Shown here: piece by piece, positions 1-64,000 of the stretch
Layout of the letters: every line of letters begins with the position of its first letter
Position numbering within the stretch: the stretch's first letter is position 1
DNA from: Gemmatimonadota bacterium
GTDB lineage: Bacteria; Gemmatimonadota; Gemmatimonadetes; Gemmatimonadales; Gemmatimonadaceae
Assembly: GCA_021324775.1 (NCBI GenBank)
Contig: JAJPIM010000018.1
Location: 1 to 64,000 of the forward strand
DNA: 64,000 nucleotides
Direction: 5' to 3'
Position numbers and translations under genes: made by a program
Notes under the pieces: generated by a model
What the model saw: the letters and a program-made list of their open reading frames with translations, nothing else
Database searches by the model: none
Told to the model about the DNA's origin: nothing

Positions 1-2
1 AG

Positions 3-518
3 ATCAATCATCCGACGGCGATGACCGGTGTGGTCGCCCTGGTCAACATCGGGCACGAAGTCACGAACATCAACATCCTCGACGAAGGCGTGCCGATTCT
101 CACGCGCGACGTGACGCTGGGCACGCGCCGGCTGCGCGAAGATCTGCAGCGGGACCGCGGGTTGTCGGCCGAAGAGGCCGACGGTCTCCTGCAGGGCTAC
201 GACCGCTCCCCGCACCTCGACGCGGTCATCGAGACGCGCGGTGAGGAGATCGCGGTCGGCATCGAGCGCGCGGCGGCCTTCCTGGCGTCGGCGTCGCGAT
301 CCGCGGGCCAGCTCCGCGCCGTGTTCACCTGCGGCGGTGGTGCGCGCATTCCGGGGCTCAGCGAAGCGCTGTCCACGCGGCTGCGGCTCACGGTCCAGCA
401 AGCCAACCCGTTGGCGAATTTGAAGGTGCGTGACGGCGCGCTCGATTCGCTCGTCACCGACGAGATCGCACCACTGCTCATGCTTCCGGTCGGCCTCGCC
501 TTGCGCAAGGTCGCGTAG
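3..518 (+). CDS. pilM: PilM, type IV pilus inner-membrane platform protein (5' end outside window)
   Basis: This is the C-terminal part of an actin-like PilM protein. The open frame runs in from the left edge with no stop, so the first ATG inside the window is not the true start. The visible 172 residues include the glycine-rich nucleotide-binding turn TCGGGARIPGLSEAL, typical of the second half of the FtsA/PilM fold, and end in the family-typical hydrophobic stretch MLPVGLALRKVA. PilM sits in the cytoplasm and binds the N-terminal tail of PilN, linking the motor to the alignment complex. It is the first visible gene of a pilM-N-O-P-Q operon, 36 bp before pilN. Identity rests on both sequence and operon context. 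Confidence 0.9.
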   Translation: MNHPTAMTGVVALVNIGHEVTNINILDEGVPILTRDVTLGTRRLREDLQRDRGLSAEEADGLLQGYDRSPHLDAVIETRGEEIAVGIERAAAFLASASRSAGQLRAVFTCGGGARIPGLSEALSTRLRLTVQQANPLANLKVRDGALDSLVTDEIAPLLMLPVGLALRKVA

Positions 519-554
519 TCACCTCCCGACGCCCTCTTCGAGGCACGCCCTCTC

Positions 555-1280
555 ATGATCGAAATCAACCTGCTCCCTGGCGCCGGGAAGAAAGCCCGTG
601 GTGCGGGTGCGGGCGCCGCGGTAGGCGCGTCGTTCGCTTCGGCAGCGAGCAAGATCAAGAATCCCTTCGCCCTGGTGGCCGCGGCCAGCGTGGTCCTTTC
701 CGTCCTGACGATCGGGCTTCTGACCTGGCAGCAGCAGGCGAAGGCCGACGCGCTCGCCGCCGGTGAGCAGAAGCAGGTGCAGGACTCGACGCGCTACGCC
801 GCGGTGCTCCGCGAGAAAAGGAAGGCGGAGACGCAGCGGGACTCGGTCATGCGCCAGCTCAACATCATCAAGACCATCGACAACAACCGGTTCGTCTGGC
901 CGCACATCATGGATGAAGTGAGCCGGGCGCTCCCGCAGTACACGTGGCTGGTATCGATCAAGGAGACCACGCCACCGCCCGCCGCGCCGGCGCCTCCCGA
1001 TGCGAAGGACAAGGACAAGGATAAGAAGAAGCCCGATCTCGACGACGCGCCGCAGGCGATGAAGTTCGAGATCGTCGGCAACACGGTCGACATCCAGGCG
1101 CTGACACGCTTCATGAAACTGCTGGAAGCGTCGCCCTTCATTCAGAACGTCCAGTTGAACAATTCGGCGCTGGTGCAGGCTGAAGGCAAGGACGTCACGG
1201 AATTCACGCTCGATGCGGAGTACCAGCGGCCCGATTCGACGGCGATCCGCACGGTTCCGCTCACGCTGCAGGTGAGGTAG
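555..1280 (+). CDS. pilN: PilN, type IV pilus alignment-complex protein
   Basis: This 241-residue bitopic inner-membrane protein begins with the hallmark MIEINLLPG, the short cytoplasmic tail that PilM binds. A basic, Ala/Gly-rich linker follows, then one membrane helix at about residues 37-58 (FALVAAASVVLSVLTIGLL) and a coiled-coil region rich in Gln, Lys and Glu. The periplasmic domain has a Fimbrial-assembly/PilN fold signature (LPQYTWLVSI, then a region ending in VQLNNSAL). A charged Pro/Lys/Asp insert lies near residues 140-160 and probably forms a flexible loop. The protein pairs with PilO to connect PilM to PilP and PilQ. Family members are usually about 180-200 residues, so the extra length is in the N-terminal linker and this loop. 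Confidence 0.93.
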   Translation: MIEINLLPGAGKKARGAGAGAAVGASFASAASKIKNPFALVAAASVVLSVLTIGLLTWQQQAKADALAAGEQKQVQDSTRYAAVLREKRKAETQRDSVMRQLNIIKTIDNNRFVWPHIMDEVSRALPQYTWLVSIKETTPPPAAPAPPDAKDKDKDKKKPDLDDAPQAMKFEIVGNTVDIQALTRFMKLLEASPFIQNVQLNNSALVQAEGKDVTEFTLDAEYQRPDSTAIRTVPLTLQVR

Positions 1281-1286
1281 CCAGCC

Positions 1287-1931
1287 ATGGCATCGTTCAC
1301 TCCGCGCACGCAGCGCGACAAGATGATGGTGTTCGTGACGCTTCTGGCGGCCGTGATGGTCGTCGTCTACTGGCAGTTCGTCTATTCGCCAAAGACGGCC
1401 GAGCTGGCCCAGGTCGAGTCGCACATCGAGTCGCTCCAGGGCTCGAACCATCGTGCCAAGGCCGAGATGGCCAAGGGCGATCTCGACGACCTGCGCCGCC
1501 AGGCGACACGCTATCAGCAGAACCTGCAGCTCATGCGGCAGCTCGTGCCCACGAGCAATGAAGTGCCGGCCCTGCTCGAGCAGGTCTCGACGGCGGCCCG
1601 GCGCGTCGATCTCGACATCAATACGGTGACCCCTGAGCCAGTGTTGCAGGGCGAGCAGTTCGACACCTATCGGTACAAGCTGACGGTGATTGGCGGTTAC
1701 CACGAGCTGGCGGAGTTCCTCACCAACGTCGGGTCGCTGACCCGCATCGTGGCGCCTGTCAACATCGAGCTGCACCCCTCGTCCGGCAACGAGCTGGCGA
1801 CGGGCCGGCCCAAGGCGGGCCAGGCGATGCTGACCTCGAAGTTCGAGATCCAGACGTACGTGGCCAAGCCGGGTGGTACCACCGAGGACGACATGCCGCG
1901 GTCCCGCTTGAAGCAAGGAGCGAAGACATGA
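1287..1931 (+). CDS. pilO: PilO, type IV pilus alignment-complex protein
   Basis: PilO has 214 residues: a short cytoplasmic end, one membrane helix at about residues 13-31 (MMVFVTLLAAVMVVVYWQF), a coiled coil (residues 35-80), and a ferredoxin-like periplasmic domain. That domain carries the family pattern LVPTSNEVPALLEQVSTAA and YHELAEFLTNVGSLTRIV. It dimerises with PilN and transmits motor state towards the secretin. The gene starts 6 bp after pilN and its stop overlaps the pilP start in an ATGA junction, so the genes are probably translationally coupled. Length and domain order are standard. Confidence 0.94.
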   Translation: MASFTPRTQRDKMMVFVTLLAAVMVVVYWQFVYSPKTAELAQVESHIESLQGSNHRAKAEMAKGDLDDLRRQATRYQQNLQLMRQLVPTSNEVPALLEQVSTAARRVDLDINTVTPEPVLQGEQFDTYRYKLTVIGGYHELAEFLTNVGSLTRIVAPVNIELHPSSGNELATGRPKAGQAMLTSKFEIQTYVAKPGGTTEDDMPRSRLKQGAKT

Positions 1932-2776
1932 CCGTACTCCTCCGTATTGTCCGAGGGACCGTCGCAACAGCGCTCATGAGCACCGCCCTGGCCGCGTTCG
2001 CGCTGCCCGCTGGTGCCCAGGGTATTCCGATGGTCACGTCCGCCAAGGCGGCCGCCAACAAGGCGGCAGCCGCGTCGAACGCGCAAACGGCCGCGATGCA
2101 GAACACCAACGCCGCGAGTCCCGCGAACCCCGCCAAGCCGTCCACCGGTCCGGCCAACACGACCACCTCGGTGACGTCGGTGCGGACCACGACGGTGACC
2201 GGGTTCTCGGCGCCCCCGCAGGCGCCCCAGCAGCACCAGCCAGCCAAATCGGTGGCCTCGTCGGCGTCTGCTTCGGCGATGAAGCCGGTCGTGTCGGTTG
2301 GATCGGCGCCGGGGCATGCATCCGTATCCGCGACGGCGACCGCCGTGCCGGCGGCCAAGGCCGCTCCGGCCGTGCCGGGGGCTGCACCGTTCGGCGATTC
2401 CGCAGGCAAATCGATCTCGGTGACGCAGCGTGGCACGAGAGGGGAGGTCTCGCTCAATCGCGAGGTGTTCTCCTACGATGCCGGCGCGCGGCGCGACCCG
2501 TTCGTCTCGCTGATGCGGTCGGGCGAGCTGCGGCCGATGCTGTCCGATCTGCGATTGGTGGTCGTGCTCTATGATCCCACGGGGCGGAACTCGGTCGCCA
2601 TCATGCACGACCTGTCGACGAAGGACCAGTACCGGGTCAGGGTCGGGCAGACGGTGGGACGGATGCGCGTCGCGCAGATCCAGCCCAAGCAGGTGGTGTT
2701 TACGGTCGAAGAGGTCGGCTTCAGCCGCCAGGAAGCACTGGCGCTCGGTGATACAACAAAAGCGAGGATGCAATGA
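1928..2776 (+). CDS. pilP: PilP-like periplasmic pilus-assembly protein with long Ala/Thr/Pro-rich linker
   Basis: A signal peptide (about residues 1-30, ending ALPAGAQG) is followed by about 140 residues of low-complexity Ala, Ser, Thr, Pro and Asn. A C-terminal beta domain carries the PilP hallmark RRDPF and a typical ending (VGQTVGRMRVAQIQPKQVVF). There is no lipobox cysteine, whereas Proteobacterial PilP is a lipoprotein, so this version is probably periplasmic or tethered by the cleaved helix. PilP bridges PilN/PilO to the N0 domain of PilQ. At 282 residues it is about 100 longer than E. coli-type PilP, the excess being the linker. It overlaps pilO and pilQ by 4 bp each. The low-complexity linker is the least secure part. 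Confidence 0.85.
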   Translation: MTVLLRIVRGTVATALMSTALAAFALPAGAQGIPMVTSAKAAANKAAAASNAQTAAMQNTNAASPANPAKPSTGPANTTTSVTSVRTTTVTGFSAPPQAPQQHQPAKSVASSASASAMKPVVSVGSAPGHASVSATATAVPAAKAAPAVPGAAPFGDSAGKSISVTQRGTRGEVSLNREVFSYDAGARRDPFVSLMRSGELRPMLSDLRLVVVLYDPTGRNSVAIMHDLSTKDQYRVRVGQTVGRMRVAQIQPKQVVFTVEEVGFSRQEALALGDTTKARMQ

Positions 2777-4797
2777 AGCATGTCTGGACGCTCGCCGCGG
2801 TGACGGCCGCAATGCTGGCCGGGCGAGCCCCCGCGAATGCGCTGGGCGTGACGGCCGGCCGATCGGCCGCAGCGCCGGATGAAGGCGCGCCGCGCGTCAC
2901 GGCGGTCACCGGAGTCAGCGTCGTGCCGGTCACTGGACGCGCCGAGGTCGTGATCGACGTCGACAGCTCGGCCAGCGTGCAGGACTTCGTCATCGAATCC
3001 GCGCCCTATCGCGTGGTGCTCGACTTTACGGGTGCCAAGCTGGGTGTCAGTCCGCGATTCTACGATCGCGTGGCGCGCGGTGGGGTCACCAACGTCCGCT
3101 ACTCACAGTATCGCCCCGGGATCGTCCGGGTCGTGATCGAGCTCGATGGGCCGCACGAATACACCATGATTCGCGGCGGGCATGACGTCCGGATCGCCAT
3201 CGATGGCGGCGACGCGATGTTCACGGCGTGGCACTGGGCCGGGACTGACGCCGAGCTGGCAGCACTTCCAGCCGCCAAGCCGGCGACGCACGATGCCAGC
3301 CACGATGCCAATCACGACGCGAACACGGACGCGATCACGGATGCCAGCAACCCCGGCGTGACGGTCACGCCGGACATCACGAGCGCCCCGGTCATGGAGA
3401 CGGCGGCAGGCAGGCTGGCCAGCTCGGTGCGGTCGCATCCGCGGGCCTCGCTATTCGTCCAGCACGGCGCGCAGTCGAATCAACCCCGGATCACGGTGAC
3501 GTACCAGGGGTCCGATATTCGCGATGTGTTGGCCGCGTTCGCCGCGTTCTCCGGCCGCACCATCGTGGTCGGTCGCGAGGTCCAGGGCGAAGTGACCGCC
3601 GAAGTGCGCGATCAGCCGTGGGATGTCGCCCTGCAATCGATCCTCGGCGCGCAGCAGCTCGCCGCCTCGGAAGACCAGTACGGGATCATCACGGTCGACA
3701 GCTACAAGAACATCCAGGCCAAGCAGGCGAGTGAGCCGCTCGTGACGCAACTGGTGGCGATCAACTACGCCAGTGCGGCATCGATGGTGGCGACGGTGAA
3801 GTCGCTGCTGGCGCGTGATTGCCAGAACAACGCCAGCGCCGCGAGCGCGGGCACCAACGCGCCGCAGAACTCGAGCTGCCAGCCCCGGGGTAACGTGGTG
3901 GCCGACACCGGGACGAACACGCTGTTGATCACCGAGGCGCAGTCGCACATGCCGGACGTCGTGAACTACGTCCGCGACCTCGATATCCGTACGCCGCAGG
4001 TATCGATCAAGGCCAAGATCATCTTCATCGACCGCACGCACGTCAATCAGCTCGGTCTGTCCTACGACTTCGGCGACAACGGCACGTTCTTCAACTCGCT
4101 CGTGCAGCGCACCAACCCGCAGACGAACTCGCCCTACGATCCCACCGTCACCGTCGTGAACCTGGGCGGCGATGCGCTCGCGGGCGTATCCAATGCGGCG
4201 CGACCCTATGCGCAGAACGCCGCGCTCAACTTGCTGTATACCGCGGCGATCGGCCGCTTCTCGATCACGTCATTCCTCGATGCGACGACGAGTCTGTCGA
4301 TCTCCGACGTGCAGGCGGAGCCGAGTGTCGTGACGCTCAACAACCGCGAGGCGCAGATCCAGGTCGGCGAGGAAACCCCGATCCGCGTGATCGACGCCAG
4401 CAGCGCGGCGACGGGTGGCGCGGCGGTCGCGACGGTCACGTTCAAGGAGACGGGTATCATCCTCAATGTCACCCCGCACATCACCAACGACGGGCAGATC
4501 CTGCTGCAGCTCCACGCGGAGCAGTCGCAGCTCCAGAACGTCGGCGGTGACCTCGGGTACAACTTCTTCAAGCGCGCAGCCGACACCAAGCTGCTGGTCA
4601 GCGATGGCGAGACCGCGGTCATCGGCGGGTTGACCGAGACCACGGTCACCAAGAACCGCAACGCGATCCCGATCCTCGGCGAGCTGCCTCTGATCGGCAA
4701 CCTGTTCTCGCAGACGAACTCCCAGGATGAGAAGCAGGACCTCCTGATTCTGATCACGCCGCACGTGCTCCACGAGACGGATGTGGTCAGAAAGTAG
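2773..4797 (+). CDS. pilQ: PilQ, type IV pilus outer-membrane secretin
   Basis: This 674-residue secretin is built in order: signal peptide (1-25), an AMIN domain at about 40-145 (peptidoglycan binding, RVVLDFTGAKL), a linker with His-Asp-Ala-Asn repeats near 175-195, an STN/N0 domain near 235-320 (IRDVLAAFAAFSGRTIVV), one N1/KH domain, and the C-terminal secretin barrel (VGEETPIRVI, then FKETGIILNVTPHIT). It ends in LLILITPHVL, the usual secretin finish. Two cysteines near residues 354 and 376 bracket an Ala/Asn-rich loop and may form a disulphide. Only one AMIN domain is present. The stop codon TAG lies inside a homopurine heptad repeat. The protein forms the outer-membrane pore for the pilus. 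It is the last gene of the pil operon. Confidence 0.96.
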   Translation: MKHVWTLAAVTAAMLAGRAPANALGVTAGRSAAAPDEGAPRVTAVTGVSVVPVTGRAEVVIDVDSSASVQDFVIESAPYRVVLDFTGAKLGVSPRFYDRVARGGVTNVRYSQYRPGIVRVVIELDGPHEYTMIRGGHDVRIAIDGGDAMFTAWHWAGTDAELAALPAAKPATHDASHDANHDANTDAITDASNPGVTVTPDITSAPVMETAAGRLASSVRSHPRASLFVQHGAQSNQPRITVTYQGSDIRDVLAAFAAFSGRTIVVGREVQGEVTAEVRDQPWDVALQSILGAQQLAASEDQYGIITVDSYKNIQAKQASEPLVTQLVAINYASAASMVATVKSLLARDCQNNASAASAGTNAPQNSSCQPRGNVVADTGTNTLLITEAQSHMPDVVNYVRDLDIRTPQVSIKAKIIFIDRTHVNQLGLSYDFGDNGTFFNSLVQRTNPQTNSPYDPTVTVVNLGGDALAGVSNAARPYAQNAALNLLYTAAIGRFSITSFLDATTSLSISDVQAEPSVVTLNNREAQIQVGEETPIRVIDASSAATGGAAVATVTFKETGIILNVTPHITNDGQILLQLHAEQSQLQNVGGDLGYNFFKRAADTKLLVSDGETAVIGGLTETTVTKNRNAIPILGELPLIGNLFSQTNSQDEKQDLLILITPHVLHETDVVRK

Positions 4798-4825
4798 AAA
4801 GTAGAGAGTAGAAAACAGAGAACGG
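4789..4825 (+). repeat. Homopurine tract, copy 1 (GTAGARA heptads)
   Basis: Three tandem heptads of the form GTAGARA occupy 4794-4814 within a nearly pure A/G stretch on the + strand. The tract begins inside the last two codons of pilQ and contributes its TAG stop. Copy 2 at 45431-45550 uses the same heptad. See the related GGAGA-type tracts between 46 and 61 kb. Confidence 0.8.
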
Positions 4826-4894
4826 GCGCGCGAAGGGGTTCGGCGCTCGGTGTGGGCGGGGCCCGGCGGGTACGACGCCGGGCCTCGTCGTTTC

Positions 4895-4911
4895 TATTAT
4901 GTTGACGCCCA
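4895..4911 (+). promoter_or_regulatory. Candidate -10 element for a near-leaderless aroC transcript
   Basis: TATTAT at 4895-4900 lies 10 bp before the ATG at 4911 (MLRFTTAGESHG). Transcription would start at or just before that ATG. No Shine-Dalgarno sequence precedes either in-frame ATG (4899 or 4911). No clear -35 is seen. The same spacing recurs at trmFO and the Kir channel gene. Confidence 0.45.
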
Positions 4912-6116
4912 TGCTCCGATTTACCACAGCGGGTGAATCGCACGGCGCGGCGCTGGTCAGTATCCTCGAAGGGATGCCGGCCGGCATGCCACTCGTCGCG
5001 GCGGACGTGGACGCGGAGCTGGCGCGCCGCCAGCAGGGCTACGGCCGCGGGCGGCGCATGCAGATCGAGCGCGATACGGCCGAGATCCTCAGCGGCGTGC
5101 GCGCCGGCGAGACGCTCGGCTCACCGATCGCGATGCTGATCCGGAATCGTGACTGGGCGAACTGGCAGGAGATCATGGACCCGGCGCCGCGCAGCAGCGA
5201 TGCGGGACCCGAGGGCAAGGCCCCGCGCGCGCGCGCGGTGACGCGGCCGCGCCCTGGTCATGCCGATCTCGCCGGGGTGCTCAAATACGATCGCGACGAC
5301 GCACGGGACATCCTGGAGCGGGCATCGGCGCGCGAAACGACCGCGCGGGTGGCCGCCGGCGCCGTATGCCGCCGGCTGCTCCGGGAGTTCGGCATCTCGG
5401 TCGGCAGTCACCTCGTGCAACTCGGCGACATCGCCGCAGTCCGTCCCGAGCCGATGCCGCCCGACATCAACACCGCGGCTGATGCGTCTCCCCTGCGCAC
5501 GCTCGATCCGGACGCCGAGGCGCGGATGGTGGCGCGCATCGACGCGGTCAAGCGCGAGGGCAATACGCTGGGCGGCGTCTGTGAGGTCGTGTGCGACGGG
5601 CTCCCGGTCGGCCTGGGATCGCACGTGTCCTGGGACCGGAAACTCGATGGGCGGCTCGGTGCGGCCATCCTGTCGATCCCGGCGGTCAAAGGGGTCGAGA
5701 TCGGCTTGGGATTCGAGGCGGCGCGCCGCCCGGGCTCGGAGGTGCACGACGAGATCGAGATGGCACCGGGCCGGACGCGCACCGGTCACGTCCGCCGGCG
5801 CAGCAATCGCGCGGGCGGACTGGAAGGCGGCATGACCACGGGTGAGCCGCTAGTGGTGCGCGTCGCGATGAAGCCGATCAGCACTCTCATGCGGCCTCTG
5901 GGCACGATCGACACGGCGACACTCGCTCCCGCGGCCGCCGTCGCCGAACGCAGCGATGTGACGGCGGTGCCGGCGATGGGAGTGATTGCCGAAGCCATGG
6001 TGGCCTTCGTGGCCGCGCAGGCGCTCCTCGAGAAATTCGGCGGCGACTCGCTCGGTGAGCTGCGCCGCAACTTCGATGCGTACCTGGCGCACGTCGCCGG
6101 GCGGATGGCTGAATAG
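4911..6116 (+). CDS. aroC: Chorismate synthase
   Basis: AroC converts 5-enolpyruvylshikimate-3-phosphate to chorismate with reduced FMN in the cytoplasm, the last step of the shikimate pathway. The start MLRFTTAGESHGAAL is the family N-terminus. The signatures GRGRRMQIERD, RPGHADLAG..KY, and the ASARET segment are all present, and the C-terminal GGMTTGEPLVVRVAMKPISTL matches the conserved flavin/substrate region. With 401 residues it is slightly longer than the usual 360-390. An in-frame ATG at 4899 would add four residues, but 4911 matches the family start. aroK overlaps its 3' end, so the two shikimate genes are co-transcribed. Confidence 0.97.
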   Translation: MLRFTTAGESHGAALVSILEGMPAGMPLVAADVDAELARRQQGYGRGRRMQIERDTAEILSGVRAGETLGSPIAMLIRNRDWANWQEIMDPAPRSSDAGPEGKAPRARAVTRPRPGHADLAGVLKYDRDDARDILERASARETTARVAAGAVCRRLLREFGISVGSHLVQLGDIAAVRPEPMPPDINTAADASPLRTLDPDAEARMVARIDAVKREGNTLGGVCEVVCDGLPVGLGSHVSWDRKLDGRLGAAILSIPAVKGVEIGLGFEAARRPGSEVHDEIEMAPGRTRTGHVRRRSNRAGGLEGGMTTGEPLVVRVAMKPISTLMRPLGTIDTATLAPAAAVAERSDVTAVPAMGVIAEAMVAFVAAQALLEKFGGDSLGELRRNFDAYLAHVAGRMAE

Positions 6117-6636
6117 CGCGCCGGGCGGGCACCTCATCCTCATCGGATTGCCGGGCTCGGGAAAGAGCACGGTGGGGCGAGCGGTGGCTGCCGCACTGGG
6201 CTGGCCGTTCGTCGATCTCGACGCGGAGATCGTGGCTCGGGAAGGGCGGTCGATCGCCTCGATATTCGCCTCGGCTGGCGAACCGCGGTTCCGCGAGCTG
6301 GAACGGGAGGCGACCATCCGGCTTCGCGACGCCCGCCCATCCGTGGTCGCGCCTGGAGGCGGCTGGGTGACCTCCCCTGAGACCGTCGCGATTGTGTGCC
6401 CGCCCGCCCGCATGACCTATCTCAAGGTCTCTCCGGAGACCGCTTTCCAGCGGATTCGCCGGACCGTGCGCCGGCGGCCGTTGCTGCGGCGCGATCCGCT
6501 GGAGGCACTCCGCCGCCTGCTGGAAGGCAGGCGCGCCGCGTACGAACGCGCGGATCTGGTCGTGGACACGGAAATACTTGATATGCAAGAGGTTACACAG
6601 CGTATTGTCGCGCTCGCCAGGATGCCCCTGCCATGA
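6076..6636 (+). CDS. aroK: Shikimate kinase
   Basis: AroK phosphorylates shikimate at the 3-hydroxyl using ATP. Visible motifs are the Walker A loop GLPGSGKST (Lys about residue 30), the shikimate-binding pair FVDLDAEI and FRELE, the glycine loop VVAPGGGW, and the LID segment RRRPLLRRDP with its catalytic arginine. The only ATG before the P-loop in a reasonable place is at 6076, giving a 41-bp overlap with aroC. A CTG at 6109 beside the aroC stop would give a more typical N-terminus. At about 186 residues, or 175 from the CTG, the length is normal. Pathway partnership with aroC supports the call. Confidence 0.94.
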   Translation: MRTWRTSPGGWLNSAPGGHLILIGLPGSGKSTVGRAVAAALGWPFVDLDAEIVAREGRSIASIFASAGEPRFRELEREATIRLRDARPSVVAPGGGWVTSPETVAIVCPPARMTYLKVSPETAFQRIRRTVRRRPLLRRDPLEALRRLLEGRRAAYERADLVVDTEILDMQEVTQRIVALARMPLP

Positions 6637-6782
6637 TAGCAGCCCCGATCGGCATGGTCGGTGCCATGACCTTGCACATGGACCGCCGGGGCAACCGCCG
6701 GGTATCCGGGCGGGAGACGCTCGAGTCGGTCAAAGAGGCGCCCATGCTCCATAAAGGGCTGGTATGCGTTACTGTGGGCTTG

Positions 6783-6803
6783 GGATCGGGCATCCGCCGA
6801 TCC
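6783..6803. other. Perfect 7-7-7 inverted repeat upstream of the Smg-like gene
   Basis: GGATCGG, a 7-nt spacer, then CCGATCC. It sits in the 222-bp gap between aroK and the small DUF494 gene. There is no T-run, so it is either a weak terminator for aroK or an operator. A TATAGA at 6832-6837 downstream could be the -10 for the next operon, with GGAAGG at about 6842-6847 as the ribosome site. Confidence 0.4.
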
Positions 6804-6858
6804 GTGCCGAACGAATGATGCAGTCGTCGGATATAGATGAAGGAAGGCAGGTATCACT

Positions 6859-7092
6859 ATGACATTTCGAATGATGGGCCCGCATGAGCGCGGCCGGTTC
6901 GCCCCCGAGGCGTGGGGACTACTGGTATCGCTCCGCGGAGCCGGAATCTTGAACGCTGCCGAGCTCGAACATCTGATCGATCGCGCAATGGCGCAGATTG
7001 ACGGCCGAATCGCGCTCGACGATTTACGATCGGTCATGGAAGGGGCTGGATACGACGACGGCCAGGCCCCGGACCAGACGGTCGTGCACTAG
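6859..7092 (+). CDS. Smg/DUF494 family small protein
   Basis: This 77-residue protein matches the C-terminal half of the Smg (DUF494) family: FAPEAWGLLVSLRGAGILNAAELEHLIDRAM, then an acidic ALDDLRSVM segment, parallel E. coli Smg ([34 protein letters not shown]). Smg is about 157 residues, so this is a short version lacking the N-terminal half. Function is unknown, but smg genes typically sit next to topA and dprA, and here topA starts 5 bp downstream. A good ribosome site (GGAAGG) precedes the ATG. I infer co-transcription with topA. The family call comes from pattern matching and position together. Confidence 0.72.
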   Translation: MTFRMMGPHERGRFAPEAWGLLVSLRGAGILNAAELEHLIDRAMAQIDGRIALDDLRSVMEGAGYDDGQAPDQTVVH

Positions 7093-7097
7093 AGGCC

Positions 7098-9572
<2,475 letters not shown>

Positions 9573-9588
9573 CTCTCGCGAGGGTGCA

Positions 9589-10230
9589 GTGCTGACGAGC
9601 GCGCGAGCCGAGATCCCGGCGGGAGAGTTCGAGACGATCGACGACTGGCGGCAGGAGGTCGTCGGCAGCGCGAGGCTCGACGTCACCGGCCGCCGGCTGT
9701 GGCCGCACCGGGCCTTCAGGATCGATTCACCCCTCTCGCCAACTGAAGTCGTGGACCGGATCGGCCGGGCCACGTCTCCGTTCCGCTGGTGGCGGCGGTC
9801 CCCCGCGACCCGCCCGTTCGACGGGACGGTGACGCCCGGCGCGTTCTCGCTGCAATCCACGACCGCGTCGTGGCGCACGTGGCGCTGGGCTCGGCCCCGT
9901 CTTCAGGGCCGCATCGTCCCATCGGGATCCGGGTCACGCATCGCGGGCACGTACGCGCTGCAGACGGCAGTCGCGGTCGTCCTCAGCCTCTGCTGCATCT
10001 GGGGGACCGCATTCGCGGGCCTGGTACTGGCGTCGGCTGGCTTCGACATCGCCGCGTCGATCACGACCGGCCGCTCTCCGCTGTCGCTCGACGACGTGTT
10101 GCTCACGGTAGCCGGGATCGCGGTGGCGCTGCTTCTTCTGGGCGTCGTGTGGGTCCGGGTCGTGCGCCCGTTCGGCGACCAGGCGCATCGCGTCGTGCGG
10201 GCACTCGCGGCAGTGGTCGGCGAGGGGTGA
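9589..10230 (+). CDS. Hypothetical protein with two membrane helices
   Basis: The protein has 213 residues from a GTG start, preceded by a weak GAGGG. The N-terminal half (about 110 residues) is a soluble beta-rich region of the form FDGTVTPGAFSLQ...RLQGRIVPSGSGSRIAG. Similar F-x-G-x-V / G-x-I-x-P-x-G-x-G-T patterns occur in a widespread uncharacterised family of small membrane proteins. Two hydrophobic helices follow at about 122-150 and 165-190. No catalytic motif is visible. It follows topA by 16 bp but shares no functional link with it. It is the first gene of the interval that separates topA from trmFO. Function unknown. Confidence 0.6.
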   Translation: MLTSARAEIPAGEFETIDDWRQEVVGSARLDVTGRRLWPHRAFRIDSPLSPTEVVDRIGRATSPFRWWRRSPATRPFDGTVTPGAFSLQSTTASWRTWRWARPRLQGRIVPSGSGSRIAGTYALQTAVAVVLSLCCIWGTAFAGLVLASAGFDIAASITTGRSPLSLDDVLLTVAGIAVALLLLGVVWVRVVRPFGDQAHRVVRALAAVVGEG

Positions 10231-10333
10231 CCGGGCGGCCGGCGACCGCCGGCCGGGTCGTTTGATCGGCAGCCCGCAAGGGCCGCCAGATCGTCACACG
10301 CTCACAAGCGACGCGCGCCGATCCGTACGTGCA

Positions 10334-10720
10334 TCAGTGCCCGTTGCTGTTGCCGTTGCCGTGCCCGTTGCTGTTGCCGTTGCTGTTGCCGTTGCTGTTG
10401 CCGTTGCTGTTACCGTTGCTGTTACCGTTGCTGTTGCCGTTGCTGCCGGTGTCGTTGTCGCCGTTATCGTTGTCGCCGAGGTCGTTGCTACCGGTGGAGG
10501 AGGTTGAAGTAGTGACGCTCGCTGACTGGCTACACTGTGTGGGAGAGGTGACACAGGCGGACGCTTTGCCGAACTCGCCGGAGATTCCTTCGCCGAGTGT
10601 GATGGCCCCGATGGCGACCCCCATGGCCACCAGGATCGACAACAGCGCGTATTCGATCATCGTGACGCCGTCTTCCTGATGACGGAATGCACGAAGCAGG
10701 CCCCACACCGTCCGCATCAT
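10334..10720 (-). CDS. Long Flp-type pilin with Gly-Asn-Ser-Asn repeat tail
   Basis: This 128-residue Flp-family prepilin has a leader ending HQEDG followed by VTMIEYALLSILVAMGVAIGA, so cleavage falls after Gly with Glu at +5 and Tyr at +6, the Flp signature. One membrane-spanning, assembly-forming helix follows, then a Cys pair (CVTSPTQC) that may close a small loop. The C-terminus is unlike short Flp pilins: about 60 residues of Asn, Asp, Gly and Ser, including six GNSN units coded by 12-bp tandem repeats. AAGGA precedes the ATG. It is the second gene of a leftward two-pilin unit and homologous to the long pilin at 30446-31036. The tail would be exposed on the fibre surface. Confidence 0.85.
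   Translation of the reverse strand: MMRTVWGLLRAFRHQEDGVTMIEYALLSILVAMGVAIGAITLGEGISGEFGKASACVTSPTQCSQSASVTTSTSSTGSNDLGDNDNGDNDTGSNGNSNGNSNGNSNGNSNGNSNGNSNGHGNGNSNGH
10341..10450 (-). repeat. 12-bp tandem repeats coding GNSN
   Basis: Units of GGCAACAGCAAC (read on the minus strand) repeat about six times with minor third-position changes, plus interrupted copies. The unit is a multiple of three, so copy-number changes alter tail length without shifting the frame. Confidence 0.88.
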
Positions 10721-10793
10721 GGCACTAGTTCCTTGTAAAGGTGATCCTGTGTGATCGGGGCACCGTCGAGGATCTGATGCCGGATCCGACCAA

Positions 10794-10842
10794 TCGCGCG
10801 GTTGCCTGCGGGATCCGACTGCCGGATCCCGCAGGCGCGCGA
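10794..10842 (-). other. Long GC-rich hairpin downstream of Flp pilin, left copy
   Basis: A 13-bp perfect stem (GCCTGCGGGATCC pairing with GGATCCCGCAGGC, 7-nt loop) is enclosed by an outer TCGCGCG/CGCGCGA stem. It lies between the short Flp gene and the long Flp gene on the minus strand. There is no T-run. The right copy (30011-30058) keeps the fold with compensatory base changes, so it probably acts as RNA, as a processing, stabilising or attenuating structure. Confidence 0.7.
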
Positions 10843-10855
10843 CGTCACACTCCGT

Positions 10856-11059
10856 TTACGCGGGCGAGCAGTTGGCCGAGCTCGGGGTGTTGACGCAGTT
10901 CGAAACCTTGTTGAACTGGTTCGAGATCGCCTGGCCCAGCGTGATGGCCGCGATCGCGACGACCATCGCGATCAACACCGCCAACAGGGCGTACTCGATC
11001 ATCGTGGCACCATCTTCCTCGCGAACGAACGACTGGGCGAGGGCTTTGATCCGCTGCAT
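10856..11059 (-). CDS. flp: Flp pilin, left-locus copy
   Basis: This 67-residue Flp prepilin starts MQRIKALAQSFVREEDG, followed by ATMIEYALLAVLIAMVVAIA. Cleavage by a Tad-type prepilin peptidase would follow the Gly, leaving a pilin of about 50 residues with Glu5-Tyr6. A C-terminal loop is bounded by two cysteines (CVNTPSSANC). It is nearly identical to the Flp at 29794-29997, the changes being conservative (N/T, T/N, S/T). AGGAG lies about 9 bp before the ATG. The gene is detached from the Tad machinery, which is 20 kb away on the other strand, so it must use that machinery in trans. Confidence 0.93.
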   Translation of the reverse strand: MQRIKALAQSFVREEDGATMIEYALLAVLIAMVVAIAAITLGQAISNQFNKVSNCVNTPSSANCSPA

Positions 11060-11182
11060 AGTGAATGACTCCTGGCGAGAAAGTGGATCCTTCGATGAAC
11101 ATCGCGCGACGCTATCGCCCAGTAGGTGGGTGAAGCTCCGACAAGACTATGGCTGCAGTCGTGACGCGCCAGTGAATATTGT

Positions 11183-11198
11183 ATGACGATTTCGTCAT
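11183..11198. promoter_or_regulatory. 16-bp palindrome upstream of left flp (operator candidate)
   Basis: ATGACGATTTCGTCAT has 7-bp perfect arms (ATGACGA/TCGTCAT) around a 2-bp centre. The same site with one changed base is at 29654-29669, at the same distance upstream of the other flp copy. It lies in the 209-bp gap between divergent flp and the first GT-C gene, so it could control both. Confidence 0.6.
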
Positions 11199-11268
11199 TT
11201 GGCGCGGCCGTGCGATCGCCGCCCCGGCGCCTGGACTGCGGCGAGCCTGGCGGGCTACTTTGGCACGC

Positions 11269-13221
11269 ATGACGAGCATCGGCGCAGCTCCGCGAACGGC
11301 AGGTGTGTCCGGCCCGGTACGATCCAGGCCGTGGGCGCTGCCGTGGCGCGCGCGACGATGGCTCCCGTTGCTGATCGTGTGGGTGTCGAGTGCGGCGTAT
11401 GTCGGCGCCCGGCTCGACCGCGGGTGGATCCCCCACGACGAAGGGACGCTCGCGCATTCAGCGGAACGGGTCGTTCAGGGCGAGCTTCCGCACCGTGATT
11501 TCGATGACGCCTACACGGGCGGCCTGACCCGATTCGACGCGGTTGTATTCGAGACGTTGGGGACGCGATTGGTGGTGCTACGTATCGCGCTGTATCTCGT
11601 GTTCCTGCTATGGGTACCCGCCGTCTACTACATCGCGACGCGATTCACGACCCCGGCCGTGGCGGTGGCCGTGACGCTGCTGTGTGTGGTGTGGAGTATC
11701 CCGTCGTATCCGGCGGCGCTGCCGTCGTGGTACAACCTATTCCTCGCCACGTTCGGGACCGCAGCGCTCGTCCGCTTCACCGAGACACGGCGGCGTGTAT
11801 GGCTCATCGCGGCGGGCGTGGCCGGCGGCCTGTCGGTGCTGGTGAAAATCATCGGGTTCTACTACATCGCTGCGGCGCTGTTCTTCGCGGCATTCGACGA
11901 GTATCGCGTGGCGGCGGCAGAAGGCCGCGGCCACGACGTGAAGCAGGGCCGGGTCTATGCGTCGATCGTGACCGTCGCGTGTGCGATTTTCGTGGTCGGC
12001 CTGGTCGAGATGGCCCGAGTGGTGCCGGGTGGCTCCCCGATACTGCACTTCGTGGTGCCCGGAGCGACGCTCGCCGCGCTCTTGTGCGGTCTGGAGTGGA
12101 TCGATCCACCGAATGGATCGTGGCCGGATCGCGTCAAGCGGCTGGCCGCACTGGTCGGTCCGATGGCAGCCGGCGCTGCGGTGCCGATCGTGCTCTTCAT
12201 GGCCCGGTACATCGCCTCCGGTTCCGTGGGGGCCCTGGTACACGGCGTCTTCGTAGAACCCGCTCAGCGCTTTACGTTCGAATCTGCTCCCCCGGTGCCG
12301 CTCCGCACGGTGCCCGCGGCGTTGGCGTGGCTCCTGGTCCTCGTGCCCTACTCTGCGGGCCGGCCGGCCACCGGCAAAGCCACTGCGCGGGGAACGGAAT
12401 GGGTCATACTGGTCTGCTACGCCCTCGTACTCGCCGGGCTGGCGTATGCCGCCACACGAGGTGGCAGCGCGTTCGTCGGTCCCTGGATCATGGTGTCGTA
12501 CGTTGCGCCGTGCACCGTGCTGGGTGGATGTCTGTTGCTGGCCCGTCGTGTCTCTCGCGGGCAGCTCCTATCCACCCGCGACGAACAGCTTTGGCTGATG
12601 CTCTGTGTGTCCGCACTCTGCAGCCTCGTGCAGATGCCGTATGCCAACTGGCTCTACGTGCTCTACTTCGCGCCGCTCGCAATCCTCGCGCTCCTGGCCA
12701 TCGTCACGACGCGGCTCTCGGGGCCGGGCCCGCGAACGGCCCTCGTCGCGGCGTTCTTCCTCGTGTACGGCGTGACTGCGCTCAACCCCGGTCAGGTGAC
12801 GGTCGTCGGCACGCGGCTTCCCGACAGCGAGGCGCCGCGTACAGTCTTGAGCATCCCTCGCACGGGTTTGCGCGCGACCGCTGCCGAGGCAGCGCAGTAC
12901 GAGCGCCTCACTGCGCTGGTGCAGGCCCACAGCGGGCCGAACGACTTCATCTATGCGGCCCCGGATTGCCCCGAAGTATACTTTCTGGCGCAGCGCCGCA
13001 ATCCGACGCGGACGCTGTTCGATTTCTTCGACGAGCCGGCGGGTCACGATGCACGCGTGCTGCGGGCCGTCGACTCGGCCAACGTCCGGGTAGTGGCGAT
13101 CAACCGATGGCCATTATTCTCCCACCGAATCGATCCGGTCCTCGACGCAGCGCTGCGGGCGCGATTTCCCAACTCCACCGCCGTCGGGAATTTCGTCGTG
13201 CGCTGGCACGACGGACCGTAA
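11269..13221 (+). CDS. GT-C type membrane glycosyltransferase-like protein, paralogue 1
   Basis: About 650 residues with roughly 11-12 hydrophobic helices. After the first helix comes an acidic loop (HDEGTLAHSAERVVQGELPHRDFDD) of the kind that holds the catalytic Asp/Glu of PMT/ArnT-type GT-C enzymes, which use polyprenyl-phosphate sugars. A soluble C-terminal region carries APDCPEVYFLAQRRNPTRTLFDFFD, shared by all three tandem paralogues. The ATG at 11269 gives MTSIGA, similar to paralogue 2's MTS start. An upstream in-frame TTG at 11179 lies within the flp control palindrome and is unlikely. Substrate cannot be read from sequence. Surface-glycan assembly is inferred from the neighbours. Confidence 0.72.
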   Translation: MTSIGAAPRTAGVSGPVRSRPWALPWRARRWLPLLIVWVSSAAYVGARLDRGWIPHDEGTLAHSAERVVQGELPHRDFDDAYTGGLTRFDAVVFETLGTRLVVLRIALYLVFLLWVPAVYYIATRFTTPAVAVAVTLLCVVWSIPSYPAALPSWYNLFLATFGTAALVRFTETRRRVWLIAAGVAGGLSVLVKIIGFYYIAAALFFAAFDEYRVAAAEGRGHDVKQGRVYASIVTVACAIFVVGLVEMARVVPGGSPILHFVVPGATLAALLCGLEWIDPPNGSWPDRVKRLAALVGPMAAGAAVPIVLFMARYIASGSVGALVHGVFVEPAQRFTFESAPPVPLRTVPAALAWLLVLVPYSAGRPATGKATARGTEWVILVCYALVLAGLAYAATRGGSAFVGPWIMVSYVAPCTVLGGCLLLARRVSRGQLLSTRDEQLWLMLCVSALCSLVQMPYANWLYVLYFAPLAILALLAIVTTRLSGPGPRTALVAAFFLVYGVTALNPGQVTVVGTRLPDSEAPRTVLSIPRTGLRATAAEAAQYERLTALVQAHSGPNDFIYAAPDCPEVYFLAQRRNPTRTLFDFFDEPAGHDARVLRAVDSANVRVVAINRWPLFSHRIDPVLDAALRARFPNSTAVGNFVVRWHDGP

Positions 13222-13262
13222 CGGCCCGTGTGACGAGCACATGACGACCGCATGTTGACCGC

Positions 13263-15200
13263 ATGACCAGTTTCGCCGCCGGTGAAGATTTGCAGGCGGG
13301 TCCCGCCGCCGGCGCCCGACGGGCTGCACCGCCCTGGAAGTCATCGTGGTGGATAGCGCTCGTCGCGGTCTGGATCGCGAGCGCGGTGTACGTCGGAGGC
13401 CGCCTCGACCGAGGATGGTTTCCGTTGGATGAGGGAACCCTGGGACACTCCGCCGAGCGCGTGCTGCAGGGAGAGTTGCCGCACCGCGACTTCGACGAGG
13501 TCTACACCGGCGGCCTGGCGCGCGTCGACGCGGTCGTCTTCGAAGTGCTGGGGACGCGGCTCTCATCGCTTCGCATCGCGCTGTTCGCGGTCTTCCTGTT
13601 GTGGGTGCCGGCCGTGTATTACGTCTCGACCCGATTCGCGAAGCCGCTCGCCTCCGCGGTGGTCACTCTGCTGTGCGTCGTGTGGAGTATTCCGACGTAC
13701 CCCGCGGCGATGCCGTCGTGGTACAACCTGTTCCTGGCGACGTTTGGCATCGCGGCGCTCGTCCGATTCACGGAAACCGCCAGGCGGCGATGGATCTTCG
13801 CGGCTGGCGTCGCCGGCGGGCTCTCCGTCGTCGTCAAGATTGTCGGCGTCTACTACATTGGCGCGGCGCTCCTGTTTCTTGCCTTCGTCGAGCATCAAAC
13901 CGCCGTCTCGGACCCTCTGGCCAATGCGGAGCGGGGCGACCGCACATTCGCCCTGCTGGTCACCTTCGGGTCGGTGCTGTTCGTCCTCGGTCTCCTGTGG
14001 TACGTGCGCGCGGTGCCTGGCCAATCGAAACTGCTCCAGTTCGTCCTGCCGGGTGCGTTGCTGGCCATCACGCTGTCGGTGAGGGAATGGCGCGAACCGG
14101 GCCACGCACCCGGTGTCGTTCGCCTGCGTCGTGTCGCGGCGCTCCTCGCACCATTTGTCCTCGGCGCCGTGATCCCGGTGGTGATCTTCGTGGCGCCATA
14201 TGTCACTTCAGGGTCCGTCGACGCCCTCGTTCGAGGCGTGTTGATCCAGCCGATCAAACGCCTCGCCTTCACCTCCGTGCCTCCCGCTCCGCTGCACACC
14301 GTGGGCGCCGCCATCGCGTGGTTGCTCGTGTTCGTGCCACCTCCGCGCCGCAGGGATGCCCGGCACCGGGAATCCCGCGTCATCATAGCCGTATACATCG
14401 CCATGCTCGCCGGCCTGGCGGCTCTCGCAGTCCACGGGGGCCGGCCGTACGTTGCTGTCTGGCTCGTCGTCTGTTACGTCGTGCCGAGTGTCGTCCTCGC
14501 CGGCTGCGTACTCCTCCTGATACAGCGCCCGCTACACGAGGACACCGGCCCGCGCCGAGCGCAGCTTTGGCTGCTACTCTGTATGGCTGCACTCTGCAGT
14601 CTGGTCCAGGTCCCGTATGCCGGCCCGCTCTACATTCTCTATTTCGCCCCCATCGCGATCCTGGCCGTCCTTGCCACGGTGGCCACGCAGTCAGCGAACC
14701 TTGGACCGCGGGCGGCGATTGCCGCGGGGTTCTTCCTGATCTATGGCCTCACGGCGGTCGCTCCCGGCCACGTGAGCGTCTGGGACGGCCGCTTTCGCGC
14801 GGCCGACACCTGGCCCACGGTTCCGTTGGACCTACCACGCACGGGACTCATTTCGAGTCCGGTGTTCGCCGAGCGGTATGAGCGTGTCGTCGCGCTGCTG
14901 CACGCGCATAGCCGGCCGGGGGGGTTCACCTACGCCGCACCGGACTGCCCGGAAGTGTACTTTCTCGCCCAACTGCAGAATCCGACCAGAACGTTGTTCG
15001 ACTTCCTGGATGACGCGGGGGACCACGATGCCCGTGTCGTGCGAGCCATCGACGCACGCCATGTCACGGCCGTGGCGATCAACACATTTCCCATGTTCTC
15101 TCGACCGATCGACGCTCCCCTAGCTGCGGCCCTGCGCGACCGATACCCGGATTCCGCCGTCGTGGACAACTTCGTCGTGCGCTGGGCACCGGCCCGCTGA
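13263..15200 (+). CDS. GT-C type membrane glycosyltransferase-like protein, paralogue 2
   Basis: This 645-residue paralogue lies 41 bp downstream of paralogue 1 with the same architecture: first helix near residues 30-48, acidic loop LDEGTLGHSAERVLQGELPHRDFDE, a conserved YTGGLARVDAVVFEVLGTRL, then multiple helices and the C-terminal APDCPEVYFLAQLQNPTRTLFDFLDD. Identity with paralogue 1 is high through the first 200 residues and the C-terminal tail, and lower in the central helices. No ribosome site stands out, so translation may be coupled. Same inferred role as paralogue 1. The tandem arrangement indicates local duplication. Confidence 0.72.
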   Translation: MTSFAAGEDLQAGPAAGARRAAPPWKSSWWIALVAVWIASAVYVGGRLDRGWFPLDEGTLGHSAERVLQGELPHRDFDEVYTGGLARVDAVVFEVLGTRLSSLRIALFAVFLLWVPAVYYVSTRFAKPLASAVVTLLCVVWSIPTYPAAMPSWYNLFLATFGIAALVRFTETARRRWIFAAGVAGGLSVVVKIVGVYYIGAALLFLAFVEHQTAVSDPLANAERGDRTFALLVTFGSVLFVLGLLWYVRAVPGQSKLLQFVLPGALLAITLSVREWREPGHAPGVVRLRRVAALLAPFVLGAVIPVVIFVAPYVTSGSVDALVRGVLIQPIKRLAFTSVPPAPLHTVGAAIAWLLVFVPPPRRRDARHRESRVIIAVYIAMLAGLAALAVHGGRPYVAVWLVVCYVVPSVVLAGCVLLLIQRPLHEDTGPRRAQLWLLLCMAALCSLVQVPYAGPLYILYFAPIAILAVLATVATQSANLGPRAAIAAGFFLIYGLTAVAPGHVSVWDGRFRAADTWPTVPLDLPRTGLISSPVFAERYERVVALLHAHSRPGGFTYAAPDCPEVYFLAQLQNPTRTLFDFLDDAGDHDARVVRAIDARHVTAVAINTFPMFSRPIDAPLAAALRDRYPDSAVVDNFVVRWAPAR

Positions 15201-15253
15201 CGAACACGGCGGAGGAAGCCCGACAGAACCGGCCGATCGCCTCGCGCCGTGCG

Positions 15254-17146
15254 ATGACATGGATCTCGCGCTGGCACATTGGACGATGGATCCCGCTGCT
15301 CGCAGTCTGGATCGCGGGGGCTGTGTACGTCGGCGCCAGGCTCGACACCAACTGGGTACCGTTGGACGAGGGAACGCTGGCCCAATCGGCCGAGCGCGTG
15401 CTTCAGGGGGAGCTTCCGCAGCGCGACTTCGACGACCCGTATACGGGCGGCCTGGCGCGCTTCGACGCGGTCGTATTCGAGGCGATCGGGACGCGGCTCT
15501 CGTCGCTGCGCGCAGCATTGTTCGCCGTGTTTCTGCTCTGGGTGCCCGCCGTGTACTATATCGCCTCCCGGTTCGCGAAGCCCGTAACGGCGGCCGCGGT
15601 CACGCTGCTCAGCGTCGTGTGGACCCTTCCGACGAATCCGTCGGCGATGCCGTCCTGGTACAACTTGTTTCTGGCGACGTTCGGCATCATGGCGCTCATC
15701 CGGTTCACGGAGACGCGGCTTCGGGGATGGCTCGTTGCGGCGGGCGTCATGGGCGGCCTGTCGGTCCTCGTCAAGATCGTCGGCCTCTACTACATCGCCG
15801 CCGCACTCCTGTTCCTCGCGTTCGACGAGCAGCAGACCGCCGAGGCCGAGCTGCGCGCTCCGCCCATCGTCCGCCGGCCCGTGTATGCGATTCTGTTGAC
15901 GGCCATCGCCGTCGCATTCGTCGTGGCCCTGCTGGCGCTCGTGCGAGCGATCCCGCGCGAGTCCCGCCTGGTCCACTTCGTCATCCCCGGTGCAATGGTG
16001 GCCGGCGTCCTCGTGGCGGCGGAATGGCGGTATCCGAGTCGCAACGATTGGCCCCGTCGCGTGCGACGCCTGGCTGGGCTCATCGGACCCTTCGCACTCG
16101 GTGTGGCCCTGCCAATTGGGCTGTTCCTCGTGCCGTATGCCGCTTCGGACTCATTGGGCGCGCTGCTCCGCGGTGTCTTTGTGGCCCCAGCCAAGCGGTA
16201 CGGGTTCGCGCTCGTCCCGCCGGCGTCGCTGGGTACCCTCGGCGCGGCACTGCCCTGGCTGATACTGCTGGCGCCTCGACAGCCAGCCGCCTGGAGCGTG
16301 CGAACGGCCCGCGCGGCCGCGGTCGCGCTGTGTGTACTCGGCGTCGCGCTCGGCGTTCTGGTTCTGGCGACCATGCACGGCGGCGTGCCCTATGTCGTGG
16401 TCTGGCTGACGATCTGTTACGTGGCGCCCTGCACGGTCGCCGCCGGCTGCGTAGTTGTGTGGCGCTGGCGCCGGCCGCCGGACCATCCATCAGCGACTCG
16501 GCGGGCGCAGCTCTGGTTGCTCATCTGCATGACCGCGATGTGCAGCCTCGTGCAGGTGCCCGTAGCAAGCTGGGGATACATCTTGTATTTCGCGCCACTC
16601 GCGATACTGGCGCTGCTGGGGATCCTGACGTCGCGACCGTCGGGCGCGGGGCTTCGGCCGGCGCTCGTCGCGGGATTCTTCCTGGTGTTCGGCGTGGTGG
16701 CCGTGAACCCAAATCACATCGCGCTCTGGAAGGGCACCTATTTGCCGAGGGAGAGCTGGCGACGCGTGCCGCTGGCCATCGCCCGCACCGGCCTCGAGGT
16801 GAGCGCCATCGACGCCAATCGGTACGAGAGCGTGGTGGGACTCCTGCGCGCGCACAGCCGGCCGGGCGGGTATATCTATGCAACACCCGACTGTCCTGAG
16901 CTCTACTTTCTCGCGGACCGGCGGAATCCGACACGCACCTTGTTTGATTTCTTCGACGATACGGCGGGGCGCGCCGCACGGATCACGCGGGCGTTGGATA
17001 GTCACGGTGTCACCGCGGTGGCGATCAACACGACGCCCGAATTTTCGCCGGCGGTCGATGACGCCTTGCGCGGGTCACTTCACGACCGGTACCCTGATTC
17101 CGCGGTCGTAGGTGAGTTCATCGTGCGGTGGCGTCAAAGCAATTAA
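15254..17146 (+). CDS. GT-C type membrane glycosyltransferase-like protein, paralogue 3
   Basis: A 630-residue third tandem copy with a shorter N-terminus (MTWISRWHIGRWIPLLAVW). The acidic loop LDEGTLAQSAERVLQGELPQRDFDD has Gln where the other two have His before RDF. The C-terminal ATPDCPELYFLADRRNPTRTLFDFFDD is retained. The last 72 bp overlap the 3' end of the convergent acyltransferase gene on the other strand. All three copies have intact frames and motifs, which argues against decay. Function inferred as in paralogue 1, with possible divergence in acceptor or donor. Confidence 0.72.
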   Translation: MTWISRWHIGRWIPLLAVWIAGAVYVGARLDTNWVPLDEGTLAQSAERVLQGELPQRDFDDPYTGGLARFDAVVFEAIGTRLSSLRAALFAVFLLWVPAVYYIASRFAKPVTAAAVTLLSVVWTLPTNPSAMPSWYNLFLATFGIMALIRFTETRLRGWLVAAGVMGGLSVLVKIVGLYYIAAALLFLAFDEQQTAEAELRAPPIVRRPVYAILLTAIAVAFVVALLALVRAIPRESRLVHFVIPGAMVAGVLVAAEWRYPSRNDWPRRVRRLAGLIGPFALGVALPIGLFLVPYAASDSLGALLRGVFVAPAKRYGFALVPPASLGTLGAALPWLILLAPRQPAAWSVRTARAAAVALCVLGVALGVLVLATMHGGVPYVVVWLTICYVAPCTVAAGCVVVWRWRRPPDHPSATRRAQLWLLICMTAMCSLVQVPVASWGYILYFAPLAILALLGILTSRPSGAGLRPALVAGFFLVFGVVAVNPNHIALWKGTYLPRESWRRVPLAIARTGLEVSAIDANRYESVVGLLRAHSRPGGYIYATPDCPELYFLADRRNPTRTLFDFFDDTAGRAARITRALDSHGVTAVAINTTPEFSPAVDDALRGSLHDRYPDSAVVGEFIVRWRQSN

Positions 17147-18271
17147 CGGCATCGTCGGTGCCAGTCTGGGCTTGAGCCGCAGGAAGCGCTTTTCGAACCC
17201 GTGGTAGCTGAGCCACGCCAGCGACGCCGACACCATCACGACCGCGACACCGTGGGCGAAGAGGCCGCCACCCGGCCAGCGGGCAGCTAGGTAGGCGAAT
17301 ACAAAGGGATGGATCACGTAGAGCCCGTAGCTGTACTGGCCGGCGGCGCGAAGAGGCTTCCATTGCAGCCAGCGCGGCTGGCGGGTGGCGGCGATCGTGA
17401 CCAGCCAGCCGAAGATCCACGCGATCGCGGTCAGATTCACCGACACAGGCAGCCGAACGGTGGCGGCAAATCCGCGATCCCCGATCATGAGCGCAACGAC
17501 CACGAGAGCGGTAACCGCCATTGCACCACGGAGCATACGGTCGCCCACTCGGCGCGCCGTGACGGCGGGATCGCCGGGCGCCCGCAGGGCGAGTGCGATC
17601 ACAGAGCCGACGCCCAATGCGTCCAGGCGGCAGGGCGTGAGAAAGTACGTGGCGAGCCACCAGACCCCGGCCCCCGCCAGGGCGATCCGGCACACCAATG
17701 CTCCGGCGATCGCGCAGGCGGCGATCCGCAGCGCCGTCTTGCGCGATGTGTGCCACACGACGAGCGGCCACACCAGATAAAATTGTTCCTCGACCGCCAG
17801 GGACCAGAAGTGGTTCATGTAGTTGAAGTGCGGCGGGATCTGCAGTCCGAGCAGCCAGTTGCTCGTGTAGGTCCAATACCACGCCTGATCACCCGCCAAC
17901 TGCTCGTACACCAGGTCATGCGGCCGATGGATGAGCGGGAGCACGACGAACATCAGGATCAGCACCGCGTAGTAGAGCGGCATGATCCGCAGTATCCTGC
18001 GGATGTAGAACGTGCGCGCGCGGCGGGCGGTCTCTCGCCCATCGAACAGGATCCCGGTGATCAGAAATCCCGAGAGGACGAAGAACAGGTCGACGCCCAT
18101 CCATCCGAATGCCGTCCATTGGCTGGGCCACGCATGGAAGGCCAGCACCAGCACGATTGCGAGCCCCCGAACACCATCCAGGCTGGGCACGTGCCGCGAC
18201 GCGTCGGCCGCTTCCGGACGAGCGGCGGACAGGCGCGGGCTGGGTGTCACTCCAGTCTCAGGGGAATTCAT
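17075..18271 (-). CDS. Acyltransferase 3 family membrane protein (OafA/YrhL-like), copy 1
   Basis: This 398-residue integral membrane O-acyltransferase has about 10 helices. The family signature is clear: RHVPSLDGVRGLAIVLVLAFH (catalytic His in the first helix), a GVDLFFVLSGFLIT segment, RRILRIMPLYY, and FWSLAVEEQFYLVWPL. Such enzymes move acetyl or other acyl groups onto surface sugars. No C-terminal SGNH domain is present, so it is the short form. Its ATG overlaps the stop of copy 2 (ATGA), making it the last gene of a leftward operon, and its 3' end overlaps GT-C paralogue 3 by 72 bp. Acceptor unknown. Confidence 0.9.
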   Translation of the reverse strand: MNSPETGVTPSPRLSAARPEAADASRHVPSLDGVRGLAIVLVLAFHAWPSQWTAFGWMGVDLFFVLSGFLITGILFDGRETARRARTFYIRRILRIMPLYYAVLILMFVVLPLIHRPHDLVYEQLAGDQAWYWTYTSNWLLGLQIPPHFNYMNHFWSLAVEEQFYLVWPLVVWHTSRKTALRIAACAIAGALVCRIALAGAGVWWLATYFLTPCRLDALGVGSVIALALRAPGDPAVTARRVGDRMLRGAMAVTALVVVALMIGDRGFAATVRLPVSVNLTAIAWIFGWLVTIAATRQPRWLQWKPLRAAGQYSYGLYVIHPFVFAYLAARWPGGGLFAHGVAVVMVSASLAWLSYHGFEKRFLRLKPRLAPTMPLIALTPPHDELTYDRGIRVPVVK

Positions 18272-19464
18272 CCGGCCCGCCGGGGGGTCACGGCGCCAAG
18301 AGTGTTCCCGCTGATATGACGGGCCGGAACGTACCCCGACGCCGGTGCCGATGGCGCTAGCCAGTCCTTCAGCCGCAGAAAATGCTGCTCATAGGCGTGA
18401 TAGCTGAACCAGGCCAAAGCGAACGAGACGACTGCGACTCCCGCAGCGAGCCGGAAACTCCCGACAGCCTGCGGCCATCGGCTGTGCGCATATGACAGGA
18501 CGAAAGGATGCAGCACGTAGATGCCGTAGCTGTACAGACCGGCGACCCGCAAAGGCTGGGATCCGAGCACACGCGGACTGTCTGTTGCGGCGTAGAACAC
18601 GGCGAGCCCGCAAAGCCACGCGGCTGCGGCCCACGTCATCATCTCGACGAGTGTCACCCCGAAGCTCCATCCGCCGCGTGCGAGTGCCGCCGATGCGACG
18701 AGGAGGGAGGCGATAGGGACGCCGGCGAGCCAGAGCCGCCTCCCGAGAGTGTCTGCGACAGATCGTGGATCGCCGGGCGCACGAAGTGCCAGCGCGACGA
18801 TCGCGCCGTACCCGAGAAAGTCGAGGCAGTTCGGGGTCAGATAGAGCATCTGAAGCCAGGTCATGCCGGCCGCCATGCAGAGCAGGCGGCCCACAAACGC
18901 CACGAAGACAGCGGCAATTGCGACACGGAGCGAGGTCTCGCGCGAGGCATGCCACACGACGAGGGGCCACAAGAGATAGAACTGCTCTTCGACCGCCAGC
19001 GACCAGAAATGACCCACATAGTCGAAGTGGGTCCGGTTGAATGCCCAGAGCCAATTACTCGTGTACGTCCAGAGCCACGCCTGGTCGCGGCTGATGGCAT
19101 TGTAGATGTCGTCGCGCGGCCGATGAACGAGCGGCAGCGCGACCAGGAGGAGGACCAGTACGCCATAGTAGAGCGGCATGATCCGGAGGGCCCGGCGCAC
19201 ATAGAACGTGCGTGCGCGGTTCGGCGCTCCTTTTCCGTCGGCGAGGATCCCCGTGATGAGGTAACCGGAGAGCGCGAAAAACAGACCCACCCCGAAACCC
19301 CCCGCACTCCGCAGCGCCAGTGGCCCGATGTGAGAGAAGAGCACGACGAGGACGGCCAACCCACGGATGCCGTCGAGTCCTGGCACGTGCCGCGACGCGT
19401 CTGGCGCTGCCGAACCGGCCGGGGAGTGATCTGGGCTGGACGCCGTGTCGCCGGACGAACTCAT
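18268..19464 (-). CDS. Acyltransferase 3 family membrane protein (OafA/YrhL-like), copy 2
   Basis: A paralogue of the following gene, with the same order of motifs: RHVPGLDGIRGLAVLVVLFSH, GVGLFFALSGYLIT, RRALRIMPLYY, FWSLAVEEQFYLLWPL. In the D-L-F-F region the Asp of copy 1 (GVDLFF) is Gly here (GVGLFF), a change worth noting because that segment lines the catalytic face. I chose the ATG at 19464, which overlaps the upstream stop as ATGA and mirrors the copy 1 start. An ATG four codons earlier (19476) is possible. It probably modifies the same glycan at another position or with another acyl group. Confidence 0.88.
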   Translation of the reverse strand: MSSSGDTASSPDHSPAGSAAPDASRHVPGLDGIRGLAVLVVLFSHIGPLALRSAGGFGVGLFFALSGYLITGILADGKGAPNRARTFYVRRALRIMPLYYGVLVLLLVALPLVHRPRDDIYNAISRDQAWLWTYTSNWLWAFNRTHFDYVGHFWSLAVEEQFYLLWPLVVWHASRETSLRVAIAAVFVAFVGRLLCMAAGMTWLQMLYLTPNCLDFLGYGAIVALALRAPGDPRSVADTLGRRLWLAGVPIASLLVASAALARGGWSFGVTLVEMMTWAAAAWLCGLAVFYAATDSPRVLGSQPLRVAGLYSYGIYVLHPFVLSYAHSRWPQAVGSFRLAAGVAVVSFALAWFSYHAYEQHFLRLKDWLAPSAPASGYVPARHISGNTLGAVTPRRAG

Positions 19465-21203
19465 CCGGTTCCCCATCGAGGGGTCGCGACACCCACCGTG
19501 AAGCGTGTCCTAACCCGCCGTTTTGTACTGCCGTTGCTTGGCACTGCGGTCGCGAGGGGCGGGATCGCGAGGGGGTGGCACGACGCTGACAGCGAGGTCA
19601 ACGGCTCGAGGGTGGGGCCGCGCGAGTCGTCTCGCTGGAAGAGCACCGCCGTGGAGTCGCAATAGACCGGATGCCATCCCGCCTCGTGCGCGAGCGCGTC
19701 GGCCAGGGGCGAGACCGTCTGGATCAGAGCGAGATCGATCCGCCACGCGTCGAGCTTTCGTCGCCATCCCGGCTCCACCCCGAGGATCGCGCTGTACTCT
19801 CGCGTGATCGAGTCGCCGTAGAAGTCGGTCTGGCCATCGATGAAGACACGCTGCTCGGGCCACGCGTAGAGGATGTATCCACCCCATGTGAACTCGTGGA
19901 ACATCCGCCCGCCCAGCCGGGCCTCTCGTGCCGCCGCGACAGCACGGACCGGGAACACGGCCGGATTGAACGTCGTTGGAAATAACGTGGACCCGGCGGC
20001 AAACTGGTCCGCGGGTTGGACGGTAGCGCTCGTCGTCCGTGCCAGCACGAACATCGCGACGATGGCGGCGGCCGGCCATCCAGGCGTGAGACGCGCTGGA
20101 TTCATGCCACGCATCGGGCGTCCAAGCCGTCCTCGTGACCAACCGGGGACCCACGTCGCCAGCGCACGCTCGAGCTCCTGGGCGACCAACGGCAGCGCCA
20201 CGACGCCGAACAGCGGTATGTTGCGACCCGACATCAGCGAGAACGCGAGATTGATCGCCACCACTCCGAGTGTCGGGAATGACGCCCGGCGGGGGAGGAT
20301 CGCCAGCGTGGTGGTGGCGGCAACGATGGCGATGAGCGCGAACCGCGCAACGTGGAAATCGGGCGACATGTACTCCTGTGTGTTGTTGACCAGGTATGTG
20401 TCGCCGAGATAGCCCAGCGTATGGGCATAGAGGCGCGGCCCGCTGGGCGTCAGCAGCGCGGCAAACGCGGCGGCGGCGAGCATCGCGCCGTGCCGCACAA
20501 GAGCGCCGCGCCAGACCGTCACGTCAGGCGCTGCCGCATAGAGCATCTCGACACGATCGCCCACCACGACCACAGCCAGGACAAAAAGACCGTAGAGGAA
20601 TCCGCCGTGGAGGTTCGCCCAGACGGCGAACAGCGGGATCATGGGCCACGCCGCCGACCAGGCGGCGCGTGGTGAATCATTGAGGCGCGGATCGGCTCCG
20701 CGATCGATGAGCGCCATCAGCGCCGCGGCGCCGAGCAGCGTCCAGAGGTGCGGCCGGGCATGCCAGTGCTCGGACCCGATCGCCAAGGCCAGCAGCAACG
20801 TCGGTATCGCCACGATCGGAGCGACGCCGCGCCGAACGAGCGTTCGGGTCACGAGCGCATAGGTGACGGCGAGGATGGCACCGGTGAGTACGATCAGTCC
20901 TGGAAGCCCGGCCATGCGTACGCTCAGAGCGTCGGCCACTTCGCTCAACCACTCGTACGGGACGAACGGCGCGCCGGCCTTGGTGAACGAGAACGGGTCG
21001 TGATAGAACAGCCCCGACCGGAGAATCGTCTCGCCCACTCGGATGTGACGGGCGGGGTCGCCATCCAGCGACAGCCAGCGACGACCAAGCCCGATGGGCA
21101 GGGCCACGGCGAGCAGAATGGCGACCAGTTCCGGTAATGTCGGGGCGACGCCAAGGCGAATGCCGGTGGCGGTGTTGTCGGCGCGCGCGCGAGATGCGGC
21201 CAC
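19461..21203 (-). CDS. Large polytopic membrane protein, GT-C-like, unknown function
   Basis: The protein has 580 residues from a GTG start, with about 11 hydrophobic helices over the first 420 residues and a soluble C-terminal part. The loop after the first helix reads SLDGDPARHIRVGETILRSG...HDPFSFT, with acidic residues where GT-C enzymes place their catalytic base. The C-terminal region contains WGGYILYAWPEQRVFIDGQTDFYG, a pattern in an uncharacterised family of bacterial membrane proteins. A role in glycan or lipid-linked sugar transfer is likely from fold and neighbours but not demonstrated. It overlaps acyltransferase copy 2 by 4 bp and lies 93 bp downstream of the HTTM gene. Confidence 0.6.
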   Translation of the reverse strand: MAASRARADNTATGIRLGVAPTLPELVAILLAVALPIGLGRRWLSLDGDPARHIRVGETILRSGLFYHDPFSFTKAGAPFVPYEWLSEVADALSVRMAGLPGLIVLTGAILAVTYALVTRTLVRRGVAPIVAIPTLLLALAIGSEHWHARPHLWTLLGAAALMALIDRGADPRLNDSPRAAWSAAWPMIPLFAVWANLHGGFLYGLFVLAVVVVGDRVEMLYAAAPDVTVWRGALVRHGAMLAAAAFAALLTPSGPRLYAHTLGYLGDTYLVNNTQEYMSPDFHVARFALIAIVAATTTLAILPRRASFPTLGVVAINLAFSLMSGRNIPLFGVVALPLVAQELERALATWVPGWSRGRLGRPMRGMNPARLTPGWPAAAIVAMFVLARTTSATVQPADQFAAGSTLFPTTFNPAVFPVRAVAAAREARLGGRMFHEFTWGGYILYAWPEQRVFIDGQTDFYGDSITREYSAILGVEPGWRRKLDAWRIDLALIQTVSPLADALAHEAGWHPVYCDSTAVLFQRDDSRGPTLEPLTSLSASCHPLAIPPLATAVPSNGSTKRRVRTRFTVGVATPRWGTG

Positions 21204-21296
21204 TACCAGGCCGCCGATGCCGTCATGTCAGCGACGTGGCGGCTATGCGGTCCCGGTTGGCGGGGCTCGGCGGCTCTCCGGATCGGGAATGGATGG

Positions 21297-22535
21297 CTAG
21301 CCCGCAGTGGACGCCGCACCAGACGGGTGCCGGGCCGCCCGGTTGAAGACCGAGAGCGGTGCCAGTATCCAGAGGACCGGCACGACTGGCGCGATCGCGA
21401 CAAGTGCCGCGAATCCCGACCGCAGCCCACCCGGCGTTTGCACCAGAAATCGCCCCTTCCCCACCGATGGCGAGCGGCCCGCGCCGGGCGGCCGGGCGGC
21501 CGGGGAGCGGGTGTCCACCAGTTGCAACCGTCCGAAAATGTCGACGGCGCGCAGGACGTCGGCCGTCCGCGCGGACGGGGTGAGCAACGGGTCGTACAAC
21601 ACGACCTTTACCTCACCGAGCCACGGCGTGATGCGCTCCCGGATGCGAGCCCAGAATCGAGCGAGGTCTTCCGGGTAAACGAAGGTGATGAGCGTGGACA
21701 CCGTGATCCACTCGAACATCGGGATGTTCATCGAGTACTCGATGCCCGCATGCAGACAGATGACCACAATCATCACGTAGTAGCGAAGGTCGCGCAGCCA
21801 GATCAGGACCGCGGCGGAAAACTCGGTGACCAGCGTGCCCCACGTCGCGAGCCGGATGAAGGCCCGGTTGTATACCAGAAAGTCCGGGATCGGGAAGCGC
21901 GCGAACTCGCGCATCCGCAACGCATAGTACACGGACGTCCCGTTGACCCACTTCGGCCCGAAGCTCTTCCACCAGACGGTCGTGAGGTACACGAGCGATG
22001 TCTGGATCTGAATCAGCCGTTGCGCCCATGGCATGTATTGGCGTACGGCGACGCCTTCCTTGCCGCGCCAGATCCGGATCAGCCGGTCGACCGAGAACGC
22101 GGCCCCAGCCGGCGCGAACAGCAGGAAGAAGCCGCTCACCCGCAGCAGCGTGTCGCCGCTGTTGAGAATGTACGGGTCGCGGGATTGCATCGACGCCAGG
22201 CCCAGATAGAGCAGGAACATGCTCGTCCGCGTCATGAATCCCAGTATGACGGCCACCGACAGGAGCAGGAATCCCCAGAAAAACACGTTGATCGCGAACT
22301 CCGTCTGCGGGATGAGCGGAAGCAGATTGATTCGCGTTGAGGGATGCAATCGCTGGACGGTGGCCACACTCACGATGGCGTGCGGGCCGTACCAGGACAT
22401 CCAATCCGGCGCCAGCAAGAGGAGATTGAAGAGATTCATGATGCCGTACAGAATGCGATAGAGCGCCACCGGCGCTGGCGATGCCGGCTCGAAGAAGAAC
22501 GCATTCCACTTTCGGAACAGCGAGGCGACGGTCAT
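21297..22535 (-). CDS. HTTM-domain protein with degenerate C-terminal DCC-like domain
   Basis: This 412-residue protein has the horizontally transferred transmembrane (HTTM, gamma-carboxylase-like) helix bundle: ALYRILYGIMNLFNLLL near the start, a conserved SGDTLLRVSGFFLLFAPAG, WAQRLIQIQTSLVYLTTVWWKSFGPKWVNG and the histidine in CLHAGIEYSMNI. After the last helices, residues about 300-340 (VVLYDPLLTPSARTADVLRA) align with the DCC/DUF393 thiol-oxidoreductase start (VLYDGDCPLC), but the catalytic DCxxC cysteines are absent. A membrane helix and short tail close the protein. The ATG at 22535 overlaps the upstream stop (ATGA). HTTM-DCC fusions are known. A DCC part without cysteines is unusual. 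Confidence 0.8.
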   Translation of the reverse strand: MTVASLFRKWNAFFFEPASPAPVALYRILYGIMNLFNLLLLAPDWMSWYGPHAIVSVATVQRLHPSTRINLLPLIPQTEFAINVFFWGFLLLSVAVILGFMTRTSMFLLYLGLASMQSRDPYILNSGDTLLRVSGFFLLFAPAGAAFSVDRLIRIWRGKEGVAVRQYMPWAQRLIQIQTSLVYLTTVWWKSFGPKWVNGTSVYYALRMREFARFPIPDFLVYNRAFIRLATWGTLVTEFSAAVLIWLRDLRYYVMIVVICLHAGIEYSMNIPMFEWITVSTLITFVYPEDLARFWARIRERITPWLGEVKVVLYDPLLTPSARTADVLRAVDIFGRLQLVDTRSPAARPPGAGRSPSVGKGRFLVQTPGGLRSGFAALVAIAPVVPVLWILAPLSVFNRAARHPSGAASTAG

Positions 22536-23146
22536 CGGAGGTCGGCCGGCTTGACGGGATACGTGTAGAACAGGGCGTGCTGCCACTTCAACGGCTCTTT
22601 GGGCGGACCGGAATCGATCGGCGAAATCATCGACCAGTATCGCACGAACCTGACGGTGTCCGGTGGCACGCCCAGCGTGTCATTGACCCGGGCGACGTAG
22701 CGAGCCGCATCCGGCCAGATCGCGTGCCCCGATTCGGGCCGCACGTTGTCGTTCGCCCACTTCCGGAACCGTTCGATGGTGTAGCGCCGGAAATAGCCGT
22801 AGTCCGCGGGGATGGGAAACTTCCATTCCCTCGTCCGTCCGTCCCGGTAGTGGATCTCCGCCTGCAGGTACGTGTCGGACGATGGCGGGTTGGGCGAGAA
22901 CATGGGCCACGACTGCGAGAGGCCGACGATGCGCATATACGGGGCGACGACGATTTTCGCGAGCGTGAGAAGACCCCGTCCAGGTGGAACCGCGGTGATC
23001 ACCAGCGCGAAGAGCTGAAACATGAGGAAGCCCGTGATCATCGCCTTCCTGGGTGTCAGCTCGGGGGGTTGCACAGGCGGTTGCACAGGCGGTTGCACGG
23101 GCGGTCCCCCGGGTGGGGTGCCGTCAGGCACAGATTCACTCGGCAT
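22532..23146 (-). CDS. HTTM-associated membrane-anchored protein
   Basis: The protein has 204 residues. An N-terminal Pro/Gln segment with three PPVQ repeats is followed by one membrane helix (about 35-55, MITGFLMFQLFALVITAVP) and a soluble region with SQSWPMFSPNPPSSDTYLQAEIHYRDGRTREW. The W-x-MF-x-PNP motif marks small proteins often encoded directly beside HTTM proteins, as here with a 4-bp overlap. It probably forms a complex with the HTTM protein. Biochemical function is unknown. The ribosome site is weak. It is the second gene of the leftward cluster. Confidence 0.7.
   Translation of the reverse strand: MPSESVPDGTPPGGPPVQPPVQPPVQPPELTPRKAMITGFLMFQLFALVITAVPPGRGLLTLAKIVVAPYMRIVGLSQSWPMFSPNPPSSDTYLQAEIHYRDGRTREWKFPIPADYGYFRRYTIERFRKWANDNVRPESGHAIWPDAARYVARVNDTLGVPPDTVRFVRYWSMISPIDSGPPKEPLKWQHALFYTYPVKPADLR
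23069..23106 (-). repeat. Three 12-bp tandem repeats coding PPVQ
   Basis: Three near-identical units of the form TTGCACAGGCGG (plus strand) near the 5' end of the HTTM-partner gene, encoding the cytoplasmic proline-rich tail. Copy changes would keep the frame. Confidence 0.8.
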
Positions 23147-23248
23147 GATGGATCTCGGCCAATGGGTCCCGCGTCACGGTGCACCGCATCCGGCGCGGCG
23201 CCGGATGGGAGGGATGGTCATCACGAGAGGCAGGCTTCGTATCCACGG

Positions 23249-24295
23249 TTAGATGTCGTCGATGGTCGTCCACTCGTTCGGACGGCGGAGCACCATGATC
23301 AGGCACGGCAGATAGAGACACAGCACCATGGCGGTGCCCGTGTGCTGTGTCAGCTCGGGGAACAGGGTGTTGAGCGCGGCGTAATGCAGTTGCACAGCAT
23401 AGGGAATGAAGGAGAGCATGGCGAGCAGGATCGTCTCCGTCCGGCTCCGGGCCACGAGGAAGAGCGGGAGGGCGGCCTGGAGGATCATCGACTGCGGCAC
23501 GCTGCCCATGATCACCAGGAGACGCGCGTCGGCGCGCCGCCATTTGGCGAGCGCGGCCAGCACGAGAAAGCCGCCGGGGCGCAGGATCGGCCCCGCGAGA
23601 TGCACGCCCGCGCGCAATGCTTCCCGCCACTCCGGGATCCACCCCGGCCGCACGATCAGACTGGCGACGCAGAGCAGCGCCGCGATCCCGATGCCGACGT
23701 ACGTGGCGCGCCGGCGCGGAAGCCCGCTGGCGAGCGCCAAGCCGACATTGGGCTTGGCGAGGTACGCCGCGCACGCGCCGGGTGTGAGCGCGGCGGCGAC
23801 CAGGAGTGGCTCCCAGGCCCCGGCCGCGATCGAGCCGAGAAACGCCGCGCTGGCGAGCACCGCGAGACGCCACAGATCGCGCCGCGTCAGCACGTACGCC
23901 AGCCACGCGCTGGACCCCCCGAGGAACACCGGCCGGAACACCTCGAGCGGCAACACCGTGAACGGCAGGGTCAGGATCAGCGCCGGGAGGGGGTAGAACA
24001 ACGGCCACGGCCAGTGCATGAACGTCCCGTGTGGTCCGATCGCGGTATACGGGTTGTCGCCTCGGAGCAGGGTCCACGCGCCAGCCCACGATTGCACGAT
24101 ATCGGCGCCCCATTGGGGGTACTCGTGTTCCCGGGCGAAGACGTAGCCCGCCACGACGAGCCCCATGCACAACGCCGCCACGATTCGCGTCCGCCGCGAG
24201 GGGGGTATGGCGGTGTCGTCCGCGACGGCGGCGGCCGGCAGGATCGACTCGGCGCGCGGCATCCAGGTGCGAACGGCGGCGAGATCCGGGGCCAT
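23249..24295 (-). CDS. GT87/DUF2029-like polytopic membrane protein
   Basis: The protein has 348 residues with about 9-10 helices. After the first helix comes the motif WAGAWTLLRGDNPYTAIGPHG and a Pro/Tyr-rich FYPLPALILTLPFTVLP, the pattern of GT87 (DUF2029) mannosyltransferase-like proteins (GxNPY and YPPL). The C-terminal YLPCLIMVLRRPNEW repeats in the paralogue at 44354-45406 (YLPALLIVLRRPNVG). It heads the leftward cluster (GT87-like, HTTM partner, HTTM, membrane protein, two acyltransferases). It may use a polyprenyl-phosphate sugar in the periplasm, which is inference from the family. An ATG 11 codons in is an alternative start. Confidence 0.65.
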   Translation of the reverse strand: MAPDLAAVRTWMPRAESILPAAAVADDTAIPPSRRTRIVAALCMGLVVAGYVFAREHEYPQWGADIVQSWAGAWTLLRGDNPYTAIGPHGTFMHWPWPLFYPLPALILTLPFTVLPLEVFRPVFLGGSSAWLAYVLTRRDLWRLAVLASAAFLGSIAAGAWEPLLVAAALTPGACAAYLAKPNVGLALASGLPRRRATYVGIGIAALLCVASLIVRPGWIPEWREALRAGVHLAGPILRPGGFLVLAALAKWRRADARLLVIMGSVPQSMILQAALPLFLVARSRTETILLAMLSFIPYAVQLHYAALNTLFPELTQHTGTAMVLCLYLPCLIMVLRRPNEWTTIDDI

Positions 24296-24696
24296 CAGCA
24301 GGTCGTGCGAGTGCGGGTCGTGTGGGTCATCGCGATCACGGCGGGCATCCAGATTCGGGCAGCGGTTGATCGGCCCCGATGGTTTCCCAAGGGGGTTTCG
24401 GTCAGCGGCGGACGGCTCAGTGGCGGATCTGCGGTCCAGGGTGCACTCTGGCCCTCGTCCACCACGACGCTCACTTAACTAAGACGACCCAGGCGGCCCC
24501 GCAATGGCGCAGTCGCATGACGAGGCTGTAATGTGGAGTTCATTGAGTCGTCATGGTTGTGGCGGTAGACTGGCGAGCCCCCATAGTCGTTTCGCGTGAC
24601 GCTGCGCGCGGCGGTAAGTGGCCTATGCGGCATGTTTTGCGGCAAGGCATGTGGCTGACCGATCGAAGGCCGATGGTTTCGCTCAACGGAGGATGT
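24296..24696 (+). promoter_or_regulatory. Divergent 401-bp intergenic region with candidate promoter
   Basis: No convincing gene is present. TTGAGT (24543-24548) and TAGACT (24566-24571) are separated by exactly 17 bp and point towards the RCC1 lipoprotein gene, giving a leader of about 120 nt. GGAGGA at 24688-24693 is its ribosome site. The upstream in-frame ATG at 24553 falls inside this promoter spacer, which argues against it as a start. The leftward promoter for the glycan cluster was not recognised. Confidence 0.4.
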
Positions 24697-26202
24697 GTGG
24701 CGTCTCAGCGGATGCGTGTCTGCCTCCTCGGCGTCGTGAGTCTGCTCGCGGCGTGCAAGGAGAACGGCACGGGGCCGACGGCTCCTTGCGGGATGGGATC
24801 AACGTGCTCGGGTAGCCAACAGTTGGCGAGTCTGACACTGTCCCCTGCGTTCGACACACTGCTCGTGGGCGACAAGGCGCAGATCACGTTTGCCGCCACC
24901 AATTCATCGGGCGCCGCGGTCACCGGGATCACGGTCGCGTACAAGTCGTCCGACACCGCCGTCGCCAAGGTGGACACGTCGGGACGTGTGTCGGCGGTCG
25001 GCGCCGGGACGACGACGATCACGATCGCCGCGGGTGGCCTGAAGGCGTCGGCGCAACTGACGGTTCTCGCGTTCCGCATCGTGCTCCTCTCTGCCGGCAC
25101 GGACTACACGTGCCTCACGCTCCCACTCGGCCGCGGCTACTGCTGGGGCAGGGACGAACTCGGACAACTCGCGGCGGCGGCTCCGGGGACCTGTTTCGAC
25201 ACCGCCAGCACCACGGCGATCCCATGCGCGACATCGCCCATCAGGATGTCCGGCAATATCCACGTCACCGCCCTCACCACGGGTGCGTCGGTCGCGTGCG
25301 CGTTGAACAATACGAGCGCGGCATTCTGCTGGGGTGACAACACGTTTGGCGAGCTGGGGATCGGTGCCGCGGGCGGTGGAGGGGCGAGTCCGGCTCAGGT
25401 CATCGGCGAGCTGACGTTCATGGGCATCGGGGCGGGAAACATGCACGCTTGCGGGGTGGTGAGCGGCGGCCGGGTCTTCTGCTGGGGCGACGACGCCTTT
25501 GGCCAGCTCGGCGACACGGGCATCGTCAACAGCACGTCGCCGGTTCCGGCCGAGAGTGCCGGGGTCGTGATGTCGTCCTTCACTTTCGTCACGACGGGCG
25601 CGGCTCACACGTGCGCGCTCAAGGCGGGCGGTGCTGCCTATTGCTGGGGCGCGAACGTCGTGGGCGAGCTCGGTATCGGCTCGGTGGATAACAACGTACA
25701 CACCACGCCTGTGCAAGTCGCCGGCGGCCTGTCCTTCGTCTCGCTCACGGCGGGCACCGCTCACACGTGCGGCTTGACCGCCGCGGGCGTAGCGTACTGC
25801 TGGGGCGACAACTCCGCTGGCGAGCTGGGGATCGGCTCGGCGGGCAATCCTCAGCCGTCGCCGGTGGCGGTCGCCGGAGGGCTCACATTCACGGAGCTGA
25901 GCGCCGGCAACGTCTTCACCTGTGGTGTCAGCGGGGGCGCCGCCTACTGCTGGGGATCGAACTCGGACGGCCAGATTGGCGAGGGCGCCGGGATATCCGG
26001 CGGCGTGGTCATGTCTCCGTCCAAGGTCGCCGGCGGCCTGACGTTCAGTTACGTGACTGTGGGCAGGCGACACGCGTGCGGGATCGTTGGCGGGGGAGCC
26101 GAGGCAGTCTGCTGGGGTTCGAACCTGTTCGGCATGCTCGGCAACTCGCTCCAGTCGGCGTCGAGCGGCCTCCCGGTGGTCGTTGGCACGCCCCTGAGTT
26201 GA
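24697..26202 (+). CDS. RCC1-repeat lipoprotein with N-terminal Ig-like (BIG2) domain
   Basis: The protein has 501 residues from GTG (GGAGGA just upstream). The N-terminus MASQRMRVCLLGVVSLLAAC ends in a lipobox cysteine, so it is a lipoprotein. Residues about 45-125 form a BIG2-type Ig domain (SLTLSPAFDTLLVGDKAQIT ... GTTTITIAAGG). Seven RCC1-type blades then follow, each of the form H-T/A-C-x-L/V ... Y-C-W-G-x-N-x-x-G-E/Q-L-G, predicted to make one seven-bladed propeller. Nearly every blade carries the Cys pair (HTC..YCWG), suggesting disulphides and an extracytoplasmic location. Ligand unknown. It lies 103 bp upstream of the OmpR-type regulator and could be its sensor input or target, which is conjecture. 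Confidence 0.85.
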   Translation: MASQRMRVCLLGVVSLLAACKENGTGPTAPCGMGSTCSGSQQLASLTLSPAFDTLLVGDKAQITFAATNSSGAAVTGITVAYKSSDTAVAKVDTSGRVSAVGAGTTTITIAAGGLKASAQLTVLAFRIVLLSAGTDYTCLTLPLGRGYCWGRDELGQLAAAAPGTCFDTASTTAIPCATSPIRMSGNIHVTALTTGASVACALNNTSAAFCWGDNTFGELGIGAAGGGGASPAQVIGELTFMGIGAGNMHACGVVSGGRVFCWGDDAFGQLGDTGIVNSTSPVPAESAGVVMSSFTFVTTGAAHTCALKAGGAAYCWGANVVGELGIGSVDNNVHTTPVQVAGGLSFVSLTAGTAHTCGLTAAGVAYCWGDNSAGELGIGSAGNPQPSPVAVAGGLTFTELSAGNVFTCGVSGGAAYCWGSNSDGQIGEGAGISGGVVMSPSKVAGGLTFSYVTVGRRHACGIVGGGAEAVCWGSNLFGMLGNSLQSASSGLPVVVGTPLS

Positions 26203-26305
26203 CCTCCAGGGGGGTCCCCCGGGAATCTCCGCGGTACGACCTTGCACTAGCTTCCGGCTCGATGCCATGTTGCCCTGAGACCCCCTGGCACGAGACGCGG
26301 GACGC

Positions 26306-26992
26306 ATGAAGCTCCTCGTCGTTGATGACGACCGGCTCTTCGCGACGCTGGTGCAGCGCGGCCTGCGGGAAGAGGGCTATGCCGTAGACATCGCGCCCAC
26401 CGGCAACGAGGGGCGGATGCTGGCGCACGTCAACAGCTACGACGGCATCATCCTGGACATCGCGCTCCCGGACGTCACTGGGCTGCAGATCGCCCGCGAG
26501 CTCCGGGTCGAAGGGCGCGCGACGCCGATCCTGATGCTCACGGGCAACACGACGCGCGAGGACATCATCCGCGGCCTGGACGCGGGCGCCGATGACTACC
26601 TCACCAAGCCGTTCGACATGGACGTGCTCAAGGCCCGCGTGCGCGCGCTGGTTCGGCGGGGGGGCGCGAATCGCACCGAAACGCTGACTTTCTGCGACCT
26701 GGTCGTGGACCGCATCGGTCACCACGCCCGCGCAAACGGGCAGTCCCTCGACCTGACCCCCAAGGAGTTCAGCCTTCTCGAGCACCTGCTGCTCCACGCC
26801 GACCAGATCGTCACCCGTACGACCCTGTTGGAAAAGGTGTGGGATCTTCATTTCGACCCGGGCTCGAACGTCGTGGATGTCCACATGGCGCGCCTCCGCA
26901 CCAAGCTGCGGCGGAGTCATGCCAAGGCGGGCGTGGCCACCGTGCGCGGCATCGGGTACCGTCTGACGCCGAATCCCACGGCGACCGGCTGA
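26306..26992 (+). CDS. OmpR/PhoB-family response regulator
   Basis: The protein has 228 residues. The receiver domain (1-120) has the acidic pocket VVDDD, phospho-acceptor D51 in ILDIALP, Thr in MLTGN and Lys in YLTKPFD. The C-terminal winged helix (about 125-220) has LTPKEFSLLEHLLLHADQIVTRTTLLEKVW and VVDVHMARLRTKL, then VRGIGYRL. It binds DNA as a dimer when phosphorylated, presumably by the kinase encoded 11 bp downstream. Candidate targets in the window are the paired flp palindromes, although those are mirror-symmetric and OmpR-type regulators more often bind direct repeats. Confidence 0.93.
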   Translation: MKLLVVDDDRLFATLVQRGLREEGYAVDIAPTGNEGRMLAHVNSYDGIILDIALPDVTGLQIARELRVEGRATPILMLTGNTTREDIIRGLDAGADDYLTKPFDMDVLKARVRALVRRGGANRTETLTFCDLVVDRIGHHARANGQSLDLTPKEFSLLEHLLLHADQIVTRTTLLEKVWDLHFDPGSNVVDVHMARLRTKLRRSHAKAGVATVRGIGYRLTPNPTATG

Positions 26993-27003
26993 CGGCCACG
27001 CAC

Positions 27004-28488
27004 GTGCGCACCGCGACACCAGCCCGCTGGATTACGCTCCGCCGCCAGGTCGTGTTCGGCATCGTGGGCGCGATCGTCCTGTTTGCCGGCGTCGAGGTAC
27101 TCTGGTACCGGAACATCACGCAGTTGGTCAGCGGTCTGGAATGGGTCACGCGCAAGAACCGGCTGCTCTCGTCGGTCGACGGCGCGTTCGTCTCGCTGAA
27201 GGAAGCGGAAGTTGCGGAGCGGGAATTCACGATCACGGGTGACCGCGCCTCGCTCGCCTCGTTCCGCGAGACCGAGATCAGGATCCACGACCAGATCCGC
27301 GATATCGCCGTCATGTCCGCGGACGACCCGGTGCGCACCGAGCGCCTGCACGCGCTGACGCCGCTACTGGATGGCGCGTTTGCCACCATGCGTGCCACGG
27401 TCGCGCTCCGTGAGCGTGGGGATACGGCCGCCGCGAGGGCCCGGGATGATTCGAGTAGCCACGATGGGCGATTCAGGACGCTCGCCGCGGCGGTGACGGC
27501 GATCGATTCAGCGGAGGGCGCCGAGCAGGATACGAAACGCGCCGAAGCCGGCGCGGCGGTCGGCCGGACGGCGACGCTCACGGGACTCGCCTTTGTGCTG
27601 GCGTTCGTGATCGCGGGCATTGCGGTGCAGCGGACGGAGCGCGAGATCACCCGGCGCCGAGACGCGGAGCGCAAGGCGATCGACGCGCGGGACGCGGCCG
27701 AGCGCATGTCACAGGCCAAGAGCGAGTTCCTCACCCGCGTGAGTCACGAGCTTCGAACGCCGCTCAATTCCGTGATCGGCTTCTCCAACGTCTTGCTGCG
27801 GCGCACACGAGCCCGGCTGATCGGTCAGGAAATCGCGTATCTCGAGCGCATCCGCGCCAATGGCACGCACCTCCTCAGCGTGATCGACGACCTGCTCGAT
27901 CTGTCGAAGATCGAATCCGGTAAGGAGCGGCTGGAGCTGGACGTGGTGCTCCTCGATCGGCTGATCGCCGAGACGGTGGCCCAGCTCGAGGGGCGCCTCG
28001 TGGGCAAGGATGTCGCGCTGCGCGCCGAGCTACCGGACGCGATCGCGCCGATCGTCACGGATGAGCGAAAGCTCAAGCAGGTGCTCATCAACCTCATTGG
28101 CAACGCCGTGAAATTCACCGAGGCCGGGAGCGTCACAGTGCGTGTGGTGGTGGACACGGCCACGAGCGAGGCGAGGCGTATCGAGGTGGCCGACACCGGG
28201 ATCGGAATCCCCGCGCAGCGGCAGGCGGCTATCTTCGAGGCGTTCGAGCAAGCGGACGGCAGCGATGCGCGACGCTACGGCGGCACCGGGCTCGGGTTGT
28301 CGATCGCGATGTCGTTCAGCCATCTGATGGGTTATCAGTTGTCCGTGGCCAGTGTCGTGGGCGAGGGCTCGACCTTCACCGTCGATCTGAGCCCCGGCGT
28401 CGCCGTCCAGGCCCCCCCGGCGCGGGCCTCGGTCGAAACGCCGATGGTGACGGCACGGCGCGGGTCACCCGGCGCGACCGTCGCGTAA
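27004..28488 (+). CDS. CHASE3-domain sensor histidine kinase
   Basis: The protein has 494 residues from GTG 27004, just after the regulator. The order is: short cytoplasmic start, membrane helix near 18-40, periplasmic CHASE3 helical sensor (about 40-195, with SVDGAFVSLKEAEVAEREFTI and repeated heptads), second helix near 198-218, HisKA domain with phospho-acceptor H248 in RVSHELRTPLNSVIGF, and HATPase with N box IGNAVKFTEAG, G1 DTGIGIP, and G2 GGTGLGLSIA. The tail is short and has no receiver. It is orthodox in form but resembles hybrid-kinase cores that pass phosphate on to Hpt proteins such as the one encoded next. Confidence 0.93.
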   Translation: MRTATPARWITLRRQVVFGIVGAIVLFAGVEVLWYRNITQLVSGLEWVTRKNRLLSSVDGAFVSLKEAEVAEREFTITGDRASLASFRETEIRIHDQIRDIAVMSADDPVRTERLHALTPLLDGAFATMRATVALRERGDTAAARARDDSSSHDGRFRTLAAAVTAIDSAEGAEQDTKRAEAGAAVGRTATLTGLAFVLAFVIAGIAVQRTEREITRRRDAERKAIDARDAAERMSQAKSEFLTRVSHELRTPLNSVIGFSNVLLRRTRARLIGQEIAYLERIRANGTHLLSVIDDLLDLSKIESGKERLELDVVLLDRLIAETVAQLEGRLVGKDVALRAELPDAIAPIVTDERKLKQVLINLIGNAVKFTEAGSVTVRVVVDTATSEARRIEVADTGIGIPAQRQAAIFEAFEQADGSDARRYGGTGLGLSIAMSFSHLMGYQLSVASVVGEGSTFTVDLSPGVAVQAPPARASVETPMVTARRGSPGATVA

Positions 28489-28836
28489 GGCGGGAGCGAT
28501 AGACTGCCGGGCCCTGTCACCCGATATTGCGACCGAGAGCCCGCGCCACGGACTGTAGCAGCTCCGCAACGGACGCCGACCCCACGACCCCCGGTCTCTC
28601 GGCATCTACCGTCGCAACTCGGTTCCGCCATGGGTACGCTGCGTGCCATTGTGACTGATTCCGGCTGAGAGGCCTTGCGCCGTCAACAAAGTTGACAGCG
28701 CCAGCCCGGAGACAGCTATCGGGCTGGGGTCCGCCGCTCGACTATTCGGGTGATCAAACCGGCGGTTGGCGCGCGGCGTAGAGAGGGTGGGGAGAGGTAT
28801 CGAGGGCGTACCGACTGACCGAGGCGAGCATCTGCG
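28489..28836 (+). promoter_or_regulatory. 348-bp gap with inverted repeats before the Hpt gene
   Basis: No gene is seen. GTCAAC-AAA-GTTGAC (28682-28696) is a perfect 6-3-6 palindrome that overlaps a consensus -35 hexamer TTGACA at 28692-28697. A second stem CCAGCCCG/CGGGCTGG spans 28701-28727. A -10 is weak (GCTATC at 17 bp). A purine-rich patch occupies about 28779-28806. The layout fits a repressed promoter for the Hpt-receiver pair. Confidence 0.4.
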
Positions 28837-29196
28837 ATGGGGCAGCCACCGGGTATCGATGACCGTGCGCTCGACCGGCTCAGGCGGCAGGGAGGGCCGG
28901 TGCTCGTGCGGGAGATCGTCAAGATTTTCCTCGAGGACGCCCCACAGCGCCTGCGTGACGGGCGCGCGGGTGCAAAGGCGGGCGATATGGACGCAACCCG
29001 CCGGGCGGCGCATTCCCTGAAATCCACGGCTGCCGCGCTGGGGGCGGTCGAGCTCAAGGCCCTCTCGGAGCGCATCGAGCAATTGGCGGCGGATAACCAG
29101 GGCGCGGCGGTCGGCGCGTTACTGGATCGCTGGGATTCGAGTTTCGCGGCGGCCGAGCGTCAGTTGGCCGCCGTCATTGCGGGCGAGTCGGCATGA
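28837..29196 (+). CDS. Histidine phosphotransfer (Hpt) protein
   Basis: This 119-residue all-helical Hpt domain protein carries phospho-acceptor H59 in RRAAHSLKSTAAALGA, the HxxKS signature, with upstream FLEDAPQRLRDGRAGAKAGD and downstream ALSERIEQLAADN as expected for the four-helix bundle. It relays phosphate between a kinase/receiver and a second receiver. The stop overlaps the start of the receiver gene (ATGA). There is no hybrid kinase in the window, so the donor may be elsewhere or the phosphate may be drawn from the receiver next door. Confidence 0.9.
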   Translation: MGQPPGIDDRALDRLRRQGGPVLVREIVKIFLEDAPQRLRDGRAGAKAGDMDATRRAAHSLKSTAAALGAVELKALSERIEQLAADNQGAAVGALLDRWDSSFAAAERQLAAVIAGESA

Positions 29197-29657
29197 AGCG
29201 GATCGCGATCGTCGAGGACAACCGGGACAACCGCCTGCTCCTGCGCGCGATTATCGACGACCGGTACGAGCTGGTCGAATACGCGACCGGCCGGGTGGCG
29301 CTGGACGCGATCCGGAGCGACCCGCCGGACCTCATCCTCCTGGACATCTCGCTCCCCGAGATGGACGGGACGGAGGTGCTTCGCCGGTTGCGCTCGGACT
29401 CGACCCTCGCGCGGATCCCCGCCATCGCGTTGACGGCTCACGCGATGCGGGGTGTGCGGGAGCGGCTGCTGGCGGAGGGATTCGACGCCTACGTGGTCAA
29501 GCCGATCGTGGACGAGGAGGCGCTGCTCGAGACGATCGCGCGGCTGCTGGACACGAGTGTTGCCGGTGACACATTATCAGACTCGCCAGCCATCCCGCCG
29601 AACCAGGCGGCCACACCGTCAAACGAGCGTGACGGCCCGCAGGGCGACGGCAAATGA
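29193..29657 (+). CDS. Single-domain response regulator (receiver only)
   Basis: This 154-residue protein is a CheY-like receiver (1-120) with IVEDNRDNRLLL, phospho-acceptor D51 in LLDISLP, Thr in IALTAHAM, Lys in YVVKPI. The last 35 residues (DSPAIPPNQAATPS...) are disordered and carry no output domain. It resembles receivers that accept phosphate from Hpt proteins or act by protein contact, as in DivK-type relays. Its stop codon lies inside the conserved palindrome upstream of the right flp copy, so transcription could run straight into the pilin operon. Confidence 0.9.
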   Translation: MKRIAIVEDNRDNRLLLRAIIDDRYELVEYATGRVALDAIRSDPPDLILLDISLPEMDGTEVLRRLRSDSTLARIPAIALTAHAMRGVRERLLAEGFDAYVVKPIVDEEALLETIARLLDTSVAGDTLSDSPAIPPNQAATPSNERDGPQGDGK

Positions 29658-29669
29658 CAAAATCGTCAT
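29654..29669. promoter_or_regulatory. 16-bp palindrome upstream of right flp (operator candidate)
   Basis: ATGACAAAATCGTCAT, one base off the left copy. A TATAGT at 29703-29708 (CATAGT in the left copy) could be the -10 of a conserved flp promoter, which would place the palindrome about 35-50 bp upstream of it, an activator-like position. Confidence 0.55.
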
Positions 29670-29793
29670 GCAAAATTCACTGGTCCGTCACGACTGCAGC
29701 CATATAGTTGTCGGAGCGTCACCCACACACACTGGGCGGCAGCGCCGCGCGATGTCGCCGAAGGATCCACTTTCTCGCCAGGAGTCACTCACT

Positions 29794-29997
29794 ATGCAGC
29801 GGATCAAAGCCCTCGCTCAGTCGTTCGTTCGCGAGGAAGATGGTGCGACGATGATCGAGTACGCCCTGTTGGCGGTGTTGATCGCGATGGTCGTCGCGAT
29901 CGCGGCCATCACGCTGGGCCAGGCGATCTCGAACCAGTTCAACAAGGTGTCGACCTGCGTCAACAACCCGAGCTCGGCGAACTGTACGCCCGCGTAA
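29794..29997 (+). CDS. flp: Flp pilin, first gene of the Tad locus
   Basis: A 67-residue Flp prepilin nearly identical to the left-locus copy: leader ending REEDG, mature start ATMIEYALLAVLIAMVVAIA with Glu5-Tyr6, C-terminal Cys loop CVNNPSSANC. AGGAG precedes the ATG by about 9 bp. Being first in the operon, followed by a strong hairpin, it is probably the most abundant product and the major pilin. Processing would be by the TadV/CpaA-type peptidase encoded at 31348. Confidence 0.95.
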   Translation: MQRIKALAQSFVREEDGATMIEYALLAVLIAMVVAIAAITLGQAISNQFNKVSTCVNNPSSANCTPA

Positions 29998-30010
29998 GCG
30001 GGGTTTGACA

Positions 30011-30058
30011 TCGCGCGCCCGTGGGATCCGGCGATATGGTCCCACGGGTCACGCGCGA
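30011..30058 (+). other. Long GC-rich hairpin downstream of Flp pilin, right copy
   Basis: CCCGTGGGATC pairs with GGTCCCACGGG, enclosed by TCGCGCG/CGCGCGA. Compared with the left copy, a T-A pair has become C-G and a C-G pair has become T-A, so the fold is kept while the sequence changes. There is no T-run. It lies between two pilin genes, as expected for a differential-expression element. Confidence 0.7.
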
Positions 30059-30115
30059 TGAGTGAGCTGGTCTTCAGTTTTGGTCTGGTCAACGCTCCTC
30101 CTGAGGCGGTGAGCC

Positions 30116-30319
30116 ATGAGACAACTGAGGGCACGCGTTTTATCGTTTGTTCGTGAGGAGGAGGGCGCTACGATGATCGAGTACGCGCTACTGGCGGTCC
30201 TCATCGCAATGGTGGTCGCAATTGCGGCGATCACGCTGGGTCAAGCGATTTCGAACCAGTTCAACGCGGTCTCGACCTGCGTCAACAACCCGAGTTCGGC
30301 GAACTGTACGCCGGCGTAG
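30116..30319 (+). CDS. flp: Flp pilin, second copy in the Tad locus
   Basis: A 67-residue Flp prepilin. Its mature part matches the preceding Flp almost exactly (ATMIEYALLAVLIAMVVAIAAITLGQAISNQFN; CVNNPSSANC), but the leader differs (MRQLRARVLSFVREEEG). GAGGCGGTGAG lies just before the ATG. It is tandem with the first Flp, 118 bp downstream. The left locus has no counterpart of this gene, so the two loci are not complete duplicates. Confidence 0.94.
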   Translation: MRQLRARVLSFVREEEGATMIEYALLAVLIAMVVAIAAITLGQAISNQFNAVSTCVNNPSSANCTPA

Positions 30320-30445
30320 TCGGGCGACCATCGGGCGCTAGAGGGATCGGGTGGGGTCCGGTCGGCGGGTCCCGCACGACGCGCGCATGTCGACATGCAA
30401 GTCCTCGGTCTTCAACTGCACGCTGGACGACATGGAGTAACACCG

Positions 30446-31036
30446 ATGCAACGAGCTAACTACGTGTTACGGCGAGTGTGGGCCCTGCTGCGCAAGTTGC
30501 GTCATGGTGACGAAGGCGTCACGATGATCGAATACGCGTTGTTGGCGATTCTGGTGGCCATGGTGGTGGCCATCGGGGCGCTGACACTGGGCCAAGCGGT
30601 CTCCGCCGAGTTCACCAGGGCGTCGATCTGCGTCGACACCCCGACGCAGTGTAACGCGGAGTTGTCGACCGCCACCACGACGACTGGCACCACCGCGACG
30701 GGTACCACCGGCACGAGCACGAATCCCGATTTCGGATTCGGCGACAACGCCAATAACGACAACGGGACGTTCGACAACGGCACCAACGACAACGGAAGTT
30801 TCGACAACGGCACCAACGATACCGCCAACGGCGACAACGCCAATAACGACACCGGTACCAACGACGGTGGCATATTCGGCGGCACCAACGACACCGCCAA
30901 CAATGACGTTGGCAGTGGCGACACCAAGACCAACGATTTCGGCAGCAACGACAACGCCTCGGGTGACGTCGGCACCGGCGATACTGCCACTAATGACTTT
31001 GGTAACAACGTGACGGGCACAAACACCGGCCCGTGA
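30446..31036 (+). CDS. Long Flp-type pilin with Asn/Asp/Thr/Gly-rich tail
   Basis: This 196-residue Flp-family prepilin has a leader ending GDEG, then VTMIEYALLAILVAMVVAIGA (Glu5-Tyr6), then CVDTPTQC. About 125 residues of Asn, Asp, Gly and Thr follow, arranged in irregular repeats such as NDTGTND, FDNGTNDN and GDTATNDFGNN. The ATG at 30446 has GGAG 10 bp upstream and matches the pilin leader length. An upstream in-frame ATG at 30395 would add 17 residues and is unlikely. It is homologous to the long pilin at 10334-10720 but with a different repeat type. The acidic/amide repeats could bind calcium or form an extended adhesive tail, which is inference. Confidence 0.88.
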   Translation: MQRANYVLRRVWALLRKLRHGDEGVTMIEYALLAILVAMVVAIGALTLGQAVSAEFTRASICVDTPTQCNAELSTATTTTGTTATGTTGTSTNPDFGFGDNANNDNGTFDNGTNDNGSFDNGTNDTANGDNANNDTGTNDGGIFGGTNDTANNDVGSGDTKTNDFGSNDNASGDVGTGDTATNDFGNNVTGTNTGP

Positions 31037-31347
31037 CGCACCGGTAGCACCGGTTGCACCTGATCGTTGATCGGCGTCTGAAGATCCCGCAGTCTTCTCA
31101 GGCTGCGGGCGGAACCTCCCGGGCGGCGTCGTGAGCTCGGGCTGAAGCGGAGGAGTAGGATCGTGTCCAGTTGCTGTCACCTCGTCTGCATCGGGCGAGG
31201 TGAGGCCGGAGGTTCGTGAATGAACATGCGCGTTCAGACAGCGGCGGTCCGAAATCCCGCCGCTGTGCTTGTATCCGACATCGAACTCGCCGGACGGCGC
31301 CCGCTCGTCGCCGTCCACAGCGAGTCCGGTGCCGGCTGGGCGAGACA
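31037..31347 (+). other. 311-bp gap with two hairpins between pilins and prepilin peptidase
   Basis: No gene is recognised. CCCGCAG/CTGCGGG (31086-31109) and a perfect 10-bp stem ACAGCGGCGG/CCGCCGCTGT with 9-nt loop (31238-31266) lie between the abundant pilins and the low-abundance machinery genes. Neither has a T-run. Partial termination or transcript processing would lower expression of the downstream assembly genes. Confidence 0.5.
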
Positions 31348-31902
31348 ATGACGGCCGTCCATCCGTCGTTGTTCGCCGGCCCGGCGTGGAAGCTGGGTGC
31401 AGGCGCGGTGTTTTTCGGCCTCCTCGCGGCGATCTGCGTGTCCGACATCCGGACCCGGCGGATCCCCAACAAACTCGTGCTGGTCCTGACCGTCTCTGGC
31501 CTGGTCGTATCCGCGATCGGACGGTCGCCGCTGGCCGGCCTGGCGGCCGGGGTGGGAGGGATCGCCGTCGGATTGGCCATCTGGTTGCCGTCCTGGCTGT
31601 TCAAGCTGCTGGGTGCAGGTGATGTGAAGATGTATGCCGCCGCCAGTGCCTGGCTCGGCATGCGCGGGTCCCTCGAGGGGGCCGTCTTCGGGGCGTTCGC
31701 GGGCGGCCTCATGGCGCTCATCTGGATGCTCCGGTATCGCGGGATGAGGGGCTCTGCCCTTACGCTGTGGGCGGCGGGCGTACACCCGAAGTCGCTCATC
31801 CAGCCCATCGGCGATCTGTCCTCGGCCCCGGCCCTACCGTATACTGTGGCCCTCTCCGTGGGAGCAGGGATAGCCGCCTGTTTCCCCCATTTGCTTTTCT
31901 AA
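31348..31902 (+). CDS. cpaA: Tad prepilin peptidase (TadV/CpaA, A24 aspartic protease)
   Basis: This 184-residue polytopic protein has both catalytic aspartates of the A24 family: the first in SDIRTRRIPN and the second in GAGDVKMYAA (GxGD). It lacks the N-terminal methylase domain of PilD, as is normal for Tad peptidases. It removes the leaders of Flp pilins and of TadE/TadF-type pseudopilins at the inner membrane. An in-frame ATG at 31216 would add 44 residues of arginine-rich sequence that do not fit the family, so 31348 is preferred. It opens the machinery part of the operon. Confidence 0.93.
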   Translation: MTAVHPSLFAGPAWKLGAGAVFFGLLAAICVSDIRTRRIPNKLVLVLTVSGLVVSAIGRSPLAGLAAGVGGIAVGLAIWLPSWLFKLLGAGDVKMYAAASAWLGMRGSLEGAVFGAFAGGLMALIWMLRYRGMRGSALTLWAAGVHPKSLIQPIGDLSSAPALPYTVALSVGAGIAACFPHLLF

Positions 31903-31915
31903 TGCGGGGTCCGGG

Positions 31916-32353
31916 ATGCGACGCGCTATGACACGGCCCATGACACGTTCCGCCAGAGCTGCCATCGCCAGCACGCAAGGCTCGGCGATGGTCGAATTCG
32001 CGCTGATCCTCCCATTTCTGCTGCTCATCATTTGGGGCATTATCGACATCAGCCGGGCGTTCCAGACGATCGACTCTCTCACGTCGGCCGTGCGGGAGGG
32101 GGCCCGGGCAGCCGCCGTGTACTCGAGCCGCCCGGACACGGGGACGAGTCTGGCCGCCATTCAGGCCATCGTGGCCACGGATTTTACGCCGCTGGGAGCG
32201 CCGATCTCGCCCGATAGTGTAGCGGTGACATGGGATGGAACCCAGGTCACCGTCAAGGCCGATTACCAGTTCGAGTCGTTGACGCCGCTCCTGTGGGAAA
32301 TGACGATCTCCCGGACCGCGGTGATGCGGTGGGAAGACACCACCGCACCCTGA
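31916..32353 (+). CDS. tadE: TadE-like pseudopilin
   Basis: This 145-residue protein has the TadE-like N-terminal pattern TQGSAMVEFALILPFLLLIIWGIIDISRAF. A Gly/Ser cleavage region is followed by Glu and Phe at the start of a hydrophobic helix. The extracytoplasmic domain is small. TadE/TadF are minor pseudopilins processed by the same peptidase as Flp. Only one small TadE-type gene is seen here; a separate TadF is absent. It starts 13 bp after the peptidase gene. Confidence 0.85.
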   Translation: MRRAMTRPMTRSARAAIASTQGSAMVEFALILPFLLLIIWGIIDISRAFQTIDSLTSAVREGARAAAVYSSRPDTGTSLAAIQAIVATDFTPLGAPISPDSVAVTWDGTQVTVKADYQFESLTPLLWEMTISRTAVMRWEDTTAP

Positions 32354-32531
32354 GGAATCGCCATGAGATACTCTGCTCAGAGCTTCCGCCGCGAAGCGGT
32401 CCGGCGTAGCGCCACCGCCGCTCACTCGTCAAGACCGAGAGCCTGCGTGCGACCGTCGCCGCTCCCTCTCTGGGTCGGCGCCATGCGGAGGCGCGCGCGG
32501 TGCGCTGACCGCCTCTCGGGGATGGCATAAT

Positions 32532-33479
32532 ATGGCCGAAAAACGATACACCTTCGTCTTTTTGATCGCGCTCATTGTTGCGCTGTGCGCGACTTATGGC
32601 GTCTTTCGCGCCTTCAACGCCATCCGCGCGGGCAACCACGTCGCGATGGCCGAGGTGGTGGTCGCCGACAAAGACATCCCCGAGGGGCACCTGATCGACC
32701 GGCGTGACCTGCATACCGCAGCCTGGCCAGCGGCCTCGGTTCCGGCGGGTGCGTTCACCTCGGGAGACTCGGTGGTCGGGCGTGTCACTCGGGTCTCGGT
32801 CTTCACCGGCGAGCCTATCGTGCCAGGACGCCTCGCGCCCGCCGGTACCGGAGGCGGGATCGAGGTCAAGATCACGCCAGGCAAGCGAGCCATGGCCATC
32901 CGGATCGACGAGGTGGCCGGCCTCACGGGCCTCATCCAGCCGAATGCTCGCGTCGACATCCTGGTCAACACGGTCGACCCGGCCGCCGGTGGCAAGCGAG
33001 TCGCAAAACTCTTCATGGAGAACATGCGGGTGTTGTCGGTCGGCACTCAGATCATTCGTGCCGAGAACGGGCGCGCCTTCCGGGCCGCCAGCGCGACGCT
33101 CGAGGTCACCCCAGAGGAAGCCGAGCGGTTAGCGATCGCCGTCGGCACCGGGAGCATTCAGCTCGTCCTCCGCGGCTACGGCGATCCGGACAGCGTGAGA
33201 ACCCGGGGCGCAACATCGAACGACGTGCTCTCGCAGTTGCGGGCCGGTCCGACCGTTACGGTCGCTCCAGTGGTCGATCCGCCCCCCGTCCATCACCGCG
33301 CCCCGCCGGCTCGGCCCGCGCCAACGCCAGTCGCGCCAACGCCGGCGCCCACCGTCGCGGTCCGGCCATCCAGGCCGAGGCCGCCCGATTCCGTCACAGT
33401 CCAGGTCTTCCGCGCGGGCAAGGTCTCGCAACAGCACTTTCAGCGCGATTCGTCGGTGCCGGATACGGCCTCGCAATGA
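32532..33479 (+). CDS. cpaB: CpaB/RcpC periplasmic pilus-assembly protein (SAF domain)
   Basis: The protein has 315 residues. One N-terminal helix (about 6-27) is followed by an SAF domain (VVVADKDIPEGHLIDRRDLHTAAWP; VVGRVTRVSVFTGEPI) and an RcpC/CpaB domain (IEVKITPGKRAMAIRIDEVAGLTGLIQPNARVDILV). The last 90 residues are Pro/Arg/Ala-rich and likely disordered. CpaB lies in the periplasm and helps place the secretin. A 178-bp gap precedes it, and CATAAT abuts the ATG at 32532. Its stop overlaps the cpaC start (ATGA). Confidence 0.92.
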   Translation: MAEKRYTFVFLIALIVALCATYGVFRAFNAIRAGNHVAMAEVVVADKDIPEGHLIDRRDLHTAAWPAASVPAGAFTSGDSVVGRVTRVSVFTGEPIVPGRLAPAGTGGGIEVKITPGKRAMAIRIDEVAGLTGLIQPNARVDILVNTVDPAAGGKRVAKLFMENMRVLSVGTQIIRAENGRAFRAASATLEVTPEEAERLAIAVGTGSIQLVLRGYGDPDSVRTRGATSNDVLSQLRAGPTVTVAPVVDPPPVHHRAPPARPAPTPVAPTPAPTVAVRPSRPRPPDSVTVQVFRAGKVSQQHFQRDSSVPDTASQ

Positions 33480-34702
33480 CGCCACGCCCGGTTGGACCGC
33501 AATCTCGTGTACCACTTCCTTCAGCGCGGAGTCGACGCGTGAGGCCGATGCATGCGCTGGGGTTGATCCGCGCCGGACTGGTTGGTGCGGCCTTGCTGTT
33601 GTCCTCCGCCGCCAGCGCGCGCGCGCAGGAAGACGTGATCCTCCCGCTCGACATGTCGGTCGGCCGGTCGATGCCCATAACCCTCGGCGCCCCGATCACC
33701 AAAGTCTCGGTGGCGAATCCCGACATCGCCGACGTCCTCGTCATCAGCACGCTCGAGCTTGTGATCAATGCTCGTGCACCCGGAGAGACCGACGCCATCA
33801 TCTGGCAGGAAGGGGGTATCCGGAAGCACTACCGTCTGGTGGTCAAGTCGACGGGCGAGCACAAGCAGATCGTCGTCGCCATCAAGTTCGCCGAGGTGGA
33901 TCGGAACGTCCTCCGGACCATCAGCGGCTCGGCACAGTATGAGGATGCGAACAACCTGGTGGGGACGAACACCTTCTCGAGTGGCGTGACGAATCCGATC
34001 TCCATCCCGAGCGGCGAGTTCATCTCCGTGCTGACGAACTTCAACACGCAGAAGCTCCTCGGTCTCTTGCAGGCACAGGAAAACAAAGGCAAGGCGCACA
34101 TGTTGGCCGAGCCGACCGTCATGGCCGGGAACAAGGAGGAAGCCAACTTCCTGGCGGGCGGCGAGGTTCCTATCCCGGTCGTGCAGGCCGGTGGAGCTGG
34201 TATCACCAGCACGGCGCCAGTGACGATCGCGTACAAGGAATACGGGGTGAAGCTGAAGTTCATCGCGGAAATTCTCAGCGACACACTGATCCAGCTCGCG
34301 CTGACGCCCGAGGTGTCCAGCCTCGACTATACGAACGCCATCACCGTGTCGGGGTTCAAGATTCCCGCCCTCAGCTCCCGCCGAGTGCAGAGCACGGTTG
34401 ACGTACGCCGGGGCGAGAGCCTAATCCTTTCTGGGATGTTCGATGATGTGTGGAACCGCTCGAAGACGGGGATTCCGCTCCTCATGAATATCCCGATTCT
34501 CGGTGAGCTTTTCTCCAGCACCCAATGGCAGCACAACGAGACCGAATTGCTGATCGTCGTCACGCCGATCGTGATCGACCCGCTCTCGCCGCGCGCGCAG
34601 GATGTGTTGCGTCTGCAACCCGACACCGCGCTGCCAGCCCGGGAAGCGATGAAGCACACGCTCGCGCCGGCCAGTCCGCCGCGCACGCCGCCGCCGCGTT
34701 GA
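33476..34702 (+). CDS. cpaC: CpaC/RcpA Tad outer-membrane secretin
   Basis: This 408-residue secretin has a signal peptide ending SSAASARAQ, a BON/N0-like domain (LPLDMSVGRSMPITLGAPITKVSVANPDIADVLV is the RcpA start), and a secretin core with AEPTVMAGNKEEANFLAGGEVPIPV, YKEYGVKLKFIAEI and the C-terminal LLIVVTPIVIDPL. It forms the outer-membrane pore for the Flp fibre. The coupled ATGA start at 33476 adds 24 residues before the hydrophobic core. An ATG at 33548 with GTGAGG upstream gives a more standard signal peptide and may be the real start. Confidence 0.93.
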   Translation: MTPRPVGPQSRVPLPSARSRRVRPMHALGLIRAGLVGAALLLSSAASARAQEDVILPLDMSVGRSMPITLGAPITKVSVANPDIADVLVISTLELVINARAPGETDAIIWQEGGIRKHYRLVVKSTGEHKQIVVAIKFAEVDRNVLRTISGSAQYEDANNLVGTNTFSSGVTNPISIPSGEFISVLTNFNTQKLLGLLQAQENKGKAHMLAEPTVMAGNKEEANFLAGGEVPIPVVQAGGAGITSTAPVTIAYKEYGVKLKFIAEILSDTLIQLALTPEVSSLDYTNAITVSGFKIPALSSRRVQSTVDVRRGESLILSGMFDDVWNRSKTGIPLLMNIPILGELFSSTQWQHNETELLIVVTPIVIDPLSPRAQDVLRLQPDTALPAREAMKHTLAPASPPRTPPPR

Positions 34703-34733
34703 TCCACCAGCGCTAATCAAGGGACCCCCGGCC

Positions 34734-35933
34734 ATGGCCCGTCGAGCCATCATCGTCAGTGGGGCCGCGGGGTCCGACTCCACTGCGGCCGAGGTCCTGC
34801 AGCGCTTCGATTTCGCCGGCACCCAGGAGGTGCCGACTGTCGAGGAGGCTCTCACCCGCGTCCAGCGGGAGCACGTCGATCTTCTGATCGTGCCGCTCGC
34901 CGTGATGCAGGCGTCGCAGCTCGCAGCGGTCGAGCGGGCGCTGCGCCGCGCCACCTCGACATTTGCCATCGGCACGGCACCGCAATCCGATCCCGATCTC
35001 ATCCTGCGCGCGATGCGATCCGGGATTCAGGAGTTTCAACTGCTGCCGCTCGAATCGCAGGAGTTCAGCGCCGTCGTCGCTCGCCTCATGCTCCGCGGCC
35101 AGTCCGATGTGCCGGCCGGATCGGTCATCGCGGTGTACAGTGGCAAGGGCGGCGTCGGCGTGACCACCGTCGCGGTCAATCTCGCGCACGCGCTCGCGAA
35201 TGGAAAGCCAGAGGACGGCGTCGCGGTCGCGGACCTGGTCGCGGGGAGCGGCGATGTGCGGGTGCATCTCAATCTGACGCCCGCATATGACCGGAGCGAC
35301 CTGCTCCACAAGCTCGATCGCATCGATTCCGATCTCCTGCGCTCGACACTTACAGAAGTCGATGGCGGACTCTGGGCGCTGCCCGGCACTGATGCGGCGG
35401 AGCTCAACGGGGTCCTCGATGGACCCTCGACCAGCGCCATCGTCCAGCAGATGAAGCAGGATTTCTCCTTCTCCGTGCTCGACTGCGAACATCATCTGGG
35501 GGAAGGGACCGTCGCCGCTCTCGAAGCTGCCGAGCGGATTCTGGTCCTCACCGACCTCTCCGTCGCCGCGCTCCGCAGCACGCAGCGCACGCTCCTGCTC
35601 GGCCGGCGGCTCGGCTTCGACGACGAGAAGCTGAGCGTGGTGGTCAACCGCCACCAGTCCGGCGGGGAAGTGCTGTCGGCCGTCGACGCGCAGGAAGCGC
35701 TCAAGCGCGAGATATTCTGGAAGTTCCCGAACGACTACAAGACCGCATCGGCCGCGCTCACCAAAGGGGTGCCGATCGCCCGTCACGATGCCAGCTCGAA
35801 GCTCGCCGTGAGCTATCGGCAGCTCGCCGAGAAACTCGGCGGTGGTCGCCTGGCGACGTCACGCAACGGAAGGCGTTCATCTGGTCGGACGGCAATCGCG
35901 AATTGGTTCAGCCGGACCCGTAAGAGGAGCTAA
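34734..35933 (+). CDS. cpaE: CpaE/TadZ pilus-localising ParA-like ATPase
   Basis: This 399-residue protein has an atypical receiver-like N-terminal domain (1-125), lacking an obvious phospho-acceptor pocket, followed by a MinD/ParA-type ATPase with deviant Walker [10 protein letters not shown] (K138) and switch region [11 protein letters not shown]. In this family the domain places the Tad apparatus at a cell pole. The second Walker-type Asp in LDC is present. The gene sits 31 bp after cpaC and 2 bp before cpaF, standard Tad order. The arginine-rich tail ([23 protein letters not shown]) is basic and could touch membrane or DNA. Confidence 0.92.
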
Positions 35934-35935
35934 TC

Positions 35936-37378
35936 ATGGCACTGAATGACCGACTCACTGGGCGGAAGCCCCCCGTTCCCACCGACGCCGCCAACGGCGA
36001 CGGTAGGAATAACGGCGTGCGCCCCCCTGTGCGGGGCGGCCCACTTCCTGGCCAGTCATTGGACGCCGCTCCATCGATGTATTCCGTCAAGCGCGATGAC
36101 GAAGGCACGTTGAATCCGCTCGACCAGCTCAAGGTCGACCTGCACCGGCGGCTGATCAGCCGGCTCGACCTCGACGCGCTGGAGCGCATCAAGAGCGAAG
36201 CGGAGCTGACATCGCAGATCCGGCAGGCCGTCCTCGAGTTCATCCGCGAGGAGGCAACGCCGCTCAGCCAGCGGGAGCGCGACGAGATCGTCGAGCAGGT
36301 CATCTACGAGGTCACCGGTCTGGGCCCGATCGAGCCGCTGTTCCGGGACCGGACGATCAGCGACATCCTGGTCAACGGGGCACGCCAGATCTACGTCGAG
36401 CGGCGCGGACGGCTGACCCGGGTCAACGCGACGTTCCGCAACGACGCGCACTTGCTCGCGGTCATCGACCGCATCGTGAGCCGCGTCGGACGCCGGGTCG
36501 ACGAAGCGTCACCCATGGTCGACGCCCGTCTTCCCGACGGCTCCCGCGTCAATGCCATCATCCCGCCGCTCGCGCTCGACGGACCGATCCTCTCCATCCG
36601 GCGATTCTCGACGGATCTCGCGACCAGCCAGCTCGTGCAGAATGGGACGCTGACCGCCCAGATGCTGAGCATCTTCGAATCCTGCGTCAAGGCGCGGCTC
36701 AACATCCTGATCTCCGGCGGAACCGGCGCCGGTAAGACCACGTTCATGAACGCGTTGAGTAGCTTCGTCCCGGCGCACGAGCGCATCATCACGATCGAGG
36801 ATGCGGCCGAGTTGCAACTGCAGCAGGAGCACGTAGTCCGGTTGGAGACCCGGCCGCCCAACGCCGAAGGGCGGGGCGAGGTCGTGGCCCGCGACCTCGT
36901 GAAGAACGCGCTCCGTATGCGGCCGGACCGGATCATCATCGGTGAAGTTCGGTCGGGGGAGGCGCTCGACATGCTCCAGGCCATGAACACCGGCCACGAG
37001 GGATCGCTCACTACGATTCACGCGAACACGCCGCGCGACGCACTGTCACGCCTGGAGACCATGATCCTCATGGCCAATTCCAACCTCCCCAATCGGGCCA
37101 TGCGCGATCAGATCTCGTCGGCTCTGCACCTCATCGTCCAGGTCGCGCGCCTGAGCGACGGGACTCGCCGGGTGACGAGCGTCACGGAGCTGACGGGGAT
37201 GGAAGGCGACGTCATCACGACGCAGGAGATCTACCGCTTCGCCCGGCGCGGCATCTCGCCGGACGGGGTCGTGCTTGGACAGTTCGAGTCGACCGGGATC
37301 CGGCCCAAGTTCCTCGAACGCCTGGCAGTGGCCGGAGCGGCGTTGCCGGCCGAGATGATGGGCGCCGGCGCCTGGTAA
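35936..37378 (+). CDS. cpaF: CpaF/TadA secretion ATPase of the Tad pilus
   Basis: This 480-residue hexameric ATPase powers Flp pilus extension. The N-terminal region has the family segment [23 protein letters not shown]. Walker A is [10 protein letters not shown] (K267), the Asp box is [28 protein letters not shown], and the His box is [18 protein letters not shown]. The first 50 residues are Pro/Gly-rich and probably flexible. It acts at the cytoplasmic face with TadB and TadC. There is one ATPase gene, as in other Tad systems, where the enzyme serves both extension and retraction. Confidence 0.96.
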
Positions 37379-37390
37379 CGGAGACGCATC

Positions 37391-38350
37391 ATGCCGATCA
37401 CCGCGGTGTTAATGATTGCGATCTTCGTGGCCGTGTTCTTTCTGGTCGTCGGCACGCATCGATTCATCATCCGCCGGCGCTTGTACATGCAGGAGGAGGC
37501 CCGGTCCCGCCTCTCTCCCGTCACATCCGGGCAATCGCAGGCCGTCCTGGTGCGAGACGAGGAGCCGGCCAGCCAGTTCGCATTCCTGAATCGTGTGTTG
37601 TCCGGGACGGAGCTGGCGCCGAAGCTCGCGAGCTCGCTGCGTCAGGCGGGCGTGAACATGACGCCGGGTGTGTTTTTTCTCGCGATGGTGGTGTCCGCGC
37701 TCGTCGGTATGCTGGTTGGCAGTTACCTTGGTCCGCTCGGGACGGTCGGGGGCGGCGTGCTTGGCATCGTCGTCGCACGCGGCTGGCTCCACTGGCGCCA
37801 GCATCGGCGCATCGCGCAGTTCGATGAGCAGCTTCCGGGCGCGATCGACATGCTGGTGAGCGCCCTCAAGACCGGCTACTCGTTCCACGTCGCCACGAAC
37901 TTCCTTGGGCAGGAGTTGGGTCCGCCGCTGGGTCCCGAGTTCGCCCGGATCTATGAGGAGCAGCGGCTCGGCATCGATCCGGGTACCGCGCTGCTCGGCA
38001 TGCAAGACCGCATCGGCAGCGTCGACATCAAGATGTTCGTGACAGCCCTCCTCATCCAACGGAAGACCGGCGGCAATCTGAGTGAGGTGCTGACCAATAC
38101 CGCCGACGTCATGCGCGAGCGGTTGACGATCCGAGGCCAGCTCGAAACGCTGACCGCCGAAGCAAAGTGGTCGGGACGATTGCTCGCGCTGCTGCCCGTG
38201 CTCGTGTTCTTCGGCCTCTCGTGGGTGGCGCCCCAGTTCATGAACACGCTCAAGGAAACGTCCGTTGGACGGATGATGCTGGCAGTCGCGGCCGGGGGCG
38301 TCGTGACTGGGTACTTCGTGATGATGAAGATCGCGAAAGTGGACTTCTGA
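37391..38350 (+). CDS. tadB: TadB inner-membrane platform protein
   Basis: This 319-residue GspF-like platform protein has an N-terminal helix (residues 5-22), a pair of central helices (about 95-135), and a C-terminal hydrophobic pair (about 265-315). The T2SSF domain has the typical FDEQLPGAIDMLVSALKTGYSF and TGGNLSEVLTNTADVMRERL. It forms the membrane base with TadC on which CpaF works. It lies 12 bp from both neighbours, in the standard Tad order. Confidence 0.94.
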   Translation: MPITAVLMIAIFVAVFFLVVGTHRFIIRRRLYMQEEARSRLSPVTSGQSQAVLVRDEEPASQFAFLNRVLSGTELAPKLASSLRQAGVNMTPGVFFLAMVVSALVGMLVGSYLGPLGTVGGGVLGIVVARGWLHWRQHRRIAQFDEQLPGAIDMLVSALKTGYSFHVATNFLGQELGPPLGPEFARIYEEQRLGIDPGTALLGMQDRIGSVDIKMFVTALLIQRKTGGNLSEVLTNTADVMRERLTIRGQLETLTAEAKWSGRLLALLPVLVFFGLSWVAPQFMNTLKETSVGRMMLAVAAGGVVTGYFVMMKIAKVDF

Positions 38351-38362
38351 TCCGGATCGTCA

Positions 38363-39316
38363 ATGCCCATCATTCTCGTCCTCATCGTCCTTGCAGTCGG
38401 GGCCCTGGCTACCGCGGCCATGGCCCTGGTCGCCGACATACGCCGGCGGGAGGTGCTCCGCCGGGCCGGCGGCGCGGCGGCCGCCTCCGACGATTCGTTT
38501 CGAAGCGTCCTGCTCGACGCGCGGGCCGGCGTGGAGGATACCCGGCTCGATCGCATCATCACCGTCATGGGCGGCTGGTGGAAGACCGATCCCAAGACCG
38601 AGAGCGATCTGGTACGGGCCGGCTATGACGGATCAATGGCCGCGGTCACGTGGGGAGCGGTCCGGGTGGCGAGCCTCATCGGACTCCCCATACTCGCGTT
38701 CGTTCTGGTGCCGGCGCGCAGCGCGAGCCAAATGATGCTCCTCGTAATCGCCACATGCGTGACGGCCTACATCCTGCCAACGCTCTATCTCGCGCGCGCC
38801 GTTCGCTTCCGGCAGGAGCGCATTGTCCGGTCGCTCCCCGATGTAATGGATCTGCTCGTGCTCTGCGTCGAGGCCGGGTTGGGCTTCGATGCCGCCGTGC
38901 TTCGTGTGGCGAAGGAGATGGAGAACGCTCACCCGGACATCTCCGCCGAGCTGCTGCTGGTCAATCGGAAGGTCAACGCCGGCGTCACACGCGAGGAGGC
39001 ACTCCGGGCGGCCTACGCGCGGACCGGCGTCGAACAGCTCCGGATCCTGGTCCAACACATGATTCAGAGCGAGCGCCTGGGTACGAGCGTGGGCAAGGTG
39101 CTTCGTGTGTACGGCCAGACGCTCCGCGTCAAGCGCAAGCAGAACGCGGAACGCAAGGCGGCGACCGCCCCGCTCAAGATGACGATCCCCATGGCATTTC
39201 TGATATTGCCCGCGTTGTTCATCGTCATTCTCGGTCCGGCCGCTCTGCAGATGATCAAACTGTTCGGCGGCCGGACGATCGGCACGGGAACGGTCGGTGG
39301 CGCACTCGTACCGTAG
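38363..39316 (+). CDS. tadC: TadC inner-membrane platform protein
   Basis: This 317-residue paralogue of TadB also has a T2SSF domain: RSLPDVMDLLVLCVEAGLGFDAAVLRVAKEM and LVQHMIQSERLGTSVGKVLRVYGQTLRVKRKQNAERKA, then the C-terminal helix KMTIPMAFLILPALFIVILGPAAL. It partners TadB. The gene ends 19 bp before the TadG start. Intact length and motifs point to a working system. Confidence 0.94.
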   Translation: MPIILVLIVLAVGALATAAMALVADIRRREVLRRAGGAAAASDDSFRSVLLDARAGVEDTRLDRIITVMGGWWKTDPKTESDLVRAGYDGSMAAVTWGAVRVASLIGLPILAFVLVPARSASQMMLLVIATCVTAYILPTLYLARAVRFRQERIVRSLPDVMDLLVLCVEAGLGFDAAVLRVAKEMENAHPDISAELLLVNRKVNAGVTREEALRAAYARTGVEQLRILVQHMIQSERLGTSVGKVLRVYGQTLRVKRKQNAERKAATAPLKMTIPMAFLILPALFIVILGPAALQMIKLFGGRTIGTGTVGGALVP

Positions 39317-39335
39317 CGGCCGGACAGGGGGACAC

Positions 39336-40496
39336 ATGAGCGCACGCCGAGATCGGAGAGGGGTGACTGCCGTGCTCGTGGTCATGATCACGGTGGTGTT
39401 GATGGGTATTGCCGCCTTTGCGATCGATTTGAGCCGGATGTACGCGTATCAGAGCGAGCTGCAACGTGCCGCCGACGCCGCTGCGCACGCGGGGGCGATC
39501 GAGCTGAACAAGGCGGGGTTCGACAACGCCGATTCGGTGGCCACCGCGTTCGTCGATACGAACACTGTTGAGGGCGACAGCGCGACCATCGATTCGATCG
39601 AGTTTGGCGTCTGGAACCCGACGCAACCGGATTCCACGGCCTTCACCTCGCTCTGCAAGTCGCCGTGCTCGGCGGCCGTGGCGGACTCCGCAAACGCCAT
39701 GCGTGTGAGTCTCAGCGGCGGCCCGACCGACGCGATATTCGCCGAACTCATCGGACAGACGCCCTCAGCGACCGCGATCAAGGCGTCCGCCATCGCATGG
39801 CTCGCGCCGACGACCGCACGCCATGATTGCACGAAACCGCTCGCGGTGAAATACATGGCGCTCACGCACATGCTCGACAGTATCGAAGGACGAGTCGGGC
39901 TCGATACCGAGCGAGTACTCGATTCGACGGACCTGTCGACGATCCGTACGGGCGGCACTGCGCTCCAGATGTGCATCACCTTCAACGCGACCGACCAGTG
40001 CACGCCCACGACACCCGCGGCCCCCACGTTCGCCTCCAGCTATCAACCGGTGCAGCTCTATCCGCCGGCAACCGAGGGGCCGGACCCGTACCTCACGGAG
40101 CTCGAGGAGCAATGCGCAGCGACCGAGACACTCGGCCCCGGCGAGGCGATCGAGATCAACTCCACCGTCGTGACTGCGTACGTGCCGGGTGATACCCAGA
40201 CCGGGTGGAGTAACTGGTGCGAATTGTATCCGGGGCTTCCCTGTCTGATGAAACTCGACATGTGGGATACGACGACCGTCACTCCGGGCACGACGGCGAC
40301 GGACGGGAACACCTGCGCGGCCGGCACGTGCAAGTCGATTCACGCGATCGTGGCGTTCATCATCACCGGCATCACGGAAGCTGGCGTCGGCGGCAACACC
40401 TACCCGGCCTTCCAGGGCTATCCGACCCTCGCGGTGGATGAGGCGGCGATTTCCGATACGGCCAGCACGCTCTCGCGAGTCGTCCTCGTCCATTGA
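39336..40496 (+). CDS. tadG: TadG-like protein (TadE/G N-terminal helix, secreted domain)
   Basis: The protein has 386 residues from an ATG preceded by AGGGGGA. The N-terminus RRGVTAVLVVMITVVLMGIAAFAIDLSRMYAYQSELQRAADAAAHAGA is the classic TadG pattern. It is followed by an extracytoplasmic domain with about ten cysteines (LCKSPCSAAV, CITFNATDQC, WCELYPGLPC, CAAGTC), suggesting a disulphide-rich fold. No von Willebrand domain is visible, unlike many TadG proteins. It is probably a minor component or tip/anchor of the pilus. The stop overlaps a TTG of the next frame. Confidence 0.85.
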   Translation: MSARRDRRGVTAVLVVMITVVLMGIAAFAIDLSRMYAYQSELQRAADAAAHAGAIELNKAGFDNADSVATAFVDTNTVEGDSATIDSIEFGVWNPTQPDSTAFTSLCKSPCSAAVADSANAMRVSLSGGPTDAIFAELIGQTPSATAIKASAIAWLAPTTARHDCTKPLAVKYMALTHMLDSIEGRVGLDTERVLDSTDLSTIRTGGTALQMCITFNATDQCTPTTPAAPTFASSYQPVQLYPPATEGPDPYLTELEEQCAATETLGPGEAIEINSTVVTAYVPGDTQTGWSNWCELYPGLPCLMKLDMWDTTTVTPGTTATDGNTCAAGTCKSIHAIVAFIITGITEAGVGGNTYPAFQGYPTLAVDEAAISDTASTLSRVVLVH

Positions 40497-40564
40497 CACG
40501 TGCTGATCTCGCCCGCTGGCACGCCGTCCCGCAGACGGCGGCGCGCCGGCGACTCCCGACGACT

Positions 40565-42202
40565 ATGAACCGTACTCCATGCGACAGGCCGCGAGCGGCC
40601 CGCGTGGTGACGCCTCGGCGTCTCCCAGCCGGATGCCGGTTTGCCTCGCTCGCGATGGCCACGCTACTCGCGGTTGCCGGCTCCAGCAGCCGGCTCCAGG
40701 CCCAGTATCCCAACGTGCCGCCACCGCTCCCATGCGACGAGCGCGGGGCGCAGTGGGATGCATCGGTATTCGAGCCGATCACCTCGCGCGTGCCGCGCAT
40801 CGCGATCGTCCCGTTCCGCAGCAGCCTCACTGACGACGACAGCGCGAGCACGGGGATGGCGATGGCGTTCACGCAGCATATGCTCGAACGCCTCGCGGAT
40901 CTGCACGCGGTGATGTTGTGGCCGGCCAGCCCCGACATCAATCCGCCGGGCACCGCCGAGATCGTGGCGCTGGGCAGAGCGAACCACATCGCGCACGTGA
41001 TGTACGGGCGCATCGACGGGGCCCAGCACGGCATTACGCTCTCCACGAAGATGTTCGAGACGGCGCGCGGCCAACTCGAGTGGAACCTCGTGCTGACCGG
41101 CTCCATGTCGGACCTCCCGGCGTTCGAGGACGTCCTCGTTCGCGGTATCGGCGAACGCCTCCGCCCTGGACGCATCTCCGCCTCCTCCATCGCCGCGCGG
41201 CCGAGCAGCACCAACCGGGTGGCCGCCTATCTCGGCTATCTGAGAGGCATGGCCGCCCTGTCCAGCGGCGCGCGCGGCGCGGCGGCGCAGGCCAACGAGG
41301 AGTTTCGGGGGGCCATCCGTCTCGACTCCGCGTATGGGGCGGCGTGGGCGGGTCTCGCGCTCAGTACCATCGCGGAGATCCAGCGCGACGGGATGGCGTC
41401 CTCGAACGCCGCGAGCGCCGCGACCGACATCGCGGTCAGTGCCATCCGCCGCGCCGTACGCCTGTCGCCGCAGTCCGCCGTCGTGTGGACAGCGAGGGGC
41501 GCCATTCTGCAACTGGTCCAGCCGCGCGACTACACGCAGGCGCTGGCGGCATACCGCAAGGCGATCGAGTTGTCACCGTGGGATGGCGACGCCCATCGCC
41601 TCCTTGGCCAGGCCCTGCTCGAGCTGGGCTCCACCGATGCGGCGATCGAACAATTCCAGCTCGCGTTGTTGGACGACCGCGGGGACCCGGCGACGCTCGT
41701 GGCCCTCGGGGTCCTTCACCTGCGCGCGCGCCGGTACCACGACGCCTGCCGTGCGCTCAATGCAGCCGTCGCGCACGAGCCGCGGTATGCCGAGGCGTAT
41801 GCCGAGCGGGCACTGGCGCGGTTGCATCTCAAGGACATCCGGAGCGCGTACGGCGATGCCGAGACCGCGGTACGGCTTGGCGCGTGGCTCACCGGCACGG
41901 TGGCGCAGGTTCTGGCCGATGTCGATGCGCGGGACAGTGCGGGGGCGCGGACACGGATCGCGGCGCTCATCGCGACCCAGTCGCGAGAGGTGGCGCATCC
42001 CTCGGTATGGGAGGGCCACTATCTGGCTGAGGGGTACGCGGCGCTGGGCAAGGACGACCGGGCGCTGGAGCTGCTGAGCCACGCCGCGCCGCGTGGCGCG
42101 AGCTTATGGCTGGCGCTGCAGGACCCCGCGTTCGACCGGTTGCACGGCGAGTCGCGCTACGCGTCTCTGATCGACGATTCCCGCCCCATCAGCGGTCCCT
42201 GA
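40565..42202 (+). CDS. TolB-like/TPR protein at the end of the Tad operon (TadD-type role possible)
   Basis: About 545 residues. A signal region (residues 20-48, MATLLAVAGSSSRLQAQ) is followed by a TolB/FlgO-like domain (RIAIVPFRSSL ... MAMAFTQHMLERLADLHAVMLWPA ... HVMYGRI) and then at least six TPR units (AYRKAIELSPWDGDAHRLLGQALLELGS; LALLDDRGDPATLVALG; AAVAHEPRYAEAYAERALARL). In other Tad loci TadD is a TPR lipoprotein, and this may fill that place, although no lipobox is seen. A TTG at 40493 overlaps the tadG stop and is an alternative start. The last 99 bp overlap the convergent sulfatase gene. Confidence 0.72.
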   Translation: MNRTPCDRPRAARVVTPRRLPAGCRFASLAMATLLAVAGSSSRLQAQYPNVPPPLPCDERGAQWDASVFEPITSRVPRIAIVPFRSSLTDDDSASTGMAMAFTQHMLERLADLHAVMLWPASPDINPPGTAEIVALGRANHIAHVMYGRIDGAQHGITLSTKMFETARGQLEWNLVLTGSMSDLPAFEDVLVRGIGERLRPGRISASSIAARPSSTNRVAAYLGYLRGMAALSSGARGAAAQANEEFRGAIRLDSAYGAAWAGLALSTIAEIQRDGMASSNAASAATDIAVSAIRRAVRLSPQSAVVWTARGAILQLVQPRDYTQALAAYRKAIELSPWDGDAHRLLGQALLELGSTDAAIEQFQLALLDDRGDPATLVALGVLHLRARRYHDACRALNAAVAHEPRYAEAYAERALARLHLKDIRSAYGDAETAVRLGAWLTGTVAQVLADVDARDSAGARTRIAALIATQSREVAHPSVWEGHYLAEGYAALGKDDRALELLSHAAPRGASLWLALQDPAFDRLHGESRYASLIDDSRPISGP

Positions 42203-44227
42203 TTCTCGCCGCAGGAAAATCGCGGCCGTTGTATCGAACAGTTGCGACGCGCGGCCGAGGAGATTCGCGGCGGCGGTCGCACCAGCCATGTCCCGCGAGG
42301 AGCCCGCGGCGCAGGGATCTGGCGGCCCCGGTGTCACACGCACGTCCCCTGTAAACCGGTTGAAGGCGAAGAACCGGCCGTCGCGGTAAAATCCATCGAC
42401 CGGCCGGAGGGTGCCGTTCAGCAGGAAGGTCGTCCGGCCGCAGGGCGTGCCGTCCAGCATGTTGCCGCCCTCGATCAGCAGCGGCGCATCGCGGATACCG
42501 GCCAGTGCCAGCAGCGTCGGCGCGAGATCGATGTGTGACGTGACGAACGGGATCCGCACCGGGCCCCCGATCACCCCAGGCGCGTAGATCAGCAGGGGGA
42601 CGTTGAACGACAACTCCCCTAACTGCATCCGCTCGCCCACGGAGCCGAATTCCGCGTTCGTGCGGAGCCCATGATCGCCGGTGACGACGACGATCACGCT
42701 GTCCGCGAGCCCTCGGGCTGCAAGTGTCGCGAGAAACTCTCCCACGCAGGCGTCGAGGTCCCGGGCGATCAGCGGGATTCGCTGCGCGTTGCCAACCCCC
42801 TCCGTGCCCGGCGGTGTGCGCCACGGGTAATGGCCGAGGATAGTCGCGACGAACACGAACGCCTTTGTGCCGTGCGAGCCGGCCGCGACGATCCGGTCCG
42901 CCGCGGTGGCCAGCGATTGCCGCTCCCGCGCGACGGCCCCCGCGTATCCGTGCGCCGCCGTCGTCGCGGTATCCGCCGCGGCCGGAGTCTCGATCAGACT
43001 GGAAAACCCGAGCCCGCGCAGCAGGCGGCTGTCGTGGTGGCCGCCGTTCGATGGGTTCCAGTCGATGCGGTAGGAGTCGATGAACGACGTCTCGTATCCA
43101 TGCCGCCCGAGCACCGACGCGAGACCGTCGGCGTGGAAATCCCCGTAGTCCACGATCGATCGCCCGAGCCGCGGGTACGTCCCCGACACCATGCTGTAGA
43201 TCGCCCACATCGTGGCCGGCATGGTCGTGAAATGATGGTCGCTCGTGATGCCGCGCTTCCCCATTGCGAAAAACGTGGGATACGCCGGATTGCCGGTGAT
43301 CGGATAGAACCGGTGAGCCGCGGTCTCCAGGCTGATGATCACGATGTGCGCCGGCCGTGGGCGGACGAGCGCCGGGGCCACCTGGGGGGCGGGGCGGGCC
43401 GAAGAATCAGGATAGACCGCCGCGTGGTATTCGGAGTCCAGGCGGGCGACCGAGGGGAGATGCATCGCAGCCGGGCGCCATGCATCCGATCCCACGAGCG
43501 ACGCCATCGTCTCGCCCCAGTACCCGCGAAAGCTCTCCGGGACCGGCGCGCCGTGCGTCCGGTAGCCGACGCCCGCGACGCCAGCGGCGATCCACAGCAC
43601 GGCGACCGGCGGTCCCAGAAGCAGCACGACGACGCGAGCCCGTGCGCCGGCGGCGGCAAAGCGTGCCAGCAGAAAACCCGAGAACGACCACAACGCGGCC
43701 AGCACGATCAGTAGTGCGCCCGCCATCGCGAGGAGGCGATCGCTCGGCTCCGCCAGAAGGACGAGCGGATTCTGGCGGATCCACGCGACCGCGAGCGTCA
43801 GATTGTCGCGCGCGATCAGAGCGCCCGCCGTCTCGAAGGACAGCCAGTTGGCGGCACTGACCGTGATCGCGATGAACGATGTAAGCGCGACGAGCCAGGC
43901 GAGATCGATGCGCAGCAGCAGGCCGCCGATCGCCGCGATGAGCACGATGATCAGCACCTCTGCCAGGTCGCCCTTGAAGAGGAGGAGGTACTGCACCACG
44001 CCGGGGAGGTGGCCGAAGGGGCCGGACGCCAGCGTCGCTGCCAGGCCGTCGGTCGCCACGGATCGCAGATAGCTGTACTTGAAGAACACCGTGGGGACGA
44101 GCAGGAGGACGTACCAGAGGAGCAGCCGAGCGGCGCCCGGCGACTGCAGCCACGCCGCCCAACCCGGCGCCGGGCCGCCGCCGATCGTCGCGGACGTCGT
44201 ACTCTCGGGGCGCGGCAGGGGCATCAC
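42104..44227 (-). CDS. Membrane-anchored sulfatase/phosphotransferase (LtaS/YejM-like fold)
   Basis: The protein has 707 residues. The first 235 hold five to six membrane helices; an alkaline-phosphatase-fold domain then faces the periplasm: HIVIISLETAAHRFYPITGNPAYPTF with the nucleophile region FTTMPATMWAIYSMVSGTYP (Thr), and VVVTGDHGLRTNAE supplying metal ligands. This layout fits lipoteichoic-acid synthase-like or phosphoethanolamine-transferase-like enzymes and the YejM/PbgA group. It probably alters lipid or glycan headgroups. Substrate is not evident. The C-terminus overlaps the TPR gene by 99 bp on the opposite strand. Confidence 0.8.
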   Translation of the reverse strand: MMPLPRPESTTSATIGGGPAPGWAAWLQSPGAARLLLWYVLLLVPTVFFKYSYLRSVATDGLAATLASGPFGHLPGVVQYLLLFKGDLAEVLIIVLIAAIGGLLLRIDLAWLVALTSFIAITVSAANWLSFETAGALIARDNLTLAVAWIRQNPLVLLAEPSDRLLAMAGALLIVLAALWSFSGFLLARFAAAGARARVVVLLLGPPVAVLWIAAGVAGVGYRTHGAPVPESFRGYWGETMASLVGSDAWRPAAMHLPSVARLDSEYHAAVYPDSSARPAPQVAPALVRPRPAHIVIISLETAAHRFYPITGNPAYPTFFAMGKRGITSDHHFTTMPATMWAIYSMVSGTYPRLGRSIVDYGDFHADGLASVLGRHGYETSFIDSYRIDWNPSNGGHHDSRLLRGLGFSSLIETPAAADTATTAAHGYAGAVARERQSLATAADRIVAAGSHGTKAFVFVATILGHYPWRTPPGTEGVGNAQRIPLIARDLDACVGEFLATLAARGLADSVIVVVTGDHGLRTNAEFGSVGERMQLGELSFNVPLLIYAPGVIGGPVRIPFVTSHIDLAPTLLALAGIRDAPLLIEGGNMLDGTPCGRTTFLLNGTLRPVDGFYRDGRFFAFNRFTGDVRVTPGPPDPCAAGSSRDMAGATAAANLLGRASQLFDTTAAIFLRRESGTADGAGIVDQRRVARLAVQPVERGVLQRQP

Positions 44228-44353
44228 GCGGTTCGAGTCGGAGAAGGGTGCACTGGGGCGGCCGGCGCGACGTGGAGCGGTGCTCGTGCGTCTTCCGTCG
44301 CGTGCCGTGCGGGCCTAATATAGCGCCCAGGTCCGGGGTGGTCTGCCCCGAGA

Positions 44354-45406
44354 ATGGCACGAGGTGATGCAACCCGGCCGGAATGGAGGGACATGTTCGC
44401 GCAGACATCGCTCTCACGCGGTGAACGCATCGGCGTCGCGATCATGATCGGGATCGGGGCCGCGGCGCTGTCGTATCTCACATTGCGGATGTATCCGGAG
44501 TTCGTCGCGCGCGACTACACATACTCGTGGCGGGCGGCGCAAGCGCTCCTGCACGGGCAGAACCCCTACCTCGTGATCCGGCCCACCGGGTCATACCCCT
44601 ACGAGAACTACTACTACTATCCGCTGCCCGCGGCGTTCGTCACGCTGCCGCTGGTGTGGCTCCCGGTGGTCCCGAGCGCAGCGGTCTTCGTCGGCCTGAG
44701 CTCGGCCACCCTGGCATTCGTGGTCACGCGCGACGGGTTCGGCTTTCGTGGCCTGCTCGTGTTTGCCAGCGTCCCGTACCTCACGGCCGCGGTGCTCGGG
44801 CAACTCACGCCGATCATCGTCGCCGCGGCGTTTCTTCCAGCGCTTCAGTGGGTCTACGCCGCGAAGCCCACGATCGCCGCCGCCCTCTTCGTGGCTCGTC
44901 CCTCGCTCTGGGGGGCAGCGCTCTCGGTGCTCCTACTGATCGTGACTCTCATCCTGTACCCACATTGGCCGGCCGATTGGCTGCAGGCGCTCACGCATAC
45001 GCCCCATCACCGGGCAGCCGTGGTGCGGCCGTTCGGGTTCCTGGCGCTGCTGGCGCTGATCCGGTGGCGGACGCCGGAAGGGCGCCTCGTCGCGGTGCTG
45101 GCCTGCGTGCCCCAGGTCTTTTTCTTCTACGATCAGCTTCCGCTGGCGCTGACCGCGCGCACGGGCCGGCAACTGCTGGTTCTGGTGTCGCTGACCTGGG
45201 TGGCGTGGGCGATCACGTGGAGCACCTGCACTCACAAGCCGGCGTGCGTCGAATTCGCCGAGCCGCTGATCCTGCCGTTCCTGTATCTTCCTGCACTTCT
45301 CATCGTATTGCGGCGGCCCAATGTAGGGCCGATTCCTCCGTGGGCCGAGCGTCTGACGCAGCGCCTTGCGTCCGGCATCCGGCCGGTGTTCCAACGGGCG
45401 GGCTGA
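44354..45406 (+). CDS. GT87/DUF2029-like polytopic membrane protein, second copy
   Basis: This 350-residue paralogue of the protein at 23249-24295 has WRAAQALLHGQNPYLVIRPTGSYPYENYYYYPLPAAFVTLPLVWLP, aligning with the GDNPY/FYPLPALILTLPF region, and ends YLPALLIVLRRPNVG. There are about nine helices. An ATG 13 codons in (44393) sits right behind GGAGGG but too close for a normal ribosome site, so 44354 is kept. It is divergent from the sulfatase gene. A periplasmic sugar-transfer role is inferred from the family only. Confidence 0.62.
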   Translation: MARGDATRPEWRDMFAQTSLSRGERIGVAIMIGIGAAALSYLTLRMYPEFVARDYTYSWRAAQALLHGQNPYLVIRPTGSYPYENYYYYPLPAAFVTLPLVWLPVVPSAAVFVGLSSATLAFVVTRDGFGFRGLLVFASVPYLTAAVLGQLTPIIVAAAFLPALQWVYAAKPTIAAALFVARPSLWGAALSVLLLIVTLILYPHWPADWLQALTHTPHHRAAVVRPFGFLALLALIRWRTPEGRLVAVLACVPQVFFFYDQLPLALTARTGRQLLVLVSLTWVAWAITWSTCTHKPACVEFAEPLILPFLYLPALLIVLRRPNVGPIPPWAERLTQRLASGIRPVFQRAG

Positions 45407-45430
45407 CAGATCGTGCTCGCGAGTCCTTCC

Positions 45431-45550
45431 TCTACTTTCTACTTTCTGTGCGGCTACTCTCTGCCTTTGACAAGGGGCAGGCCAGGGCGGAGCAGCGCAG
45501 AGAGTAGAAAGTAGAGAGTAGAAAGAAGAAAGTAGAAAGTAGAAAGTAGA
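45431..45550 (+). repeat. Homopurine tract, copy 2, with inverted pyrimidine arm
   Basis: Heptads of GTAGARA at about 45501-45550 are preceded, about 35 bp upstream, by their reverse complement (TCTACTTTCTACTTTCT at 45431-45447 and CTACTCTCTGC at 45454-45464). The arms pair as TCTACTTTCTACTTTCT with 45527-45543 and CTACTCTCTGC with 45497-45507, a large cruciform or hairpin in the 175-bp gap. The right arm uses the same unit as copy 1 at 4789. Confidence 0.82.
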
Positions 45551-45581
45551 CTACACAGCAAACGGTGGGAGGCGTTACCTG

Positions 45582-46112
45582 ATGCCGAACGTCGATCGAG
45601 ATCTGATCCCGGACGAAACGCTCGTCTACAAGACCAACCTGCACTGGATCGTCCTGGTGGGCCCGTTCGCGCTCGCCACGATCCTGCTGGCCGCGGGGCT
45701 GGTGCTGCTGGCCCGGCCGAAGTTCCTCACCGATCCGTTCGGTGATCTTGCGGACCTGCGCCAATCACTGTTCGGCGGGCCGCCGGGACATCTCACGGGG
45801 CTGGCCATCGTGCTCATCGTAATCGGCGGCGCCGTCGCGGTGGGCGGACTCCTGCACCGCAACTCCACGGAGCTCAGCGTGACCAACCGCCGCGTGACGG
45901 TCAGGACGGGCATCGTCCTCCGTCACACCATGGAGATCCTGCTCGGCAAAGTCGAGAGCATCGAGGTGGACCAGACGATCACGGGCCGGATCCTGGGGTT
46001 CGGCAGCATCGTGGTGCGCGGCACCGGCGGCACACCCGAACCCATCCAGCTCATCGCCAACCCGCAGGAGTTCCGCAAGAACGTCCAGGAGCAGATCGAC
46101 CGCCGCGGGTAA
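45582..46112 (+). CDS. Bacterial PH-domain (bPH2/DUF304) membrane protein
   Basis: This 176-residue protein has two membrane helices at about 22-44 and 72-92, then a bacterial pleckstrin-like domain: STELSVTNRRVTVRTGIVLRHTMEILLGKVESIEVDQTITGRILGFGSIVVRGTGG, the DUF304 signature. Such proteins sit in the inner membrane. Their exact role is not established. GGAGG precedes the ATG. A homopurine tract lies immediately upstream and another immediately downstream. Confidence 0.88.
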   Translation: MPNVDRDLIPDETLVYKTNLHWIVLVGPFALATILLAAGLVLLARPKFLTDPFGDLADLRQSLFGGPPGHLTGLAIVLIVIGGAVAVGGLLHRNSTELSVTNRRVTVRTGIVLRHTMEILLGKVESIEVDQTITGRILGFGSIVVRGTGGTPEPIQLIANPQEFRKNVQEQIDRRG

Positions 46113-46115
46113 ATG

Positions 46116-46150
46116 AGAAAGGAGAGCAGAGAAAGGAGAAAAGAGAAAAG
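46116..46150 (+). repeat. Homopurine tract, copy 3
   Basis: 35 bases with a single C on the + strand (GAGAAAGGAGAG... pattern), located between the convergent PH-domain and Kir channel genes. Confidence 0.78.
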
Positions 46151-46162
46151 CCCCGGCGCTTG

Positions 46163-47122
46163 CTACCGCGCGGCGACAACCTCCGGCAGCGGGACCGCCT
46201 CGGTGCTGTCGATGAGCGCGAGGTCGATGCGCACGACGCCGTCCTGGGCGGGCGGCAGGAATATGTTGCTGAACTTGTGGCCCCAGAGCAGCTCGGCCGC
46301 CGTGTAGGATCCGCGCGCTGACACCGTCTGGAAGAAGGTCTCGTCCGTCCCTGACAGCAGGATGAGGAACTCGGCCTCGGAGTCCAGCAGCTCCTGCGCC
46401 GAGAGTCCCCACATGGGGCTCGACTCATCGATGGGATGCACGACGGTCCACGAGAGCGAGAAGAAGATCACACGCTTCCGCTCGAGCGCCAGCTCCGTGA
46501 AGCTGCGCGTGCGCACCCCGTTGGTCGTCACGAAGCGCGCGAGGATGACAGTCGCCTCGATGCCGACGATCTCGTTCCGGCGCGCGTTGGCGATCCGGAA
46601 CATGAATCCCGTGCGCCCCATGTACGGCGCGATCAGGGCCCGTGAGCTGAAGCGAATCCGCGGGATGGGGCGCGAGAAGCGCGCGAAGATGAGGCCCGTC
46701 GCGAGCGCGATGCTGATGAGGCTCACGAACGATTCGAACAGGACCAGGAAGTTCGCCCGCACGGTCTCCGGAACGATCGCGCCATATCCGATCGTGGCGA
46801 ACGTCTCGACGCTGAAGAAGAACGCCTGCAGGAAGCTTCCCGAGGGGAACGCGGTGTCCGACTCGCCCAGGGCGCCGGGTCCGCAGGCCAGGAACAGGAG
46901 CGCGAACGCGAGATTGGCGAGGAGGTACACGGTGGCGAGGACGCCGAGGAACGCCGGCCACGTCATCGTGAGGAGCGAGTGGTACGGGTTGCCGATGATC
47001 CCGGCCAGGCGGCCACCGCGCCGGACGTTGAACGATCCGTCGCGGTTCATGAGCCGGACGCGGCTCTGGGCCGCGACGACCGACCCGAAACCGAGGTCCT
47101 TGGGTTCCTGTGTGACCGCCAT
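46163..47122 (-). CDS. Inward-rectifier (Kir/KirBac-type) potassium channel
   Basis: This 319-residue channel has two membrane helices (about 50-75 and 120-145) flanking a pore helix and filter TIGYG in FFFSVETFATIGYGAIVPE. A large C-terminal Ig-like cytoplasmic domain follows, with RIANARRNEIVGIEATVILARF and FFSLSWTVVHPIDESSPMWGLS, both Kir hallmarks. It conducts K+ across the inner membrane and forms tetramers. The ATG at 47122 gives MAVTQEPKD. A longer frame from 47209 would read through homopurine repeat and is rejected. A TATCTT -10 on the minus strand at 47132-47137 lies inside that repeat, 9 bp before the ATG. Confidence 0.93.
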   Translation of the reverse strand: MAVTQEPKDLGFGSVVAAQSRVRLMNRDGSFNVRRGGRLAGIIGNPYHSLLTMTWPAFLGVLATVYLLANLAFALLFLACGPGALGESDTAFPSGSFLQAFFFSVETFATIGYGAIVPETVRANFLVLFESFVSLISIALATGLIFARFSRPIPRIRFSSRALIAPYMGRTGFMFRIANARRNEIVGIEATVILARFVTTNGVRTRSFTELALERKRVIFFSLSWTVVHPIDESSPMWGLSAQELLDSEAEFLILLSGTDETFFQTVSARGSYTAAELLWGHKFSNIFLPPAQDGVVRIDLALIDSTEAVPLPEVVAAR

Positions 47123-47129
47123 GAGACTC

Positions 47130-47170
47130 AAAAGATAGAGAGGAGAGAGGCGAGAGGAGAGAGAGGAGAT
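47130..47170 (+). repeat. Homopurine tract, copy 4
   Basis: About 40 bases of A/G with few interruptions (GAGAGGAGAGAGG...) in the divergent gap between the Kir gene and trmFO. Its pyrimidine strand supplies a possible -10 (TATCTT) for the Kir gene. Confidence 0.78.
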
Positions 47171-47217
47171 ACGGCCGGTTCCGGGCGCCCCGCCAGCGGG
47201 TGGTGACATCCCCTCGG

Positions 47218-47233
47218 TACTATGTTCCCTGTA
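47218..47233 (+). promoter_or_regulatory. Candidate -10 element for near-leaderless trmFO transcript
   Basis: TACTAT at 47218-47223 lies 9 bp before the ATG at 47233 (MAVHIAGGGLAG). No ribosome site is visible for this start. A GTG at 47200 would place the -10 inside the gene. Confidence 0.42.
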
Positions 47234-48675
47234 TGGCCGTCCACATCGCCGGCGGAGGCCTCGCTGGAAGCGAGGCGGCGTGGCAGCTCGCGGAGCGCGG
47301 GGTGCGGGTCGTGCTCCACGAAATGCGCCCGCTGCGACAGACGCCGGCGCACCGGACCGGCCAACTGGCGGAGCTCGTGTGCTCCAACACCTTCAAGAGC
47401 ACCGAGATCACCAACGCCCACGGTCTCCTCAAGGAGGAGATGCGGGCCCTGTCGTGCATGGTGCTGGCGGCAGCGGACGGCGCGCGAGTCCCGGCCGGTA
47501 CCGCCCTGGCGGTGGACCGCGACCTGTTCGCGGCGGCCGTGACGGCCCGGATCGAGGGCCACCCGCTGATCGCCGTAGAGCGCGACGAAGTGACGGCGAT
47601 TCCGAGCCCGGGGATCATCGCCACGGGTCCGCTCACGTCCGACACCCTCGCGGACGCGCTTCGAGAGCGGCTGGGCGCGGAGGCACTGGCGTTCTACGAC
47701 GCGATTGCGCCCGTCGTGGACACCGATACGATCGAGCCCGCCAGAGTCTTCCGGGCGTCGCGATATGACAAGGAGACCTCTGGTGGAGAGGAGAACGGAG
47801 AGAGGAGAGAGGAGAGCCACGAGGCCGAGGGGGCGTACATCAACTGTCCGTTCACGCGCGAGGAGTACCATGCATTCCTCGACGCGCTCAGGACGGCGGA
47901 CCTGCATCACGGGCACGAGTTCGACGAGGCGCCGTACTTTGAGGGGTGCCTGCCCGTCGAAGTGATGGCGGCGCGGGGCGATGACGTCCTGCGATTCGGG
48001 CCGCTCAAGCCGGTCGGACTCACCGACCCGAAGACCGGACGCCGCCCGTACGCGGTGGCGCAGCTCCGCCGCGAAGACCGCGCCGGGCGCATGTGGAACC
48101 TGGTCGGGTTTCAGACCCGGCTCCGCATCCCGGAGCAGCAGCGAGTCTTCCGGTTGATTCCCGGCCTGGCGCAGGCGGAGTTTCTCCGGTACGGGTCGAT
48201 CCACCGGAACTCCTACGTGAATGCACCGGCCGTTCTCTCCGGCCACCTGTCCCTCCGCGACGATCCGATGGTGCTGCTGGCGGGGCAGATGACGGGAGTC
48301 GAGGGGTACACCGAGAGCGCGGCGACCGGACTCTTGGCGGGGATCAACCTCGCGCGTATGCTGGACGGCGCGCCGCCCGTCATTCCGCCGCCGACCACGA
48401 TGATGGGCGCGCTGTACCGCTACCTCCGGGAGGCTGATCCGAAGCATTTCCAGCCGATGAACGCGAACTTCGGATTGCTGGACGAGCTAGCGGTTCCGAT
48501 CCGCGACAAACGGCGGAAACGCGAGGCATTTGCCGGGCGCGCGATGGAGGCCATCGCCGCCTGGCGGGAGGATGCGGGCGTGGCCGCCCGCAGAAAGGAG
48601 AAAGGCGAAAGGAGAGAGGAGAGACAGACGCGAGAGGGCCGTACGAACACGAGTGGCGCGGGGAGCCCGCCATGA
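47233..48675 (+). CDS. trmFO: tRNA (uracil-5-)-methyltransferase TrmFO (folate/FAD dependent)
   Basis: TrmFO methylates U54 of tRNA using methylenetetrahydrofolate and FADH2. The N-terminus VHIAGGGLAGSEAAWQLAERG is the FAD-binding Rossmann motif, followed by LVCSNTFKS with the conserved catalytic Cys. YINCPFTREEY and GQMTGVEGYTESAATGLLAG are further signatures. At 480 residues it is longer than the usual 430-450 because of two homopurine inserts: one in frame near residue 185 (GGEENGERREESH) between RYDK and YINCP, and one at the C-terminus (RKEKGERREERQT). Core motifs are intact. The stop overlaps xerC (ATGA). The order trmFO-xerC-hslV-hslU is widely conserved. Confidence 0.95.
   Translation: MAVHIAGGGLAGSEAAWQLAERGVRVVLHEMRPLRQTPAHRTGQLAELVCSNTFKSTEITNAHGLLKEEMRALSCMVLAAADGARVPAGTALAVDRDLFAAAVTARIEGHPLIAVERDEVTAIPSPGIIATGPLTSDTLADALRERLGAEALAFYDAIAPVVDTDTIEPARVFRASRYDKETSGGEENGERREESHEAEGAYINCPFTREEYHAFLDALRTADLHHGHEFDEAPYFEGCLPVEVMAARGDDVLRFGPLKPVGLTDPKTGRRPYAVAQLRREDRAGRMWNLVGFQTRLRIPEQQRVFRLIPGLAQAEFLRYGSIHRNSYVNAPAVLSGHLSLRDDPMVLLAGQMTGVEGYTESAATGLLAGINLARMLDGAPPVIPPPTTMMGALYRYLREADPKHFQPMNANFGLLDELAVPIRDKRRKREAFAGRAMEAIAAWREDAGVAARRKEKGERREERQTREGRTNTSGAGSPP
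47784..47816 (+). repeat. Homopurine tract, copy 5, inside trmFO
   Basis: 33 bases of nearly pure A/G encode GGEENGERREES between conserved trmFO blocks. The insert keeps the frame and adds about a dozen charged residues to a loop that is shorter in most TrmFO proteins. Confidence 0.78.
48592..48626 (+). repeat. Homopurine tract, copy 6, in the 3' end of trmFO
   Basis: A/G-rich run encoding RKEKGERREER just after the conserved end of TrmFO (EAIAAWREDAGVAAR). The natural stop appears displaced downstream by the insertion. Confidence 0.76.
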
Positions 48676-49634
48676 CGGATGCCGGGCCCTTTCCGGGCGG
48701 CACCGATGCGGTCGGCGCGTTTCTCACCCATCTGCAAAAAGAGCGCGACGTCTCGCCGCACACCATCCGCGCGTACGGGCGCGATCTCGAGGAATTCACG
48801 CGCCATCTGGTGAGCTACTACGGCAACGGCAGTTGGACCTGGCAGGGCGTCGACCGGCTCGCCGTGCGCGGATTCCTCGCGCACCTCACGCGGCGCGGGA
48901 TCGGAAAGCGCTCGATCGCGCGCGCCCTTTCCGCGGTGCGGAGCCTCTACCGCTTCCTGCATCTCACGGAGATCGTGGACGCCAACCCCGCGCGCGCCGT
49001 CGGCACGCCGCGTCGCGAGCGATACCTCCCCAAGTATCTTGACCGTGCACAGGCGGACGCCCTTTTCGCGGCGGCCGAATCGGCGGCGGCCAGCGGCCGC
49101 TTCGCGGCGGTCCGCAATCTGGCGATGCTGGAATTGTTCTACTCGACGGGGATCCGCCTGTCCGAGCTGCGCGGACTCAATCGCGCCGACGTCGATCTGC
49201 TGAGCCAGATGGTCAAGGTGCGCGGCAAGGGACGGAAAGAGCGGATCGTTCCGGTGGGCGACCACGCCGTCCGGGCGCTGCGCACGTACGACGGAGCGCG
49301 CGACGCCGTGATCCGGGGTGCGGCGATCCGGGGCGCCGCGTCACCGCCCGACCGGCTCGCCGTCTTTCTCAACGCCCGCGGCCAGCGGCTGAGCGTACGT
49401 GGCGTCCAGACCGTCATCACGCGAGCGCTCGCGGGGGTCGGTGAGGACGCCGGTCTCAGCGTCCACTCCCTGCGGCACACGTTCGCGACGCATCTGCTGG
49501 ATGCCGGTGCCGACCTGCGCGCGGTGCAGGAGCTGCTGGGGCACGCGTCGGTCGGCACCACGCAGATCTACACGCACACGAGCGTCGACCGGCTCAAGCA
49601 GGTCTACCGCAAAGCGCATCCGCGAGCGATGTGA
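48672..49634 (+). CDS. xerC: Tyrosine recombinase XerC
   Basis: This 320-residue tyrosine recombinase has an N-terminal SAM-like core-binding domain (FLTHLQKERDVSPHTIRAYGRDLEEF) and a catalytic domain with Arg in YSTGIRLSEL, Lys in VKVRGKGRKER, H-x-x-R in SVHSLRHTFATHLLDAG, His in LLGHASVGTTQIYTH, and the nucleophile Y300. XerC with XerD resolves chromosome dimers at dif. The start ATG overlaps trmFO. The adjacent hslVU and trmFO place it as the chromosomal XerC rather than a phage or integron integrase. The XerC versus XerD distinction rests on this context. Confidence 0.93.
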   Translation: MTDAGPFPGGTDAVGAFLTHLQKERDVSPHTIRAYGRDLEEFTRHLVSYYGNGSWTWQGVDRLAVRGFLAHLTRRGIGKRSIARALSAVRSLYRFLHLTEIVDANPARAVGTPRRERYLPKYLDRAQADALFAAAESAAASGRFAAVRNLAMLELFYSTGIRLSELRGLNRADVDLLSQMVKVRGKGRKERIVPVGDHAVRALRTYDGARDAVIRGAAIRGAASPPDRLAVFLNARGQRLSVRGVQTVITRALAGVGEDAGLSVHSLRHTFATHLLDAGADLRAVQELLGHASVGTTQIYTHTSVDRLKQVYRKAHPRAM

Positions 49635-50989
49635 TGGCGGACCCGGGCCAACTCGGACGGCGGCTGCAGCGCTTCAAGGGAATGGAGCGAGGGTTCAAGA
49701 ACGCGGTGATCCGCGTCCTGGCGACCGTGCTGCCCGCGCCGGCGCCCCGCGCCCCGCCGGACTGGGACTCTCGACCGCACCGGGTCCTGTATCTCCGGTA
49801 CGACCGCATCGGCGACATGATCCTGGCCACTGGCATCATCGAGGCGATCGTGCGAGCGCATCCCTCGGTCACGGTCGATGTCCTGGCGTCGCCCGCCAAC
49901 GCCGGAGTCCTCGAGGGGAATCCGCACGTCGGACAGGTCGTGCTGTTCGAAAAGCAGCGCCCGTGGACCTACCTGCGCACGCTCCGGAAGATCCGGCGCA
50001 CGCGCTACGACGCGATACTCGACGCGATGGTGCTCTCGCCGTCGCTGACCACATCGATCCTCATGCTGCTGAGCGGAGCGAGCCATCGCGTCGGCGTCGC
50101 GGGCCGGGGCAGTGAGTTCGCGCTGACCCTTCCCGTCCCCCGCGCGCGCCACGCCGTGCACTACGTCGATCACTCGGCCGCCCTCCTCTCGGCATTCGGT
50201 ATCGATCCGCACTTCCGCGCACAGACCGTCACACGCGACTCGCATGCACCCGGGCCCGATCCCGCCGGCGCGATCAGGGCTCTCGACTCAGGCACGGGAT
50301 CAGGCACGGGCGGTCCGCGGCCAAGTGATGCAGTGCCGCCGGGGAACCTCGACGCGCCGTCAGGCGGATGGGGCGTGTGGCGCCCGCGGCTCTATCTGAC
50401 CGACGAGGAGCTGGCCGGTGGTGAGGCACAGTGGAGCGCGTCCGGCAGCGAGGAGCCCGTGCACGCCGCTGGCCCGGCACGCGGCCGCGATCACCACGCC
50501 CCTCTGCGCCTTGCCGTGAACGTCTCGGCTGGCGACCAGACGCGCTACTGGCCCGAAGACCGGTTCGTGTCAGCCATCACCTGGATCCGCCAGCGGTTCC
50601 CGGACGTGTCGCTCCTCATCATCGGATCGCCGCACGACCGGGCCAGGATGGAGCAGATTGGACTCGGCGGCGGTGTCCGGCTCGCCGCCACGCCGGGCAT
50701 GCGCGCCATGATGGCAGTGGTCGCGAAGTCCGACATCGTCTTCACCGCCGACACATCCGTCACCCACGTCGCCTCGGCCTATGACAAGCCGGCGGTGGTC
50801 ATGTTCCCGCGAGGCCGCGGCGCGCTCTACGGGCCGTACGGCACGGCCGGGCGGGTGGTCTCGACGCCGGCTCCAACGCTCCAATCGCTCGGGGTACCGC
50901 CGGTGCTGGCCGTGCTCGACGACGTGATAACGGCAGAACGGAGAGGGGAGATGGGAGATAGGAGAAAGGAGATAGGAGAGGGGAGATAG
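49634..50989 (+). CDS. Glycosyltransferase family 9 (heptosyltransferase-like) protein
   Basis: This 451-residue protein has a GT9 N-terminal region VLYLRYDRIGDMILATGIIEAIVRAHPSVTVDVLA and a C-terminal domain with LAVNVSAGDQTRYWPEDRF and SDIVFTADTSVTHVASAYDKPAVVMF. It is similar to LPS heptosyltransferases that use ADP-heptose in the cytoplasm. Between the two domains (about residues 208-255) lies a Gly/Ser/Pro-rich insert. The C-terminus AERRGEMGDRRKEIGEGR is coded by a homopurine tract that also provides the TAG stop. The start overlaps the xerC stop (TGATG). It interrupts the usual xerC-hslV adjacency. Confidence 0.85.
   Translation: MADPGQLGRRLQRFKGMERGFKNAVIRVLATVLPAPAPRAPPDWDSRPHRVLYLRYDRIGDMILATGIIEAIVRAHPSVTVDVLASPANAGVLEGNPHVGQVVLFEKQRPWTYLRTLRKIRRTRYDAILDAMVLSPSLTTSILMLLSGASHRVGVAGRGSEFALTLPVPRARHAVHYVDHSAALLSAFGIDPHFRAQTVTRDSHAPGPDPAGAIRALDSGTGSGTGGPRPSDAVPPGNLDAPSGGWGVWRPRLYLTDEELAGGEAQWSASGSEEPVHAAGPARGRDHHAPLRLAVNVSAGDQTRYWPEDRFVSAITWIRQRFPDVSLLIIGSPHDRARMEQIGLGGGVRLAATPGMRAMMAVVAKSDIVFTADTSVTHVASAYDKPAVVMFPRGRGALYGPYGTAGRVVSTPAPTLQSLGVPPVLAVLDDVITAERRGEMGDRRKEIGEGR
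50936..50989 (+). repeat. Homopurine tract, copy 7, 3' end of the GT9 gene
   Basis: 54 bases with GGAGAT/GGAGAA units encode the last 17 residues of the GT9 protein and its stop codon. Confidence 0.82.
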
Positions 50990-51042
50990 CCTGTTCCGGG
51001 CAGGTCAACGGGGGGCGGGGCGCCAGTGATTAGCTTTCCCGT

Positions 51043-51600
51043 ATGACGCCACATCGCGGCGTGCCGGTCTTTTACGCGACCACGATCCTCGCCGTCCGGC
51101 GGGATGGCCAGGTCGCGCTCGGGGGCGACGGCCAGGTCACCGTCGGTGAGACAGTCATGAAGTCGAACGCGCAGAAAGTGCGGCTGCTGCGCGGCGGCAA
51201 GCTACTGGCCGGCTTTGCGGGGGCTGCGGCGGACGCCTTCACGCTGTTCGAGAAGTTCGAGGAGAAACTCGAGCGATTCCCGGGCAACATGCCCAAAGCG
51301 GCTGTCGAGCTGGCCAAGGACTGGCGAAGCGATCGCGTCCTGCGGCGGCTGGAAGCACTCCTCGCGGTCGTGGACCGTACGCACGGGTTCGTGATCTCGG
51401 GGACCGGCGACATCATCGAGCCCGACGACGGGATCCTCGCGATTGGATCAGGCGGCGCCTACGCGCTGGCGGCCGCCCGCGCACTGACAGCCAACACCAC
51501 GCTCGCCCCGGCCGAGATCGTCCGGAAGGGTCTGACCATCGCCGGCGAGATCTGCATCTATACCAATGACAACATCACGGTCCTTGAGCCGACCGCATAA
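51043..51600 (+). CDS. hslV: ATP-dependent protease HslV (ClpQ), Thr-type peptidase
   Basis: This 185-residue proteasome-like subunit has propeptide [12 protein letters not shown], then T13-T14 ([23 protein letters not shown]), so T13 is the catalytic N-terminal nucleophile after processing. The Lys/Ser context (NAQKVRLL) and the C-terminal [13 protein letters not shown] and [14 protein letters not shown] match the family. HslV forms dodecamers capped by HslU and degrades regulatory and misfolded proteins. TTAGCT at 51030-51035, 7 bp before the ATG, is a possible near-leaderless -10. hslU follows 5 bp downstream. Confidence 0.96.
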
Positions 51601-51605
51601 GGATC

Positions 51606-53299
<1,694 letters not shown>

Positions 53300-53303
<4 letters not shown>

Positions 53304-54226
53304 GCGCGCCGCTGGACACACCGCGTCATTTTCTCTCGATTCCCGACTTCACCCGCGCGGAACTGGGCGCGGTGTTCGACCTGGCAGAGCGGATGCGCCG
53401 GAAGGAGTACACGGCGAAGCCGCTGGCCGGGAAGTCGCTGGCGATGATCTTCATGAAGGCGTCGACCCGTACCCGCGTTTCGTTCGAGGTGGGGGCCTGG
53501 CAACTCGGCGGCCACGCGCTCTTCCTCTCGCCGCGCGACATCCAGCTCGGACGCGGGGAGCCGATCGCGGACACGGCGCGGGTGCTCTCCCGCTACGTGG
53601 ACGGGATCATGATCCGCACGTTCGCGCAGGCCGACGTCGAAGAGCTGGCGCGCTCGGCATCGGTACCCGTGATCAACGGGCTCACCGACTTGCTCCACCC
53701 CTGCCAGGTCATGGCCGACGTGCTCACGATGGTGCAGCAATTCGGTACGTGGGAGGGGAAGAAAGTCGCGTGGATCGGCGACGGCAACAACATGGCCAAT
53801 TCCTGGATCAACGCCGCGTACCGGCTCGGATTCGAGCTGTCGCTGGCCTGTCCGGAGGCGTACGAACCCGATCCGGCGGTGCTCCAGCGTGCGCAGCGTG
53901 ATGGGTCGTCACGGGTCCGGGTGATGCGCGACCCGATGGAGGCGGTCGTGGACGCGCACGTCGTGACCACCGACGTCTGGGCGTCGATGGGGCAGGAGGA
54001 GGAGCAGCAGGCGCGGGCCCGTGCGTTCGCGGGGTACTCCGTCGGTGCTTCGCTCATGGCCCGCGCCGCCCGCGACGCCATCTTCCTGCACTGTCTCCCC
54101 GCCCACCGGGGCGAAGAGGTCGCGGCGTCGGTGATCGACGGGCCTCAGAGCCGGGTGTGGGACGAGGCCGAGAACCGCCTGCACGTGCAGAAGGCGCTGA
54201 TGGCCATCCTGATGGGTGGCGAGTAG
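53300..54226 (+). CDS. argF: Ornithine carbamoyltransferase
   Basis: ArgF joins carbamoyl phosphate and ornithine to citrulline in arginine synthesis. Motifs are complete: MKASTRTRVSFE (carbamoyl-phosphate STRTR), TDLLHPCQVMAD, the ornithine loop DVWASMGQEE, and HCLPAHRGEEV. The protein is about 308 residues, normal. The N-terminus (RHFLSIPDFTRAEL) is reached without any ATG, GTG or TTG: the only plausible codons are CTG at 53300, which overlaps the hslU stop as CTGA, or CTG at 53312. I take 53300. Terminal arg genes after hslU are known in other bacteria. A CTG start is inferred, not proven. Confidence 0.92.
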
Positions 54227-54241
54227 GGGGGTGGGGGAGGT

Positions 54242-54267
54242 GGGGGGGCCGTTCTCGAACGACCCCC
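54242..54267 (+). terminator. Hairpin after argF
   Basis: GGGGG-C-CGTTC, a TC loop, then GAACG-A-CCCCC forms a stem after a G-rich run. There is no T tail. A related sequence with perfect 10-bp arms is at 59609-59656, and both are followed by GCTGCG. Confidence 0.5.
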
Positions 54268-54327
54268 GCTGCGCTCCTTCGCGGCCATTCGGGCGAGCGG
54301 CCAGCCTCAGAGCGTCGTGTCTTTGTC

Positions 54328-54345
54328 GAAACAACATGCTGTTTC
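54328..54345. promoter_or_regulatory. 18-bp palindrome upstream of bcp
   Basis: GAAACA-A-CATG-C-TGTTTC has perfect outer arms and one mismatch inside. It overlaps a possible -35 (TTGTCG at 54323-54328), and a further small repeat ACGAT/ATCGT lies at 54346-54362. It is placed like an operator. The sequence is not a recognised OxyR, PerR or Fur site. Confidence 0.45.
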
Positions 54346-54382
54346 ACGATACAACCAATCGTACCGTCAACCCCCGAACCCT

Positions 54383-54850
54383 GTGATTGCCGAACACACT
54401 GCGGCACCTGATTTCACCGTGGCGACCGATGGGGGCACGCAGCTCCGGCTCTCGTCGCTTCGCGGCCGCAACGTGGTGCTGTATTTCTATCCCAAGGACG
54501 ACACCCCGGGGTGTACCGTGGAGGCGTGTGAGTTACGGGACGCCTTTCCGCGGTTCTCGAAGACCAACGCCGTGATCCTGGGTGTGAGTCCGGACAGCGT
54601 AGCGTCGCACCAGAAGTTCAAGAAGAAGTTCGAGTTGCCGTTCACGCTCCTGGCGGACACGGACCATGCGATTGCCGACGCGTATGGGGTGTGGGTCGAG
54701 AAGTCGATGTATGGGAAGAAGTACATGGGGATACAGCGCTCGACCTTCGTGATCGACACGAAGGGGTCGGTGGCCAAGGTGTATCCGAAGGTGAAGCCCG
54801 AGGGTCACGCTGCGGAGGTCGAGGCGGAGCTCAGGAAGCTTGGGGGCTAG
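54383..54850 (+). CDS. bcp: Bcp/PrxQ-type peroxiredoxin
   Basis: This roughly 155-residue thioredoxin-fold peroxidase reduces H2O2 and organic hydroperoxides. APDFTVATDGGTQLRLSSLRGRNVVLYFYPKDDTPGCTVEACELRD holds the peroxidatic Cys (C44) and, five residues on, the resolving Cys (C49) of the atypical two-Cys Bcp class. YGVWVEKSMYGKKYMGIQRSTFVID is the family's dimer/active-site region. The GTG at 54383 fits the usual start (VIAEHTAAPDF). A GTG at 54317 would include the palindrome and is unlikely. It is a single gene between argF and the minor pilins. Confidence 0.93.
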   Translation: MIAEHTAAPDFTVATDGGTQLRLSSLRGRNVVLYFYPKDDTPGCTVEACELRDAFPRFSKTNAVILGVSPDSVASHQKFKKKFELPFTLLADTDHAIADAYGVWVEKSMYGKKYMGIQRSTFVIDTKGSVAKVYPKVKPEGHAAEVEAELRKLGG

Positions 54851-55138
54851 CCCCGGCGGGTGACGCGCATCACGCCAGGCCGGTGATTTGCCGCGTGTTC
54901 TCGCGCCCTATAACTCTCGTTACCCCAGCTAGTTAGGATCGTCCTCCTCACAAGCGCGCCGAGGATCGTGGCGCGTCACATTAGCTCCCTCATATGAGAG
55001 GGTGTGATGGGCGGGGTCCGGCCCGTGACAGTGGCCGAGTTCGCTTAGTCCTAGCTTGGGTCCCGTAGTAATCCAGGGGGTCTGCGGCCGCGCGGCACCC
55101 GCCGCGGGGGCGCAGCCCCTGAGCATCGGCAAGGCTTC
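54851..55138 (+). promoter_or_regulatory. Promoter and structured leader of the minor-pilin operon
   Basis: TATAAC at 54909-54914 is a good -10, which would give a 5' leader of about 220 nt. The leader has several predicted stems: CGCGCC/GGCGCG near 54953-54980, CCCTC/GAGGG near 54991-55006, and a large GC hairpin at about 55082-55115 (CTGCG...CGCAG) just before the gene. No known riboswitch consensus (including the c-di-GMP GEMM core) was recognised. Confidence 0.45.
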
Positions 55139-55717
55139 ATGCGGAACTATCGCGCCTTCACGTTGATCGAGATGGTGATTGTCGTCGCCCTGATCGCCGT
55201 GATCACGGCGATGGCGTTGCCGCAGGTGAACTACACGGCGTACCGGGTGGATTCCGGGGCCCGGGCGGTGCGCGCGGCGTTTCAGCGTGCGGAGAACTAC
55301 GCCGTCAGCTCCCAGCACAACCAGCTCGTGGCGATCGACGTTCCGAATGGCGAGATCTACATCGTCGACGACGTCAACAACAACCTGGCGGCCGATCCCG
55401 GCGAGCACGTGATCGGTGTTCCGCTGCAGGATGGTGTCGTTTTCGGCACGCCGCCGACGAGCACCACGTGGGCCGGCGCGGCACTGGCTACGGGCCCGCT
55501 CAATGCGGCCTCGCTGATCAACGTTACCATCAATGGGAACCCGCTTCCGGCGTTCGTGTTCCGGAGCGACGGCGCCGCGAGCACCACGCTGCAACTGTAC
55601 GTGACATCGCTGCGGCACCAGGTCAGCGACTGGCGCGGCATCAACGTGACGCAGGCGACCGGCCGGGCAGACTGGTACAAGGACCAGGCGGGGGTATGGG
55701 TGCTCGCCGGCCTGTGA
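55139..55717 (+). CDS. FimT/GspH-like type IV minor pilin
   Basis: This 192-residue pseudopilin has a very short leader (MRNYRA) followed by FTLIEMVIVVALIAVITAMALPQV, with Glu at +5 and the N-terminal assembly helix. The -1 residue is Ala rather than the usual Gly. The C-terminal domain is GspH/FimT-like. With the following three genes it would form the tip complex that primes type IV pilus assembly. It begins a four-gene operon and its stop overlaps the next start (GTGA). The exact minor-pilin class is inferred from order and size. Confidence 0.83.
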   Translation: MRNYRAFTLIEMVIVVALIAVITAMALPQVNYTAYRVDSGARAVRAAFQRAENYAVSSQHNQLVAIDVPNGEIYIVDDVNNNLAADPGEHVIGVPLQDGVVFGTPPTSTTWAGAALATGPLNAASLINVTINGNPLPAFVFRSDGAASTTLQLYVTSLRHQVSDWRGINVTQATGRADWYKDQAGVWVLAGL

Positions 55718-56121
55718 CCACCGCCGGCCGTGATGCCCGGCGCGGGGGCCGCCATGGGATGACGCTCATGGAGACGCTCATCGCGATCGTCATCCTGGCG
55801 AGCGTTCTCATCGGCCTTGGCGAGTTCATGGCGCAGTTCGCCCACACCACCAAAGTGTCGGCGCTGCAGCAGCGCGGCCTCGATCTCGCGACTGACCGGA
55901 TCGATTCCGTGGAGCACTCGCAGACGTATGTATCGATCGATTCCATGGCTGCCGTCGAGAACATCGCCATGGATTCGACCGTGTACAAGCGGACGACCCT
56001 CGTGCAGCACATTGGCGGCGGTCCGACCGACACGATGGACTATCGCACGGTGACGGTCTCCGTGGCGCTGCCGTCGGTGCCGGCACCGGTTCGGAAGACC
56101 ACGATCATCGCGGCGTTTTAA
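55714..56121 (+). CDS. PilV-like type IV minor pilin
   Basis: The protein has 135 residues from GTG overlapping the fimT stop. The prepilin signature is GRHG followed by MTLMETLIAIVILASVLIGLGEF, with Gly at -1 and Glu at +5. The remainder is a small C-terminal beta domain. An ATG at 55696 (MGARRPV) would lengthen the leader by six residues. Minor pilins of this size after FimT are usually PilV-type. It is the second of the four minor-pilin genes. Confidence 0.8.
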   Translation: MTTAGRDARRGGRHGMTLMETLIAIVILASVLIGLGEFMAQFAHTTKVSALQQRGLDLATDRIDSVEHSQTYVSIDSMAAVENIAMDSTVYKRTTLVQHIGGGPTDTMDYRTVTVSVALPSVPAPVRKTTIIAAF

Positions 56122-56136
56122 GTAGCCCGGCCGCAT

Positions 56137-57315
56137 ATGCGCGCACTGTCACGATCCTTTCGCAGCTCCGGTCATGGGCGGGCTCCTGAGCGGGCCGCGT
56201 TCACGCTCGTCGAGATCATCATTGCACTGACGCTGCTCTCCATTGTGGGCGCTGCGGCGGTGACGTTCCTCGTCAAGCAGACCCGCGCCGTGATGGTCAT
56301 CTCGGGCCGCCTCGACGCGCAGCAGAACGTGAGCTTCGCGATCGACGCGCTCTCGCACGACCTCCGGATCGCGGGGGTGGGGCTCGGCAACCGCCAGCCG
56401 ATGATGCTCGAGGCGACGCCCTATGCCGTGACCTTCAACGCCGACCTCGTCACCACCGACACCGCAACAGTCACGACCGCGACCTACTTCGACCCGAGTG
56501 TGCCGGAGTCGTTGACGGTCGCACTGACGCCCGCGAACAAGATCACGTACCCGCTGGGGGCGATCACGTATCCCGACAGCACCTATTTCCAGTCGAGCGG
56601 GTTGCTGAGCAACGCCGAGACGGTGTCGTACTACTTCACGCCCGACTCGACGACGTCGGTCGCGGGCGAATACCTGCTGCTCAAGCGCATCAACAACGCG
56701 ACGCCGACCGTGCTGGCGCGCGCCATCGTCTTCCCGGGCGGCACCCCGGGGTTCCGGTACTTCATCCCCGGTGCGGCCATCAACTCGCGCGTCGAGCTGA
56801 CCGCGCCGACACTGCCGCTCTACTACAAAGTGGGCAGCGTCGGGCCGGACACCATGCTCGCCAAGATCAGCGAGATTCGCGTGCAGCTCAAGGCGATGTA
56901 CGTCGACCCGGTCGAGGGCAACGTCTTTCGCAGCGCCAACGAGAGCGTCCCGCTCCTCAATGCCGGACTCGCGCACACGCAGGGATGCCTGAGCCCCCCG
57001 CTGGCCCCCGCGACGCTGACGCAGACCGCGTCGCCGTCGGGCGACAGCGTCAGCGTGTCCTGGCCGGCGTCGGGCGATGAGATCGGCGGCAAGCATGATG
57101 TGAAGAGCTACTCCGTGTACCGCCAGGCCAGCGGATCGGGAGTCTGGAACACGCCGATCTACACGATCGCCGCGGCCGGCACGCCCACCTATGCATTCCA
57201 GGACAAAGCTGTCCCGCTCGGCCCGTCCTATACCTACGCCGTCGTCGCGCGTGACTGCACGCCGTCGCTCTCGGGGCTCACCCAGGGCGCGGGCACCGTC
57301 ACGCCGCTTCCATGA
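56137..57315 (+). CDS. PilW-like type IV minor pilin with C-terminal fibronectin-III-like domain
   Basis: This 392-residue minor pilin has a leader ending ERAA, then FTLVEIIIALTLLSIVGAAAVTFLV (Ala at -1, Glu at +5), and a long beta-rich region typical of PilW. The last 90 residues (ATLTQTASPSGDSVSVSWPAS ... SYSVYRQASGSGVW ... YTYAVVARDC) look like a fibronectin type III fold, unusual for PilW and possibly a tip adhesive or ligand domain. It starts 15 bp after the PilV-like gene and overlaps the next frame by 4 bp. Confidence 0.83.
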   Translation: MRALSRSFRSSGHGRAPERAAFTLVEIIIALTLLSIVGAAAVTFLVKQTRAVMVISGRLDAQQNVSFAIDALSHDLRIAGVGLGNRQPMMLEATPYAVTFNADLVTTDTATVTTATYFDPSVPESLTVALTPANKITYPLGAITYPDSTYFQSSGLLSNAETVSYYFTPDSTTSVAGEYLLLKRINNATPTVLARAIVFPGGTPGFRYFIPGAAINSRVELTAPTLPLYYKVGSVGPDTMLAKISEIRVQLKAMYVDPVEGNVFRSANESVPLLNAGLAHTQGCLSPPLAPATLTQTASPSGDSVSVSWPASGDEIGGKHDVKSYSVYRQASGSGVWNTPIYTIAAAGTPTYAFQDKAVPLGPSYTYAVVARDCTPSLSGLTQGAGTVTPLP

Positions 57316-57404
57316 TCATGCGCACCCTCAGACCTACTCCCACGCAGGGACCGGATCGCGGGCTGGGCGAGCGAGTCATCGTCCGTTCATTCCTGGAGCG
57401 TACC

Positions 57405-59528
57405 ATGTCGGAGACACGGTGGCCGGCGGTGGCCGGTGCCCGCCGCGGATCGGCGGTGTTCCTGGTGCTCATCATCACGGTGGCGCTCGCGGCGCTCGCG
57501 GGATCGGCCGTGCTGCTGGCGTCGGGCGGCTCGCTGGTTGCCGGGTATCACGACCAGGAGCACGACATGCTGTACGGCGCCCAGGCGGCGCTGCAGGCGG
57601 GCATCAGTGATCTGAACGCGAACCCCTTCGCGCTCCCGGCCTCCGGCTATACCCAGATCGCCAGCAACGCCACACTGACCGCGGCGGACGGCACGCCCGT
57701 CCCGCACATGGTCTACGACCTGTACGCCGGGCCGACGGGGTCGCCGACCCAGCAGCAGGGACGGTTCGTGACGGTCGTCGCGGTGGCCAAGGATACGGCG
57801 CGCCAGCGGCAGTTCGTGCGGTGGGTGCAGCTCAATCAGGTGAGCTTCTCGCGCTTCGCGTATTTCTCCGAGAACGAGAACGGCATCTGCTTCGGCTCGG
57901 GCGACCGGTTGAACGGTCCCGTGTTTTCGGATGACGTGATCACGACCTGCGGAGCGCCGCAGAAAGCCGACTTCATGGATTCGGTGTGGACCCCGCAGAC
58001 GTTCAACAACGGGAATCCGGCGCTGGATACGCTATACGACGGGTGGACCAAGGTCGCGAAGCCGCTGACGCTGCCGAGCACGGCGAAGCTCGCCACGCTC
58101 TACACGATCGCCGCCGCGTCGAACACCGCATTCACGACGCCCAATGTCGCGGCGGATTCGACCGCCAAGGTTCTCTCGCGCGTCGAGTTCGATGCGTACA
58201 CCGTCAACGGCAATCCCGACAGCACGTCGCCGGGGTCCGGGTTCGTGAAGTTCTACCAGGTGGATCTGGCCAAGCCGTTCATGCCGCCGCCGGCCGGCCC
58301 GTGGACCGCGGCGCAGCGCGACTCCGTGGGCGTCGGGTATCTCCGGTCCGGCATCACGCGCCAGCACGACTACAACAATTGCGGTGAGTGGCGCTACGTC
58401 CGCGACGACAACGGCAACCTCGAATGGGAGTTCTTCCCGCTCGCGGTCCACCGGACCGCGTGGTACCGGACGATCGTCGGAGACGCGACGGACGCCACGG
58501 TGCCACTCGCGATGCGAAACGCGAACATCGTCGACTCGACGAGGGTGGGTGGCGTCTACCCCGGGGACACGCTCAGCATCGCGGGGTTGGCTCGGAGACC
58601 GGCGCGCAACGGCAGCGCGGCGAACCCGCCGCGTTGCTACGCGGGTGGAGATCCGCACCTGGCCGCGTCGGAGCGTGATACCACGGGCGCGGCACCGGCG
58701 CGCACCGGTCCGAAGTGGGGCGCGCAGGGGTGGACCTACGGCCGCCGCGGCGGCACCGACACGACGTTCACGGGCGGCGATGTGAGCGACCCGGCTCACC
58801 CGAGCCGCATGGGTCACTGGCTGCCATGGCCGGGCCCGATGCCGGCCGCGTTCACGGCGGCGTTCAAGACGGCGCACCCGGACTGGAAGTACCTGTTCCC
58901 GATCGACACGATCTACAACCCGTCGTTCCGCGGCGTGATCGCGGTACACGGCAGCGTCGCCGTGAGCGGGACGGTGAACGGGCATATCACCTTCTATTCC
59001 GACGGCAGCGTCGGCATCGCCGACAACCTGCGTCTCACCAATGATGCGGACACGACGTGCCAGCACCTGATGGGGATCATCGCGGGCAAGGACATCCTGG
59101 CGATGGACAACGGCATCAACGCGCCGGCCGGCGATAACACCGTGCGCATTCAGATGCGCAACGGCTCGAGCGATCTGTGGGTGGAGTCGACCGTGATGGC
59201 GCTCACCTCATGGGGCGCGGAAGGACTGGTCGCCGACGCCGGCACTCTGTTCGTGCCGCTACAGCAGCCGTGCAACGGGCAGAACTTCGCACGCGGGTGC
59301 GTCCACGTGCAGGGGAGCATCCTCCAGAACACACGCCAGGGCATCAACGGCGGTAATGGCACCACGACCGGGTACGGCTACGAGAAGCAGTACAACTATG
59401 ACAACTGCGCGGTCGTCAATCCGTTGCCGGACTTCCCGACCACGGGCCAGTTCACGATCAACAACTATTTCGAGAGCGACCCCACGCACTTCAACGTCGC
59501 CGCGCTGTACACCGCGCTGGCACCCTAG
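57405..59528 (+). CDS. PilX-like minor pilus assembly protein, large
   Basis: About 707 residues. The N-terminus RRGSAVFLVLIITVALAALAGSAVLLASGG is the PilX-type membrane segment that lacks the classic prepilin glycine and Glu5. The large extracytoplasmic region holds paired cysteines (CFGSGD..TTCG, CYAGGD, CQHLMG, CNGQNFARGC) and a right-handed repeat-like stretch with polar-aromatic turns. An ATG at 57405 has GGAG at a good spacing; an upstream coupled ATG at 57312 adds 31 residues. The usual PilX is about 200 residues, so this is much larger, like the PilY1/PilX hybrids of some phyla. The role as a tip component is inferred from position. Confidence 0.72.
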   Translation: MSETRWPAVAGARRGSAVFLVLIITVALAALAGSAVLLASGGSLVAGYHDQEHDMLYGAQAALQAGISDLNANPFALPASGYTQIASNATLTAADGTPVPHMVYDLYAGPTGSPTQQQGRFVTVVAVAKDTARQRQFVRWVQLNQVSFSRFAYFSENENGICFGSGDRLNGPVFSDDVITTCGAPQKADFMDSVWTPQTFNNGNPALDTLYDGWTKVAKPLTLPSTAKLATLYTIAAASNTAFTTPNVAADSTAKVLSRVEFDAYTVNGNPDSTSPGSGFVKFYQVDLAKPFMPPPAGPWTAAQRDSVGVGYLRSGITRQHDYNNCGEWRYVRDDNGNLEWEFFPLAVHRTAWYRTIVGDATDATVPLAMRNANIVDSTRVGGVYPGDTLSIAGLARRPARNGSAANPPRCYAGGDPHLAASERDTTGAAPARTGPKWGAQGWTYGRRGGTDTTFTGGDVSDPAHPSRMGHWLPWPGPMPAAFTAAFKTAHPDWKYLFPIDTIYNPSFRGVIAVHGSVAVSGTVNGHITFYSDGSVGIADNLRLTNDADTTCQHLMGIIAGKDILAMDNGINAPAGDNTVRIQMRNGSSDLWVESTVMALTSWGAEGLVADAGTLFVPLQQPCNGQNFARGCVHVQGSILQNTRQGINGGNGTTTGYGYEKQYNYDNCAVVNPLPDFPTTGQFTINNYFESDPTHFNVAALYTALAP

Positions 59529-59608
59529 CGACGGCGGGCTGGTCGCGGCGCGTCCTACTACGGCCAGCTCGTCGCGAAATGCGCGAGATGTGGTGCGAGG
59601 GACAGTGT

Positions 59609-59656
59609 GGGGGCCGTTGCCCGAACAGGGCGACCTTCGGTTCCCGAACGGCCCCC
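59609..59656. terminator. Hairpin between convergent pilX-like and lpxR-like genes
   Basis: Perfect 10-bp arms GGGGGCCGTT/AACGGCCCCC with a 28-nt loop that itself contains GCCC/GGGC. It sits in a 225-bp convergent gap with no gene and could terminate both sides. It resembles the hairpin after argF. Confidence 0.6.
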
Positions 59657-59753
59657 GCTGCGTTTCACCGCTCGCTTGGTCCGCGACCCGTGGATCGTTA
59701 GGGCCAGTTCTGAGCCGCGACATAGACGGCGGCCCGGTCATGACCAGCTCCTA

Positions 59754-60905
59754 CTACCAGCTGCGGCGCACGGCGAGGGTGATCGCGGCGTACGGCTCGT
59801 GCGGCGGCCCCGTCTGATACTCGCGCGTCCGCGTGACGGCACGATACTCGGCCTCCAGGAAGAACAGGCGCACGCCGCCACCGAACTCATACTGGCCGAC
59901 CCACGGCAGTTTGGACACCGTGTACGCCGGATCGGTAGACGACCGGTCGAGTACGAGCTCGGTCCACACGTAGTCCAGCCGCGCGGCCCCCACTCCGTAG
60001 ATCTGGAACCTCGGCACGCGATTGCCGGCACCATCGTTCCACGGCGCGCCCGCGCCGTATCCGATGCGTGTCTCGAGTCCCGCGGTCGCACCGGTGAGCA
60101 CGTTGCCGGCCGAAACCGAGACACGCGGAATCACCGAGAGCACCGGCACGCCGCCGATCGAGGCGTTCGCGACGACGCGCGATTCCGCCGCACCGATGTC
60201 GAACTCCGGGGCGGTGGCGATCTGGTGATCCCAGCCGAGCGGCGGATAGTAGCGGATCAGACGGTGCCAGGCTTCCTGCACGTCGCCGGCGAGTGACGGG
60301 GGCCCCGTGACGCCCGCCTGGAGCGAGAGCGCGGTATTGGCGACCGGAGTGGATGCGTATGAGGTGCCACTCAGCAGAAGCTGTCCCGCGTAGGGGCGCT
60401 GCCCGGGGACCGGATTCGCATCACTGTGCCAGTCGGCCGGCGTGTACATCTCCTGTGCGAGCGTCAAGTCCGTCGAGAATCGTGGCCACGACACGCCACC
60501 CGGCATCTCCCCCGCGCATGTGCCGGGACTGGCCACCGAGCAGCGTGGTGCGTGGCTGCCGAGCAGGAGCGACCAGAGGCGCGATCCCGCGAATGACAGA
60601 GTCAGGCGGGTGCCGTTCGTGAACTCGTCGTCCGGCCGCCGGATCGGGGGCAACCAGTACGCGAGCTGGGCGTTGTCCTCCTCGACCTGCGCGCCGACGA
60701 ACTGCTGTGCGTCCGCGCGCGCCATTGGAGCCGCGAGCGCGGCGACCGCCATTGCGACCGAAATTGCTACCACCGGGACGATCTGACGACCCCGTTGGTG
60801 GTGGTCCGCGAGTCCCTCATTCTGATCGCCGCCTTCGGCGGGCACAGCGGGCCAACTCTCTGTCATCGTGAGGCGTGCGGTGGACAGTGGGGCGGGTAGG
60901 CGCAT
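59754..60905 (-). CDS. LpxR-like lipid A 3'-O-deacylase family outer-membrane protein (DUF2219)
   Basis: About 383 residues; signal peptide near residues 42-65 (VAISVAMAVAALAAPMARADA). The body is a 12-strand barrel of the LpxR family: EEDNAQLAYWL and DEFTNGTRLTLSF hold the conserved Asn/Asp and Thr, AQEMYTPADWHSD and RPYAGQLLLSG are signatures, and DVQEAWHRL has the catalytic His followed by PPLGWDHQ. The enzyme would remove the 3'-acyloxyacyl chain of lipid A with Ca2+. The N-terminal 40 residues before the signal are long and a later start is likely. It suggests a true LPS-type outer membrane. Confidence 0.82.
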   Translation of the reverse strand: MRLPAPLSTARLTMTESWPAVPAEGGDQNEGLADHHQRGRQIVPVVAISVAMAVAALAAPMARADAQQFVGAQVEEDNAQLAYWLPPIRRPDDEFTNGTRLTLSFAGSRLWSLLLGSHAPRCSVASPGTCAGEMPGGVSWPRFSTDLTLAQEMYTPADWHSDANPVPGQRPYAGQLLLSGTSYASTPVANTALSLQAGVTGPPSLAGDVQEAWHRLIRYYPPLGWDHQIATAPEFDIGAAESRVVANASIGGVPVLSVIPRVSVSAGNVLTGATAGLETRIGYGAGAPWNDGAGNRVPRFQIYGVGAARLDYVWTELVLDRSSTDPAYTVSKLPWVGQYEFGGGVRLFFLEAEYRAVTRTREYQTGPPHEPYAAITLAVRRSW

Positions 60906-60979
60906 CCCTATCTGGACGGGTCCGCCGCTTCCAAGTCACGAGTACGTAATGCGATGGCGTATCGGATCGGTGACGGCTG

Positions 60980-60998
60980 GCGCGCCGGTTCGGCGCGC
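60980..60998. other. Perfect 8-3-8 inverted repeat in divergent gap
   Basis: GCGCGCCG-GTT-CGGCGCGC lies in the 252-bp space between the lpxR-like gene and the AAC(6')-like gene. It is operator-like in position. No promoter hexamers were recognised nearby. Confidence 0.4.
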
Positions 60999-61043
60999 GC
61001 TACCTGAAAATGCCGCGAACTGCCGGCGAGTTCCCGGGGGGGC

Positions 61044-61117
61044 GAGATAGGCGAAGGGAGAAAGGGGAAACGAGAAAGGAGAAGGGAGAAAGGGGAAAGG
61101 GGAAAGGAGGGAGCAAA
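61044..61117 (+). repeat. Homopurine tract, copy 8
   Basis: About 70 bases of A/G (GGGAGAAAGGGGAAA-type units) with two C and one T, ending 41 bp before the AAC(6')-like start. It is the longest copy in the window. Confidence 0.85.
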
Positions 61118-61157
61118 ACGTCGCGCTGGGACGGTCCCGTCGGCATCGTACATCCCG

Positions 61158-61604
61158 ATGACATCCCAAGGCGGCCTGGCCATCCGCCAGTACATCCCGT
61201 CCGACTACGCGGAGCTGGGCCGGATGTGTGGCGCACTCTGGCCCGGGCACACCGACGCGGATCTGTCGGCGTGGCTGGCCCGGGGCGATGAGGCGGCGGT
61301 GTTTGTGGCCGAGGTGGGGCCGGGAAGGCTGTGCGGATTCGCGGAGGTGGGCGAGCGGGCGTATGCGGATTCCTGTGACACCAGTCCGGTCGGGTATCTC
61401 GAGGGCTGGTACGTGGATCCGGACGCGCGGGGCAAGTCGGTGGGACGGCGGCTCATCCGGGCGGCCGAGGACTGGGCGCGGTCGCGCGGGTATCGCGAGA
61501 TGGCATCCGACACACATCTCGAGAACGTGGGATCGCAGCGTGCGCACGCGCGTCTCGGATTCGAGGAAACCGAGCGGCTGGTGCTCTTCCGAAAGAGGCT
61601 TTAG
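61158..61604 (+). CDS. GNAT acetyltransferase resembling aminoglycoside 6'-N-acetyltransferase
   Basis: This 148-residue GNAT protein has the acetyl-CoA motif A GYLEGWYVDPDARGKSVGRRLIRAAEDWAR, then ASDTHLENVGSQRAHARLGFEETERLVLFRK, which closely follows the AAC(6')-I group (ASD...N..S...H..LGFEETER...F.K). The N-terminus IRQYIPSDYAELGRMCGALWP fits the same family. It would acetylate the 6' amino group of aminoglycosides, but many chromosomal members act on other amines. It is a single gene with a long homopurine tract upstream and no mobile-element signs. Confidence 0.75.
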   Translation: MTSQGGLAIRQYIPSDYAELGRMCGALWPGHTDADLSAWLARGDEAAVFVAEVGPGRLCGFAEVGERAYADSCDTSPVGYLEGWYVDPDARGKSVGRRLIRAAEDWARSRGYREMASDTHLENVGSQRAHARLGFEETERLVLFRKRL

Positions 61605-61733
61605 AAGACGCTTTTGCGGGATCAAAGTCGTGCGCGGTGAGACGCGCGATCTGTCGCTCCTCTTCGGGGCGCCGTACTATATCGCTTCCGTCGGGGGGCT
61701 GCCCCGGCGGTCACCTGTACCGGAGCCTCCAGT

Positions 61734-62258
61734 ATGCCTCATCGTCTAATCGCCGCGGCGTCGCTTCCATTGTCCGTCCTGACACTCGGCTGCGTGCTCG
61801 CACTCGGCACCGCGTGCAGCAATGCAGCTCCCGGCGGCGCGGGTGCGGCGTCGGCCGCGGCACCGGCCAGCAACCCCGCCGCGGACGAGGCGGCGATCCG
61901 CACGCTGGACTCGGCGTGGAACAAGTCGGCGGCCGACAAGAACGCCGACGTGTTCGCGACATACTACGCGGCCGATGGCGTGCTGTTGGCGCCCGGTGAC
62001 CCGATGGCCAAGGGTCACGACGCCATCCACACCGCAATAGCAGGTTTGGTCGCGATGCCGGGCTTCTCGCTGACGTTCGCGCCGGACCAGGTGACGGCCA
62101 AGGGCGACCTCGCGTACGAGATCGGGACCTACAAGCTGACGTTGAACGACAAGGCGGGAAAGATGCACGCATCAACAGGAAAGTACGTGGTCGTGTGGGC
62201 CCGCCAGGCGGATGGGAGCTGGAAAGTCGTGATCGACGCCCCGACCACGACGCCATAA
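61734..62258 (+). CDS. SnoaL/DUF4440-like lipoprotein
   Basis: The protein has 174 residues. A signal peptide with lipobox (LALGTACS) is followed by an Ala-rich spacer and a cone-shaped NTF2-like domain: DEAAIRTLDSAWNKSAADKNADVFATYYAADGVLLAPGDPMAKGHDAIHTAI and ending GKYVVVWARQADGSWKVVIDAP. This DUF4440/SnoaL pattern is common in Gemmatimonadota-type genomes. Role unknown. A TACTAT at 61675-61680 may be the -10, giving a roughly 45-nt leader with GGAG before the ATG. Confidence 0.82.
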   Translation: MPHRLIAAASLPLSVLTLGCVLALGTACSNAAPGGAGAASAAAPASNPAADEAAIRTLDSAWNKSAADKNADVFATYYAADGVLLAPGDPMAKGHDAIHTAIAGLVAMPGFSLTFAPDQVTAKGDLAYEIGTYKLTLNDKAGKMHASTGKYVVVWARQADGSWKVVIDAPTTTP

Positions 62259-62290
62259 CGGCGAGAGGCTGGGCCAGATGGAAGCCGACG

Positions 62291-62317
62291 CACGCGCACC
62301 TCGTCCTCACGCGCGTG
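62291..62317. terminator. Weak hairpin between convergent genes
   Basis: CACGCGC and GCGCGTG with a 13-nt loop in the 88-bp gap between the convergent SnoaL-like and DUF885 genes. There is no T-run. Confidence 0.35.
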
Positions 62318-62346
62318 GGGTGACGTGACGCCGGGAGCGCCAATCG

Positions 62347-63999
62347 TCAGCGGACCGTCGCCAGCCATCGTGCGACGGATGCGCGAAGATCGGCGAGCGG
62401 CAGCGCACCTTGGCCGAGCACCTGGTCGTGGAATGCGCGGATATCGAATCGGGAGCCGAGCCGCTGTTTGGCGCCGGCGCGGAGGCCTAAGATTGCCTGC
62501 TGGCCGATGAGATACGACGGCGCCTGCCCGGGGAGTGCGATGTAGCGGTCGACCTCGGCGTTGACCTGATCGGGCGACGACGCCGTATGGGCGAGCATAT
62601 AGGCGACCGCCTGATCGCGAGTCCATCCGAGCGCGTGGATCCCCGGATCGATCACCGCGCGCGCCGCGCGGGTCGCTTCCCCCGACATCATCCCCAGGCG
62701 TTCGAGCGGGGATGAGTAGAGTCCCATCTCATCGGCGAGACGCTCGGAGTAGAGTCCCCAGCCCTCGGAGTACCCGCTGTTGTGGAAGTACCGAGTCACG
62801 GGATGCGCGCCGGTGCGCTGCTGCGCGATCGTGATCTGGAGATGGTGGCCTGGGACCATCTCGTGGAACGCCACGTCCTCGCCGAGCGACCGGGTCTGCT
62901 GGCGCGGCTGATACGTGCGGATGAAGTACGTGCCGGGTCGCGATCCGTCGTCGGTGGCCGGATAGTACTGGCCGGGCGCGGCGTTCTTCTCGCGGAACGC
63001 GGGTACCGGCTCGATCCGCACCGGTGCCTTGGGCAGCACGCCGAACCATTGCGGCAGCGCGCGCGTGGCGCGGGCGAGCGCACTTTCCGCCTGCGCGATT
63101 ATTTCCTCGCGCGAATGATACGTGTAGGCCGTATCGGTCTTGATGCGCTCGAGCAGGGCGGGGAGGTCGTGCGTCTGGAAGCTCCGGATGGCGAGCGTGT
63201 CCATCTCCGCCGTGACCGCGGCCATCCGGGCGAGGCCCAGCTCGTGCACCGCCCGCGGCGTCATGCTGAGTGACGAATACCTCGCGAGCTGCGCCCGGTA
63301 ACACGCGAGCCCATCCGGGTTGGCGGAGAGGCCGATCGCCTCCCTGGCAGCCGGGAGATACGTGGTATCGAGGAACTCGCGATAGCGGCGCGCGGCGGGG
63401 AGCACTGCACTGCCCAGGAGCGAATCAAAGGACGCGCGGAAGCCAGGAGCCGAATCGCGAGTGGCGGGCGAACGGAACGGCGACTTATCGGCCGGTATCG
63501 CGAGCAGCGCGTCGAGCTGCGCGATGGTTGCCCGGACGATCAGCTTGGGCGCCGTGTAGCCGCGCTCTATGCCGGCGCGAAGATTCGCGATCTCCGTGTC
63601 CACGAACCGCGGCAGTTCTCCATAGCGCTTGAGCGCCGCCCGGCGGAGGCTGTCCGTGCCGACGGGCTGGAAGCCGGCAAGGACCGTATACCGGGTGGGC
63701 CAACCCGAGAACTGGCTGACCGGCCACAGGTCTTCGTGGCACGTGCGGAGCGCGACCGCGCTTTCCAACTGCTGGCGCAGCACGACGTACGTCGCCCACT
63801 CGGGCCGCCCCGCGAGGGTCGCCGGCGTGATGTCACGCAGGCGTCTGAGCCATCCATCCTCGCGTGCTTCCCACGCGGACCCGGCAGCGAGGCTGTTGTC
63901 CGTGATGCCTTCGTGGCGGGCTCCGGCGAGACCCTGGATCGTCTCCCACTCCGGGTTGCGGACCCGGTATGCCGCGACGTAGTCATCGGCGACCGCGGT
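62347..63999 (-). CDS. DUF885 family protein, metallopeptidase-like (5' end outside window)
   Basis: At least 551 codons; the frame runs off the right edge without a stop, so the start lies beyond 64000. Family features are TAVADDYVAAYRVRNPEWET (start region of DUF885), DTEIANLRAGIERGYTAPK, and the zinc-site-like AFHEMVPGHHLQI, which contains the HExxxGHH pattern. EGWGLYSERLADEMG and the C-terminal AYMLAHTASSPDQVNAEVDRYIALPGQAPSY match the family. Probable peptidase. Substrate unknown, and a signal peptide cannot be judged. A GTG at 63783 is internal and not the start. Confidence 0.9.
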   Translation of the reverse strand, partial: TAVADDYVAAYRVRNPEWETIQGLAGARHEGITDNSLAAGSAWEAREDGWLRRLRDITPATLAGRPEWATYVVLRQQLESAVALRTCHEDLWPVSQFSGWPTRYTVLAGFQPVGTDSLRRAALKRYGELPRFVDTEIANLRAGIERGYTAPKLIVRATIAQLDALLAIPADKSPFRSPATRDSAPGFRASFDSLLGSAVLPAARRYREFLDTTYLPAAREAIGLSANPDGLACYRAQLARYSSLSMTPRAVHELGLARMAAVTAEMDTLAIRSFQTHDLPALLERIKTDTAYTYHSREEIIAQAESALARATRALPQWFGVLPKAPVRIEPVPAFREKNAAPGQYYPATDDGSRPGTYFIRTYQPRQQTRSLGEDVAFHEMVPGHHLQITIAQQRTGAHPVTRYFHNSGYSEGWGLYSERLADEMGLYSSPLERLGMMSGEATRAARAVIDPGIHALGWTRDQAVAYMLAHTASSPDQVNAEVDRYIALPGQAPSYLIGQQAILGLRAGAKQRLGSRFDIRAFHDQVLGQGALPLADLRASVARWLATVR

Positions 64000-64000
64000 C

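Follow-up and report, generated by a model that had tools for sequence, protein, structure and literature searches.

Results

The locus and its HTTM core

The gene under study lies at positions 21297..22535 on the minus strand of the window, the whole stretch of 64,000 nucleotides from a Gemmatimonadota bacterium that was analyzed here (contig JAJPIM010000018.1, positions 1 to 64,000). Its open frame encodes 412 amino acids plus stop, comprising an HTTM domain (PF05090; residues 15–288, 21672..22493, minus strand) followed by a cysteine-less, DCC/DUF393-derived C-terminal domain, here called the tail (residues 309–394, 21354..21611, minus strand), in which L318 and S321 occupy the former cysteine positions and the C-terminal helix and end are missing. 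Directly upstream, a partner gene (22532..23146, minus strand) encodes a small DUF5819/SdpA-like protein, with a 4-base overlap between its stop and the HTTM start. Farther upstream, positions 23249–24295 encode a hydrophobic protein matched by neither Pfam nor NCBIfam, homologs of which are found at the same place in genomes G002 and G001 (79% and 55% identity, respectively). On the downstream side, positions 17075–19476 contain a pair of neighboring Acyl_transf_3 (PF01757) genes for membrane acyltransferases, on the same strand as the HTTM gene.

The full protein exceeded the Pfam gathering score for PF05090 (56.8 bits compared to a cut-off of 27.7, E 3.3e-15), and in a whole-protein search its only match in its own genome was itself. 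A profile of 13 HTTM domains, including that of the window, matched the vitamin K-dependent gamma-carboxylase GGCX at E 1.6e-17. In the profile alignment, K190, W196, H262 and F274 of the window protein align with K218, W223, H287 and F299 of GGCX (numbers counted by hand along the printed alignment, as chain number plus 31), and all four residues are invariant in the 13 HTTM rows. K190 is thus found at the position of the GGCX catalytic base. K218 is described as the base deprotonating vitamin K hydroquinone, and W223, F299 and H160 are listed among the residues around the naphthoquinone ring (PMC12589487). H160 of GGCX also coordinates the side chain of the Glu substrate; by hand count, the HTTM profile has a glycine at this place. 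Since the K218 and quinone-pocket residues are aligned but the H160 place is a glycine, the alignment makes a quinone-linked reaction of the HTTM core plausible and leaves Glu carboxylation itself doubtful.

A phmmer search of the PDB with the full protein returned no relative up to E 10. With the full-length structural model, whose mean pLDDT is only 53, the best PDB match was still GGCX (E 2.1e-6). The bacterial membrane protein encoded here is a distant relative of the vitamin K-dependent carboxylase. Among the viral contigs searched, there was no relative of the window protein or of profile A6.

The partner gene and the DCC neighborhood

Inspected by eye, the partner protein has one hydrophobic segment and an FSPNP motif. 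It scored 20 bits against PF19136 (DUF5819), below the cut-off of 27.1, while the partners from Virgibacillus and from locus L009 scored 94.5 and 21.8, respectively; an iterated profile joins both with the window partner. This profile, seeded with the window and L009 partners, was found in 17 of the 37 loci given. The partner gene immediately precedes HTTM in each of the four orthologs, in L008–L011, L081–L082, L209, L211 and L213, and on the Virgibacillus plasmid (L203); the profile also matches in L083, L084 and L210. No partner was found with fusions of the G033/G048/G331/G337 type in the ~0.5 to 1 kb of upstream sequence in view. A small partner and an HTTM protein encoded in one operon are described for sdpABC and yitPOM of Bacillus subtilis (PMC6818787).

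In a Bdellovibrionales record (L009:3019-4879), a separate cysteine-bearing DCC gene is followed by an SdpA/DUF5819-like gene and then by an HTTM gene. This gene row and the HTTM–DCC fusions described below tie the DCC domain to the partner–HTTM module: several lineages have the fusion, and one record has DCC as a neighbor. Among viral contigs, canonical DCC profile A2 matched one locus (L102) and DCC profile A5 matched two (L223 and L224). In L102 (L102:104-2366, an IMG/VR contig), a DCC gene with the cysteine pair overlaps the end of a 619-residue frame unnamed by Pfam. This large frame was first taken as HTTM and was then dropped, as Pfam gives only a sub-threshold DoxD match.

Ancestry of the C-terminal domain

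Pfam did not call a DCC domain in the full protein. When the window tail was scanned alone, PF04134 (DCC1-like) matched at E 0.17 (13.6 bits), and the orthologous tail of G009 matched at E 5.6e-4 (21.6 bits), both below the cut-off of 27.8; the tails of G001 and G002 gave no match, and neither did the window's genome at E 0.001. We then relied on profile A1, which was built from the four cysteine-less tails (window, G001, G002 and G009) and matched 14 of the 395 phylum genomes searched at E 0.001. The best non-orthologous matches were the C-terminal parts of proteins in G033 (4e-13), G048 (3.5e-12), G331 (6.6e-10) and G337 (7e-10), in which an HTTM-like membrane part is followed by VYDGxCPLC or IYDGxCPLC. 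HTTM scored over the Pfam cut-off in the G033 and G337 proteins. It was not called by Pfam in the G048 protein, and the G331 protein (L070) was absent among the Pfam HTTM matches; these two were assigned by our own HTTM profile (E 1.4e-6 and 1.2e-8, respectively) and by blastp with the window protein (E 1.2e-13 and 7.7e-7). The remaining six A1 matches comprised four DCC proteins that stand alone and have the pair (L072, L073, L074 and L077) and two apparently unrelated frames (L075 and L076), one with an internal stop.

Aligned by hhalign, A1 matched A2 at E 1.5e-14 over 85 columns, and the tail is homologous over about the first 89 of the 112 positions of A2. In a control with 5,490 open frames, 30 scored E < 1e-3 with A1 in the forward direction and none when reversed, and the best E among 50 column-shuffled profiles was 0.015, short of 1e-3. 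The window tail by itself matched L069 at E 1e-4 (database size set to 2000). These profile comparisons give good support to a DCC origin of the tail. The original prediction of an HTTM protein with a DCC-like domain is borne out by the PF05090 score and the A1–A2 homology, and so is its reading of the tail: the string it quoted, VVLYDPLLTPSARTADVL, sits at residues 311–328, and the tail contains no cysteine. HTTM–DCC fusions, which it took to be known, are indeed present in annotation (for example, WP_121606025.1).

The best-scoring relatives outside the window's own family of genomes were HTTM–DCC fusions with an intact YDGxCxxC. A second tail profile, A3 (the four tails plus that of L091), was searched against 201 genomes from the phylum of L011, a Fimbriimonadia record, and hence presumably Armatimonadota; nine genomes matched, including G561, G489 and G499 (L209, L211 and L213). 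These three proteins carry VIYDGECDFC or LVYDGECDFC, and by blastp they align in full with window residues 3–6 to 391–394 at 33–36% identity (query residues 6–394 for L211 and L209 and 3–391 for L213). L211 reached E 3e-67 with 35% identity across both domains, and the Virgibacillus fusion L203 aligned over residues 24–394 at E 2e-29. Both domains were over the Pfam cut-off in L209, L213 and L203. L211 and L209 outscored the tail-less HTTM relatives L008–L011, and L213 (187 bits) tied with L010 (187). A tail search of 58 genomes of the L008 phylum matched five, in frames of 138–151 residues that have the pair and are not fusions.

A tree of 23 rows was built on HTTM rather than on the short tail. 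The four cysteine-less orthologs form one clade (96/99), whose nearest neighbor is the three Armatimonadota fusions (64/90, weakly supported); support is weak for 10 of the 20 inner branches, and L091 and L203 sit on long ones. That cysteines were lost and not gained is read from the near-universal presence of the pair in DCC domains and not from the tree alone. A further cysteine pair at the very C terminus (PCRAEAC, CNEKTC type) is present in L068:1390-2709, L069:514-1860, L070:1342-2724 and L203:2447-3787; neither the window clade nor the three Armatimonadota fusions have this extra pair.

Loss of the cysteine pair

Whole-protein orthologs were found in 4 of the 179 genomes of the family (G000, G001, G002 and G009), and the other three are 48–57% identical to the window protein. 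Both active-site cysteines are gone in all four, which span two genera. In place of the conserved Asp-x-x-Cys-x-x-Cys of DCC domains, the window protein has L318 and S321 at the cysteine positions; the first column reads L, L, S and V and the second S, S, G and A (window, G002, G009 and G001, respectively), and an active-site thiol is absent from the tail sequence. Cysteines elsewhere are C260 in the window protein, its only one and located in the HTTM part, residues 112 and 134 in G002, 102, 119 and 344 in G009, and 95, 112, 322 and 336 in G001; a shared new pair was looked for in the four orthologs and none was seen. A signal of replacement chemistry was likewise looked for at the two former cysteine columns of the four orthologs and was not found, the variable residues there arguing against it.

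About 20 tail residues are invariant in the four orthologs, including D315, R323, D332 and W389 (numbers converted from alignment positions). All four tails keep the Asp of YDG, an Arg two places behind the second cysteine position, an Asp and an Arg-Leu before the second strand, and a Leu-Trp motif. The middle of the tail is shortened, and the last helix and basic end, of the type GxRVYxWVxxNR in relatives, are missing.

Identity among the orthologs is 32–50% in the tail compared to 54–62% in the HTTM part. The pattern differs in fusions that have the cysteines: those of G033, G337, G048 and G331 conserve the tail better than HTTM in six of six pairs, and the three Armatimonadota fusion pairs show about equal identity in the two parts, 0.5 to 4 points less in the tail. 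Among the cysteine-less tails, all six pairs show fewer changes at first and second codon positions than at third positions, and in all four orthologs the reading frames are open and the tails are of about the same length. Because third codon positions change most, yet the tail changes faster than HTTM, the tail appears to be under selection that is weaker than before. G002 also has a stand-alone cysteine-bearing DCC gene (L100, G002:C43:10359-10670), on the other strand ~5 kb from its HTTM gene.

To place this loss among DCC domains at large, 133 PF04134 matches were read in 151 genomes of the order. The pair was kept in 132, and the remaining one (L199) is cut off by a contig end; the survey leans to canonical members because a cysteine-less domain scores lower, the tails of G000, G001 and G002 having missed E 0.001 and that of G009 not being among the matches listed. 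The survey of HTTM fusions for cysteine loss, which had been put forward as a check, did turn up losses: among those read with DCC behind an HTTM or HTTM-like part in one frame, the pair is kept in eleven and lost in five. The keepers include proteins with HTTM over the Pfam cut-off (L068, L092, L209, L210, L213 and L203), below it (L060 and L096) or recognized by our own profile only (L069 and L070); L211 was counted without a Pfam scan of its own, being 88.6% identical to L209 in the HTTM part. L215 (two in-frame stops) and L217 (one) were set aside, and L212, cut by a contig end, was not counted as a fusion.

The five fusions without the pair are the four orthologs and a protein of G331 (L091:1348-2427, G331:C16) whose tail reads VIWDDRSEVWRRRISLLRKVDLFGALRF. 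L091 has an HTTM score of 56 bits and no Pfam DCC call, and its tail matched a mixed DCC profile at 1.2e-7. Its genome belongs to a different family of the class, and no other row exceeds 23% identity to its HTTM part, so L091 probably represents a second, independent cysteine loss, with an unsure placement in the tree. The L091 tail contains the motif WDDRSEVWRR, and the cysteine-bearing fusion L070 is encoded in the same genome.

Predicted fold and topology

In the PDB, the DCC profiles found no credible sequence relative (four matches at E 0.043–1.8 for A2 and one at 1.1 for A5). The tail was modeled from a thin alignment of four rows, three of which are distant DCC proteins; the viral loci L102 and L223 were used only as rows for this model, and L224 was not used. 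The predicted order of elements is beta-alpha-beta-beta-beta-alpha-alpha, at a pLDDT of 62 (41–44 in the other four models). The PDB matches listed for the tail were mostly thioredoxin, glutaredoxin and GST-type thioredoxin folds and were weak, with a best Foldseek E of 0.15 and none <0.001, and a Z of at most 5.9 (3.0 Å over 69 residues). Thioredoxins and glutaredoxins also made up most of the named matches among viral models (best E 1.7e-3). The full-length model gives pLDDT values below 50 to most of the tail. The outcome named by the original prediction as its refutation, a fold other than a thioredoxin-like one, did not arise, since the element order is as expected and the matches are mostly thioredoxin-fold; but with a pLDDT of 62 the model is of modest confidence, and the DCC rows in the alignment make it a support and not an independent test.

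Topology was considered as N-in with eight helices, taken from the low-confidence full-length model. Lys and Arg make up 11 of 72 residues in the would-be cytoplasmic loops compared to 7 of 83 in the others, a weak signal, and the denser loops include the one leading to the tail. Such a bias would point to a cytoplasmic tail, with the K190 site on the other side of the membrane.

Discussion

HTTM, DCC and the HTTM–DCC fusion are already known in annotation. In the titles and abstract openings of open-licence papers that were searched, we found no description of a cysteine-less DCC clade on HTTM and none of a function for bacterial HTTM–DCC fusions. Dead thioredoxin-fold domains are common in general.

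We propose, with a probability of roughly 0.65, that the tail is a redox-dead DCC domain kept as a scaffold, the ancestral thiol redox step having been lost or being done by another protein. The protein belongs to a two-gene module, in which a small SdpA/DUF5819-like protein comes first and the HTTM membrane protein second. Several lineages of the module also carry DCC, and the ancestral DCC would have served a thiol redox step there. In the window clade, the fused domain lost both active-site cysteines, and presumably its thiol activity with them, together with the C-terminal helix. The thioredoxin-like core would have stayed under weakened selection as a noncatalytic scaffold, probably on the cytoplasmic side, where it could hold the HTTM core together or dock the partner or a substrate. 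The HTTM core probably still performs quinone-linked, carboxylase-like chemistry at the outer face; any thiol redox step would then come from another protein or have become dispensable.

One rival reading is that the resemblance to DCC arose by chance in a GC-rich tail, and it draws on the silence of Pfam for the full protein and on the E of 0.17 for the window tail alone. We regard it as extremely improbable in view of the highly significant profile matches, the clean reversed and shuffled controls and the position of the tail, which sits behind HTTM at the same place as in true fusions. Nor do we expect that the domain has acquired a new active site or uses the old groove to bind a ligand, as thioredoxin-fold domains without thiols (GST and SspA/MglA types) do. 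GST-like and SspA/MglA thioredoxin-fold domains do rank beside thioredoxins among the weak structural matches, but matches at Z 5–6 are not specific, and neither former cysteine position holds a conserved nucleophile in the four orthologs, so such chemistry is improbable. The original prediction had left the choice between a structural role and other chemistry; of the two, the structural role fits better, since the former cysteine positions are not conserved in the four orthologs, unlike a substitute active site.

The main rival to the scaffold reading is decay in progress, in which a DCC domain without a job once its cysteines had gone is eroding and has no present function. The faster change of the tail relative to HTTM, seen among the compared groups only in the window clade, counts against a scaffold and also fits slow decay, as do the lost C-terminal helix, the shortened middle and the variable former active site. 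The tail-less HTTM relatives L008–L011, each with a partner gene, further show that the module can do without the domain. A useless tail, however, should have gathered stops or vanished in some orthologs, whereas in the four orthologs, which come from two genera, the frame has stayed open, the length is similar and some 20 tail residues are invariant. We accordingly rate decay as rather unlikely, though a good deal less so than a new chemistry.

Returning to the scaffold reading, a bolder version of it would be that HTTM membrane enzymes have at least twice retained a catalytically dead DCC for allostery or docking. This is a tentative idea that we would not yet favor. If true, DCC would have a general non-redox role for HTTM enzymes, from which the thiol chemistry is removable. 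Fused cysteine-bearing DCC, separate DCC, fused cysteine-less DCC and no DCC at all form a natural series of modules, with which one can ask directly if HTTM chemistry needs a redox step. In the animal relative GGCX, HTTM chemistry is tied to vitamin K redox cycling.

Compared with the DCC1-like family PF04134 (formerly DUF393), the window tail is homologous but is without the cysteine pair and the last helix and scores below the Pfam cut-off. The arrangement of a small partner and an HTTM protein resembles that of SdpA and SdpB of B. subtilis; however, the window protein scored 33.1 bits against the SdpB model TIGR04033, far below the cut-off of 178.4, and an SdpC-like gene as in sdpABC was not recognized beside the window pair, for which no dedicated search was made. 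WP_121606025.1 (L203, plasmid of Virgibacillus sp. Bac332) shares with the window protein the order HTTM then DCC, with 33.2 and 53.1 bits over the respective cut-offs, and a related upstream partner. It is annotated as a 'DCC1-like thiol-disulfide oxidoreductase family protein' and lies behind a DUF5819 gene, but reads VLYDGWCPFC and runs on to a complete C-terminal end that contains a second pair of cysteines, both features being absent from the window protein. GGCX (for example, PDB 9wfn and 9l20) shares HTTM homology, a fold match and identical residues at K218, W223 and F299, but has ~700 or more residues, compared to the 412 of the window protein with its DCC-derived tail and its glycine at the H160 place.
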